Virus record (IMG/VR): IMGVR_UViG_3300022934_000058
Span: 1-38,600 of that record
DNA length: 38,600 nucleotides
Direction: 5' to 3' (one strand)
Origin: a virus
Part shown: one piece after another, positions 1 through 38,600 of the stretch
Position numbering within the stretch: the stretch's first letter is position 1
How the letters are laid out: every line of letters starts with the position of its first letter
Notes under the pieces: generated by a model
What the model saw: the letters and a program-made list of their open reading frames with translations, nothing else
The model's database searches: none
Told to the model about the DNA's origin: nothing
Made by a program: the position numbers and the translations under genes

Positions 1-30
1 TCATTGCAAGTTTTTCCGCTAAAATGAGCA

Positions 31-45
31 ATCTCAATATGAGAT
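31..45. promoter_or_regulatory. CTCA-N3-TGAG inverted repeat, copy 1
   Basis: The 15 bp ATCTCAATATGAGAT is an inverted repeat with a 3-base centre (ATA). The same core with the same centre recurs at 38534-38548, and a shorter version with centre AAA lies at 181-191. The words AAAATGAGCAAT at 21-32 and 184-195 are also identical, so copies 1 and 2 share flanking sequence. The spacing and symmetry suit a dimeric DNA-binding protein site. The binding protein is unknown and the function is inference. Confidence 0.5.
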
Positions 46-62
46 CCGTAAGTCGTTGCCAC

Positions 63-101
63 ATAACGAGTTAGGGCTGCGCAACATTAGGGCATAACGA
101 G
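63..101. repeat. short direct repeats ATAACGAG / TTAGGGC
   Basis: ATAACGAG occurs at 63-70 and again at 94-101, and TTAGGGC occurs next to each copy, once after and once before it. This gives an ABBA order within about 40 bp of noncoding DNA. It lies in the noncoding end region next to the CTCA-N3-TGAG repeats. A role in replication initiation, packaging or protein binding is possible but not shown. Confidence 0.35.
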
Positions 102-180
102 GCAGGCCGAGAACTGAGGGCTTTTTGTGCTACTGCTTGTCTCGGCTGTCTTGTCTGAGTCAATTCATAGCCAACTGAGT

Positions 181-191
181 CTCAAAATGAG
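181..191. promoter_or_regulatory. CTCA-N3-TGAG inverted repeat, copy 2
   Basis: CTCAAAATGAG is the shorter copy of the inverted repeat found at 31-45 and 38534-38548. Its centre is AAA instead of ATA. It lies about 30 bp from the terminator of the leftward gene at 273-803. It is a candidate protein-binding site. Confidence 0.4.
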
Positions 192-218
192 CAATGTGAA
201 AATTTGCCCCGTAGGCAT

Positions 219-248
219 AAAAAAAGCCGCGAGTGTTACCTCACGGCT
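219..248 (-). terminator. intrinsic terminator of the leftward 273-803 gene
   Basis: Read on the minus strand, AGCCGTGAG pairs with CTCGCGGCT to give nine pairs with one G-U and a six-base loop, followed directly by seven T. It sits about 25 bp after the stop codon of the leftward gene ending at 273. It marks the end of the leftward operon. Confidence 0.85.
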
Positions 249-272
249 AGCAAACCGGACTAAACCGGAGTT

Positions 273-803
273 TTATGTCTGAGATGAGAAGAACACGAAG
301 TTGATCTCGCAGTCGGTTGTCTGTGCCGAGAGTCGTAGCATGTGGCTTGTCGTGTCAGTAATGGTCGATCCTGCGTCACCAAACTGAAGCACTAGGAATC
401 CGCCTTGGGGGATATCTAGCGTGGCCGATGCAGGTAAGAAACCTGTCCAGTGACCAGTTACGCCACCATCGATTCTGAGTGTACCACCACCTGTAATCTC
501 TTTGTTTTGGATGGCTAGGAGATGTAGCTTGGCGTTTGCATGGGTCAGACCCAAAGCATCCTCTCCTGCTCCCGCACCGAGGTCGATAGAGCCAAGGTCG
601 TACAAGTCGATATCTAGGTTTCCGCTCGCGACCGTCAGGGAATAGTCTTCGAGTGCAAAACTGCGATCAAAGATAAAGTCGCCGGATGAGTTCTTGAGAT
701 CGTTCTCAAATGACTTGCTGTATAGGTGAGTTGCTCCAGTTCCGCTTGCAATGTTGCTAGATACGCTACACGCGGCTGCACCTCGATTGATTGTAACTGC
801 CAT
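273..803 (-). CDS. probable virion protein (beta-rich, decoration/fibre-like), unnamed family
   Basis: A 176-residue protein with no charged catalytic motif and a strongly beta-strand character. Residues 50-110 include a stretch ending in SLTVASGNLDIDLYDLG, followed by LHLLAIQN, a glycine-rich turn, a WTGFLPAS segment, a proline-glycine turn (IPQGGFLVLQF) and a final beta strand. This order resembles a family of small virion-associated proteins common in environmental siphophages, which I recognise by pattern only. It ends in a strong terminator and starts after an AGGT-like ribosome site. It is separated from all other structural genes and lies on the opposite strand, which is unusual. It could instead be a secreted or host-surface protein, but no signal peptide is visible. 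Confidence 0.6.
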   Translation of the reverse strand: MAVTINRGAAACSVSSNIASGTGATHLYSKSFENDLKNSSGDFIFDRSFALEDYSLTVASGNLDIDLYDLGSIDLGAGAGEDALGLTHANAKLHLLAIQNKEITGGGTLRIDGGVTGHWTGFLPASATLDIPQGGFLVLQFGDAGSTITDTTSHMLRLSAQTTDCEINFVFFSSQT

Positions 804-812
804 GATTACCTA

Positions 813-908
813 TTATCTATCGTTAATTTTAGTTTCTATCTTTTTAGCAATCGTCATCAGTTCGTACCTGATGTGTGCTGCTTGTTTCTTGAGCCCGTGT
901 ATGTACAC
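813..908 (-). CDS. possible 31-residue small protein
   Basis: An open frame starting with GTG directly after an AAAGG sequence, four bases after the stop of the small frame at 913-1002 and ending just before the 273-803 gene. The product is basic and has no recognised motif. It is supported only by tight packing and position in a leftward operon where genes otherwise abut. The 100 bp may equally be a leader. Confidence 0.25.
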   Translation of the reverse strand: MYIHGLKKQAAHIRYELMTIAKKIETKINDR

Positions 909-912
909 GCCT

Positions 913-1002
913 TTACATATCCCAAAAAAACTTTAGGGGGTCATCTAACTCGCGACAGAGAGACTCAATAGATGTCTCTAAGTCCCTCTGTGACCACAAC
1001 AT
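913..1002 (-). CDS. possible 29-residue small protein
   Basis: An ATG frame that begins four bases after the stop of the 1007-1267 gene, with GAGAGA upstream as a moderate ribosome site. The product is acidic (two ESL/ELDD segments) and ends in an aromatic FFWDM. It is unrecognised. The spacing to both neighbours is that of an operon gene, which is the main reason to list it. Confidence 0.35.
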   Translation of the reverse strand: MLWSQRDLETSIESLCRELDDPLKFFWDM

Positions 1003-1006
1003 GATT

Positions 1007-1267
1007 CTATCTCTCTGACGCATCGTACATCCTTGGTGGTTTGGGTCTTCCGTATCTGGCTTGAAACCTATCTGCGTGGACTGCGTCTGATAAACGCCAT
1101 AGGTAACCCCCCAGGGTCACATGGCTTGGATAGCAATCGTCTGACCACTTACCGACATGCTCGAAGTCGATCTGCGTCCACTTGCCTTTCTTCTCGTCGA
1201 ACCACTCATCAGTGCCTTGCAAAATGAATGGTTCTGGGCCAAGTGTTCCGAATGGTGGTTCAGTCAA
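1007..1267 (-). CDS. hypothetical protein, 86 residues
   Basis: A small, soluble, aromatic-rich protein with the segment WFDEKKGKWTQIDFEHVGKW and a basic proline-rich end. It is not recognised. The first possible start is TTG at 1267, which overlaps the end of the DUF3310 frame (stop at 1260-1262), so translation may be coupled. Both the rare start and the overlap suggest that it depends on the upstream gene, which is itself interrupted. Confidence 0.55.
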   Translation of the reverse strand: MTEPPFGTLGPEPFILQGTDEWFDEKKGKWTQIDFEHVGKWSDDCYPSHVTLGGYLWRLSDAVHADRFQARYGRPKPPRMYDASER

Positions 1268-1478
1268 GGTTCATTCCAGGTTGAGTTTGCCTAATCGCTT
1301 GATCAATATACCACCGAGCTTTCAGTAGATCGTCGAGCCTCGATTCACCATCCTTGCGTCCCGCTCTTGCAGCGTACTTGACGACATTCCCAGTCATAAA
1401 ATCAAGATGCTTCGTGATGTCGATCACTTAAACATTGTTCGGAAACTGGTAATGATTTGGGTTGGTCTTGTCGGTCAT
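1260..1478 (-). pseudogene. DUF3310 family protein interrupted by an in-frame TAA
   Basis: Read from ATG at 1478, the frame gives an N-terminal NPNHYQFPNNV segment, then TAA at 1428-1430, then VIDITKHLDFMTGNVVKYAARAG and a DDLLKARWYIDQAI helix. Together these are the two halves of a standard DUF3310 domain (HY...V-[E/Q]-VID....GNVVKY..RAGRK...DL.KA.WYL). The stop falls at codon 17, where the family normally has Glu or Gln, so one substitution (GAA or CAA to TAA) would explain it. A ribosome site AAGGA precedes the ATG. The second half could restart at the GTG right after the TAA, giving 55 residues. It overlaps the gene at 1402-1656 by 77 bases. DUF3310 proteins are common in phage early regions and of uncertain function. 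Confidence 0.8.
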
Positions 1479-1656
1479 TATCTTCCTTCAGCGGCATAAA
1501 GATCTTGTCGTCGATACAGCAAACTCCACCCATTTGCATGCCATAGAGCAGTGCTATGGTTGCCTCGTGGCCGAGTTCATCTGTTGTCTCGGTAGGGTTC
1601 ATGAGGTCAATTGTGGTCTGCTGTTTTCCTTCGCTATCGTACATTTCAATCAACAT
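1402..1656 (-). CDS. hypothetical protein, 84 residues, C-terminal end doubtful
   Basis: The first 55 residues look like a real small protein (MLIEMYDSEGKQQ, then a LGHEATIALLYGMQMGG segment). The last 27 or so residues are read out of frame over the start of the DUF3310 gene. Its neighbour's ATG forms TAATG in the +1 frame, the usual stop-start overlap, so the true protein may end near 1477 after a one-base indel. That would fit a recent frameshift or a sequence error here, close to the DUF3310 stop. It is not recognised. Confidence 0.5.
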   Translation of the reverse strand: MLIEMYDSEGKQQTTIDLMNPTETTDELGHEATIALLYGMQMGGVCCIDDKIFMPLKEDNDRQDQPKSLPVSEQCLSDRHHEAS

Positions 1657-1903
1657 TCTCTAGTCCTTTCACGTTCAGTAATTCTTCTAGTTCTGTTTTG
1701 CACTCGATCCATAACGGACTGTCTCGTGGCTCTTCTGATTCAACAAGATCCAAGAGGAGCCTGCAAGCTATATGTAGCCTGCAATATTTCGTGGCCTGCT
1801 CGGAGTAGGCTTTGACCCAGTCAACAGACACATCCTTGCTGGCTTTGTCGTTCTTTTTAATAATCGTCTTCAGATCCCAAATCACGTGTCGTTCCGTCAT
1901 CAA
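1646..1903 (-). CDS. hypothetical protein, 85 residues
   Basis: A small, mainly helical protein with the stretch VDWVKAYSEQATKYCRLHIACRLLLDL and an acidic C-terminal ELEELLNVKGLENVD. It overlaps the upstream gene by 47 bases and the downstream gene by 11. No good ribosome site precedes the double ATG at 1903, so it is probably translated by coupling. No family is recognised. Confidence 0.6.
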   Translation of the reverse strand: MMTERHVIWDLKTIIKKNDKASKDVSVDWVKAYSEQATKYCRLHIACRLLLDLVESEEPRDSPLWIECKTELEELLNVKGLENVD

Positions 1904-2252
1904 TTACGAGGCATATAATGAGAATTTCATCTTCCTCTCCACTGTTATCCTGAGCGGCCATGAGGAAGTCAAGTTCTGGGCCGAAATCATAACCCTCTAG
2001 ACCGTTTACCTCTTCGTATTGCTTAATCAAATGCTCAATGTTACCCCTGTCGAACCGGATGACATAAGCCTCTTGTGTCTCTTCGTCTTCATAATCCTCT
2101 GCGTCTACCTTTACCTTCTCTAGTTGCATCCCTTGCACATCAATCGCTAGCTCACGGCAAGATTCCCTGCGGAACAATCTAGAGGCAGGTTGGCCTGTGT
2201 GCGTTTCGACATCGATGACAACGCTCGTGAACTTCCAGAGTCTGTCTTTCAC
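1857..2252 (-). CDS. hypothetical acidic protein, 131 residues
   Basis: A very acidic protein, with about 30 Asp and Glu residues, including VDAEDYEDEETQEA, and the C-terminus DLGSEDDY. Small acidic early phage proteins often act as nucleic-acid mimics or host-enzyme inhibitors, but nothing here identifies a target. It overlaps the 2249-2611 gene by four bases (ATGA), so the two are coupled. Confidence 0.65.
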   Translation of the reverse strand: MKDRLWKFTSVVIDVETHTGQPASRLFRRESCRELAIDVQGMQLEKVKVDAEDYEDEETQEAYVIRFDRGNIEHLIKQYEEVNGLEGYDFGPELDFLMAAQDNSGEEDEILIICLVIDDGTTRDLGSEDDY

Positions 2253-2611
2253 TGCTTTGCCTCAATGGTTGGTAGCTGGTCTTTGCGTGTGCATTTGCAC
2301 CTTGTGTAAGCCGATCTGAACAGGCTCTCAGCCGTCTGCAAGAACTCCACGCCACAGAGGTTGCAAACACACCTCAGCTTTGCCCTGCGGCTTCGATACT
2401 GACCTACCCTTCTAATACGCTGGGAATAGTTAGTCTTGATTCGATCATCGACAATGCTTTTGTCGGTTGCTTTTGTCTCGTGGGAGTATCGGTGAGCCTT
2501 CCTTGGCGGCTTCTTAAATGGATCAAAACTGGCTAGGAGTTCTTCGAGTTTCGGGTCGTTGTAGTAGCCATCTGGGTCATAAAAGTAATCATTATCAAAA
2601 AAATCTTCCAT
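2249..2611 (-). CDS. Cys-rich zinc-binding-like protein, 120 residues
   Basis: The N-terminal 30 residues are acidic and aromatic (MEDFFDNDYFYDPDGYY). A basic middle with a SQRIRRVGQYRSRRAKLRC stretch leads into CVCNLCGVEFLQTAES and then RCKC, giving four to five cysteines spaced like a zinc ribbon. This pattern suggests a nucleic-acid-binding protein. The start at 2611 has AAGGA eleven bases upstream, inside the duplicated element at 2610-2731. It is the first gene of the small leftward cluster after the primase. Confidence 0.65.
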   Translation of the reverse strand: MEDFFDNDYFYDPDGYYNDPKLEELLASFDPFKKPPRKAHRYSHETKATDKSIVDDRIKTNYSQRIRRVGQYRSRRAKLRCVCNLCGVEFLQTAESLFRSAYTRCKCTRKDQLPTIEAKQ

Positions 2612-2731
2612 ATTTTGATTTTTCCTTGACTTTTATCGTTCTTACGTTGTAAGCTATCACCTGTGCTTTGCAAAGCTTTTAAAGCAGCTAGGCAAAAAGC
2701 ATTGCAGGGATGATAGCTTATATAACAACGT
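2610..2731. promoter_or_regulatory. duplicated structured element E1
   Basis: This intergenic element shares several blocks with 22728-22840. On the plus strand: TTGACT at 2626-2631, an 18-base spacer, TAAGCT at 2650-2655, GCAAAAAGCA at 2692-2701, GCAGG at 2704-2708 and GATAGCTTA at 2712-2720. AAGCTATCA (2651-2659) pairs with TGATAGCTT (2711-2719), and ACGTTGT (2644-2650) pairs with ACAACGT (2725-2731), forming a long stem with inner GC and A-rich pairings. The first 25 bp match the second copy at 23 positions and contain the ribosome site and ATG start of the leftward 2611 gene. It may be a promoter plus small RNA on the plus strand, a structured leader on the minus strand, or an origin. Confidence 0.7.
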
Positions 2732-2746
2732 TATTAGGCTTTGCAC

Positions 2747-4762
2747 CTATGCCTCACCCCTCTCGGTAGGGGTAGACGGATCTTTGATGAACTGAGCTAG
2801 ATTGTCACTCCAAGCCTCAGTTTTCTGATAGAAGAACTGCTTGAACTCTACTACACCTGCTGGCATCAGGTGGTCACGAAGTAGAGTTCTTAAGACGGAC
2901 TTGCTTTCTCCAAGCACCTCTTGTGCATCCTCGGGTCTGATAACAGGGTTATTCTCTAGGAACTCCTGAACCTTCCTGGCCCTTGCAGACCGCTTCATTT
3001 GGTTCTGTATCGCGTTTTGAGCTTTCTTGTCTTGCTTTGGCTCTTGGTCATTCTTGCGTACAGCTTCGTCATCACATAGCGTCCATAAGAACCCGTCGAG
3101 CGTAGCCGAGCGGCTCTTTGGGGTCTTGCTTGATCGAGTGATAGCTTCGACACAGACCATTCCTTCCTGCTCGTGTGGGAACAAGACAACCTGCGTGTCT
3201 GCTGCTCTTGAGATAGCTCCAGCACCTGCACCAACGTCCGAGACTTGCTTCTCGTTCTGGTTGCCCTTGCTTGCATGATGCACACAGATTACCGAACAAT
3301 CAAATGTCCGAGCTATCCGGTCGATGGTATTATAGATCAGCATCATCTGGGCGTTATCGTTCTCCGATGTACCTGCTGGTATAAAGCGATACAGTGCGTC
3401 TAGGATTATAACATCGAATCGGGATGCTCCTGACGCAACGAGTTTCTGCTCGATGTGATTCATATCCACTGCTGCTCCACGCAGGCATGTGAAGTGCAAG
3501 TCGTCGCCAAAATTGACTCCCATCGCGTCCTGAACACTGCCCACACGGAAAGCTAGCTCCTCGGGATGCAGTTCGTTATCCACAATCATGCACTTGAGGT
3601 TATGAGGTGCAGTCCAACCCAAGAACTCCCCGCCGGTTGCTAACCTTGCTGCTAGGTTGTAGACGAACCATGATTTACCAGTCTTAGGTGCTGCAATCAG
3701 GTTCATGGTTTCACCTCGACGGAGCAAACCTTCGATCACATAGGGTCTACGCTGGGGTGATGCTTTGCGTAGCTCATCAAGGGTCTGAGTAGGGTAGGAT
3801 TCTTCTAGATCGTCTCCACGAGTCCTTGCGGATCTCATCTCATCTTGGATGCGTTTTACCTCATCGTCGGAGATATCACTTGAAGACCCGTAGCCAAGCG
3901 TTCTAAGCTCGTTTGGCAGTTGATCCATTGTGATCCCCTTGAGGATTCTAAACGCCTCAGCAAGCGTCACAGCGGCATCGGAGGGGAATCCTGATGGGTC
4001 TGATGTCGAGAAATTGCGTAATAGCAGCCGGTCATTCTTAGACTTGATGCCGATGGTTCCAGATATCTTGTAGGTCGATTCTCTAGCTCCCGGCCGTACA
4101 AACTCATAAGTTCCATCGCCTTTGGTAATGACCGTGTATCCGGCTCCTTCAAGTTCACCTTTAATCACTTCAAGTGCTTCCGAGGACATGTTAAACGCAT
4201 CGAGTGGTGAGTCCTCGGGAGTGACCGACGATGGCACAACGTCCTCGAACTGAAAGTTCAGTACCTCAGCAAGACCAAACGGAAGGTCACATATCAGGTC
4301 ATTTCCACGAGTAATCTTGTAGGTTCCAGCAAACGTAGCGTGAGACGAACCCGGCCCGATCACCTGACAGCCTTTTCCGAGAAAGTCCAGACCAGGAAAC
4401 TCTTGCGTACTCTTGGGTAGCTTTTCTAGGTCAGGGTTGTTGAAGTAGAGATGTGCGCCTCCGGAAGGACTTTCGACGATGATCGAGGCTGCTGACCATA
4501 GGTCAATGCCATGCTCGTCTTTGATCCGGCTTAAGCTTGCATAGCCATTCTTCGCATCGTCATGTACATCGATGTCCACAACGAGCATGTCTTCGTCGAG
4601 AACAATCCCGTACTTGTCGTACTTGTCTGAGGTCGTATCGAGATCCTGAGCCCTTATCTGCGTATTCGGCCAGTCTTTGATTGCAGGAGATTTCAGACCA
4701 ACCCTGATCGGTACGCATCGAGGGTTCATGTCGAGGATTTGCTGTGGGATTTCAAAAGGCAT
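2747..4762 (-). CDS. primase-polymerase / RepA-like helicase fusion
   Basis: A 671-residue replication protein with two domains. Residues 1-170 are an archaeo-eukaryotic primase (prim-pol) domain with the metal motif VVDIDV (Asp63, Asp65), SPSGGAH (His104) and the G-S-S-H region near 139. Residues 340-560 are a RecA/RepA-like ATPase with Walker A AAPKTGKS (357-364), Walker B FDVIILD (Asp455) and the ICVHHASKG motif. This fusion primes and unwinds phage DNA and commonly replaces separate primase and DnaB-type helicase. The C-terminal 100 residues resemble a winged-helix tail. It is transcribed leftward from a GGAG ribosome site, divergent from the terminase genes. No DNA polymerase gene is seen elsewhere in the window, so host polymerase is presumably used. 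Confidence 0.9.
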   Translation of the reverse strand: MPFEIPQQILDMNPRCVPIRVGLKSPAIKDWPNTQIRAQDLDTTSDKYDKYGIVLDEDMLVVDIDVHDDAKNGYASLSRIKDEHGIDLWSAASIIVESPSGGAHLYFNNPDLEKLPKSTQEFPGLDFLGKGCQVIGPGSSHATFAGTYKITRGNDLICDLPFGLAEVLNFQFEDVVPSSVTPEDSPLDAFNMSSEALEVIKGELEGAGYTVITKGDGTYEFVRPGARESTYKISGTIGIKSKNDRLLLRNFSTSDPSGFPSDAAVTLAEAFRILKGITMDQLPNELRTLGYGSSSDISDDEVKRIQDEMRSARTRGDDLEESYPTQTLDELRKASPQRRPYVIEGLLRRGETMNLIAAPKTGKSWFVYNLAARLATGGEFLGWTAPHNLKCMIVDNELHPEELAFRVGSVQDAMGVNFGDDLHFTCLRGAAVDMNHIEQKLVASGASRFDVIILDALYRFIPAGTSENDNAQMMLIYNTIDRIARTFDCSVICVHHASKGNQNEKQVSDVGAGAGAISRAADTQVVLFPHEQEGMVCVEAITRSSKTPKSRSATLDGFLWTLCDDEAVRKNDQEPKQDKKAQNAIQNQMKRSARARKVQEFLENNPVIRPEDAQEVLGESKSVLRTLLRDHLMPAGVVEFKQFFYQKTEAWSDNLAQFIKDPSTPTERGEA

Positions 4763-4785
4763 CGTGTATCTCCGTAAGTTATAGG

Positions 4786-4803
4786 GCTGACGCTTTAAAA
4801 TTT
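4786..4803 (+). promoter_or_regulatory. late-promoter-like box before terminase
   Basis: GCTGACGCTTTAAAATTT is matched by GCTGACGCTGTAAAATTA before the capsid gene (8893-8910), 16 of 18 positions identical, and the CGCT[T/G]TAAAAT part recurs at 28939-28948. The TAAAAT at 4796-4801 can serve as a -10 box. No good -35 stands 17 bases upstream, so an extended -10 or a phage-modified polymerase is likely. Position before the first head gene supports a late promoter. Confidence 0.6.
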
Positions 4804-4807
4804 AGGC

Positions 4808-5290
4808 ATGAGAGGAAGAAAACCAAGAGCGATCGAAGTTCAAGAAGCTTCTGGTGCATTTGTAAAAGATCCGCAACGCCGCCCAAGCTCTATCGTAAAG
4901 GCGGACAAGGAAGCTCCACGAATGCCCAAGGTTATCGCGAACGACAAGGTAGCAAGCGAAGTTTGGGATGAAACCTGCGAAGTTCTAAGAGAATCTGGAA
5001 TTCTCAGCAAGACAGATACTCACCTGCTTACACATTACGTTTTAACTTACGCAGAATGGGTAAAGTGCGCAGAACACATCCAAAAGCATGGGCACGAGGA
5101 CGATACGGGTAAAACCTCACCTCAGAGTACCGCTTACTTTAAGCTTGCTGCACAGCACACCAAGCTTCTACCTGAACTCGGGTTATCACCAAGCTCCCGA
5201 GCAAGGCTGTCTGTTGCAGGCGTAGCAGACGAAAAGAAAGAAGATGAAGAAGACATGATGAGCTTGATCAAGTCCCTCAAGAGGGCTTAG
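4808..5290 (+). CDS. terS: terminase small subunit, P27 family
   Basis: A 160-residue protein with the P27-type start MRGRKPRAIEVQEASG, then a helical core with VWDETCEVLRESGILSKTD and a YAEWVKCAEHIQKHG helix. This subunit recognises phage DNA at the packaging site and guides the large subunit. It directly precedes the large subunit with a two-base gap. Only a weak AGG lies just before the ATG, and the predicted start of transcription from the box at 4796-4801 falls on the ATG, so the message may be leaderless. Confidence 0.85.
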   Translation: MRGRKPRAIEVQEASGAFVKDPQRRPSSIVKADKEAPRMPKVIANDKVASEVWDETCEVLRESGILSKTDTHLLTHYVLTYAEWVKCAEHIQKHGHEDDTGKTSPQSTAYFKLAAQHTKLLPELGLSPSSRARLSVAGVADEKKEDEEDMMSLIKSLKRA

Positions 5291-5292
5291 TC

Positions 5293-6981
5293 ATGCACCC
5301 GTGGGAGCGGTACATCCAAAGGGTACAGAATCACGACATAGTTGTTGGTAAATACATCCGGCTCTGTGTCGAGAGGCATGTCCGTGACCTAAGGTGTCAA
5401 AGCACCGAGGACTTCCCGTATTACTTCGACGAGAAGATAGCTGAAGGAATATGCAAGTTCTTCCCTGCGGCACTAAGGCACTCCATCGGTGAACATGCCG
5501 GACAGAAGTTTACAGTCGAAGACTGGCAGGCATTTTTCCTTGCATTGCTGTTTGGATGGCAGCGAGATGATGGCCGAGGCAGAAGGTTCAGACAAGCTTT
5601 CTTTACTGTGGCTAGGAAAAACGGAAAGTCAACGCTGGCTGCTGGCATCGCGATGTACATGGCGGCCATTGACTTTAACCCAGTTAGCAATGAGCCTGAG
5701 TCACGCAGTCAGATTATTCTGGCGGCAACTAAGAAAGAACAAGCGGAAAAGGTGATCTTTGCTGAGTGCCTGCGAATGAGGCATCAGAGCAAGTTGCTAA
5801 AGACATCATCCACAGTCGCTAACAAGATCATCACGTTTAACCACAACGGCGGAAACATTCAGTGCGTAGGATCAGACCGTCCCTACGATGGCCTGAATCC
5901 CCAGATGGTGAGTCTGGACGAGACCCACGCATTTTCGAATCCTCACCGCAAGTTTTACAACACAATGGTCACAGGTAGTGGTTCTAGGGTTCAGCCACTG
6001 CTCATGACCACAACAACAGCCGGTGATGATCAGTCACATATATGGCTCGAGCAGATTCAGTTTTGCAAGAACGTCTTGGAACAGGCGGTCAATGAGGAAA
6101 CTCTATTGCCAATCATCTATGAACTAGATGAAGAAGACGATCCGTTAGACGAAGACAACTGGATTAAAGCGAACCCGAACCTCGGAGTGTCGATCACCAA
6201 GGACTTCCTTCGAGCCCAAAGCAAACCGTGCAAGACCTCCACCACAGCGTTAAACAGGTTTAAGAGGTATCACGCTAATGTCTTGGTTTCGTCCACAGAG
6301 CGTATTTTCTCGCTTGAGGACTTCGATACCTGCCGTGGCACACTCAGCGACTGGAAACAGGCTGAGTGTGTTGCTGCTGGAATTGACCTTGGCGGGCGTG
6401 ACGATCTGGCTTCTTACGCATTGGTAGCTAGGTTCCGAACAGGTGATTACAAAGACGATAACACTCCGATTTACCGCTATGAGGCTAAGACATTTGCCTA
6501 CATAGCTCGGAACACTCGTCGTGACCTGACTGCAATGCCATTCGTTGATTGGGTGGCTAATGGGTTAATCAAGGTTACTGATTCACCAATCACAGACCTT
6601 CAAGCGGATTTTGTAAACGACTACTGGGATAACTATTGCATTGACTGTGCAATCGACCCCTATCAAGCACAACAGTTTGGTGAGCAAGTAAGTCAACAAG
6701 GAGTCGTCATTGCAACGATGGCTCAAACGACTGCTCACTTCAATGAACCGATAGCTGACTTCCGCCAAGCAATATCAGATGGCCGGTTTACGCATGACGG
6801 CAATCCACTGCTGCGTTGGTGTTTGACCAATGCTGTGGCCGTTCGTGACCGCCAAGACAGATGGATGTTAGATAAGTCCAACTCTTCATCCAAGATCGAT
6901 CCACTTGTCGCGATGCTCATGGCGTACCGAAGAGCGATGGTTGCTCCCGGTCGCGGAGACGGGAATGTGTTTATAACTTGA
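5293..6981 (+). CDS. terL: terminase large subunit
   Basis: The 562-residue packaging motor has an N-terminal ATPase with Walker A ARKNGKST (107-114), Walker B MVSLDE (205-210) and a TTTTAG coupling motif near 239-244. The C-terminal nuclease starts with GIDLGGRDDLA (Asp365), has AIDPYQA and ends with KIDPLVAMLMAYRRA. It belongs to the Terminase_1 type that goes with P27 small subunits and HK97-type heads. It cuts concatemers and drives DNA into the prohead. It abuts the portal gene (seven-base gap). Confidence 0.95.
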   Translation: MHPWERYIQRVQNHDIVVGKYIRLCVERHVRDLRCQSTEDFPYYFDEKIAEGICKFFPAALRHSIGEHAGQKFTVEDWQAFFLALLFGWQRDDGRGRRFRQAFFTVARKNGKSTLAAGIAMYMAAIDFNPVSNEPESRSQIILAATKKEQAEKVIFAECLRMRHQSKLLKTSSTVANKIITFNHNGGNIQCVGSDRPYDGLNPQMVSLDETHAFSNPHRKFYNTMVTGSGSRVQPLLMTTTTAGDDQSHIWLEQIQFCKNVLEQAVNEETLLPIIYELDEEDDPLDEDNWIKANPNLGVSITKDFLRAQSKPCKTSTTALNRFKRYHANVLVSSTERIFSLEDFDTCRGTLSDWKQAECVAAGIDLGGRDDLASYALVARFRTGDYKDDNTPIYRYEAKTFAYIARNTRRDLTAMPFVDWVANGLIKVTDSPITDLQADFVNDYWDNYCIDCAIDPYQAQQFGEQVSQQGVVIATMAQTTAHFNEPIADFRQAISDGRFTHDGNPLLRWCLTNAVAVRDRQDRWMLDKSNSSSKIDPLVAMLMAYRRAMVAPGRGDGNVFIT

Positions 6982-6988
6982 GGTAAGA

Positions 6989-8281
6989 ATGAAGAACGCT
7001 AAATCGTTTTGGGCGTTTACAAACCAAAAGAACCCAGCCAGTTGGCTTGTCGAGTTCTTTAATGGTGAGAAGTCCAGAACCGGAATCAAAGTCAATACAA
7101 AGACTGCACTCGGCCTTGCTGCCGTTATCTATGCAGTCAACAAGATCAGCGGGCATATCAGCCAACTGCCATTTAATGTCTACGAAGAGACTGCTGACGG
7201 CAATCGTGAGCTAAAGAGCCAGAACCCTGCATACAGGCTGCTAAACGTATCGCCCAATCAGGCCATGACTGCGTTTACCCTGCGTGAGATCATGATGGTC
7301 CATGCTCTCATTAGCGGTAATGGTCGAGCATACATTGCTAGGAATAACCTCGGGACTCCGGTGGAACTTATACCGATCCTACCTGAGAACTGCCAGACCA
7401 TGTTGGTCGATGGCGAAAAATGGCATCTAGTGACAGCCCACGAAGGCACTACACAGAACACGTTGCCACTCAAGCTGCGTCAAGGCGAATACTACAAGAT
7501 CCCTGACCGTGATGTCCTGCACATCATGAATACCTCACTTAATGGCGTGTGGGGAATGCACGTTGTAGAGATTGCCAAGGATGTCTTTGGTCTAGCTCAA
7601 GGCGGTCAAGAGGCTGCTGCAACGACACTGGCCAACTCAGGTCGTCCAGGCTTGCTTCTCGAAGCACCCGTTGGGATGTTTCGATCTGCTAAAGATGCTC
7701 AGGAGTTTCTCGATAACTTTAACTCCAAGCATGAAGGTGTCAGCAATACAGGTCGAGCAGGACTCTTGCGTGATGGCATGAAAGCCACAGCACTGCCTGT
7801 CTCAGCAGCAGATGCTCAGTTCTTAGAGCAGAGGTCATTCCAGCGTGAAGAGATTGCGTTGCTATTCGGCCTTGAGTCGATCCTTGGTGACAACACAGGA
7901 CAGACCTACCGAAGTATCTCAGAGCGTAATACAGCGTATGTAAACAACTGTTTGCAGCGTTGGATGTGCAAGTGGGAAGAAGAGGTTGCAGCAAAGCTGA
8001 TTAGCCCAGCCAGACCATTGGAGGTCGAGTTCGACACGACTCCACTGCTCAAAGGTGATCCGAACTCACTTGCTGATTACACGATGAAGATGCAGCAACA
8101 TGGCGTGCTGACCATCAATGAGATCCGTCAGCTACATGGTTTCCCACCTGTAGAAGACGGAGACAAACTGCCTCACGAGATTGCACTCGATATATCAAAG
8201 GCTACTCAGCCTGAAGATGAGCCAGTTGAAGAAGACGATAACGAACCCGAACAGGAGACTAACGATGAAACTGGAGAGTAA
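6989..8281 (+). CDS. portal protein, HK97 family
   Basis: A 430-residue portal with the typical N-terminal segment (VIYAVNKISGHISQLPFNVY), the central YRLLNVSPNQAMTAFTLREI and the QRSFQREEIALLFG region, and a highly acidic C-terminus rich in Glu and Asp. The dodecameric portal is the DNA entry channel of the head and docks the terminase. A GAGG-like ribosome site precedes the ATG. Its end overlaps the protease gene by 17 bases. Confidence 0.9.
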   Translation: MKNAKSFWAFTNQKNPASWLVEFFNGEKSRTGIKVNTKTALGLAAVIYAVNKISGHISQLPFNVYEETADGNRELKSQNPAYRLLNVSPNQAMTAFTLREIMMVHALISGNGRAYIARNNLGTPVELIPILPENCQTMLVDGEKWHLVTAHEGTTQNTLPLKLRQGEYYKIPDRDVLHIMNTSLNGVWGMHVVEIAKDVFGLAQGGQEAAATTLANSGRPGLLLEAPVGMFRSAKDAQEFLDNFNSKHEGVSNTGRAGLLRDGMKATALPVSAADAQFLEQRSFQREEIALLFGLESILGDNTGQTYRSISERNTAYVNNCLQRWMCKWEEEVAAKLISPARPLEVEFDTTPLLKGDPNSLADYTMKMQQHGVLTINEIRQLHGFPPVEDGDKLPHEIALDISKATQPEDEPVEEDDNEPEQETNDETGE

Positions 8282-8897
8282 TCCAGAGAAGAAAGAGATC
8301 ACGATGAGAGGGTTCATCGGTGATTACGAGAACGGCATTTCAGCAGATGACTTTATCGATGTGCTGGCAGAACATGCGGGTCAAGATGTGACCATCCACC
8401 TCAACAGTGAAGGCGGAAGCGTTACCGATGGACTGAGCATGTTTAACGCCATTGTCAATCATGATGGCAAAGTGACCGTCCACATTGATGCGTTAGCAGC
8501 ATCGATTGCTACGGTCGTAGCTGTAGCAGCAGACAGCGTGAAGATGAACTCCACTGGCAAGTTCATGATTCACAGATGCTGGACTGCTGCGGTCGGAAAC
8601 TGCAAAGACTTCCGGTCAATGGCCGATGTTATGGATCTGCTCGACAAAGACATTGCAGCAAGTTACTCCGAGAAAACAGGCGGATCTCAGGAAGAGATGC
8701 TGGCACTAATGGATGCTGAGACTTGGATGGATGCTGAGACAGCACTCCAAGCCGGATTCATTGATGAAATCGTCGAAGTAAAGGCTAGAAGCAAGTCTAA
8801 GGACGAGGAGTACGAGGCTAAGGCACTCTGCTCACCTGCGTTCCATGCAGCACTCAGGGCCAAGTGTGCAATGCGTCGAATCAAGCTGAAAAGCTGA
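8265..8897 (+). CDS. head maturation protease, ClpP-like (S14/S49 type)
   Basis: A 210-residue serine protease using the ATG at 8265, which has GGAG eight bases upstream and gives a family-like N-terminus. LNSEGGSVTDGLSMFNAI is the oxyanion loop and early helix, IDALAASIATVVA carries the catalytic Ser80, and MIHRCW carries His103, with an acidic residue near 124-129 as the third member. It removes the scaffold domain of the capsid protein during prohead maturation. The last 40 residues are lysine-rich. It overlaps the portal and precedes the capsid gene as usual. Confidence 0.9.
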   Translation: MKLESNPEKKEITMRGFIGDYENGISADDFIDVLAEHAGQDVTIHLNSEGGSVTDGLSMFNAIVNHDGKVTVHIDALAASIATVVAVAADSVKMNSTGKFMIHRCWTAAVGNCKDFRSMADVMDLLDKDIAASYSEKTGGSQEEMLALMDAETWMDAETALQAGFIDEIVEVKARSKSKDEEYEAKALCSPAFHAALRAKCAMRRIKLKS

Positions 8898-8935
8898 CGC
8901 TGTAAAATTAACCGTTAATTCCCGAAGGAGTCGGG
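8892..8935 (+). promoter_or_regulatory. late-promoter-like box and 5' hairpin before the capsid gene
   Basis: AGCTGACGCTGTAAAATTA at 8892-8910 repeats the box before the terminase gene with nearly full identity, and TAAAAT at 8903-8908 is a -10-like sequence. Just downstream, CCCGA (8921-8925) pairs with TCGGG (8931-8935) around an AGGAG loop. The real ribosome site of the capsid gene is AAGGGAAG at 8950-8957, so the hairpin is more likely an RNA-stabilising 5' end than a translation signal. This would give the abundant capsid message its own start. Confidence 0.6.
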
Positions 8936-8958
8936 GATATCAATCTAGAAGGGAAGCT

Positions 8959-10221
8959 ATGAAAAAGATTGCGGAAATCAATGCCCGACTCGAATCGATT
9001 GCAGACGAGTTGCAGGCACTGTCGGATCTCTCGGCAGAAAGTGAACTCGATCAAACTCAGATCGATCTCGTCAATGAACTCGATGCTGAGTTCAACAAGC
9101 TTGAAGGGGAAAGGAATTCTCTGCAAGCAGTTCAAGACAAGCTAGATGCTGCTAAAGCGGCTAAGGCAGTTCCCCAAGCAAGCTCTGTAGTTGAGCCTGC
9201 ACAAATCGAAGACTCAATCGAGGAAAGCAAGGAAGTGATCCCAGCAAGAGTAAAGAATCAGCGTTCAAAGCATTTCGCGAGTTCGGAAGACGCTTTTGTA
9301 TCCGGCATGTGGCTAGCTGCTCTTGGCGGCAATCGTCGTGCAAAGGAAATCGTTGCTGCACAAAGCATCGGAGTTAATGCAGACGGTGGCTACTTAGTGC
9401 CGGACCCATTGTCCGACGCCTTGATTAACCTCATGGAAGAGAGAGGCGTTGCTCGTCAAGCATGTCAGCGTGTTGTCATGTCTGCTGATACTTGGGCTGT
9501 TCCAAAGGTCACTGCTCATGCGACTGTCTACTATCCAGCGGAAGCAGCGGCAATCACTGACAGCGACCTCGCTTTCAATCAAATTTCTTTGACCGCGAAG
9601 AAGCTTGCAGCACTTGTTAAGATGTCAACTGAAGTCACTGAAGACTCCATCGTGGACATCATGAATGTTGTTGTTGAGTCGATTGCTTACAGCATTGCAC
9701 TCGAAGAGGACAAGAACCTGTTCAACGGTGTTTCTGGTGGTGTTAATACTGCTGGTATTGCTGGCGATGCAAGCGTCGATGACACGAATGTGGCAACCAG
9801 CATTGCTAACTTGGCATTGACTGACTTGACTGCATGTGCATCCGGCATCGGCAATCCGATTATTGGTGCAAGCAATGAATGGTACATGTCACCCGTTGTG
9901 TTCCATTCTCAGGTGCGTGATCTTTTGAACGCTGCCGGAGGGAATGCTATCCAAGACCTCGAAGGTGGTCAGCGTCCACTTCTTCTTGGATACCCAGTCA
10001 ACCTAGTAAGCTGCTTGCCAGCAGCACCAGCTTCCGGCGAACTTGTTGCAGTCTTCGGTGACTTGCGACTCGGTGCTTACTTCGGTGATCGTCGTGCGTT
10101 GAACTTCAAAGTTCTTAACGAACTGTACGCCGAGAACGATCAGCTAGGCGTTGTTGCAACCGAGCGTATCGATATCAAGGTTGCCAACCCAGAAGTCTTG
10201 GCAAAGATCACGATTACCTAA
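8959..10221 (+). CDS. major capsid protein, HK97 fold, with N-terminal scaffold domain
   Basis: A 420-residue protein. Residues 1-65 form a heptad coiled coil (delta domain, starting MKKIAEINARLESIADELQA), followed by an Ala/Glu-rich linker. The mature capsid begins around residue 95-130, where ADGGYLVPDPLSDALINLMEERG is the classic N-arm and E-loop region. The A-domain and spine follow, with LVKMSTEVTEDS and LEEDKNLFNGVSGG, and a C-terminal RIDIKVANPEVLAKITI. The delta domain is expected to be cut off by the upstream protease. It has the strongest ribosome site of the head genes and its own promoter-like box. Confidence 0.95.
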   Translation: MKKIAEINARLESIADELQALSDLSAESELDQTQIDLVNELDAEFNKLEGERNSLQAVQDKLDAAKAAKAVPQASSVVEPAQIEDSIEESKEVIPARVKNQRSKHFASSEDAFVSGMWLAALGGNRRAKEIVAAQSIGVNADGGYLVPDPLSDALINLMEERGVARQACQRVVMSADTWAVPKVTAHATVYYPAEAAAITDSDLAFNQISLTAKKLAALVKMSTEVTEDSIVDIMNVVVESIAYSIALEEDKNLFNGVSGGVNTAGIAGDASVDDTNVATSIANLALTDLTACASGIGNPIIGASNEWYMSPVVFHSQVRDLLNAAGGNAIQDLEGGQRPLLLGYPVNLVSCLPAAPASGELVAVFGDLRLGAYFGDRRALNFKVLNELYAENDQLGVVATERIDIKVANPEVLAKITIT

Positions 10222-10469
10222 TGACTAGGTATCGATTTAAAACGACCCGTATGGGATTCCCTGCGGGTCGTGTGATTGATGACTCCATGCTCAAGCCTGG
10301 TGTTATCAAGACCCTCTTAGACTTCAACGCAATCGAGATCGTGCAGGATGCAGTGGACGCTAAAAAGGACGACAAGCCCTCAGTTTCTGGCAGTGACTCT
10401 GGCAGAAGCAAAGGCTCATCTTCGTCTAAGCGGAAGCAGTCAGGACGATCTGCTAACAAGGCTGATTGA
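10221..10469 (+). CDS. small head protein with Ser/Lys-rich tail overlapping the next gene
   Basis: An 82-residue protein starting one base into the capsid stop (TAATG). Its first 45 residues (FPAGRVIDD, LKPGVIKTLLDFNAIEIV) look folded, and the remainder is a Lys/Ser/Gly/Asp tail without order. The tail is read out of frame over the start of the connector gene for 122 bases. Small proteins at this position in HK97-type modules are often accessory head proteins. No family is recognised. Confidence 0.6.
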   Translation: MTRYRFKTTRMGFPAGRVIDDSMLKPGVIKTLLDFNAIEIVQDAVDAKKDDKPSVSGSDSGRSKGSSSSKRKQSGRSANKAD

Positions 10470-10935
10470 GGGTGCAACGGAACAGCTTGAGCGAGACATT
10501 GAAAGATGTCTTGTTCAGGCATCGTGGCAACAGAGTCAATATGGTTTTCCTGAAGACGGCAAAGCCATACTGTTGAACATGGGGTCTGCTACCGCCATCA
10601 GTTCAATTACTTATGTGGACGATGATGGTGCAACTCAAACACTTGCAACCGACCAGTACCAACTCGATTCTGGACGTAATGCGATCACCTGCCTCAACGA
10701 TGACGACGGGTGGCCGGAAACGTTACTGACTCCCAGCGAACGAGATACGGTCTTTATCAACTTCACTTGTGGAGTAACAAACGAAGACTGCCTGCCTCGG
10801 TTGTTTAAACAAGCGATCCTTCTTGAGGTCGGTCGTTATTACTACGATCCGGCACAAGAAAATGCTGTCAATACAAATGACGGCAAGAGCTACGAAAACA
10901 TCGTCAAGAAGTTAATTCGGAGTTCGTACCCGTAA
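10348..10935 (+). CDS. head-tail connector, gp6-like
   Basis: A 195-residue protein starting WTLKRTTSP then VTLAEAKAHLRLSGSSQDD and LLTRLIEGATEQLERDIERC, the highly typical start of HK97 gp6-like connectors. Later parts include an Ig-like strand region and a Tyr-rich RYYYDPAQE end. It attaches under the portal as the first connector ring. The ATG at 10348 gives the expected N-terminus, so the long overlap with the previous gene appears to be real. Confidence 0.85.
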   Translation: MQWTLKRTTSPQFLAVTLAEAKAHLRLSGSSQDDLLTRLIEGATEQLERDIERCLVQASWQQSQYGFPEDGKAILLNMGSATAISSITYVDDDGATQTLATDQYQLDSGRNAITCLNDDDGWPETLLTPSERDTVFINFTCGVTNEDCLPRLFKQAILLEVGRYYYDPAQENAVNTNDGKSYENIVKKLIRSSYP

Positions 10936-11303
10936 TGCCCAAGGTCACAGGATTTAACCGCAAGAGGATTGGTCATCGCAATTACTTGGCGTTGATCCAA
11001 AACCCTCCTGCTACTCAGGATGAGTATGGGCAGATCAGTTATGACAGTGGGTCATGGACGACCGCTGTCGATAACTGGCCTTGCGAACTGATCGACACAA
11101 CTGGCGGTGAGATCATTGATGGCATGATGACGAAAACATCTACCGAGAAGGTAGCCATCGGTGACAAACCACAGATTGATGCAGCAACGGTAACTGCTCA
11201 GAGCCGCTGTATAATTGATGGTAAGACATACGGTATCACAGCAGTTAGAGATGTGTCTGGTGATGGGTTCACTGTAAGACTCGAACTGCGGAGTACCAAG
11301 TGA
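10935..11303 (+). CDS. head-tail stopper / joining protein
   Basis: A 122-residue beta-barrel type protein with IGHRNYLALIQNPP, then DEYGQISYDSGSW, and a C-terminal GFTVRLELRS. It matches the pattern of phage head-tail joining proteins (HK97 gp7 / SPP1 gp16-like stoppers), which close the DNA channel after packaging. It starts at the last base of the connector stop (TAATG) and overlaps the following GTG start. Confidence 0.75.
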   Translation: MPKVTGFNRKRIGHRNYLALIQNPPATQDEYGQISYDSGSWTTAVDNWPCELIDTTGGEIIDGMMTKTSTEKVAIGDKPQIDAATVTAQSRCIIDGKTYGITAVRDVSGDGFTVRLELRSTK

Positions 11304-12049
11304 GTTTTAAAAGCAAGCTTGATTCAAAAGTTGGGTCTTTTATTAGCTCCAAGCGTGGCAAGAACGGCAAAGGAACAGCCGTTCAAATGCACATGACAGA
11401 CTTGGCTAAAGACCTTGAGCTATTGCACAACGAGTTGCTTAAAAAAGTATGCCCAACAGCAGTTGGTTATGCAGCAACGATTGTCCGAAAGCGTGCCATA
11501 GCAAACATTAAGGCTGGTGGTGGTGAAGACCATATTGGCATGTCGAGGAAGGTTTCCAGCAGGAACAGATCGTCTGGAAAGTCTTCTGCATACGCAACAA
11601 GAAGCAAGTGGTCTAAGAAAGTCCTGAAAAAGCGTGGCAAAAACTTTCCGTCACTTGCTGACAAAGGAATGATCATTAAGAAAAACATAAGCCGCAAAGA
11701 AGGCGGCTTGATGGCAAGTCAAATTGTTGGACCTAAATATCAGTCAGGCCAAGGCAAGAACTTTGCTCACACGTTTGAGCCAAGAGATGGCCAAAAGTCA
11801 GGGGCTCCAAACCACAAGTGGTGGCCTAGACAATCTAAAAAAGATTTAAGGCTCGACAGGAAAATTGCAGCACAGTCAGGAAGAAAAGAGAGAACTACAG
11901 GGCAGCAAGGTAAACCTTTAAAGCCTCTTCCTTTTATGCGTCCAGCAGCAGAACAGACAATGGGGCAGCAAACCAATGCAATCTACAAAGCATTGAAACG
12001 CTGGGACATAAAAATGGGTGAAGTGAACGGTACAACCGGAGAATTCTAA
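11300..12049 (+). CDS. HK97 gp10-like neck/tail protein, basic and longer than usual
   Basis: A 249-residue basic protein. Residues 25-75 (LELLHNELLKKVCPTAVGYAATIVRKRA) and the C-terminal PFMRPAAEQTMGQQTNAIYKAL are the two ends of the gp10-like fold, which usually totals 130-160 residues. Between them lies an inserted Lys/Ser/Arg-rich stretch of about 100 residues. It starts with GTG overlapping the stopper's TGA. It is needed to complete the tail end that binds the head. Confidence 0.7.
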   Translation: MSFKSKLDSKVGSFISSKRGKNGKGTAVQMHMTDLAKDLELLHNELLKKVCPTAVGYAATIVRKRAIANIKAGGGEDHIGMSRKVSSRNRSSGKSSAYATRSKWSKKVLKKRGKNFPSLADKGMIIKKNISRKEGGLMASQIVGPKYQSGQGKNFAHTFEPRDGQKSGAPNHKWWPRQSKKDLRLDRKIAAQSGRKERTTGQQGKPLKPLPFMRPAAEQTMGQQTNAIYKALKRWDIKMGEVNGTTGEF

Positions 12050-12462
12050 TGCGGCCAGTACCACAACTTATCACCTTACTCCGAGCAGATCCTTCTGTTT
12101 CAGCATTGGTTGGACAGAGGATTTATGCAGACAATCCACCACAAGATGACGATCTTCCAATCGTTGTTCTGACAATCACAAGTACGGACGCGAGAGCAGC
12201 ACTTGACAACTGTCAGATCAGGCTTTACTCCGCAAGGCTAAAGGTTGACATCATTTGCTCAACCAGAAGTGCAGCAGAGGCGGCTCAGGAAGCTATAGAA
12301 GATGCACTCGTTGGGTACACATCCAACGATAGCACTCACCCAATTCAGGGCGTTACAGTCGAGTCTGGAACGTCTTGGGAACTTGTCGCACCTGCTGATG
12401 GGAGCGATGAGCGTGGCTATTGGTGTAGCCAAGAATATTTCATGAATTACGCAAGAGCATAG
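12049..12462 (+). CDS. tail terminator, DUF3168 / gp17-like
   Basis: A 137-residue protein with LLRADPSVSALVGQRIYADNPPQDDDLPIVVL as the typical start of DUF3168 tail terminators and QIRLYSARLKVDIICSTRSAAEAAQEAIEDAL as the core beta-alpha unit. It caps the tail tube and joins it to the neck. It overlaps the upstream gene by one base and leads directly into the tail tube gene. Confidence 0.85.
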   Translation: MRPVPQLITLLRADPSVSALVGQRIYADNPPQDDDLPIVVLTITSTDARAALDNCQIRLYSARLKVDIICSTRSAAEAAQEAIEDALVGYTSNDSTHPIQGVTVESGTSWELVAPADGSDERGYWCSQEYFMNYARA

Positions 12463-12472
12463 GAATAATTAG

Positions 12473-12898
12473 ATGGCTGTAGATGGCTACCATGCACAGG
12501 GGACTACTGTAACCCTCACGACCGGCGGCGCAGTTGGATGTGTTCGTTCGGTATCTTTACCTGAATTCTCACTTGAGTCAATCGATGCTAGTTGCCTTGA
12601 GGATTCCGTTGGTGGCTTCATGAAGAAGCTTTCCGGCGGTCTTGTCGATGCCGGTGAAGTTCAAGTCACTTATGTGAGCGTTGGCGCACCTGATGTTCCA
12701 GACGGGGCTCAAGACACGCTAACCATTGTTGTTCCTGCTGTTGCCGCAGCAAGTTCCAACGGAACTCAAGCTGGTTACACGATCACAGGAACTGGCTTTA
12801 TATCATCTGCTTCCGGTGGATCTCTTGAGATCAACGGACTGATGGAAAACAGTTTCACCTTCGTTTTTGATGGCGACACTGGTCCAACCATTTCGTAA
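12473..12898 (+). CDS. major tail tube protein
   Basis: A 141-residue tail tube protein of the lambda gpV / type VI Hcp-like fold, seen as alternating beta strands: TTVTLTTGGAVGCVRSVSLPEF, then LEDSVGGFMKKLSGG, then EVQVTYVS and a terminal SFTFVFDGDT. It lacks an extra Ig-like domain. It stacks into the tail tube around the tape measure. Its position between the tail terminator and the frameshifted chaperones is canonical. Confidence 0.85.
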   Translation: MAVDGYHAQGTTVTLTTGGAVGCVRSVSLPEFSLESIDASCLEDSVGGFMKKLSGGLVDAGEVQVTYVSVGAPDVPDGAQDTLTIVVPAVAAASSNGTQAGYTITGTGFISSASGGSLEINGLMENSFTFVFDGDTGPTIS

Positions 12899-12907
12899 AC
12901 AAATTAA

Positions 12908-12929
12908 CTCCTCCACCACCACCAAGGAG
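12908..12929 (+). promoter_or_regulatory. hairpin covering the ribosome site of the next gene
   Basis: CTCCT at 12908-12912 is complementary to AGGAG at 12925-12929, with a CCA-repeat loop of twelve bases. The AGGAG is the ribosome site for the ATG at 12935. Folding would hide it and keep that gene below the level of the tail tube gene just upstream. The effect is inferred from sequence alone. Confidence 0.45.
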
Positions 12930-12934
12930 ATGTC

Positions 12935-13252
12935 ATGTCTCAACATGTCGAACTTGAAACGCATGTCGGAATCCATTTAGCGACAAAGAAAGAAGTAGTA
13001 CACGAACAGTACTGGGTTTTTCTGTGTGATGAAGACTCTCGCCAAAAGATCGGACTGATTGGATGGAAAGAGGGAAGCAAATTGATCTTCTTTCAGAAGG
13101 TCGATCCAGTCACTTCTAAATGGATTGAAGAAGAGGTTGCAAAGCTGATGGAGCGTGAAAACGTCACATCAGTTGAGCCACCTGAACTACCCGAAGAACT
13201 GCTTAATCAGGATGATGACGATGAGCTTGACGAAGAAACAATTATTGGCTGA
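12935..13252 (+). CDS. hypothetical protein before the tail chaperones, 105 residues
   Basis: A small acidic protein that starts with a beta-rich half (VGIHLATKKEVVHEQYWVFL, then IGWKEGSKLIFFQKV) and ends with a run of Asp and Glu. It lies between tail tube and chaperone genes and overlaps the chaperone start by 32 bases. It is not recognised. Position suggests a role in tail assembly. Its expression may be held down by the hairpin at 12908-12929. Confidence 0.65.
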   Translation: MSQHVELETHVGIHLATKKEVVHEQYWVFLCDEDSRQKIGLIGWKEGSKLIFFQKVDPVTSKWIEEEVAKLMERENVTSVEPPELPEELLNQDDDDELDEETIIG

Positions 13253-13580
13253 GTTGGTTTGCACGAAACCAGAGAAACTCAAAGATCAGGTGTTCGGGCA
13301 AGATGCTTGGGTTAAGCCTGTCTCTGAGTTTCAGAGATCACGGCGACTTGCTGCTCTTTATGGCAAGGACGGTGAGGTTTCGCGAGAGGCTATCAGGAAA
13401 GCTAGGCTCTACACCATTGTCGATCATCTTTGTGACCAAAATGGCGAGAACCTATTCAAAGAGTCCGACATCAAAGATCTTATGGAGCTTGATGCTTTAA
13501 AGCTAGATGTTGTGATTGGCTGCATCGAGCAATGGGTGTCTTCTCGTGAGGGAAAGATCCTCGGCGGATCGAAAAAATAG
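13221..13580 (+). CDS. tail assembly chaperone, short form (gpG-like)
   Basis: A 119-residue helical protein with VFGQDAWVKPVSEFQRSRRL, LDALKLDVVIGCIEQWVSSREG and a GSKK end. I take the ATG at 13221 because AGGA stands eight bases upstream; earlier in-frame ATGs at 13155 and 13212 are less suitable. It coats the tape measure before tube growth. The coding frame ends at TAG directly after a run of six A, where a -1 shift gives the longer form. Confidence 0.75.
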   Translation: MSLTKKQLLAELVCTKPEKLKDQVFGQDAWVKPVSEFQRSRRLAALYGKDGEVSREAIRKARLYTIVDHLCDQNGENLFKESDIKDLMELDALKLDVVIGCIEQWVSSREGKILGGSKK

Positions 13581-13867
13581 CCAAAGAGTTTGACAGGAAT
13601 CACAGACTGTCATGGGCTTTTTCGATCTGCCAAGACCTCGGGATTGATGATCCTATCTCTTGGATGAATGCATGTCCTGTTTTGCTGGATTGGTGGATTG
13701 GTTATCGAGTCCACAAAAGCGAGCGTGAGCGTGAGGCTTACGAGAAAGCATCTGGCAAGAGCAAGACTAAGCTCAGTGGCGATTCTCTATACGATCACTT
13801 GGAGCAATTAGCTAATGGCCGCAAACCGAGTCGGGGCTCTATACTACGAAGCGATTCTAGACCCTAG
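13221..13867 (+). CDS. tail assembly chaperone, -1 frameshifted long form (gpGT-like)
   Basis: A slip at the A6 run (13572-13577) moves reading into the -1 frame, which is open from 13577 to 13867 and has no start of its own before 13664. The added domain reads IAKEFDRNHRL, then SWAFSICQDLGIDDPISWM and a WWIGYRVHKSEREREAYEK helix. Its style and place match the T domain of lambda GT and its many relatives. The extension overlaps the tape measure start by 53 bases. The long form binds the tape measure and tube subunits. Confidence 0.75.
13571..13577 (+). other. -1 ribosomal frameshift site
   Basis: G-AAA-AAA is read as two lysine codons in the zero frame, followed at once by a TAG stop. Slipping back one base keeps the A-site pairing fully and most of the P-site pairing, and enters the open T-domain frame. 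The position between the two chaperone halves is where siphophages have this event. I did not find a convincing downstream pseudoknot by eye. Confidence 0.7.
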
Positions 13868-16505
13868 AGGTTTCTCTAGGGGCGTTCTGAAAGTACGCAA
13901 TGATCAAGCGGTCCTCGCGGCGGCCATTAAGGACACTTCTGACCCGCTTGATAAACTACGGGCGGAGTTGCAAACTCTTGATCGAGTCTATGAAGAAATA
14001 GCGGCTAAAGATCCGTTTGAAGGACAGCAAGAGTCTCTTGATGCTTTAGTCAAGAAGACGATGATGTTGTCTGACGAACTAGAGGAAATGCAAGCCGCTC
14101 CTCAACGAGAAGCTGATGCAAGTGCGGAGGCGAATCGACAGAAAGAAGCAGATGCTGAAGCAGTTAGGCAGGAAGACCTCAAAAAGCGTTACCTAGCAAT
14201 CGCAAAGTCTAGAAAAGAAAGGCTTGCTGAACTAGGAAGAAAACGCCAAGAAGAACATGCAGCAGAACTGCAAAGAATTGAAACCGAAAAGCAAGCACTT
14301 GAGCAGTCGCATCAAGCTGAGTTAGACCGTCAGCGGCAAATGCAAGACCGCTATTTGGCAATAGCAAGGGCTAGGAAGCAGCGACTAGAAGAAGAAAGGA
14401 GGGCTAAAGAAAATGCTGATAAAGAAGAGCAAAGAAGAGCAGAGAAAGCAGCTAAGGACGAAGAGGCTAGGCAAAAGACAATTCAGCAAAGATGGCTTGC
14501 TGTAGCAAATGCTAAGAAAGAAAGATTCAAAAGAGAAGAGAAAGAAAGAGAAGCAGCAAAGAAAGCTGAGCTTGCCCGAGAGCAAGAAAAGCAAGATCGG
14601 TGGATGGCTTATGCTAAATCTCGAAGTGAGCGTTTAGCAAAAGAAGCAAAAGAAAAAGAAGATGCTGAAAAGGCTGCTCAGAAGAAAGTAGAAGAGACAG
14701 CAAAAGCAGAAAAGAAAGCAGCAAAGGAAGCAGAAGCTCATGAACGCAGGATGAAAACCTTGCAGACTGAGCGTATGGCAAAGAGGCTAGCCAATGCTGG
14801 TCAATACATGACATCCTTTAAGGGCATGAAAATCCTTTTTGCTGATCTCAAGAAGTCTATAGACGGAGCTGGGTCTGGACTCTCAAGAATGGCTGGGAAT
14901 CTAGCTCAGGCTGCTGGCATGGGTCCACAAATTCAAGGTCTTGCTAGGGTTTTTGGCACTCTCGGGATAAAAGTGCTGGCCGTAGTTGCTGCAATCTATG
15001 CGGTAGGCAAGGCGATGCTTTCGGCTGCTAAAGCTGCTGATGCGTTTGAACTCAGGCAGATAAAAATCATTTCTGCAATGCAAGGCAATGAGATTAGAGC
15101 GAGAAAACTTACTGAGCAAATGAGGCAATACGCTGCAAGGACATCTTACAGCACTGAGCAGATGCAGCAGTTTGCCTCTCAACTCCTATCGCTTGGGGTC
15201 GTTGCAAGCGACATCCCAGATTTAGCTGAAAAGCTTGGAGGTCTGGCCCAAGGCGATCCAGAAAGGTTGGCTAGAGTAGCCAAGGCATACTCGGATGTCG
15301 TCTCAAAGGGTCGATTGATGGCTCAAGAGGCAAACCAGTTCACCGAAAACCTAATTCCAATTTGGGATGCTCTTTCTGAGAACACTGGAAAAACCCGCTC
15401 ACAACTCATGGAGATGATGGAGGCCGGAGAGATAACGGCCCAGATGGTTGCGGACGCGCTTGAAAAAGCCAGTGAGATGGTCGGTGCTGAAGAAGCTATG
15501 GAGCGTCGCCAAAACACCATAGCAGGCCAATTGGACCAGATGAAATCTTCGTTTGCCGAAATATGGAGATTGATTGGCGGTCCAATCCAAAACTCGATTG
15601 TGAGCGTTTTGAAAATTATCAACTTCTTCCTCGCACAAATAGAAAGGTCTGCACAAGGCTTTGCCCTTATCTACCAAAATTGCGATCTAACACACGGCGT
15701 ACTGGTCAATACATTTCGAGTACATAACAACATAATGAAAATTATTACAGGCCAAACGGCTGATCTCGAAGAACAAGCAAGAATCCAAGGGGAGCTTGAC
15801 GACCTTAACAAGAAACGCAAAAGGGAAGAAGCTGAAATAGAGAACGAGCAGAGAGAGCAACTCAAGAACTTCGAGCAGATGCAGCAGGATCTTACTGACC
15901 AGCTTACTGCGTTATACGACAGATACAACGAAGAGGAGAGGCTTGCTGAACTTCAGTTTGAAAGGATGCTTCAAGAAAAGATTGCACTCGGAGAGATCGA
16001 TGAAATTCAGGCAGAGCAGCTTAGAAGGCAATACCAGCTTATTGAGGCAGAGAAAGAACGCCTTTCGTTAGAGCAACAAAGAGCCGAGGAAGCCGCGAGG
16101 ATTGCTGAGGAAGAAAGAAGGCAGGAGGAAGAGATTGAAGATGAATATGAAAGAGAACTTGAACGCATTGAGGAGGAGGCTCGAAGACGCGAAGAAGAAC
16201 TTTATAAACAAGACGAAGAACGAGAACGGGAAGCTGAAAACAGGATCAGAGAGCGACAGCGATTAGGACAGCAAGCTGATTCAGGTGCAGGCGCATCGTT
16301 CGAGGCTGGTTCTGTAGAAGAGTTTAACATGCTTCGCCAGATGGAGCTTCAAGCTAGAAGAGATGCGCAGCAAGTGCTATTTGAGCAAGAGGCTGCAAGG
16401 GCTCGAAGAGAAAGTAATGCACTATTGAGCAATATGCTGCTTGAACTGCAATCTGATACTCAGCAGCAAAGAGATGACGCACTGTGGAACTACTACGGCA
16501 TATAA
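13815..16505 (+). CDS. tape measure protein
   Basis: An 896-residue tail length protein. Residues 90-320 are a long charged coiled coil containing four copies of a R-[YW]-[LM]-A-x-A-x-[SA]-[RK]-x-x-R-[LF] motif, at residues 125, 179, 226 and 262. Residues 330-400 contain a hydrophobic segment (LGIKVLAVVAAIYAVGKAM). Residues 400-610 are the TMP domain (ADAFELRQIKIISAMQG, then SQLLSLGVVASDIPDLAEKLG, then GRLMAQEANQFTENLIPIWD). The C-terminal 230 residues form a second acidic coiled coil. By the usual scale of about 0.15 nm per residue a tail of about 130 nm is expected. Confidence 0.9.
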   Translation: MAANRVGALYYEAILDPRGFSRGVLKVRNDQAVLAAAIKDTSDPLDKLRAELQTLDRVYEEIAAKDPFEGQQESLDALVKKTMMLSDELEEMQAAPQREADASAEANRQKEADAEAVRQEDLKKRYLAIAKSRKERLAELGRKRQEEHAAELQRIETEKQALEQSHQAELDRQRQMQDRYLAIARARKQRLEEERRAKENADKEEQRRAEKAAKDEEARQKTIQQRWLAVANAKKERFKREEKEREAAKKAELAREQEKQDRWMAYAKSRSERLAKEAKEKEDAEKAAQKKVEETAKAEKKAAKEAEAHERRMKTLQTERMAKRLANAGQYMTSFKGMKILFADLKKSIDGAGSGLSRMAGNLAQAAGMGPQIQGLARVFGTLGIKVLAVVAAIYAVGKAMLSAAKAADAFELRQIKIISAMQGNEIRARKLTEQMRQYAARTSYSTEQMQQFASQLLSLGVVASDIPDLAEKLGGLAQGDPERLARVAKAYSDVVSKGRLMAQEANQFTENLIPIWDALSENTGKTRSQLMEMMEAGEITAQMVADALEKASEMVGAEEAMERRQNTIAGQLDQMKSSFAEIWRLIGGPIQNSIVSVLKIINFFLAQIERSAQGFALIYQNCDLTHGVLVNTFRVHNNIMKIITGQTADLEEQARIQGELDDLNKKRKREEAEIENEQREQLKNFEQMQQDLTDQLTALYDRYNEEERLAELQFERMLQEKIALGEIDEIQAEQLRRQYQLIEAEKERLSLEQQRAEEAARIAEEERRQEEEIEDEYERELERIEEEARRREEELYKQDEEREREAENRIRERQRLGQQADSGAGASFEAGSVEEFNMLRQMELQARRDAQQVLFEQEAARARRESNALLSNMLLELQSDTQQQRDDALWNYYGI

Positions 16506-16508
16506 GCA

Positions 16509-17504
16509 ATGTATTTAGATATTAAAGAAACGCTTGAAACATCGTTTTCAATCAAGGGTTCAAGAAGCTCGTCTGGAAAATCCCTTGTAAACCACACGGC
16601 CAAGAAACAATTCAGGGCCGAGATGAAGCGATCCTTTAGCTTTGAGAACATACAGTTCGGTGATATAACTGAGGGTCACGTTGCATGTGATTCTAGGTTG
16701 CCTGTTGTAAATAGAAGCACTTGGTATTCATCACTTACTGGCTTGTCAATGCCATTCGCTGTTTGCACCAGCAAGGATGTTACACGAGATTCCAAGAACG
16801 GCAACGTCTTTACAATTACATGCAACTTCGAGACAGGGCCTATTGAGACTGAACAGTGTACCGCTGCTCCACCAAATAACGCTGTTGACATAGATCCTCA
16901 GGTTTCAATCGAGGTTGGCTCATACGATAGAGTTCTCTATGCAGACAAAGATGGAGAACAATGTTGGAAGTTGCCTACTGGGTCTCCGTTTCAATCGCCA
17001 GTGACAGAAACCATACCTACACTCAGACTAACAATAACGCAGTTTGAGACATTTGTCACTTATGAACAAATACTAGAGAGATCATTCAAAACCAACAGTG
17101 CAACCTATCGCAGTAAAGATGCTGGCCTGTGGTTAATTGGCGCAGTTAAGGCTACGGAGCAAGAGGTCACGTTTGCTGACGGAAGTGTTCAGAATCTAGC
17201 AAAAGTTACTTATCCAATCATGCTTTCGGAGAGATTTTTTTACCCTCCTGGCGTTGATGCAACGGACGCTAACAAGACCGTATACGGCCACGATCATGTT
17301 CACCCTCTTGTTGACACATATAAGTTAGATGCTGCTGGAGGAGATCCAGAACCAATTACTGGAGATAACGGAAATGTCACAACTGGATACATCAACACAG
17401 ACGGCACATTGCGTGAACCAGCAGCGGCTAACGAACAGCGTCCAGACTATCTAAGGTTCCGAACGCAAGATGAAATCGACTTCGACTCCTTCTTGCAGGC
17501 GTAA
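16509..17504 (+). CDS. tail protein after the tape measure, 331 residues
   Basis: Beta-rich protein in the place of the distal tail protein. Segments include FSFENIQFGDITEGHVACD, TLRLTITQFETFVTYEQILE, LWLIGAVKATEQEVTF and LAKVTYPIMLSERFFYPPG. I do not recognise a family. Position directly after the tape measure and size suggest a minor tail or distal tail component. Confidence 0.6.
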   Translation: MYLDIKETLETSFSIKGSRSSSGKSLVNHTAKKQFRAEMKRSFSFENIQFGDITEGHVACDSRLPVVNRSTWYSSLTGLSMPFAVCTSKDVTRDSKNGNVFTITCNFETGPIETEQCTAAPPNNAVDIDPQVSIEVGSYDRVLYADKDGEQCWKLPTGSPFQSPVTETIPTLRLTITQFETFVTYEQILERSFKTNSATYRSKDAGLWLIGAVKATEQEVTFADGSVQNLAKVTYPIMLSERFFYPPGVDATDANKTVYGHDHVHPLVDTYKLDAAGGDPEPITGDNGNVTTGYINTDGTLREPAAANEQRPDYLRFRTQDEIDFDSFLQA

Positions 17505-17507
17505 AAA

Positions 17508-17840
17508 ATGCAGTTAAGCCGAGACGAATACAACTCGATCAAAAGAAACACCAACCTGTCTAGGAGTGGTCTTCCTTCCGACCCTAGACAAATCGCAGGC
17601 ATCTCTGCACTTATCTGCAAGACAGGAACAGGCGGGATTGCTGCAAGGTCTGGAGCAGTGGCTGGGAAGGCTACTGATGTAGTTGTTCAGTTTATCAAGC
17701 CGGATGGAACATTGACCGACTCAACCCGTGAAATCACGGTCTACAATCCTTTCGGAACTGCTGTTGCTGGATCTGTCTATATCACATGCAAGTTCGTCAA
17801 CAACGGATACTGGATAGTTGATGCGGAGGACTGCTCGTAA
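17508..17840 (+). CDS. small tail protein, 110 residues
   Basis: A small beta-rich protein with TGTGGIAARSGAVAGKATDVVVQF, a TREITVYNPFG segment and VYITCKFVNNGYWIVDAED. This resembles minor tail proteins that sit between the distal tail protein and the fibre proteins in environmental siphophages, by pattern only. It overlaps the start of the next gene by one base (TAATG). Confidence 0.55.
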   Translation: MQLSRDEYNSIKRNTNLSRSGLPSDPRQIAGISALICKTGTGGIAARSGAVAGKATDVVVQFIKPDGTLTDSTREITVYNPFGTAVAGSVYITCKFVNNGYWIVDAEDCS

Positions 17841-20167
17841 TGGCCATTAAGCACTCTCCGGGTTGTGGATGCTGTGTTGATGGAGTAACAGGGTGCTGCT
17901 TAGATACAGACCTCAAAGATTTGCCTACCGTCTCTTACGATCCTTCCACTGGCACCTACACATTCTCTGAAACACAGTGGTACTACACCGACTCTAACGG
18001 TGACAGGCAGACATACTTTACTGGCGATGTCCCTGCTGACGGGTCTTCTACTCCAAACATACTTCCCGCTGGAAGCACTGTTCAGGCAGAGTTCAATATC
18101 TGCTGCTTGGATTACATATTTGAAGTCGAGGTTTTGACTTGGGATCAGAACGACAACAATTCCTATGTCAAATGTGGGGCAACGCAGTGGAGGTCTTGGG
18201 ACTGGGATAGTTCGACCGCAGAGAGAAGCTTCATACAGAGCAGGACTGCGTATAACGTCCTGACAAACTCAAACTTCTACACCTCAGGATATCAAAAAGG
18301 ATACTCTACTTTAGAGCTTGGTTCGTATCTCGGAAATGGTCGTACCGAAGAAAGGGTTATTGCACTTAATTTTAGCCCACAAAGATCAAGTCCCGGTTTC
18401 ACTACAGCAGGGCAATCCGTTTATTCGTATGGAAGAGGAGATGTAAGTTGGGCAACAAACTTATCAAGACCTATAAAGTTAGTTATACACGCCGGTGATA
18501 GCGACTTAGAAATCGGTGCAATAAGGCTTAGGCAAGGATCGAACACCTTATCATCAACAAGCCCAGATTCTTGCATAAACTACAGCAGCACAGTCGTTGG
18601 AGTTACCGTTGATTGGGCAAGAGTTAATAAGGGCGTGAGCATCTACAAAGCTGGATATGGAACCACGACTTTTTCTCTCGATATCCAAGGATTTAATTCC
18701 TGTCCCGCAACTGCTGGTTCTACACCGCCAATGTTAGACATGACGGGAACAATGGACTTTAGTGGAAGAAACGGAAACTGGGCATACGAACTAACTCGAC
18801 TTAATAACGACACTAATTCTTTTACAGGTTCGGTTTCTGCTTCACTCGACGATCAAACAGCGATCAACAATTTAGCTACTGCATGTAGAACCGATGATTG
18901 GGAATCTATCTCTCTCATACCCGAATGGTGGAGGCTTTGGTGGGTCGGTCCCGATGCCTGTCCAGCAGCAGTTCCAGATAACTCTAATTGCGCATCGGGA
19001 TACGGAAGTCCTTTTTCAGTTGATTCCAGTTGCACTTCGCCAACCAATACAACATCTTGGGGTTCTTCAAATAGTTGGCCTTGGTATTTCTCAAGATCAA
19101 CAAACAGTTCTCTTCCATGTCCGTTCGAAGATTTTTGGGACTTTACCGACGAAACTGTGTCCGGTTTCTATCAATATCGAGCAAATACGCCCCTGTATCA
19201 AACGTCAGTGCCTTGGCTTGGATATGGTGATCCAAATTGGGCTGGTTCTAGTCTACAAAGCACCATCAATAGCTACTATTCCACCAACAATCCGACTTTT
19301 CCAGCAGGATGTAGCACATATGGACTTAACTGGAATCCATACAACAACATACCTTGGCTCGCGAGTGACCAATTCGGTTTTTACAATATAGATGCAGACA
19401 TGTGGGACTCGCCGAATGCGTTGAATCCATCATCGCCAGTTGATCGAGAGTCTAATACTATTCCATCCGTTAGTCATGATTCTGCTGGATTTAGCTATCT
19501 GGTTAGCGATCAAGGAAACGTAGCACACACCGGATATATTGAGCGACAACTTTCGTTCACTGTCTATAAGTCGTGGGTCGATAGCGGTCAAACGATAACT
19601 GTTGACGGTGAGGTTCAAGGAGGATGGCAAGGTGAAACGCTTTTTTATATTGACTATGAAAAGGAATCCATACCGAACACTAAGCAAGGCAGGACTATCA
19701 ACTACAAAGTCCACGAAAACTGCATCCATGATTTCACGGTCACTGAAACAATCTACTCTGGAAGCCCTCCGGCAGCAGGAACTCCTTCCGTATCTACGCA
19801 AAGTTCTCAAAGTGTAATTCCTAATCTTTCGTATCAAGGTTCTTCGTCAACTAGACCATCAGGGGTCTATGATGATGGAAACATCTATCAGTATTCAGAT
19901 GATGGCTCTTCGCTTGAATATCTTTACGGAGGCTATTTCTTGCACGAAGTTTCTACTGATGATCAAGAAACGTGGCATATCTTGTTCAGTAGTTTCGGTG
20001 GGATCGCTGAGTGCAGAAGATTAAGCGACAATACAAAGTTTTCTTCGCCAACTGCAACAGGAACCCCAACAGGGTGTAACGGTCAAGACTTTACACTGAC
20101 AGACGGAGATCCGACTGTTGCTGGGACTGTAACCGAGATCACGTTTACGGTTAAAGGAACAAGATGA
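17840..20167 (+). CDS. large Cys/Trp/Ser-rich tail or adhesin-like protein
   Basis: A 775-residue protein that starts with IKHSPGCGCCVDGVTGCC, a tight cysteine cluster. The rest is rich in Ser, Thr, Asn, Trp and Tyr and poor in Lys, a composition of extracellular beta-structured adhesins. Tryptophan-rich segments (for example SWGSSNSWPWYFSRS and LNWNPYNNIPWLASDQ) are spread over residues 350-540. The place after the distal tail gene suggests a tail tip or receptor-binding protein. No catalytic motif is recognised. Confidence 0.6.
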   Translation: MAIKHSPGCGCCVDGVTGCCLDTDLKDLPTVSYDPSTGTYTFSETQWYYTDSNGDRQTYFTGDVPADGSSTPNILPAGSTVQAEFNICCLDYIFEVEVLTWDQNDNNSYVKCGATQWRSWDWDSSTAERSFIQSRTAYNVLTNSNFYTSGYQKGYSTLELGSYLGNGRTEERVIALNFSPQRSSPGFTTAGQSVYSYGRGDVSWATNLSRPIKLVIHAGDSDLEIGAIRLRQGSNTLSSTSPDSCINYSSTVVGVTVDWARVNKGVSIYKAGYGTTTFSLDIQGFNSCPATAGSTPPMLDMTGTMDFSGRNGNWAYELTRLNNDTNSFTGSVSASLDDQTAINNLATACRTDDWESISLIPEWWRLWWVGPDACPAAVPDNSNCASGYGSPFSVDSSCTSPTNTTSWGSSNSWPWYFSRSTNSSLPCPFEDFWDFTDETVSGFYQYRANTPLYQTSVPWLGYGDPNWAGSSLQSTINSYYSTNNPTFPAGCSTYGLNWNPYNNIPWLASDQFGFYNIDADMWDSPNALNPSSPVDRESNTIPSVSHDSAGFSYLVSDQGNVAHTGYIERQLSFTVYKSWVDSGQTITVDGEVQGGWQGETLFYIDYEKESIPNTKQGRTINYKVHENCIHDFTVTETIYSGSPPAAGTPSVSTQSSQSVIPNLSYQGSSSTRPSGVYDDGNIYQYSDDGSSLEYLYGGYFLHEVSTDDQETWHILFSSFGGIAECRRLSDNTKFSSPTATGTPTGCNGQDFTLTDGDPTVAGTVTEITFTVKGTR

Positions 20168-20601
20168 TTGTATGTCCGAACTGCAATAAAACTCATACAG
20201 TTGTTCATCCAGAAAGAAACAGATGTTCCTGCGGACAAGGATTTGATGGCAACGGCAAGATCGTCAATGTCGATGTTCCGCATGTCGTCATAAAAACCGG
20301 AAGCCTGCATACAGAAACAGAAGGCGATGGCTTTTACAACAAGCCAGGTTCAGCACTAGAAAGCCTAATACCTGGCTGGGCAGTCCAGTTCAAGACTGGA
20401 TGCAAATGCAAAGACTATCGAGACAAGATGGACAAGTGGCAGATAAAAGGCTGTGAGGCTCGTGAAGACATGATTGTGGCTCACTTGATGGCTCAGTCAG
20501 ATAAACTCATTGCGGTCTTCAGAGGCATCCCTACGCCCCTTAGACGCATGGCTGCAAAGCGGTTGTTCCGCAAGGCCATTGAACTATCGAAAATTGAGTA
20601 G
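20164..20601 (+). CDS. Cys-rich protein with N-terminal zinc ribbon, 145 residues
   Basis: CPNC at residues 4-7 and CSCG near residue 21 form a zinc-ribbon-like N-terminus. Later cysteines occur in GCKCKDYRDKMDKWQIKGCEAR, and the end is a basic helix RMAAKRLFRKAIEL. The middle segment with SLIPGWAVQFKTGCKCKDYRDKM recurs in my memory in small proteins of environmental phages at the end of tail modules. It overlaps the previous gene by four bases. Function unknown. Confidence 0.55.
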   Translation: MIVCPNCNKTHTVVHPERNRCSCGQGFDGNGKIVNVDVPHVVIKTGSLHTETEGDGFYNKPGSALESLIPGWAVQFKTGCKCKDYRDKMDKWQIKGCEAREDMIVAHLMAQSDKLIAVFRGIPTPLRRMAAKRLFRKAIELSKIE

Positions 20602-20604
20602 GAG

Positions 20605-20635
20605 AGCAGGTAGGGGCGAGGAGAGCGTCCCTGCT
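20605..20635. terminator. weak hairpin between convergent operons
   Basis: AGCAGG with GGG on the left and CCCTGCT on the right can pair around an eleven to fifteen base loop, and GAGTAG and CTACTC add possible outer pairs. There is no T run on either side. It sits between the stop codons of the rightward tail operon (20601) and the leftward operon (20634), so a bidirectional pause or terminator is possible. Confidence 0.3.
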
Positions 20636-21146
20636 ACACTACTCCAATGGCTGTAACCTTCTGAAGGTCTTCTACCTTAAAGACAGCCAGCGTGATCCCC
20701 ATGTGGAGCAGATCCGTGATCATGCCTTCTGAGCCTACCTTATCGATACATAGGTCAGGCAAGTGAGTCCAGTTGTGACCACTGATGATGTCACAGACAT
20801 GGCTCCTAGCAATCATTGCAGATGCCTCCTCCCATTCCTCAGCCACCTTCTCACGGCACAGAATCGGATCTTCGATAACTATCCTACATGTTGCGTTGAC
20901 GATCACGGCGATGCCATCAGCCGTTGTGATGCGTTGGATGCCACAGTCGATTGGTATCTCGCAGGCTGGGAGGTATTCGATGTGAGTAAATGCAGGACAG
21001 TGCAGTCTAGGCTTCTCTGCTAACCTAACCCCTCCTAGCCAACTATCGACGATCATCCATTCGTATGATGTAGGTCTGCGTGCAATCCTCGGCACAAGGT
21101 CGAAGATTGGCTGCAAGAACGATGAGAAGAGGTCTAAGAGGCTCAT
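20634..21146 (-). CDS. SPFH/band-7-like protein, 170 residues
   Basis: The core reads GGVRLAEKPRLHCPAFTHIEY, then IPIDCGIQRITTADGIAVIVNATCRIVIEDPILCREKVAEEW and SAMIARSHVCDIISGHNW. This follows the strand-helix order of SPFH (stomatin/prohibitin) domains: a receding sheet, a TxDGxxVxVxxxxxxxxxDP segment and a following amphipathic helix. The N-terminal 28 residues contain a short hydrophobic stretch (LLDLFSSFLQPIFDL) that could touch the membrane. It is the last gene of the leftward operon with resolvase, HNH and metallophosphoesterase. SPFH proteins scaffold membrane assemblies; a phage role is not established here. Confidence 0.6.
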   Translation of the reverse strand: MSLLDLFSSFLQPIFDLVPRIARRPTSYEWMIVDSWLGGVRLAEKPRLHCPAFTHIEYLPACEIPIDCGIQRITTADGIAVIVNATCRIVIEDPILCREKVAEEWEEASAMIARSHVCDIISGHNWTHLPDLCIDKVGSEGMITDLLHMGITLAVFKVEDLQKVTAIGVV

Positions 21147-21823
21147 AGGATCATTGGTTCCACAATGGCTGTACGACCCTCAAGCACTACCGCACAGGAT
21201 ACTACAGGCTTTGCCGTGAAACGTATTGAGTAGTTCATTTGACTGTTGGTGTAATCGATTCCGCAACCCACTTGGCAACCAAATATTCTTTTCTCTTTGT
21301 TGCAATAAAATTCTACGCCACTTTTTGAATGGTAGTGACCCTGAACACAGGACTTAAATTCTGCCTTGGCGTTCAAAATGGCTGAATTTCTTCCCCGATC
21401 ACCATGCTGATAAATCACATTGTCAATCACAAGTTGGTGATAACGAGGCCAGACCTTCCAAGTTTTTGGCAGTTTCCAAATGTCTGCTGGCGACCTCATC
21501 CACTCTTCTGGTATGCCGACTTCCTTGCACCATCTGTATGGGTTTACGCAATGATTCCCTAGCAGGTAATCAACTTTATCAGGGAATAAGTCAACGAGTT
21601 TTTTCACCTCCTTCATCGCCTTATTGTATTCAGCTATTGGATCTTTGTGCGTTGGGTCTTTCAAGTGAAAACTCAAGGCAGCGTTATCTACCAAGTCCCC
21701 GATCATCACAGTTCTGTTACAGTTCCATCTCTCGTAAATGTCGTGACAGAATTTTGCGTAGTTTTTGAGGTTGGCTGGAGCATGATAATCACCTATCACA
21801 AGAACATTGTTACGCTTTGGCAT
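21143..21823 (-). CDS. calcineurin-like metallophosphoesterase
   Basis: A 226-residue enzyme with all standard metal motifs in order: GDYHAP (Asp and His), GDLVDN, GNHCVN, HGDRG and GHYHSK. Such enzymes hydrolyse phosphodiesters or phosphomonoesters with two metals. Phage relatives include nucleases and protein or nucleotide phosphatases. A SbcD-like exonuclease role would fit the neighbouring resolvase but no SbcC partner is present. It overlaps its neighbours on both sides by 4 and 14 bases, so it is translated as part of the operon. Confidence 0.8.
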   Translation of the reverse strand: MPKRNNVLVIGDYHAPANLKNYAKFCHDIYERWNCNRTVMIGDLVDNAALSFHLKDPTHKDPIAEYNKAMKEVKKLVDLFPDKVDYLLGNHCVNPYRWCKEVGIPEEWMRSPADIWKLPKTWKVWPRYHQLVIDNVIYQHGDRGRNSAILNAKAEFKSCVQGHYHSKSGVEFYCNKEKRIFGCQVGCGIDYTNSQMNYSIRFTAKPVVSCAVVLEGRTAIVEPMIL

Positions 21824-22298
21824 CGTATGAGCTTCCTTTCACTGCGTTACATCTTGGACATGAAACAACGATATTGTGAGGTCTATTCGATCCGCCTTTA
21901 GATAGAGGCTTTATGTGATCGAGTTGCACATTTTCTGACAACTTTCCACAGTGGTAACAGGCATGCCCACTGTTTTCGATGATCATGCGAACCTCGGAGT
22001 AGGTCAACTTTTCATTTGTCCCGTATTTTATAGACCTGTTGTTTGCACTTGCCGCTCTTTGCACAAATGTAGTGTTGGGGCGAGACTTTCTTGCTGATCG
22101 GTAATGCTCTGGCTTCTTGTTGTAACTATTCCTGTTTGCGGCATTTACTTTCTCTGGGTTTTCTTTCCTGTACCTACTCCTATTCTTTCTGACGCAGCAC
22201 TTGCAGTCAGTTCGGTACTTTTGATTGTCCTTCCTGAAATAGAAATCAGATTCATTCTTTTTTTGGTTGCATGTTCGGCAGACGATCATTGCTTCCAT
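21810..22298 (-). CDS. HNH endonuclease-type protein
   Basis: A 162-residue protein with an N-terminal zinc ribbon (CRTCNQKKNESDFYFRKD, then CKCC) and a C-terminal HNH nuclease: ACYHCGKLSENVQLDHIKPLSKGGSN, then NIVVSCPRCNAVKG. The N-terminal ribbon recurs in many phage HNH proteins. It is overlapped with both neighbours in the operon, which argues against a recent homing insertion. It may process DNA during packaging or recombination. Confidence 0.85.
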   Translation of the reverse strand: MEAMIVCRTCNQKKNESDFYFRKDNQKYRTDCKCCVRKNRSRYRKENPEKVNAANRNSYNKKPEHYRSARKSRPNTTFVQRAASANNRSIKYGTNEKLTYSEVRMIIENSGHACYHCGKLSENVQLDHIKPLSKGGSNRPHNIVVSCPRCNAVKGSSYDAKA

Positions 22299-22705
22299 AC
22301 CTCCACTTCAGTAAACGGACCAATCGTTTTTCGATCAGCATCCTGATCTCCAAGAACCCATGCAACGTGCTGAATGTTGTCATCTTTCGCCACGCCAGAT
22401 TCTACCAAAGAATCTATCAACTCTTTGGCTGATCCCCTCAGCACACTGTCAGCGTCCCAATAACGCTGTCTAGCACCTAAAACCCTGCGAACAACTAGAC
22501 CTTGCTTGTGGCTGGGAGGTGCTTCAATGTAATCATAGAAAGCTAATTCAGCACCATTTGCTGGGATCACGATGGCCGAGTCGAGAGCCTTACGCCAAGA
22601 CTGACGCTCCCTGTGTGCAGAAGACCAGTGCTTTGACCGTCCTTGGTTGCCGTTGTTCAGTTCCTTAAAGATCCGAACAGTGTAATCGAGGTAGTAACCG
22701 AACAT
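22286..22705 (-). CDS. rusA: RusA-like Holliday junction resolvase
   Basis: The 139-residue protein has a N-terminal LNNGNQGRSKHWSSAHRERQSW and, after a basic RRVLGARQRYWDADSVL, the RusA signature: KELIDSLVESGVAKDD, with acidic residues (Asp in DADS, Asp-Asp in AKDDN) as metal ligands, and a C-terminal IGPFTEVEVW. It cleaves branched recombination intermediates. It is the first gene of the leftward operon with AAGGA at the ribosome site and an 83-base structured leader if the promoter in the element at 22728-22840 is used. Confidence 0.85.
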   Translation of the reverse strand: MFGYYLDYTVRIFKELNNGNQGRSKHWSSAHRERQSWRKALDSAIVIPANGAELAFYDYIEAPPSHKQGLVVRRVLGARQRYWDADSVLRGSAKELIDSLVESGVAKDDNIQHVAWVLGDQDADRKTIGPFTEVEVWKQ

Positions 22706-22727
22706 TTTAAATCCTTAAAGTCGGTGT

Positions 22728-22840
22728 TTAAGCTATCCTCCTGCTCTGCTTTTTGCTCCCGCAGCCTAAAAAGCGGAAGCCGCGAGCGAGGCATAGCTTA
22801 ACGACAAGCACCCCGAAAAGTCAAGCAAAAATGAAAATAT
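22728..22840. promoter_or_regulatory. duplicated structured element E2 in the divergent early control region
   Basis: On the minus strand: TTGACT (22824-22819), an 18-base spacer, TAAGCT (22800-22795), GCAAAAAGCA (22756-22747), GCAGG and GATAGCTTA (22737-22729), in the same order and almost the same spacing as in element E1 at 2610-2731. TTAAGCTAT (22728-22736) pairs with ATAGCTTAA (22793-22801). AAAAGTCAAGCAAAAATGAAAATAT (22816-22840) matches E1's 25 bp at 23 positions. On the minus strand it would be a promoter plus leader for the resolvase operon; on the plus strand it precedes the promoter of the rightward early operon. Confidence 0.7.
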
Positions 22841-22853
22841 TTAAAAAATAATC

Positions 22854-22883
22854 TTGACTTTGACCAACCGTGTCACTTATCAA
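22854..22883 (+). promoter_or_regulatory. rightward early promoter candidate
   Basis: TTGACT at 22854-22859 is a good -35 box and TATCAA at 22878-22883 a fair -10 (18-base spacer), preceded by an A/T-rich stretch. It lies 33 bases before the ribosome site AAAGGAGG of the gene at 22916. It is the natural start of the rightward replication operon. A second TTGACC at 22860 offers a weaker alternative. Confidence 0.55.
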
Positions 22884-22915
22884 TTCAAACTCACGGCAAC
22901 ACAAAGGAGGACTTT

Positions 22916-23128
22916 ATGGATATGGTTGCTTTTTATGAAGGTTGGCTTGGAGCCTGCCGAGAGATGGACAAGGCAGTGGATTTCGAGCTAGATAAGCTTG
23001 AGAAGCAGCTTCACAAAGATTCTTACGATATGGCTCGCTGGAGAGCCTATCTCACGGTTCGTGCAATTCTTACCGAAGTGCGAACAGCACCAGTCGTTCC
23101 AAGGAGGGAACCAAACAATGATGACTGA
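22916..23128 (+). CDS. hypothetical early protein, 70 residues
   Basis: A small helical protein (FYEGWLGACREMDKAVDFELD, then LEKQLHKDSYDMARWRAYLTV), first of the rightward early operon with a strong AAAGGAGG ribosome site seven bases before the ATG. Not recognised. It overlaps the next gene by eleven bases. Confidence 0.7.
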   Translation: MDMVAFYEGWLGACREMDKAVDFELDKLEKQLHKDSYDMARWRAYLTVRAILTEVRTAPVVPRREPNNDD

Positions 23129-23582
23129 AATCTTGATGGATCGACCATCTTGGGAGACACATTTTCATCACTTGATGAGAAGTGCAATCACCTTTAACAG
23201 TCTCACACGGATGTTAAAAAGGATGAACAAGAAAGCAGTGCAACATTTTGAGCGTGATTACACGGGATGCACTGCCTCTATCGAAATGCGATCCGAGGTG
23301 ATTGACAGGCGAGTCAGTTTCTACTTTATGCACAATCACTTTAGCAGGCACAAAAAAGATAGCGCATCACGCGAAATGACCTTGACATGTAACGTCATTT
23401 TCGATAATGGAGAGAGCCTCAGCGAGGAGGAAGCTCTGGGCGGTTTAGGTGATTTTGCACCTAAGTATCTAAAGGAACGCATTAAGGAAGTTCATGATGC
23501 AAGAGTACGAGATGACCGACTCTATGTCGGGGGCTATCGCAACGTTCAGGTGCCAAGCGGTACGAGACAGCGAACTAAATGA
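23118..23582 (+). CDS. hypothetical early protein, 154 residues
   Basis: I choose the ATG at 23118, which has AAGGAGG ten bases upstream; an earlier ATG at 22998 would run through the previous gene. The protein has a helical N-terminus and beta segments CTASIEMRSEVIDRRVSFYF and EMTLTCNVIFDNGESL. Not recognised. Its last 89 bases also code for the start of the next gene in another frame. Confidence 0.6.
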   Translation: MMTEILMDRPSWETHFHHLMRSAITFNSLTRMLKRMNKKAVQHFERDYTGCTASIEMRSEVIDRRVSFYFMHNHFSRHKKDSASREMTLTCNVIFDNGESLSEEEALGGLGDFAPKYLKERIKEVHDARVRDDRLYVGGYRNVQVPSGTRQRTK

Positions 23583-23898
23583 GTTCTTCTCGGAAAGAAA
23601 GCAACCGTACATTGCAAAGGAATTTCAGAAGCATCGGGACTTCTGTGCTGAGTCGATTCACGGAATCATCTTGGATTCGATCGTAGAGTACGACCGAGAC
23701 AACTTCGGTGATCTCATGAAGATGCCCTCTGAAATGTACGAGGACTGTGAAAACCTCGGACGAGCTATAGCAAGGTTTGCAGTCCACTGGGGGTTTGGAA
23801 AAGACCCTGAGTTCTGGGAAGGACTCTGGGAATTAGAAGATGAGATTTTGATTTGTTACGAAGCTTTACTGGAGGAGAAAGATGAGTTACTTGGATAG
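23494..23898 (+). CDS. hypothetical early protein, 134 residues
   Basis: An acidic helical protein with a GGAAG ribosome site six bases before the ATG. The stretch ENLGRAIARFAVHWGFGKDPEFWEGLWELED is its most distinctive part. It overlaps both the previous gene (89 bases) and the ATPase gene (17 bases). Not recognised. Confidence 0.6.
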   Translation: MMQEYEMTDSMSGAIATFRCQAVRDSELNEFFSERKQPYIAKEFQKHRDFCAESIHGIILDSIVEYDRDNFGDLMKMPSEMYEDCENLGRAIARFAVHWGFGKDPEFWEGLWELEDEILICYEALLEEKDELLG

Positions 23899-24613
23899 TT
23901 TACAGACAGGCGTGAAGCTTGTTCCTAGAAGGACGCTGATATACGGTCAGCATGGAGTTGGGAAAACCACATGGGCATCTAGATGGCCTGCACCAGTGCT
24001 GCTACCTACAGAAGATGGTTACCATCATGTAGATGTGGCATCGGGTAAAAAGCTCGAATCGGCCACAGAGCTTTGGCAGGCCATCAAGGATGTCTCAGAA
24101 TCTGCGTTCAAGACGGTCATCGTTGATTCGATTGATTGGACTGAGATGCTGATCCAATCACATCTTGATGACAGTGGATTCGACCAAAGCTGGGGTAAAG
24201 GCCAGCTAGAGGTTGCCAAACGCATGCGTAAGATCCTCACGGCACTCGATGAATGTCGCGATAAAGGCAAGCACGTTGTCTTGGTCGGTCATGCAGAAGC
24301 CAAGCCAGTCGAGCGTCCAGATGGACTCAGCTATCAAACATATGCAGTCAAACTAGGTAAGCATTGTTGTCGAGTTGTATCTGAATGGTGCGATGAGATG
24401 CTTTTCTGTCAACGTGACTATCTAGTTCGTCAGCAAGACAACGGAAAGCATGGAGTAGGTGTCGATAAGGGTACTAGAAGTATTTATACGACTGGAACTC
24501 CTAGCTTTGAGGCGAAGAACCGCATACCTGGCTTGCCTGAAAAGTTTGACCTGAATGACATTGATGGGTATCTTTCTTTTGCAATCGGAAAAGATGCCAA
24601 AACCGTTAAGTAA
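23882..24613 (+). CDS. Sak4-like RecA-fold ATPase (AAA_24)
   Basis: A 243-residue ATPase with Walker A YGQHGVGKTT (21-30), a long alpha-beta core, Walker B KTVIVDSIDW and the KHVVLVGHAEAK segment typical of phage nucleotide-binding proteins of the AAA_24/Sak4 group. These proteins act in recombination-dependent replication with a DUF669-like single-strand DNA-binding partner, which is the next gene here. It starts at an ATG with GGAG upstream and overlaps the previous gene by 17 bases. Confidence 0.85.
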   Translation: MSYLDSLQTGVKLVPRRTLIYGQHGVGKTTWASRWPAPVLLPTEDGYHHVDVASGKKLESATELWQAIKDVSESAFKTVIVDSIDWTEMLIQSHLDDSGFDQSWGKGQLEVAKRMRKILTALDECRDKGKHVVLVGHAEAKPVERPDGLSYQTYAVKLGKHCCRVVSEWCDEMLFCQRDYLVRQQDNGKHGVGVDKGTRSIYTTGTPSFEAKNRIPGLPEKFDLNDIDGYLSFAIGKDAKTVK

Positions 24614-24632
24614 AGAATTTTTGTTTTCACGA

Positions 24633-24666
24633 GGCAGGTGTTGTCACAACGGTTGTGCAAACTGCC
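24633..24666. promoter_or_regulatory. inverted repeat in the DUF669 leader
   Basis: CACAACGGTTGTG (24645-24657) is a perfect palindrome with a one-base centre, flanked by TTG and CAA, and closed by GGCAG (24633-24637) and CTGCC (24662-24666). It lies in the 73-base gap before the DUF669 gene and ends eight bases before that gene's GGAGG. As RNA it is a stem-loop leader; as DNA it is an operator-like site. Confidence 0.4.
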
Positions 24667-24686
24667 CTTACATCGGAGGTTTTCAG

Positions 24687-25154
24687 ATGGGTTTAGCAGA
24701 TATTGATTTCGATTCAATCGAGATTACAGAAGGATACGAGAATAGTTTGCTACCAGACGGTGATTACATCGTCTCACTTGAGCGTGCAACTGATGAAGCT
24801 GACAAAGTTTCATCTGAAGGTGCTAAGTATTCCCGTGTCAACCTAATGTTTAGGATCATCGAAGGTGAGCATAGCAACAAGTGTCTTTTTCATAGCCCTA
24901 TGTATGAGCATAGTTTGTCCGTTGCTGATCAGAATAAGCAAACTGCTGTCAACATTGGTTGCGAGTTTCTAAAGAAACTGCATGATGCTGGCGGCTGTGA
25001 TGGTTACACTCCAGAAGGCTTGATGACCGCAGGGCCACTCAAGCTGAAGGTTAAGACTAGAAAGGGTCGCACTGTAGGCGATAAGACTTACGAAGACCAA
25101 AATGTAGTAGTAGCCGTCATGCCAGCAGGACGATCAACAGAAAGTCCATTCTAG
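24687..25154 (+). CDS. DUF669 family protein, single-strand DNA-binding partner
   Basis: A 155-residue protein starting at 24687, eight bases after GGAGG. ITEGYENSLLPDGDYIVSLERAT and YSRVNLMFRIIEGEHSNKCLFHS are the typical DUF669 beta core. Such proteins follow AAA_24/Sak4 ATPases in phage operons and are thought to bind single-stranded DNA. A strong terminator follows at 25274-25318. Confidence 0.8.
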   Translation: MGLADIDFDSIEITEGYENSLLPDGDYIVSLERATDEADKVSSEGAKYSRVNLMFRIIEGEHSNKCLFHSPMYEHSLSVADQNKQTAVNIGCEFLKKLHDAGGCDGYTPEGLMTAGPLKLKVKTRKGRTVGDKTYEDQNVVVAVMPAGRSTESPF

Positions 25155-25163
25155 ATATCCTCC

Positions 25164-25215
25164 GGCTCGTGGGCTGGCGCATCCCACTAAGGGGTTCGAT
25201 TCCCCTTCACGGGCT
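25164..25215 (+). ncRNA. tRNA-like element without anticodon arm
   Basis: GCTCGTG (25165-25171) pairs with CACGGGC (25208-25214) as a seven-pair acceptor stem. A T arm follows canonical rules: AGGGG (25190-25194), loop TTCGATT, CCCCT (25202-25206). Between acceptor and T arm is only a short GGG-CTGGCGCAT-CCC hairpin that resembles a D arm. No anticodon arm and no encoded CCA are present. The 3' strand ACGGGC could also pair with GCCCGT at 25252-25257. It may be a tRNA mimic, a processing signal or a relic of a tRNA-derived attachment site. Confidence 0.55.
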
Positions 25216-25273
25216 TATCCTTGCTTGGTGCTTTGACGGTGTTTTTTCCATGCCCGTCATGGTGCTAAGGGTT

Positions 25274-25318
25274 CCCATCGGTTAAGTAATTGAGAAGCCT
25301 TAGCCGGTGGGATTTTTT
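25274..25318 (+). terminator. intrinsic terminator after the Sak4-like/DUF669 genes
   Basis: CCCATCGGTTAAG (25274-25286) pairs with CTTAGCCGGTGGG (25299-25311) for thirteen pairs including two G-U, with a twelve-base loop, and six T follow at 25313-25318. It separates the recombination genes from the methyltransferase gene, whose ribosome site GGAGG follows closely. Confidence 0.9.
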
Positions 25319-25338
25319 ATGTTTCAACGGAGGAAAGC

Positions 25339-26175
25339 ATGTATACCTTTGGTAGCTTGTTTGCTGGGATCGGTGGTATCGATCTTGGTTTTGAGCGTGC
25401 CGGTCTTGAGTGCAAATGGCAAGTCGAAATCGACGACTATGCTACGAAAGTTCTGGAGAAGCACTGGCCGAGTGTGAAACGATGGCGTGATGTAAAAGCA
25501 TTTCCGCCGGAAGACAAACAAGATTGGAATGTTGATGTCATAGCAGGAGGGTTTCCCTGTCAAGACATATCAGTCGCAGGAAAAGGAGCAGGATTAAATG
25601 GAGAACGATCAGGACTATTCTTTGAAATCATTCGCGTGGCTCGACAACTCAAACCCAGAGCAATCGTGCTGGAGAACGTCTCAGCACTCCTTGTTCGAGG
25701 AATGGGAACCGTACTCGGAGAGTTGGCCGAGATCGGGTATGACGCAGAATGGCACTGCATACCGGCTGCAGCCGTTGGTGCGCCTCACAGACGCGATAGG
25801 GTGTTCATCATTTGTTGGGACTCCAACCGCAACAATGCGAGTGAGATCAAAAAAATTCAGAATCGGGCGGATTCCGAATCCTGCGGAAATTGCAGCGACT
25901 GGAATATGGCCGACTCCAACAGCGATCGACAGAAAAGGTACGGCGAAGAACCGCTATCTCGGCAGCAAGACCTACAGGTCAAATTTGAGCGAATGCGTCA
26001 GGACATCGGAAACCAGTGGTCAGTTGAACCCAACGTGGGTCGAGTGGCTGATGGGGTTCCCAATAGGGTGGACAGACTTAAATGCTTAGGAAATGCGGTC
26101 GTACCGCAAGTTGCTGAAGTAGTTGCAAAGATATTGCTAGAAAAACTGGAGGAGCTTGATGCGTCCAGCACTTAA
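25339..26175 (+). CDS. cytosine-C5 DNA methyltransferase
   Basis: A 278-residue enzyme with motif I FGSLFAGIGGIDLGFERAG, motif IV GFPCQDIS (catalytic Cys74), motif VI ENV, motif VIII GAPHRRDRVF and motif X CLGNAVVPQVAE. The target-recognition region between motif VIII and the end is about 90 residues, short for the family, and the target is unknown. It methylates cytosine in DNA, probably to evade host restriction. A second conserved frame overlaps most of its C-terminal half. Confidence 0.9.
   Translation: MYTFGSLFAGIGGIDLGFERAGLECKWQVEIDDYATKVLEKHWPSVKRWRDVKAFPPEDKQDWNVDVIAGGFPCQDISVAGKGAGLNGERSGLFFEIIRVARQLKPRAIVLENVSALLVRGMGTVLGELAEIGYDAEWHCIPAAAVGAPHRRDRVFIICWDSNRNNASEIKKIQNRADSESCGNCSDWNMADSNSDRQKRYGEEPLSRQQDLQVKFERMRQDIGNQWSVEPNVGRVADGVPNRVDRLKCLGNAVVPQVAEVVAKILLEKLEELDASST
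25598..26089 (+). CDS. overprinted ORF inside the methyltransferase gene
   Basis: A 163-residue frame in the +1 register relative to the methyltransferase, with AGGA and ATG at its start. It contains the pattern SCWRTSQHSLFEEWEPYSES, WPRSGM, WPTPTAIDRKG and, at the end, LNPTWVEWLMGFPIGWTDL. I recognise WPTPTA and LNPxWVEWLMGxPxGWTDL as recurring in many proteins annotated as DNA methylases or as small phage proteins. The same bases encode the methyltransferase segment EPNVGRVADGVPNRVDRLK. Two conserved patterns in two frames suggest a real overprinted gene. Function unknown. Confidence 0.65.
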   Translation: MENDQDYSLKSFAWLDNSNPEQSCWRTSQHSLFEEWEPYSESWPRSGMTQNGTAYRLQPLVRLTDAIGCSSFVGTPTATMRVRSKKFRIGRIPNPAEIAATGIWPTPTAIDRKGTAKNRYLGSKTYRSNLSECVRTSETSGQLNPTWVEWLMGFPIGWTDLNA

Positions 26176-26380
26176 CTGCCCAGAGGCTTATCACATCGAG
26201 TATCTTTACCGTAGTGGTTACGGCTGTTGGAGAATTGCTGACATGATAGGCAGGTCACGAAGTTATATGGAAAGATCGCTTAGGGCGTGTCCAACATCAC
26301 CAAGACTTTCTATGTTTGTAGGCAGATTGTCGAACGGGATAAGACCAAAAAAACAAATCAAATCAGGATGGCATTGCTAA
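26159..26380 (+). CDS. small helix-turn-helix-like protein
   Basis: A 73-residue protein, starting at the ATG with GGAGG six bases before it and overlapping the methyltransferase end by seventeen bases. AYHIEYLYRSGYGCWRIADM followed by IGRSRSYMERSLRAC looks like a short DNA-binding helix-turn-helix. It could regulate the operon, but this is inference from pattern only. Confidence 0.5.
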   Translation: MRPALNCPEAYHIEYLYRSGYGCWRIADMIGRSRSYMERSLRACPTSPRLSMFVGRLSNGIRPKKQIKSGWHC

Positions 26381-26395
26381 ATTAAAGGAATGAAA

Positions 26396-26602
26396 ATGAG
26401 AAGACCGGAAGCAATAGAACTATTTATTGAGCAGTCAGGTAAGAAACTGTTCTGGTGGGAACCTGTTTACGGCAGCAAATCGATGTTTCGAGTTGAAGAC
26501 CAAGATGGTAAAAAGTGGTTTGTGATGGGTGATAAAGGAGACATTGTTACATGGGAGATCGTCGATGTTAGCTCTCATAAGAAAAGCACAGCAGAAAGCT
26601 AG
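26396..26602 (+). CDS. hypothetical protein, 68 residues
   Basis: I start at 26396, six bases after AAAGGA; an ATG six bases earlier is too close. The sequence contains LFWWEPVYGSKSMFRVEDQDG and WFVMGDKGDIVTWEIVDV. The protein that follows has a similar length and strand order, so the two may be old tandem duplicates. Not recognised. Confidence 0.55.
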   Translation: MRRPEAIELFIEQSGKKLFWWEPVYGSKSMFRVEDQDGKKWFVMGDKGDIVTWEIVDVSSHKKSTAES

Positions 26603-26744
26603 ACTGTGTTTCTATTTTGTTCAACATGCAGGCGACTGTATGATTGTCACTGATAGTGCAGGACGTAAGCGTTACGTCATTGGCTACAGTGATTTCGATG
26701 GTGAAGTTTTTTGGATTCGATGTAAAGACTTGGAGGAGTCATGA
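26565..26744 (+). CDS. hypothetical protein, 59 residues, possible paralogue of its neighbour
   Basis: Starts at 26565 with GGGAG seven bases upstream and overlaps the previous gene. RLCFYFVQHAGDCMIVTDSAG and RYVIGYSDFDGEVFWIRCKDL follow the same pattern as the neighbour (aromatic strand, charged turn, VxG, FW or WE strand). Not recognised. Confidence 0.5.
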   Translation: MLALIRKAQQKARLCFYFVQHAGDCMIVTDSAGRKRYVIGYSDFDGEVFWIRCKDLEES

Positions 26745-27010
26745 AAGAACTAATGCTATTCCTAGCAACGATTTGGGGAGATGCCACAACGGATCAGCAG
26801 AGATGCCAAGCCGAAGCTAACTTTATGGCAGAGCATAGGTGGCTTGAGCATGTGGGTCCGACCATTGGACGACTTGAAGGTATAGGCTGGGGTTACTGTG
26901 ATAACCCATGCACATGCACTCCTAGCAAATGGAAAGGTTACAAGCTAACCGGAGATGCTACAGCAGTTACTGAAGACGGCTTAACTATTCGAGTAAGGAG
27001 TTGGAGATGA
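26741..27010 (+). CDS. hypothetical protein, 89 residues
   Basis: Starts four bases before the end of the previous gene (ATGA overlap, GGAGG upstream). It has a Cys-rich turn (YCDNPCTCTPSKW) and a Thr/Val-rich end. Unrecognised. Part of the run of small genes before the helicase. Confidence 0.55.
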   Translation: MKELMLFLATIWGDATTDQQRCQAEANFMAEHRWLEHVGPTIGRLEGIGWGYCDNPCTCTPSKWKGYKLTGDATAVTEDGLTIRVRSWR

Positions 27011-27093
27011 TCAGCTACACATTCGGCTTCTTTGCCTTCACAACGGTGTTTGCAGCAACACTTTGCCTCATGGCTCCACCAGGCGATGATTAA
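27007..27093 (+). CDS. tiny membrane protein, 28 residues
   Basis: ATG at 27007 has GGAG one base upstream region and overlaps the previous TGA (ATGA). The product is one hydrophobic segment (YTFGFFAFTTVFAATLCLM) followed by PPGDD. It spans one membrane helix. The frame ends where the next gene starts, supporting a real gene. Confidence 0.5.
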   Translation: MISYTFGFFAFTTVFAATLCLMAPPGDD

Positions 27094-27295
27094 GCACATT
27101 GAGATACACCACCAAGGACATCGTGTAAGATTGACTCAAGTGGAACTGAGACAGTTGATAAACGATGGCAAGCAGTGCCGATGCGGGGAAAGCGATTGCC
27201 TACCCTGCTCGGCATTTTTCTTTTGCGAGCAAAACAACTGTGATAAGCACATCTGCAAGCAGTGTGGTGCAGTCAACTCATTTATAAAGGACTAG
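27086..27295 (+). CDS. Cys-rich zinc-binding-like protein, 69 residues
   Basis: Begins at the ATG within the previous stop region (27086), so translation is likely coupled. Residues 34 onward have CRCGESDCLPC, then CEQNNCDKHICKQCG, eight cysteines in a zinc-finger-like arrangement. The N-terminal half is basic with a HIEIHHQGHRVRLTQ segment. Function unknown. Confidence 0.55.
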   Translation: MIKHIEIHHQGHRVRLTQVELRQLINDGKQCRCGESDCLPCSAFFFCEQNNCDKHICKQCGAVNSFIKD

Positions 27296-27297
27296 CG

Positions 27298-28938
27298 ATG
27301 AAGCCGAGGTGGTATCAGACAAAAGCAGTTGATGCTTGGGAAGCAGAGGCAGGGAAGAAGCCGGATGAACATCAATTACTTGTTCTGCCAACAGGTGCTG
27401 GGAAGACAGTGGTGATGGCAGATGTGATCAACCGGGCATTGTCATGGGGACTCAGTGTCTTGGTACTTGCACGCTCTAGAGAACTCGTAGACCAGAACCG
27501 CAATACATTCGAAATGTGGTACCCAGAGCATGCTGAAAAAACTGGTTCTTACTGTGCCGGTCTAGGATGGCGTGACACAGATAAACAGGTCATCTTTGCT
27601 AGCGTGCAGTCTGTCTTCAATAAGGGCCATGAGTTGGGTGAGCGTAGGCTTGTGATCATTGATGAGGCTCACCAGATCCCTGCTAACGAGAGCAGTCAAT
27701 ACCAGACACTCATCAAGGCACTGCAAGAAAATAGCGACCGTGTGAAGATTCTAGGGCTTACAGCAAGTCCGTATAGGCTCGATGGCGGTGTCATCTTCGG
27801 TGAAGGTCAGCAGTTCGATTCTGTGGCTTACAACGTGCCTCTGAGTGTGCTGATCAATGAAGGTTACATCACCAAGCCGCAGACGTTGGATGTGACCAAG
27901 ATCGACCTCGATAACATCAAAAAGACAGCAGGAGACTTCAACAAGGCTGAGGTCGAGGTCAGGTTTCTTAGGCAGCCACTAGCCAAGGAAATCCTTGATG
28001 CTGCCAATGCTAAGGATGCCAAGAGCGTGCTGATCTTTGCATCTGGCGTAGCTCATGCTGAGACACTGTGCGCACAACTTCGTGAACTAGGTGAGTTTCC
28101 ACATATCATAACCGGAGACACGCTACCGATCCTCAGGAATGCCAGTATCGACGGTTTTGTTGCTAGACGCATTAGATTCCTCGTGAACGTTGAGTGCCTT
28201 ACAACAGGCTTTGATGCACCCTGTGTGGACATGCTAGTAGTGGCTCGTGCTACTTATTCTCCCGGCCTATTTCTACAGATGGTCGGCAGGGGTTTCCGTA
28301 AGTATCCCGGCAAAGAGACATGCTGGATTCTAGACTACGGCCAGAACATTGAGCGTCACGGCCCTATCGACTCAGACACATACGGGATCGACACAATCAA
28401 GCCACCTAGTGACGGTACTGGTGAAGCACCTAAGCGTGTCTGCCCTGCATGCTTTCAAATTAACCTTGCAGCAGCGAAGATGTGCAGTAGATGCCATCTG
28501 GAGTTCCCGAGGAAGCCTCAAGACTTCGTAGCATCCCGAGAAGCTATCCTCGGTCAGGAAGCATGGCTGGATGTGATCCACACGAGTTACACGAGGCACA
28601 AGTCTAAGGATAAATACAAGCCAGATACACTGAGGGTTACCTACAAATGCCACTGCGAAAACAGTCCGATGAACAAGAGATATGTCTCGGAGTGGATCTG
28701 TATTGAACACACAGGATTTGGCCGCAGGAAGGCTGAGGAGTGGATCGAAAGTGTCACCGACCAAGAAAAGCCTCGGATGATCGATGACATGCTAGACCTG
28801 ATACAGCAGGTCGGAATTGCTGAAACCAAGAAGGTGTTGGTCAAAAAAGACGGGAAATACGATAGGGTCTTAGCTCGTGAACACGGGGAAAAGCCCGAGA
28901 TTGTGTATTCCTATGACAGAAGGGAGCCTTTCTTCTAG
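27298..28938 (+). CDS. SF2 DEAD/DEAH-box helicase with C-terminal zinc finger
   Basis: A 546-residue superfamily 2 helicase. Starts at 27298 with AAAGGA. Motif I PTGAGKT (31-37), motif Ia VLARSRELVDQ, motif II DEAH (122-125), motif III TAS (155-157), motif V TTGFD and motif VI QMVGRGFRKYPGK (328-338) are complete. Residues 382-399 form a CxxC-x10-CxxC zinc finger. Such phage helicases work with Sak4-like ATPases and primase in DNA replication or repair. Confidence 0.9.
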   Translation: MKPRWYQTKAVDAWEAEAGKKPDEHQLLVLPTGAGKTVVMADVINRALSWGLSVLVLARSRELVDQNRNTFEMWYPEHAEKTGSYCAGLGWRDTDKQVIFASVQSVFNKGHELGERRLVIIDEAHQIPANESSQYQTLIKALQENSDRVKILGLTASPYRLDGGVIFGEGQQFDSVAYNVPLSVLINEGYITKPQTLDVTKIDLDNIKKTAGDFNKAEVEVRFLRQPLAKEILDAANAKDAKSVLIFASGVAHAETLCAQLRELGEFPHIITGDTLPILRNASIDGFVARRIRFLVNVECLTTGFDAPCVDMLVVARATYSPGLFLQMVGRGFRKYPGKETCWILDYGQNIERHGPIDSDTYGIDTIKPPSDGTGEAPKRVCPACFQINLAAAKMCSRCHLEFPRKPQDFVASREAILGQEAWLDVIHTSYTRHKSKDKYKPDTLRVTYKCHCENSPMNKRYVSEWICIEHTGFGRRKAEEWIESVTDQEKPRMIDDMLDLIQQVGIAETKKVLVKKDGKYDRVLAREHGEKPEIVYSYDRREPFF

Positions 28939-28948
28939 CGCTGTAAAA
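28935..28948 (+). promoter_or_regulatory. promoter-like box before the 28.95 kb structured RNA
   Basis: CTAGCGCTGTAAAAT contains the GCTGTAAAAT core of the boxes before the terminase and capsid genes. TAAAAT at 28943-28948 is the -10-like part. It overlaps the stop region of the helicase gene. Transcription from it would enter the structured region and, after readthrough of the terminator, the lysis/fibre block. Confidence 0.5.
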
Positions 28949-28954
28949 TATGAA

Positions 28955-29083
28955 AATCCACCCTGAATACCCCCTAGGGGCTTCCGAGTCGCTCTCCAAC
29001 TCGTTGAATATGCCCTAGGGGGTTTGACTAGTCTGCTTGGTGGTGGGGCCAGCATAGCCCATTCTTGGGCGTGCTGGTTTTTT
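28955..29083 (+). ncRNA. strongly structured candidate RNA
   Basis: In the 160-base gap after the helicase, nested stems are: CCACC (28958-28962) with GGTGG (29039-29043); CCCCCTAGGG (28970-28979) with CCCTAGGGGG (29013-29022), ten pairs; and CGAGT (28985-28989) with ACTCG (28999-29003). The terminator hairpin 29049-29083 closes the unit. A promoter-like box ends eight bases upstream. Promoter, nested stems and terminator in order suggest a discrete RNA of about 130 bases. No known RNA family is recognised. Confidence 0.6.
29049..29083 (+). terminator. intrinsic terminator after the structured RNA
   Basis: CCAGCA (29049-29054) with TGCTGG (29072-29077) and GCCCA with TGGGC inside form a double stem with a short loop, followed by six T (29078-29083). 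It ends the rightward early operon and the candidate RNA before the block at 29101. Confidence 0.9.
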
Positions 29084-29100
29084 ACAGTTAAAGGGAATCA

Positions 29101-29388
29101 ATGTTTTTATCTAGTGGTCAGAAACGAACAGCCCGAGCGATTGCTCGTGACCGCTGGAACTTGGTGAACCGAGAGTTCAGTGGCAAGAGCATTGAAGAAC
29201 GCAAGCGGATTGCTATTGAGCAGGTTGAGGAAGACCTGTTTCACATGCGCCGTGGCCCGATTGGTAACAAGAAAGGCTTCGGCAGCGTGTTTACCTCTAT
29301 CATTATCAGTCTGATGATCCGACTTGCTATAAAGTGGATCGAGCGTTGGGCTGAGAAGAAGCTCTTGGAGGTTATCGATGAAATCTAA
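29101..29388 (+). CDS. small protein with C-terminal membrane helix, 95 residues
   Basis: A basic N-terminal half (GQKRTARAIARDRWNLVNREF) is followed by FTSIIISLMIRLAIKWI, a single hydrophobic helix, then a charged tail. AAAGGGAA precedes the ATG. It overlaps the next membrane protein gene by eleven bases. The place at the start of a lysis-like cluster suggests a membrane role. Not recognised. Confidence 0.55.
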   Translation: MFLSSGQKRTARAIARDRWNLVNREFSGKSIEERKRIAIEQVEEDLFHMRRGPIGNKKGFGSVFTSIIISLMIRLAIKWIERWAEKKLLEVIDEI

Positions 29389-30100
29389 CAAGGCTGCACA
29401 AACCATCGTTGGGGCTCTCGTCCTATACGTTGTTTTCAAGCTGTGGTCAGCGGGATATTTTAGTCCTGCCGAAGAATCAGAAGGCTTTTCCAACACTGAC
29501 CTATGGCTAGCAGTTGGATCAGCCATCTTAAGCTTTGTGCAATTGGTCGGGTTGATTAGTATCAGTATTGCTCTGAAACTCCTCCCCGCCTTTGAGACAA
29601 TGGCTAATTGGGCTGCTGGTCAGATCAAGGGTCTGATCGAGAAAGCCAAGGAATCGATTAGCCAAGAGAAGAAAGCAGAAGGATCTTGGGACTGGCGACC
29701 TCTTGCTATGGTCATCTTGTCCTATCTACTTTGGTCTGGTGGTCAGCTTGCTGTTATTTGGGAACGCATTAAAGATGTTGTTCCTGATGCAGTCGAGGTG
29801 ATATCAGACAAACCGATTGGGATTCTATTTTCAGTTGATAAGTCAACCTCAGTCGGTGATCAGTGGCTCACAGCCAACAGTGTGCTAACTGATCAACTAC
29901 TTGAAAGTAAAGGTATTGAAAGACGACTACTATCCAGTGAACAAGATGCTGGGAGTAGTGAACCGTGGGTCTTTGAGGCAGTCGAGGAAGCTCCTGATGG
30001 TGCTAACTCGATGATCCTCTACTACGAAGATGGACGGAGCAAGGTCTTGGATATGCCACAGGACTTCGGTGAGCTTCAGAGAATTGCTGATGCCTGGTAA
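29378..30100 (+). CDS. membrane protein with two to three helices, 240 residues
   Basis: Hydrophobic segments are IVGALVLYVVFKLW (about residue 10), VGSAILSFVQLVGLISISIALKLL (50-70) and MVILSYLLWSGGQLAVIW (about 110-128). A long acidic soluble C-terminal half follows. Its GGAGG ribosome site lies inside the previous gene. A holin or virion-anchoring role is possible, but the family is unknown. Confidence 0.55.
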   Translation: MKSNKAAQTIVGALVLYVVFKLWSAGYFSPAEESEGFSNTDLWLAVGSAILSFVQLVGLISISIALKLLPAFETMANWAAGQIKGLIEKAKESISQEKKAEGSWDWRPLAMVILSYLLWSGGQLAVIWERIKDVVPDAVEVISDKPIGILFSVDKSTSVGDQWLTANSVLTDQLLESKGIERRLLSSEQDAGSSEPWVFEAVEEAPDGANSMILYYEDGRSKVLDMPQDFGELQRIADAW

Positions 30101-30809
30101 AGGTCTGGTTCTGCGAGATTACAAAGAGCATCCTGAGTTTTCTGGGTTTGCTCAGTATCAATCGAGATACCCAAGATCCGAGTGGGCATCCCGTGTTGAT
30201 CACCTCAATGAACACAAGGCACAAGCAGTTCACTGGCATCAGAAGTATTGCAAGATCCACAGTCAGAGATCCACGAGCCTTTGTTGGATGTATGGCTGCG
30301 TTGCAGGAGTCGAGAATAGACTTGCTGCTTCAGGTACACCCGTTGAGTTAAACCCTTATGCAACAGCTTACAAATATCGAGGAACAGATCGTCGAGGCGG
30401 TTTCGGACTTGAGGCGGCAAAGGTTATTAACAGCATCGGAATTCCAAGAAAGTCAGTTCTGCAAGAGTTCACAAAAACAAGATCATGGGATCGAGACGTT
30501 TCCAGAGATGCAGCAAGACACAAGATTGCAGAGTTCTATGAGATCGGGAAGAACGACCTCGACGCTGCGATATCGGCGTTGCTCGACGGTTACCCCTGCA
30601 CTTTTGCTATCGCTTCTTGGAGCCATCTCGTTCTTGGAGTTGGTGTTACTCGTGGCCGAAATGATTGGGGAGTGATCTTTGCTAATAGTTGGGGTACACG
30701 ATACAAGCGTGGGGGCATAGGGGACGGATACGGAATCCTATGGGGCAGGGAAGCCATCCCCTACGAAGCTATCGTGATCAAACATGCAGAAGCCAGGAGT
30801 GAGGTATGA
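30090..30809 (+). CDS. papain-like (C1A) cysteine protease
   Basis: A 239-residue protein starting at 30090 (overlap with the previous stop region). Catalytic order is complete: Gln59 in HSQRS, Cys65 in STSLCWMYG, His179 in SWSHLVLGVGV and Asn199 in IFANSWGT, with the GGIGDGYGIL end typical of papain. A GGFGLEAAKVINSIGIP segment matches the usual active-site wall. No signal peptide or propeptide is evident. In a phage lysis-like cluster it may act as an endolysin-type cell-wall or envelope protease, or as a virion protease. Confidence 0.8.
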   Translation: MPGKGLVLRDYKEHPEFSGFAQYQSRYPRSEWASRVDHLNEHKAQAVHWHQKYCKIHSQRSTSLCWMYGCVAGVENRLAASGTPVELNPYATAYKYRGTDRRGGFGLEAAKVINSIGIPRKSVLQEFTKTRSWDRDVSRDAARHKIAEFYEIGKNDLDAAISALLDGYPCTFAIASWSHLVLGVGVTRGRNDWGVIFANSWGTRYKRGGIGDGYGILWGREAIPYEAIVIKHAEARSEV

Positions 30810-31027
30810 CTTGGATGATAATCATTCTAATTGCATTACTGCTACTCCCCGCCTCTAGTGAACATTTAAAGATCAAGCGTCCACTACCACCAATCGAAAT
30901 TGTTGAGCCGATTGAAGATATTGTCATTGATGAGGTGATCGAAGATGAGCCAATCGAACAAGTGCAAGATGAAAAGAAAAGTCGGAGACTGCTTCCGAGA
31001 CTCTTGCGAAAAACTAGAAAACATTAA
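30806..31027 (+). CDS. small membrane-anchored acidic protein, 73 residues
   Basis: An N-terminal helix WMIIILIALLLLPASSEH, then a Pro/Ile/Glu/Asp-rich stretch (PIEIVEPIEDIVIDEVIEDE) and a basic tail. The shape, with one short anchor and an extended charged region, suits a spanin- or signal-anchored accessory lysis protein. No family match is recognised. Overlaps the protease by four bases. Confidence 0.55.
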   Translation: MTWMIIILIALLLLPASSEHLKIKRPLPPIEIVEPIEDIVIDEVIEDEPIEQVQDEKKSRRLLPRLLRKTRKH

Positions 31028-31121
31028 GGCCGAAGCACAGAAAAGAATCCTTGCGTCACTCGGTGATGGCTCATGTGATTTCTGCAAAAAGTTTATTGAA
31101 AAGAACAAATACGATGATTAA
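30969..31121 (+). CDS. small Cys-rich protein, 50 residues
   Basis: ATG at 30969 lies in the end of the previous gene and the frame fills the gap to the next gene, ending at TAA 31119-31121 in an overlapping ATGATTAA. Cysteines occur in GDCFRDSC and SCDFCKKF. No strong ribosome site. It is the best explanation of the gap, but could be chance. Confidence 0.4.
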   Translation: MKRKVGDCFRDSCEKLENIKAEAQKRILASLGDGSCDFCKKFIEKNKYDD

Positions 31122-31350
31122 CCTCCTAGCCAACTTAGACCCCATGACGGTCACCACAGCACTCGTCGGCGGCATGGGTGCTTTGTCCACTGCCGTTGTC
31201 CACTTGTACCGAAGTCAGTTTACGCTGCAAAAAGATGTGAACGACAAGATCAGTAAAGAGCTAAGTGAGTGCAAAGAGGATAGACGTTCACTCTGGCAAG
31301 CCGTCCTCAAGATCGACCCGACCGCAGAAGAACTAAGGAATATTAAATGA
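31114..31350 (+). CDS. holin-like small membrane protein, 78 residues
   Basis: Taking the ATG at 31114, the protein has one hydrophobic helix (MTVTTALVGGMGALSTAVVHLY) followed by a charged amphipathic helix (LQKDVNDKISKELSECKEDRR). This layout occurs in single-helix holins or related membrane regulators. It lies in a cluster of membrane proteins next to a cysteine protease. Confidence 0.5.
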   Translation: MINLLANLDPMTVTTALVGGMGALSTAVVHLYRSQFTLQKDVNDKISKELSECKEDRRSLWQAVLKIDPTAEELRNIK

Positions 31351-31940
31351 GCTACTCATACCTACAAGACATCAAACCACTGCAAGACCAAGGCGTTTCA
31401 AACGCCGACATTGCAGCACATCTTAGCAACCGTACTGCAAGACCTATGCAGTCTGCTGAGTCGATCTATGAGCTACAGAACACTGGTGCAGTCATTAGCT
31501 CGCCGGTGTTGATTTCACAGAGGACAGGAACGCTGATTGACTATTGGCAAGGACTTCCCGATGGACAAGAGAAAGACCTGATTGCTTTCTTCTTATCTAC
31601 GTTGTTCGATGGCAACCCTGTTCAAACAAATCAGTATCCACGAAGCACTCAGTTTGCTCTTGCTGAACTGAACATGACTCCTGATCTACAGTTAGTTGCC
31701 GAGAGTCTTGTGAACCTTGCTGGTGGCAGACCTGATCAAGGCACAACAGAGGATGACGTTGTTGCATCACAGCAGGCATACGAAGCAGAGCAGGCAGAGA
31801 ACGAAGCACTTGCTGCACTCGATCGGCAGTATTGGTCGCTTCATAATCAGTTCATATCTCCGCTCAATGATTCGCGTAATACAAACTCAGCCGATTGGAA
31901 GGCTGGCATTCAATCAATGGCTGATAATTGGGTTGAGTAA
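31347..31940 (+). CDS. hypothetical protein, 197 residues
   Basis: A helical, Gln/Ala-rich acidic protein with SYLQDIKPLQDQGVSNADIA and LSNRTARP near the start. The pattern resembles small proteins that sit before tail-fibre genes in environmental siphophages. Not recognised. ATG overlaps the previous TGA. Confidence 0.5.
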   Translation: MSYSYLQDIKPLQDQGVSNADIAAHLSNRTARPMQSAESIYELQNTGAVISSPVLISQRTGTLIDYWQGLPDGQEKDLIAFFLSTLFDGNPVQTNQYPRSTQFALAELNMTPDLQLVAESLVNLAGGRPDQGTTEDDVVASQQAYEAEQAENEALAALDRQYWSLHNQFISPLNDSRNTNSADWKAGIQSMADNWVE

Positions 31941-33007
31941 TGACGACATATTACGTCACGACGAGCGGGTCAGACAGCAACAACGGTTTAACCGAAGGTA
32001 CTGCGTTTGCAACGCCGGGTTATGCTGCGGGTCAGGCAACTGTATCCGGTGACATCATTTACATTAAAAGCGGAACCTATACACTATCCACAACCACTGC
32101 TAATACAAGCGGAGGACCGCTGTCTTTATATAACGGGGTTAGGATAGAAGGCTACCAAACAACAGTCGGAGATCAAGCAGCAAAGCCAGTTATAAACGCT
32201 GGAACGCAAACGGGAATCCCAGTCATTAGGTCGGCTGGGAACAACTGGAATGCTTTGGCGATAACTACAACTTGCATTGAGGTAGACGGCAACAGTCAGT
32301 CTGTTACTGGTTTTTCAAACAACTATCAGTTTGGAATGACCTCAATAAATTGCATTGCAAGAAACTGTAGTGTTGAAGGTTTCAAGGGTCTTAATGGTGA
32401 AAGAAGTTACTTCTTAAATTGTTCAGCTTTTGATTGCGCAACCGGATTCAATTCAGGATACGCAAGGCAATGCTTGGCAGACAGTTGCACTAATGGTTTT
32501 GTCGGTGGCTTTGGCGCAGTGATCCAAAGTGTCGCGTCTAACAACACAAGCAATGGTTTTAACCTGACGAGCTTTCATCCATTGCATTGTCACAAATGCG
32601 TTGCTTACGCAAACGGTGCAAACGGATTTGATGTAAACATTGATAACGCATCTTTCTGTGAATGTATTGCATCAGAAAACGGTGGTTATGGATTCGACAC
32701 ACCTAGTGCTGCCAGTGATCCGTTGATCTGTGATTCTGCTGATTACAACAACACGTTAGGCAGGAAGAATCAAACGGGAACAAAGAACAGGGAAATTAGA
32801 CCAATCACTCTTACTAGCGATCCGTTTGTCGATGCCGCGAATCTGGACTTCCGAATCAACGATGTTGCTGGTGGTGGATCAGAACTTCGCCAGATACAAC
32901 TCAGCGGACTTGTTGGTATTAATGGCGTATTTGATATCGGTGCTATTGATGCAGTGGTAACGGCAGGCGGCGGCGGTGCGGTTCTTCATCCGTTGAGGAG
33001 CAACTGA
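31940..33007 (+). CDS. beta-helix tail spike or receptor-binding protein
   Basis: A 355-residue protein with the parallel-beta-helix signature: YYVTTSGSDSNNGLTEGTAFAT at the start, then repeated NCSAFDC, NGFVGGF and GANGFDV turns with many Asn, Cys and Gly. The DNA has no signal peptide, so it is a virion protein. Beta-helix proteins bind or degrade surface glycans. The end reads GGGGAVLHPLRSN, a motif also seen in shorter form in the next protein (HPLG). The Asp/His residues needed for a lyase are not obvious. Confidence 0.65.
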   Translation: MTTYYVTTSGSDSNNGLTEGTAFATPGYAAGQATVSGDIIYIKSGTYTLSTTTANTSGGPLSLYNGVRIEGYQTTVGDQAAKPVINAGTQTGIPVIRSAGNNWNALAITTTCIEVDGNSQSVTGFSNNYQFGMTSINCIARNCSVEGFKGLNGERSYFLNCSAFDCATGFNSGYARQCLADSCTNGFVGGFGAVIQSVASNNTSNGFNLTSFHPLHCHKCVAYANGANGFDVNIDNASFCECIASENGGYGFDTPSAASDPLICDSADYNNTLGRKNQTGTKNREIRPITLTSDPFVDAANLDFRINDVAGGGSELRQIQLSGLVGINGVFDIGAIDAVVTAGGGGAVLHPLRSN

Positions 33008-33008
33008 G

Positions 33009-33710
33009 ATGCCGACTGGATTAGGTGATGAGAAGCTCTGGCTATGCCCATCCTTAGACGACAGTGCTGATGACATATCAGGCAACGGTAATCATGGGAC
33101 ATACAACGGTGGGATGGGGACTGTTGCAGATACGAGCAACGGTGGTAGTCGTTGCTATGACTTCGATGGCAGTAATGATTACATAGATTTGACCCTGTCA
33201 TCTGCGATAGGGAATACGTTTTCAGTCTCTCTCTGGATTTATTTTGATGCTGCAACGGCTTCGATTAACGAAACATTCATCTCTAATGATGGCTGGAGGA
33301 GTGGGGGTTGGCTTGCTCAAAAACACAGCACAGCATCTTTCCGCTATGCAGAGCAAGGAACTACGCCATTTCTCGACAATACCGGTATAACCGTAAATAC
33401 GACATGGATGCACTTAGTTGTAGTTAGAGAAGCTGGTGGAACTGTTAGGCAGTATAAAAATGGCGTGCAGTTAAGTAACACAATCAGCACTTTTGCGTCC
33501 TCTATTACGAGAACGATAGTCAACATCGGAAGAAGATATGACACAGCTAGTCAATATCTGGATGGTCGCCTCGACGACATCCGAGTATTCGACCGAGCCT
33601 TAACCACCTCAGAGATAACAGCACTTGCAAGCAAGCGTGGGTATGAAGTACCCGCTGCTGGTGGAGACATTCCTCACGCATTATCCTCGCCTTTTCACCC
33701 TTTGGGATAA
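33009..33710 (+). CDS. LamG/concanavalin-like fibre protein
   Basis: A 233-residue protein of the laminin-G/concanavalin fold: LDDSADDISGNGNHGTYNGG, YDFDGSNDYIDLTLS, TFSVSLWIYFDA, WMHLVVVREAGGTVRQYKNG and LDGRLDDIRVFDRALT are the well-known strand motifs. It binds carbohydrates and is likely a receptor-binding or fibre part. The end HALSSPFHPLG resembles the beta-helix protein's end. Confidence 0.8.
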   Translation: MPTGLGDEKLWLCPSLDDSADDISGNGNHGTYNGGMGTVADTSNGGSRCYDFDGSNDYIDLTLSSAIGNTFSVSLWIYFDAATASINETFISNDGWRSGGWLAQKHSTASFRYAEQGTTPFLDNTGITVNTTWMHLVVVREAGGTVRQYKNGVQLSNTISTFASSITRTIVNIGRRYDTASQYLDGRLDDIRVFDRALTTSEITALASKRGYEVPAAGGDIPHALSSPFHPLG

Positions 33711-33713
33711 CAC

Positions 33714-35267
33714 ATGGCAACTGAACAAACCGCCTATGTTGGCGACGATATCAAAGTATTAGTCAACGTCATCGACAGCACTGGTAGCCACGTTGCTGCC
33801 ACGATCAATACAAGCACGACTAGGCTCAATGGATTTTCCACGGTTCCTTCGATTAATACCATTGGAACGGGTATCTATGAGATCGTCTTTGCGTCCGTAA
33901 CGCCTGCACCTGCTGAAGGTGATAGGCTCATTGCGAAGATCAATGGTGATATCAGTGGATCAGCTTGGTCAGAATATGCTGTGCCGCTAAAGATCGTTGC
34001 AGACCAGCGTGGCACTGACAATGTAGTCGTACCAACGTCAGACATAACAGCAATCAAGACTAAGACAGATCAGCTTACGTTCACGGTAGCTAATCAGGTT
34101 GATGCTAACAGTCTGACGGGTGGGACATCTCCTGCTGACATCTATACTTACTTTACAACAGGTACAAACGAGGATGCGTTTAAGGCAGATACTAGCACAC
34201 TAGCAACTTCTGCTGCATTGTCCGGCGTGGAGACAAAGATTGACACGATTGATACCAATGTCGATTCAATCCTAGTCGATACAGGAACCGACATCCCTGC
34301 GTCTATTGCTGCGTTAAACAACTTCGATCCTACAACGGATCAAGTCATCGTTTCTACGAACAATGACAAGACAGGATATGCACTAAGCTCTGCTGCTAAC
34401 GATGCTATCGGTGCAGCTTTCTTGGCATACACACTGACAAAAGGATCTGCTGGCACGATTGAGCGTGCTTTCTGGCAATCACTCAAGGCTACTCAGCTAA
34501 CCGATGGTGAAGTCAGTGGCACACCAACGGCATCGGCGTTTGATACTAACCTGACTGCTGCGAGTGGTGCTTACGATCATCTGTTGCTTCTGTTCACATC
34601 GGGATCTCTTGCAGGTGAAGCTAGACCGATTGAAAGCTACAGTGCAACGAATGGCAGGATCACTCTGCAAGATCCTTTGACTGCTGCTCCGAGTAGTGCT
34701 GATGAGTTCATTGTAGTACCGGATCATACTACACCAACTGCGGAAATCGTCGATGGTGTGTGGGATGAGGCTCAGACAGGACATACAACCGCTGGGACGT
34801 TTGGTTACTACATCGATGCTCAGATATCATCAGGCGGTGGAGACGCCTCAGCAGCCAACCAGACGACCATCATTGGCCACCTTACGGATATCAAGGGTGG
34901 CACATTCAGCGGCTCCACAGACAGCCTAGAAGCCATCAGAGATCGCGGTGATGCTGCTTGGACAACAGGCGGTGCATCAGGATCTGGTCTGTATCAGGTC
35001 ACTGTGACCGTTGAGGATGCAAGCAACAATGCACTTCAAGGTGCTAGGATTGCAGTTGATGGTACAAATCTGATCCTTACTACTCCTAGCAATGGTCAGG
35101 TGACATTCAACTTGGATAGCGGAGTCTACCTGCTGACATGTTCACCGCCAGCCAATTACGATACGCCGACTGACCTAGTAGCAAGCGTCAGTGCATCCGA
35201 TGTGTCAGTAGAATTTACATTAACCGCGACATCATCAGCATCTTGTGATGTTCCTTGGATTGGTTGA
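33714..35267 (+). CDS. tail fibre-like protein with Ig-like C-terminal domain
   Basis: A 517-residue protein. The N-terminal 90 residues form a beta domain (YVGDDIKVLVNVIDSTGSHV). A linker holds TDQLTFTVANQVDANSL, a motif that recurs in environmental phage tail fibres in my memory. The middle third is Ser/Thr/Ala-rich with a VWDEAQTGHTTAGTFGYYID segment. Residues 425-510 are a carboxypeptidase-regulatory or Ig-like domain (YQVTVTVEDASNNALQGARI). The end is CDVPWIG. Function is likely host recognition. Confidence 0.65.
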   Translation: MATEQTAYVGDDIKVLVNVIDSTGSHVAATINTSTTRLNGFSTVPSINTIGTGIYEIVFASVTPAPAEGDRLIAKINGDISGSAWSEYAVPLKIVADQRGTDNVVVPTSDITAIKTKTDQLTFTVANQVDANSLTGGTSPADIYTYFTTGTNEDAFKADTSTLATSAALSGVETKIDTIDTNVDSILVDTGTDIPASIAALNNFDPTTDQVIVSTNNDKTGYALSSAANDAIGAAFLAYTLTKGSAGTIERAFWQSLKATQLTDGEVSGTPTASAFDTNLTAASGAYDHLLLLFTSGSLAGEARPIESYSATNGRITLQDPLTAAPSSADEFIVVPDHTTPTAEIVDGVWDEAQTGHTTAGTFGYYIDAQISSGGGDASAANQTTIIGHLTDIKGGTFSGSTDSLEAIRDRGDAAWTTGGASGSGLYQVTVTVEDASNNALQGARIAVDGTNLILTTPSNGQVTFNLDSGVYLLTCSPPANYDTPTDLVASVSASDVSVEFTLTATSSASCDVPWIG

Positions 35268-35292
35268 CGAAAAAGGGGTATGGGGGTACTTT
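35264..35292 (+). promoter_or_regulatory. promoter candidate over the tail fibre stop
   Basis: TTGACG (35264-35269), a 17-base spacer and TACTTT (35287-35292) form a plausible sigma-70 type promoter, five of six matches for the -35 and the key T, A and T of the -10. It would start RNA at about 35299, only 75 bases before the terminator at 35341-35373. Confidence 0.45.
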
Positions 35293-35298
35293 TACACG

Positions 35299-35373
35299 CA
35301 TAGGAACTTCGCTACCTAGCACCGGGCTATGTGCGAATCGACTCCCAGTCATTAACTTGGCTGGGAGTTTTTT
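35299..35373 (+). ncRNA. short structured RNA with terminator
   Basis: From the predicted start a GCATAG arm (35298-35303) can pair with CTAT-GT-GC (35327-35335), giving a bulged hairpin. The intrinsic terminator ACTCCCAG (35341-35348) with CTGGGAGT (35361-35368) and T run to 35373 follows. The unit is about 75 bases. It could be a small RNA or just a terminator with leader. Confidence 0.4.
35341..35373 (+). terminator. intrinsic terminator of the tail fibre block
   Basis: Eight perfect pairs (ACTCCCAG with CTGGGAGT), a twelve-base loop and T run. It ends the late fibre operon and separates it from the HNH gene. Confidence 0.9.
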
Positions 35374-35393
35374 ATTGATCATTAGGATTCGAT

Positions 35394-35684
35394 ATGCACA
35401 AGTTCTGTTCTCAAGGCCATGCTTATCTTGGTGATCGATGTCCGCAGTGTTATAAGACATCTGCTCGTGGCTATGACCACAGATGGCGTAAACTAAGCGA
35501 AGACTATCGGGTTAGAAATCCACTCTGTGAAGACTGCGATGCTCAAGGCAGAACAACCCCTGCTGCTGAAGTGCATCACATCATCCCGATTAGCCAAGAC
35601 TCTTCTAAACGGCTCGACATCAATAATCTTGTTGCACTCTGCAAACGATGTCACGATCTGAGGCATGACAAAGGCCATGAGTAG
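35394..35684 (+). CDS. HNH endonuclease
   Basis: A 96-residue HNH protein: CPQC at residues 17-20, CEDC in LCEDCDAQ, then VHHIIPISQDSSKRLD, NLVALCKRCHDLRHDKGH. The short size and zinc ligands match phage HNH nucleases found with terminases, which help cut DNA during packaging. It may act with the P27 terminase although it lies far from it in this linear view, or closer if the genome is circular. Confidence 0.85.
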   Translation: MHKFCSQGHAYLGDRCPQCYKTSARGYDHRWRKLSEDYRVRNPLCEDCDAQGRTTPAAEVHHIIPISQDSSKRLDINNLVALCKRCHDLRHDKGHE

Positions 35685-35721
35685 CCTATCTCTTGCTGAT
35701 TTCTAAACAGCACCAAGACTC

Positions 35722-35949
35722 ATGGCAAAACTGAAACTGAGTCTTGCAAAAAAAACGACTTTCAAAAATTTTCCGAACATCAAAGCCCTTACTAGGGTTT
35801 TTGAGTTTTTCCTCAGGTTGGCTGCGAGCATATTCAGTGGTGATGAGCAAGCCGCACAGAACCTAGTTGGCAACCTGGCAGAAATAGTTGGCTGTGAGTG
35901 GTTGTTGAAAAAACCGGACGGTGCAAGAGTCGTGCCAAAGTTCGATTGA
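35722..35949 (+). CDS. hypothetical protein, 75 residues
   Basis: A basic, helical protein with ALTRVFEFFLRLAASIFSGDEQ and LVGNLAEIVGCEWLLKK. No strong ribosome site. Not recognised. First of the small-gene cluster at the right end. Confidence 0.45.
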   Translation: MAKLKLSLAKKTTFKNFPNIKALTRVFEFFLRLAASIFSGDEQAAQNLVGNLAEIVGCEWLLKKPDGARVVPKFD

Positions 35950-35964
35950 AAAATATTTTTTCAA
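35946..35964. repeat. perfect A/T inverted repeat at a stop codon
   Basis: TTGAAAAA (35946-35953) and TTTTTCAA (35957-35964) form a perfect eight-pair hairpin with a TAT centre that overlaps the TGA of the 35722 gene. It could be a weak terminator or a DNA-unwinding or binding site. Confidence 0.4.
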
Positions 35965-36014
35965 AAGTATTTCGCCCGATTTTGATAAGGGTTTCAGCGG
36001 ACCGATAGGCAAGA

Positions 36015-36103
36015 AGTGTCGAAAAGATTAGCTATTGAGTAGCATTTTGAGTGTCGATATCGTCCATGGGTGGGCCGGTATGTTTCGGCCCGGTTTCGAC
36101 ACT
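36015..36103 (+). ncRNA. branched structure with competing arms
   Basis: AGTGTCGAAA (36015-36024) pairs with TTTCGACACT (36094-36103), ten pairs, closing a loop with GCTA-TTGAG-TAGC (36031-36043), CGATATCG (36055-36062) and GGGCCG/CGGCCC (36072-36077, 36086-36091). AGTGTCGA recurs at 36050-36057, so the closing arm has two alternative partners. A noncoding stretch of 175 bases contains it, just before the gene at 36125. It may be a small RNA, leader switch or protein-binding site. No family recognised. Confidence 0.5.
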
Positions 36104-36124
36104 GTTTGAAGAAGGCTTTTAGCT

Positions 36125-36349
36125 ATGGGTATGGTGAAACAAGCAATGGAATACGCTGAGAATAAATTGCAGCAAGCAATTAGAAACCAGCACAATTTTA
36201 AGTCATTGGAATTGTGTTTCGACTATTACCGAAAATGTACTTTTTGGGACTGTTTCGACGATGGGTACGACGAGCAATTCGCTAGTGGTGCCGAGTTATT
36301 TTTTGCCGAATATTTTGATCGGCATTTTGGAACTAACTTTGGGGGATAG
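36125..36349 (+). CDS. hypothetical protein, 74 residues
   Basis: A helical, aromatic-rich protein with MEYAENKLQQAIRNQHNF, FDYYRKCTFWDCFDDGYDE and FFAEYFDRHF. Unrecognised. Follows the structured region at 36015-36103, which may control it. Confidence 0.55.
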   Translation: MGMVKQAMEYAENKLQQAIRNQHNFKSLELCFDYYRKCTFWDCFDDGYDEQFASGAELFFAEYFDRHFGTNFGG

Positions 36350-36351
36350 AT

Positions 36352-36450
36352 ATGAAGATCTGGTTATTCCTGGTGATCGTCCCACCTATTCTAGGCGGGT
36401 TTTTGATTGCTATTGTTTTGGACTATTTCATATGGGGATGGGCATATTAA
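36352..36450 (+). CDS. tiny membrane protein, 32 residues
   Basis: ATG at 36352 with GGGGGA eight bases upstream. The product is a single hydrophobic helix (WLFLVIVPPILGGFLIAIVL) plus an aromatic end (DYFIWGWAY). Its stop overlaps the next start (TAATG). The strong ribosome site and coupling support a real gene. Confidence 0.55.
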   Translation: MKIWLFLVIVPPILGGFLIAIVLDYFIWGWAY

Positions 36451-36524
36451 TGCGTTTCCTTTTAGTGTTCGTAGTTTCGTTTTTTTTAAGCAGTATTTTG
36501 ATTGAGGTACTCCAATGTTATTAG
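36450..36524 (+). CDS. tiny membrane protein, 24 residues
   Basis: Starts in the TAATG overlap and encodes RFLLVFVVSFFLSSILIEVL plus a short tail. It is one hydrophobic helix. The next gene starts inside its end (36515). Either a real micro-protein or a translated linker for coupling. Confidence 0.4.
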   Translation: MRFLLVFVVSFFLSSILIEVLQCY

Positions 36525-36748
36525 ATGCAAAAATACACGAACGTGTAGAGGACTGCGGAAACGGTTTCGGATGGTCCGTGATCCGATGGTTGCATTCATC
36601 GCTTTATGGTGATTGCTATGAACTAGCGGTCTTAAAAAATGGAAAAATCACCTATGAAACTACAGTTACAAGTGACGTCATGCGCGGTGATTTGAAAAAA
36701 ATGGAAGAACTAAAAAGTCAAATCAGAAATTTAAAGCAGGAAAATTAG
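36515..36748 (+). CDS. hypothetical protein, 77 residues
   Basis: A small protein with a beta-like half (IHERVEDCGNGFGWSVIRW, YELAVLKNGKITYETTV) and a charged C-terminal coiled coil (LKKMEELKSQIRNLKQ). Overlaps the previous micro-gene by ten bases. Unrecognised. Confidence 0.55.
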   Translation: MLLDAKIHERVEDCGNGFGWSVIRWLHSSLYGDCYELAVLKNGKITYETTVTSDVMRGDLKKMEELKSQIRNLKQEN

Positions 36749-36750
36749 CA

Positions 36751-36888
36751 ATGAAAAGAAAACGTAAACCGATTCAGGCTATTGAGTCTCATGGATATCG
36801 TGTTGAGATTTACACTCAAAGCCGTGTTGTTGTCACCGATATAAAAGGTGGAACTATGGTGGGAAAAACACTAAACAAAGGAAACTAA
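36751..36888 (+). CDS. small protein, 45 residues, similar to the start of the next gene
   Basis: Starts three bases after the previous stop and has AGGAAAA upstream. ESHGYRVEIYTQSRVVVTDIKG is similar to the start KHGYTLKIINRNLVVIKGG of the protein that follows. The shared HGY, VV and KGG pattern suggests a partial duplication. Function unknown. Confidence 0.5.
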   Translation: MKRKRKPIQAIESHGYRVEIYTQSRVVVTDIKGGTMVGKTLNKGN

Positions 36889-36891
36889 GTA

Positions 36892-37755
36892 ATGATAATT
36901 CATAAACACGGATACACATTGAAAATCATCAACCGTAACCTGGTCGTGATTAAGGGCGGCAAACTTGGTGACCAATGGCATAGCGTGCGCACGTTATTAG
37001 GCAAGGGCGATCAGAACCCGAAGACCGCCAAGAATAAGGTCACCACTTTTGGCCTAACTATGGCACCACACACCATCGCGGGCGTTGGCACCATGTGTGC
37101 TATGGCAAGAACTTGCAAGGCTACTTGCCTAGCTTTTCAAGGGCAAGGGACTATGACTAATGTCATGACAACTAGAATTGCTAAAACGGTAGCTTTCCGT
37201 CTTGCGCCGGATTGGTTTCGGGAAAAGTTAGACCGTGAACTTGCTGCAAAACGTAGGCACAATAACGGGATTCTAGGTGTGCGTCCAAACATGCTAACGG
37301 ATATTCCGTTTGAGAATTACGGTTTACCGGATCGGCACCCGGGGACGCTGTTTTATGATTATACAAAACTACCGAATCGTTCCGGATGGGTACGACCTAA
37401 CTATTACGTTACCTTCTCGTATGATGGGACTAACCTAGTCGAAGCCTTGCGGGTTCTAGAATCCGGCAACAATGTAGCGGTAGTGTTTTACGACAACTTG
37501 CCCGGCGCAAAATGTGGCAAGGCGGCGCATCGACAATCATTGCCTAGTTGCTGGCAAGGCTACCCGGTAATAGATGGTGGCGTAACCGATTGGCGGCCGG
37601 AAGACCCTAGGGGTGTGGTAGTCGGATTAAGACTATTAGCTAAATCATGGGCCAATAGGAATGCGGCAATTAATAGCGGTTTCGCTCAATTAGTTAGCGA
37701 TGGAATCGCGGTGGATGAAGACTCTTCAGAGTATTGTGCAGGGGGTGTAGCATGA
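36892..37755 (+). CDS. DUF7227-like phage protein (GP88-related)
   Basis: A 287-residue protein with the family marks I know from DUF7227: TFGLTMAPHTIAGVGTMCAM then CKATCLAFQGQG, then NMLTDIPFENYGL, LFYDYTKLPNRSG, NYYVTFSYDGTN, VAVVFYDNL, GYPVIDGG and VVVGLRLLAKSW. The Cys residues near 70-80 (C, C, C) may bind metal. The family is common in lytic phages, and its reaction is not known to me. Its first 35 residues resemble the upstream 45-residue protein. Confidence 0.75.
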   Translation: MIIHKHGYTLKIINRNLVVIKGGKLGDQWHSVRTLLGKGDQNPKTAKNKVTTFGLTMAPHTIAGVGTMCAMARTCKATCLAFQGQGTMTNVMTTRIAKTVAFRLAPDWFREKLDRELAAKRRHNNGILGVRPNMLTDIPFENYGLPDRHPGTLFYDYTKLPNRSGWVRPNYYVTFSYDGTNLVEALRVLESGNNVAVVFYDNLPGAKCGKAAHRQSLPSCWQGYPVIDGGVTDWRPEDPRGVVVGLRLLAKSWANRNAAINSGFAQLVSDGIAVDEDSSEYCAGGVA

Positions 37756-37949
37756 ACTGTAGCGTAAGACCGATTCACACTAACGGCAAACGCTGGCTGA
37801 TCCGATGGTCATCGTTTGAACCAGCGGTGATTGTAAATCGTGAAGACGTGCGCAAAGCAAAAGACGTTTGCAAAATGTTTCCACCTGGCACGCATAATCG
37901 AACGAAACTAATCAAAGAAGAATTACGCAAGCGAGGAATTATTAAATGA
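37752..37949 (+). CDS. hypothetical protein, 65 residues
   Basis: Starts in an ATGA overlap with the DUF7227 gene. A small basic protein (PIHTNGKRWLIRWSSFEPAVI, KLIKEELRKRGII). Unrecognised. Tightly linked to the DUF7227 gene and may work with it. Confidence 0.55.
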   Translation: MNCSVRPIHTNGKRWLIRWSSFEPAVIVNREDVRKAKDVCKMFPPGTHNRTKLIKEELRKRGIIK

Positions 37950-38002
37950 GCATTGTAATCGTAGGTAGGGATTCGTCATTTCTGAGGTGGCCGAATGAAT
38001 AA
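37946..38002 (+). CDS. possible 18-residue peptide linking two genes
   Basis: ATG overlaps the previous TGA (ATGA), and its TAA overlaps the start of the next gene. The peptide is IVIVGRDSSFLRWPNE. It may be a real coupling peptide or chance. Confidence 0.25.
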   Translation: MSIVIVGRDSSFLRWPNE

Positions 38003-38186
38003 ACCGACAAGGATCCCGCCACCGCCCAAGGGCTGCTACAAATCTTGTCAATACGATCAGAGGATCGCGGAGAAGATAGGTAAGTATCTCGTATTTGCGT
38101 CGATAGCACTGGGGATATCGGTGGGACTAGCTGCTGGCGTTGGGATGGGAATTACCACCATCGAGATGCTTGACCAGCTAAAATAA
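37995..38186 (+). CDS. small membrane protein, 63 residues
   Basis: A basic proline-rich N-terminus (TRIPPPPKGCYKSC) and one hydrophobic helix (YLVFASIALGISVGLAAGVGM). Last gene of the rightward accessory operon. Unrecognised. A terminator follows at 38208-38247. Confidence 0.55.
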   Translation: MNKPTRIPPPPKGCYKSCQYDQRIAEKIGKYLVFASIALGISVGLAAGVGMGITTIEMLDQLK

Positions 38187-38207
38187 CTTTAACCGCGATA
38201 AACTAAA

Positions 38208-38251
38208 CATACGCATAGCCTAGCATAATGCTAGGCTTTCTTTTTGCGCGT
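38208..38251 (+). terminator. intrinsic terminator at the end of the rightward operons
   Basis: AGCCTAGCA (38217-38225) with TGCTAGGCT (38229-38237) is a perfect nine-pair hairpin with a three-base loop, followed by TTCTTTTT. Outer arms CATACGC and GCGTATG extend it. It ends the rightward transcription unit before the noncoding end. Confidence 0.9.
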
Positions 38252-38349
38252 ATGGCAAGGGCATACTCTGCGGGGAATCTATCTATCGCCCACAGCCTAT
38301 CTAGCATCGTTTGTGTGACACTCTATCCTATTGGGCTACCCACCTAGCC

Positions 38350-38460
38350 ATGATTCTATTGCGCTCGACAGCGTGGCTCTCAGGGGGCGGCATGGGGTAC
38401 TTCCTGTTTGCAGGGTACTCTGCCTATGTACGATCACAGATTGAATTGATCGGGCATTGA
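38350..38460 (+). CDS. possible small hydrophobic protein, 36 residues
   Basis: An ATG frame coding for STAWLSGGGMGYFLFAGYSAYV, which could cross a membrane. No ribosome site is visible. It is listed only because nothing else occupies the region. Confidence 0.25.
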   Translation: MILLRSTAWLSGGGMGYFLFAGYSAYVRSQIELIGH

Positions 38461-38533
38461 TAAACAAAAACAAACTCGACAAAAAAATAATTCTCAAAAT
38501 ATTTTAGTGGCAGATTCTACGCCATTATCTTGT

Positions 38534-38548
38534 GTCTCAATATGAGAC
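38534..38548. promoter_or_regulatory. CTCA-N3-TGAG inverted repeat, copy 3
   Basis: GTCTCAATATGAGAC is the longest copy (six-base arms, three-base ATA centre) of the repeat also found at 31-45 and 181-191. The distance to copy 1 would be about 83 bp if the window ends join. Confidence 0.55.
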
Positions 38549-38565
38549 GATGAAAGAAAAAAGGC

Positions 38566-38584
38566 GGGGGGTTTTGTACCCCCC
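38566..38584. repeat. G6/C6 hairpin
   Basis: Six G (38566-38571), a seven-base loop TTTTGTA and six C (38579-38584) form a very stable hairpin 16 bases from the window end. It is not followed by a T run, so it is unlikely to be a terminator. It could mark a genome end or processing site. Confidence 0.4.
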
Positions 38585-38600
38585 ATCAGAATCAGCCGAC

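Follow-up and report, generated by a model that had tools for sequence, protein, structure and literature searches.

Inverted hairpin elements as candidate replication origins in an uncultivated phage with a primase-polymerase/RepA-like helicase

Genes and features at the two loci

The window, i.e., the whole stretch of DNA analysed here, is the IMG/VR virus record IMGVR_UViG_3300022934_000058 (38,600 bases, 47 % GC). Two related elements are located about 20.2 kb apart in it. Element A is situated 3' of the stop codon of a primase-polymerase gene and is followed by the next gene of that strand, while element B lies between two divergent operons. An earlier note made from the sequence alone had described both segments, one next to the primase gene and the other in the divergent early control region, and both are confirmed here. 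The features of both loci are:

2249..2611, minus strand: gene for a small cysteine-rich protein, next on the primase strand, conserved in relatives
2610-2731, motif series on plus strand: element A (sequence read)
2610..2634: A/T-rich block of A, 23 of 25 positions common to B
2626..2655, plus strand: promoter-like motif of A, TTGACT-N18-TAAGCT (TTGACT 2626-2631, TAAGCT 2650-2655)
2644..2731: hairpin of A, 88 nt (folds; pairing kept in relatives)
2644-2650 / 2725-2731: outer arms of A (folds)
~2651-2659 / ~2711-2719: terminal arms of A (folds)
2675-2685: apical GCTTTTAAAGC of the irregular inner stem of A (folds)
2692-2701, plus strand: GCAAAAAGCA of A, followed by GCAGG and by GATAGCTTA, which ends at 2720 (sequence read)
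~2720-2724: bulge of A (folds)
2747..4762, minus strand: primase-polymerase gene, Prim-Pol (PF09250) plus RepA-like helicase (AAA_25) plus C-terminal part (domain matches, structure model)
22286..22705, minus strand: small gene adjoining B, also beside B in L015, L016 and G005
22720-22840, motif series on minus strand: element B, inverted relative to A (sequence read)
22720..22805: hairpin of B, 86 nt, inverted versus A (folds)
22720-22723 / 22802-22805: outer arms of B (folds)
22724-22727: bulge of B (folds)
22728-22736 / 22793-22801: terminal arms of B (folds)
22747-22756, minus-strand series: TGCTTTTTGC in B (sequence read)
22795..22824, minus strand: promoter-like motif of B, TTGACT-N18-TAAGCT (AGTCAA 22819-22824, AGCTTA 22795-22800)
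22816..22840: A/T-rich block of B, common to A
22854..22882, plus strand: possible promoter in the opposite direction, TTGACT-N17-TTATCA, which would serve the early genes read rightward (read from sequence)

The helicase domain of the primase-polymerase matches the RepA profile (E 9e-4) and its model resembles the RepA fold (1nlf; TM 0.70 by target length) at a modest overall pLDDT of 69. A winged helix is suggested for the C-terminal part by the order of helices and strands in the model only; a single-sequence model of this part was too poor for use. The product of the small gene at 22286-22705 yielded no Pfam or PHROG match; we take it to be RusA-like from its appearance. Of the larger proteins of the window that were scanned, none was recognised as a replicative DNA polymerase, which speaks for the origins proposed below. 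Searches against cultured phages yielded no nucleotide match for the first 25 kb of the window, and with the primase-polymerase only helicase-domain matches of about 30 % identity and no full-length relative in the collection.

The duplication claimed in the earlier note, two segments sharing blocks in the same order, is evident from the sequence: apart from itself, the A region has its best match in element B (126 columns, E 1.7e-8), and GCAAAAAGCANNGCAGG has exactly two exact matches within the window. Coordinates and blocks stood as described, including the A-rich 25-bp block (23/25 identical, 92 %; 2610-2634 versus 22816-22840); the orientation, which the note did not mention, is inverted, B being read on the minus strand. 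Folding predicts a hairpin on both strands of both copies, extending past the stem originally proposed by an outer helix. In either hairpin, a bulge of 4–5 nt sets off the outer helix (7 bp in A, 4 bp in B) from the terminal helix (about 9 bp), to which an irregular inner stem is joined. The hairpin of A starts 16 nt past the stop codon of the primase-polymerase gene. In both copies, the outer helix sits between the −35-like and −10-like hexamers of the promoter-like motif, and the −10-like TAAGCT opens one terminal arm and hence lies inside the hairpin stem.

The left end of the window (...GCGGAAAAACTTGCAATGA, primase strand) is shared as contig terminus by two independent contigs, L003 (within 3 bases) and L006, and at the same terminus L007 reads into what appears to be the start of an Illumina adapter (AGATCGGAAGA). 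Such coinciding termini suggest a fixed physical genome end; the window may therefore represent a complete linear genome, in which A and B would be situated roughly half a genome apart. A palindrome, TCTCAATATGAGA, is found near both termini (32-44 and 38535-38547), and a similar one, TCTCAAAATGAGA, immediately beside the element of locus L165, upstream of its hairpin. Operator, packaging or methylation sites are possible functions of these palindromes.

Conserved pairing and hairpins following the primase-polymerase genes

The earlier note had proposed to look for the element in related phages. A hairpin recurs at the A position in every close or intermediate relative with a sufficiently long contig (L003, L005, L006, L007, L008, L018/L019, L011, L020 and L099; primase identity 98 to 48 %). 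The terminal arms of these relatives differ and yet pair (TAAGCTATC/GATAGCTTA, TAAACTATC/GATAGTTTA, TAGACTATC/GATAGTCTA, AAGCTGT/ACAGCTT). Selection on structure, as suspected in that note, is borne out by covariation of the pairs: counting across eight copies yielded 14 pairs with two-sided change as compared to 8.5 in shuffles, and the covariation score of the same number of copies amounted to 0.263 versus 0.156 in shuffles, with slid structures scoring 0.05–0.10. Since the MAFFT alignment does not hold the outer helix in register for all members, pair counts for this helix are conservative. Furthermore, better pairing than in shuffles was seen for the outer flanks (Fisher 2e-8) as well as for the inner stems (7e-12) of 12 elements, these values being overstated by the relatedness of the 12 elements. 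The two basal helices comprise ten pairs with two-sided change, and no pair in them varies on just one side. Such a pattern is unusual for RNA helices and compatible with selection on DNA.

Hairpins are also a general part of this gene family. In the 160 nt 3' of the stop codon of 54 related primase-polymerase loci (on phage contigs and, in some cases, in bacterial genomes, chiefly of Pirellulaceae), folding resulted in a median z of −5.1 versus −0.6 after other ORFs of the same contigs; z was below −3 for 81 % of the post-primase stretches versus 7 % of those after other ORFs (Mann-Whitney p 3e-23). Random windows served as additional controls. The shuffles used in the survey, random-window and flank/stem tests preserve base composition but not dinucleotides, against which the other-gene controls guard the survey.

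These observations bear on the possibility that the element is a double-stranded operator, i.e., two binding sites for a phage regulator, inverted to each other and overlapping a promoter, with no hairpin being formed. Conservation is highest in the terminal arms, both sides of which change together, as two sites for one protein would; moreover, B lies between divergent operons with its promoter-like motif directed toward one of them. However, pairing is retained in the inner stem and in the outer helix as well, despite sequence turnover, the motif of A faces no gene, and what generally follows the gene family is a hairpin rather than a shared operator. An operator function therefore appears quite unlikely.

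Several further features of the regions 3' of the primase-polymerase genes were observed. TAAA tetraloops are over-represented there (4/39 versus 4/1111 elsewhere in the same contigs, small numbers), occurring at L058, L064, L079 and L103, and CCCTAAAGGG is present in imperfect stems at L101 and L104. In GC-rich contigs (e.g., L021, L022, L028, L031, L034 and L036), CCCCCATACCCCCC is a single-copy motif within the post-primase hairpin cluster, found once per contig in 10 of the 20 records searched; it may represent a priming or unwinding signal of its GC-rich lineage. Distant primase-polymerase relatives (L100-L104) display clusters of repeats and hairpins 3' of the gene and are located in genomes of Pirellulaceae and other planctomycetes. 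These loci are probably prophages, and their location hints at the hosts of this phage family.

Matching of the two copies and the promoter-like motif

Beside a gene of the 22286 type, the B element is present in L015 (identical sequence), L016 and G005 (the contig of L019); at the B position of L017 a different hairpin of poorer fit is found, and several other loci carrying the small 22286-type gene lack the element. Extending the search via the two genes flanking B contributed one further element (L165), located in the same gap with its promoter-like motif directed toward the opposite operon. Thus, a fixed orientation of the motif at the B position is not general.

Both copies on a single contig were found in two phages only, that of the window and G005, the primase of which is 49 % identical to that of the window. 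In G005, an inverted A/B pair is located at 1697 and 22414, at a distance of 20.7 kb (E 2e-12). A second copy was also sought in nine further long contigs carrying related primases, which revealed weak matches only and nothing clear. The two copies resemble each other within a phage (alignment z of 15–20 for A versus B of the window and 16–18 for A versus B of G005), whereas scores between the phages are low (under 2 for the two A copies, 3–4 for the two B copies). Within the window's own subclade, A copies are alike across phages, as close kinship predicts. The matching of copies within a phage would fit one lineage-specific recognition factor, or else repeated duplication or conversion. A mobile miniature inverted-repeat element was rejected, as both copies adjoin the same genes in divergent phages.

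In 12 of 13 elements, the best −35/−10 match on the strand opposite to the primase is found at one and the same place in the structure (combined p 2e-4; other strand 0.86). Within the DNA that was fetched (2.3 Mb, partly overlapping), the joint signature of hairpin and promoter is confined to these elements. The motif at B faces the 22286-22705 gene and is kept in L016 as well as, in the form TTGCAT-N17-TAAGCT, in G005; that at A is directed, in antisense, into the primase gene at its 3' end and has no gene to serve. The window's own motif is weak and was not called by a strict scan. While the −10-like hexamer is part of the stem in all clade members, the −35-like hexamer is also paired in L011, L099 and L018 only and unpaired in the window; L005 and L006 kept the hairpin and lost a good −35. 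The hairpins of distant primase relatives lack the motif; hence the hairpin is general to the gene family and the promoter-like motif a feature of the clade. An A/T-rich tract is located just upstream of, and overlapping, the −35-like hexamer; it would fit an UP element as well as the unwinding element suggested in the earlier note. A reading as terminator was discarded, no terminator-like site being found.

Hairpins with embedded promoters are known from the F plasmid (Frpo), the complementary-strand origin of M13 and plasmid sso, where they act as promoters on single-stranded DNA. By analogy, the exposed strand at A and B would fold, host RNA polymerase would lay primer RNA from the embedded −35/−10, and the complementary strand would follow; the elements would then still be replication start sites, with the host polymerase acting as primase. 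In these systems, −35/−10-like hexamers are part of an imperfect, bulged hairpin or adjoin it, which also holds true for A and B. The paired −10 of all clade members, the paired −35 of some, the fixed structural position of the motif, its joint occurrence with the hairpin nowhere else in the fetched DNA and its lack of a target gene at A agree with this proposal. It is nevertheless unlikely: differing from Frpo, M13 and sso, the −35 is paired in some members only and the hairpins of distant relatives have no promoter; the motif of the window is weak with an unpaired −35, and L005 and L006 retain the hairpin without a good −35. Furthermore, host polymerase alone would leave the within-phage match of the inner sequences of A and B unexplained.

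The motif could also drive a structured RNA, and two of the three functions considered in the earlier note were of this kind, a small RNA or an mRNA leader. One might envisage a small RNA at A, transcribed from a promoter of its own, together with an mRNA leader at B, or else a structured part within the transcript of the primase gene, since a transcript starting from the motif would begin with the inner stem and at B would form the leader of the 22286-22705 operon. However, the conserved outer helix and one terminal arm are located upstream of the start point, so that RNA made from the motif cannot form the conserved stem, and RNA of the other strand would at B require antisense reading through an operon. 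G-U pairs are few (19/451 and 30/452 predicted pairs), pairs varying on one side are absent from the two basal helices, and Rfam contained no match at the gathering threshold. Small RNA and leader fit poorly, and a structured RNA is altogether very improbable, while the third function proposed in that note, paired replication origins, is by far the best supported because hairpins generally follow the stop codon of this gene family and because of the precedent of plasmid pRN1.

Candidate origins and their precedents

In the crenarchaeal plasmid pRN1, a 100-nt stem-loop situated 54 bp past the primase-helicase gene is required for replication (PMC4234260). It still works when moved, its structure is conserved while its sequence is not, and a similar stem-loop is present 3' of the replication gene of phage BIP-1 (PMC4234260). 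The authors based their proposal of a stem-loop mechanism on a single plasmid family and a single phage, with the caveat of no direct proof of origin activity (PMC4234260). Element A (88 nt) resembles these stem-loops in size, in its location shortly 3' of a primase-polymerase/helicase gene and in conservation of structure rather than sequence. It differs in that pRN1 and BIP-1 employ an SF3 helicase and have one reported stem-loop, whereas the phage of the window encodes a RepA-like AAA_25 helicase and possesses a second, inverted copy 20 kb away as well as an embedded promoter-like motif. For the winged helix of pRN1, the model suggests a possible counterpart in the C-terminal part of the window protein.

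The RepA-like domain relates the system to plasmid RSF1010, in which the RepA helicase is used together with a primase of the archaeo-eukaryotic type that starts at two hairpins, ssiA and ssiB, one per strand (PMC4434180). The window primase-polymerase is likewise combined with a RepA-like helicase, but in fused form, and two oppositely oriented hairpins are likewise present (window and G005). The ssi hairpins comprise 40 nt and belong to one plasmid origin, while A and B measure 86–88 nt and lie 20 kb apart. The GTG start motif 3' of the ssi hairpins is seen, by eye, in some A copies only, and neither iterons nor RepC were found here.

On the basis of both precedents and the RepA match of the helicase domain, A and B are probably two stem-loop origins at which the phage replicates by means of its own primase-polymerase/RepA-like helicase. 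We infer origin activity, recognition by the primase protein, direction of synthesis and a role of transcription at A and B as follows. The element would open by negative supercoiling, by transcription from the embedded promoter or by the initiator itself, whereupon one or both of the opened strands would fold into the conserved hairpin. The initiator would recognise its cognate hairpin, load its own helicase domain and make a primer at the hairpin, to be extended by host replication proteins. Since A and B are inverted and separated by roughly half a genome, synthesis could proceed from them in opposite directions, providing in effect one start site per strand, as do ssiA and ssiB of RSF1010, although 20 kb apart.

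Some observations weigh against these origins. The pair is present on one contig in just two phages, with no clear second copy in the nine other long contigs, and the reversed motif of L165 argues against a general fixed orientation. Much the same pattern would also result if the elements were symmetrical inverted repeats to which a protein binds as duplex DNA. GC skew, by which the earlier note had suggested to check for an origin, follows gene direction and provides no origin signal.

More tentatively, one may speculate on a two-site system in which a fused primase-polymerase/helicase acts at two hairpin origins, inverted and separated by about half a genome, with a host-type promoter in each stem; transcription would either trigger the folding of the origin, or be triggered by it, or the two would be mutually exclusive, and the copies would be kept matched during lineage divergence; in this complete form, the proposal is rather doubtful.

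As stem-loop origins, A and B would belong to a kind already known, in a form that is new by its inverted distant pair, embedded promoter-like motif and RepA-type helicase. The replication start of phages with primase-polymerases has been little studied; the present survey extends hairpins following the gene to dozens of uncultivated phages with another type of helicase, and the matched inverted pair leads to a testable prediction of initiator specificity.
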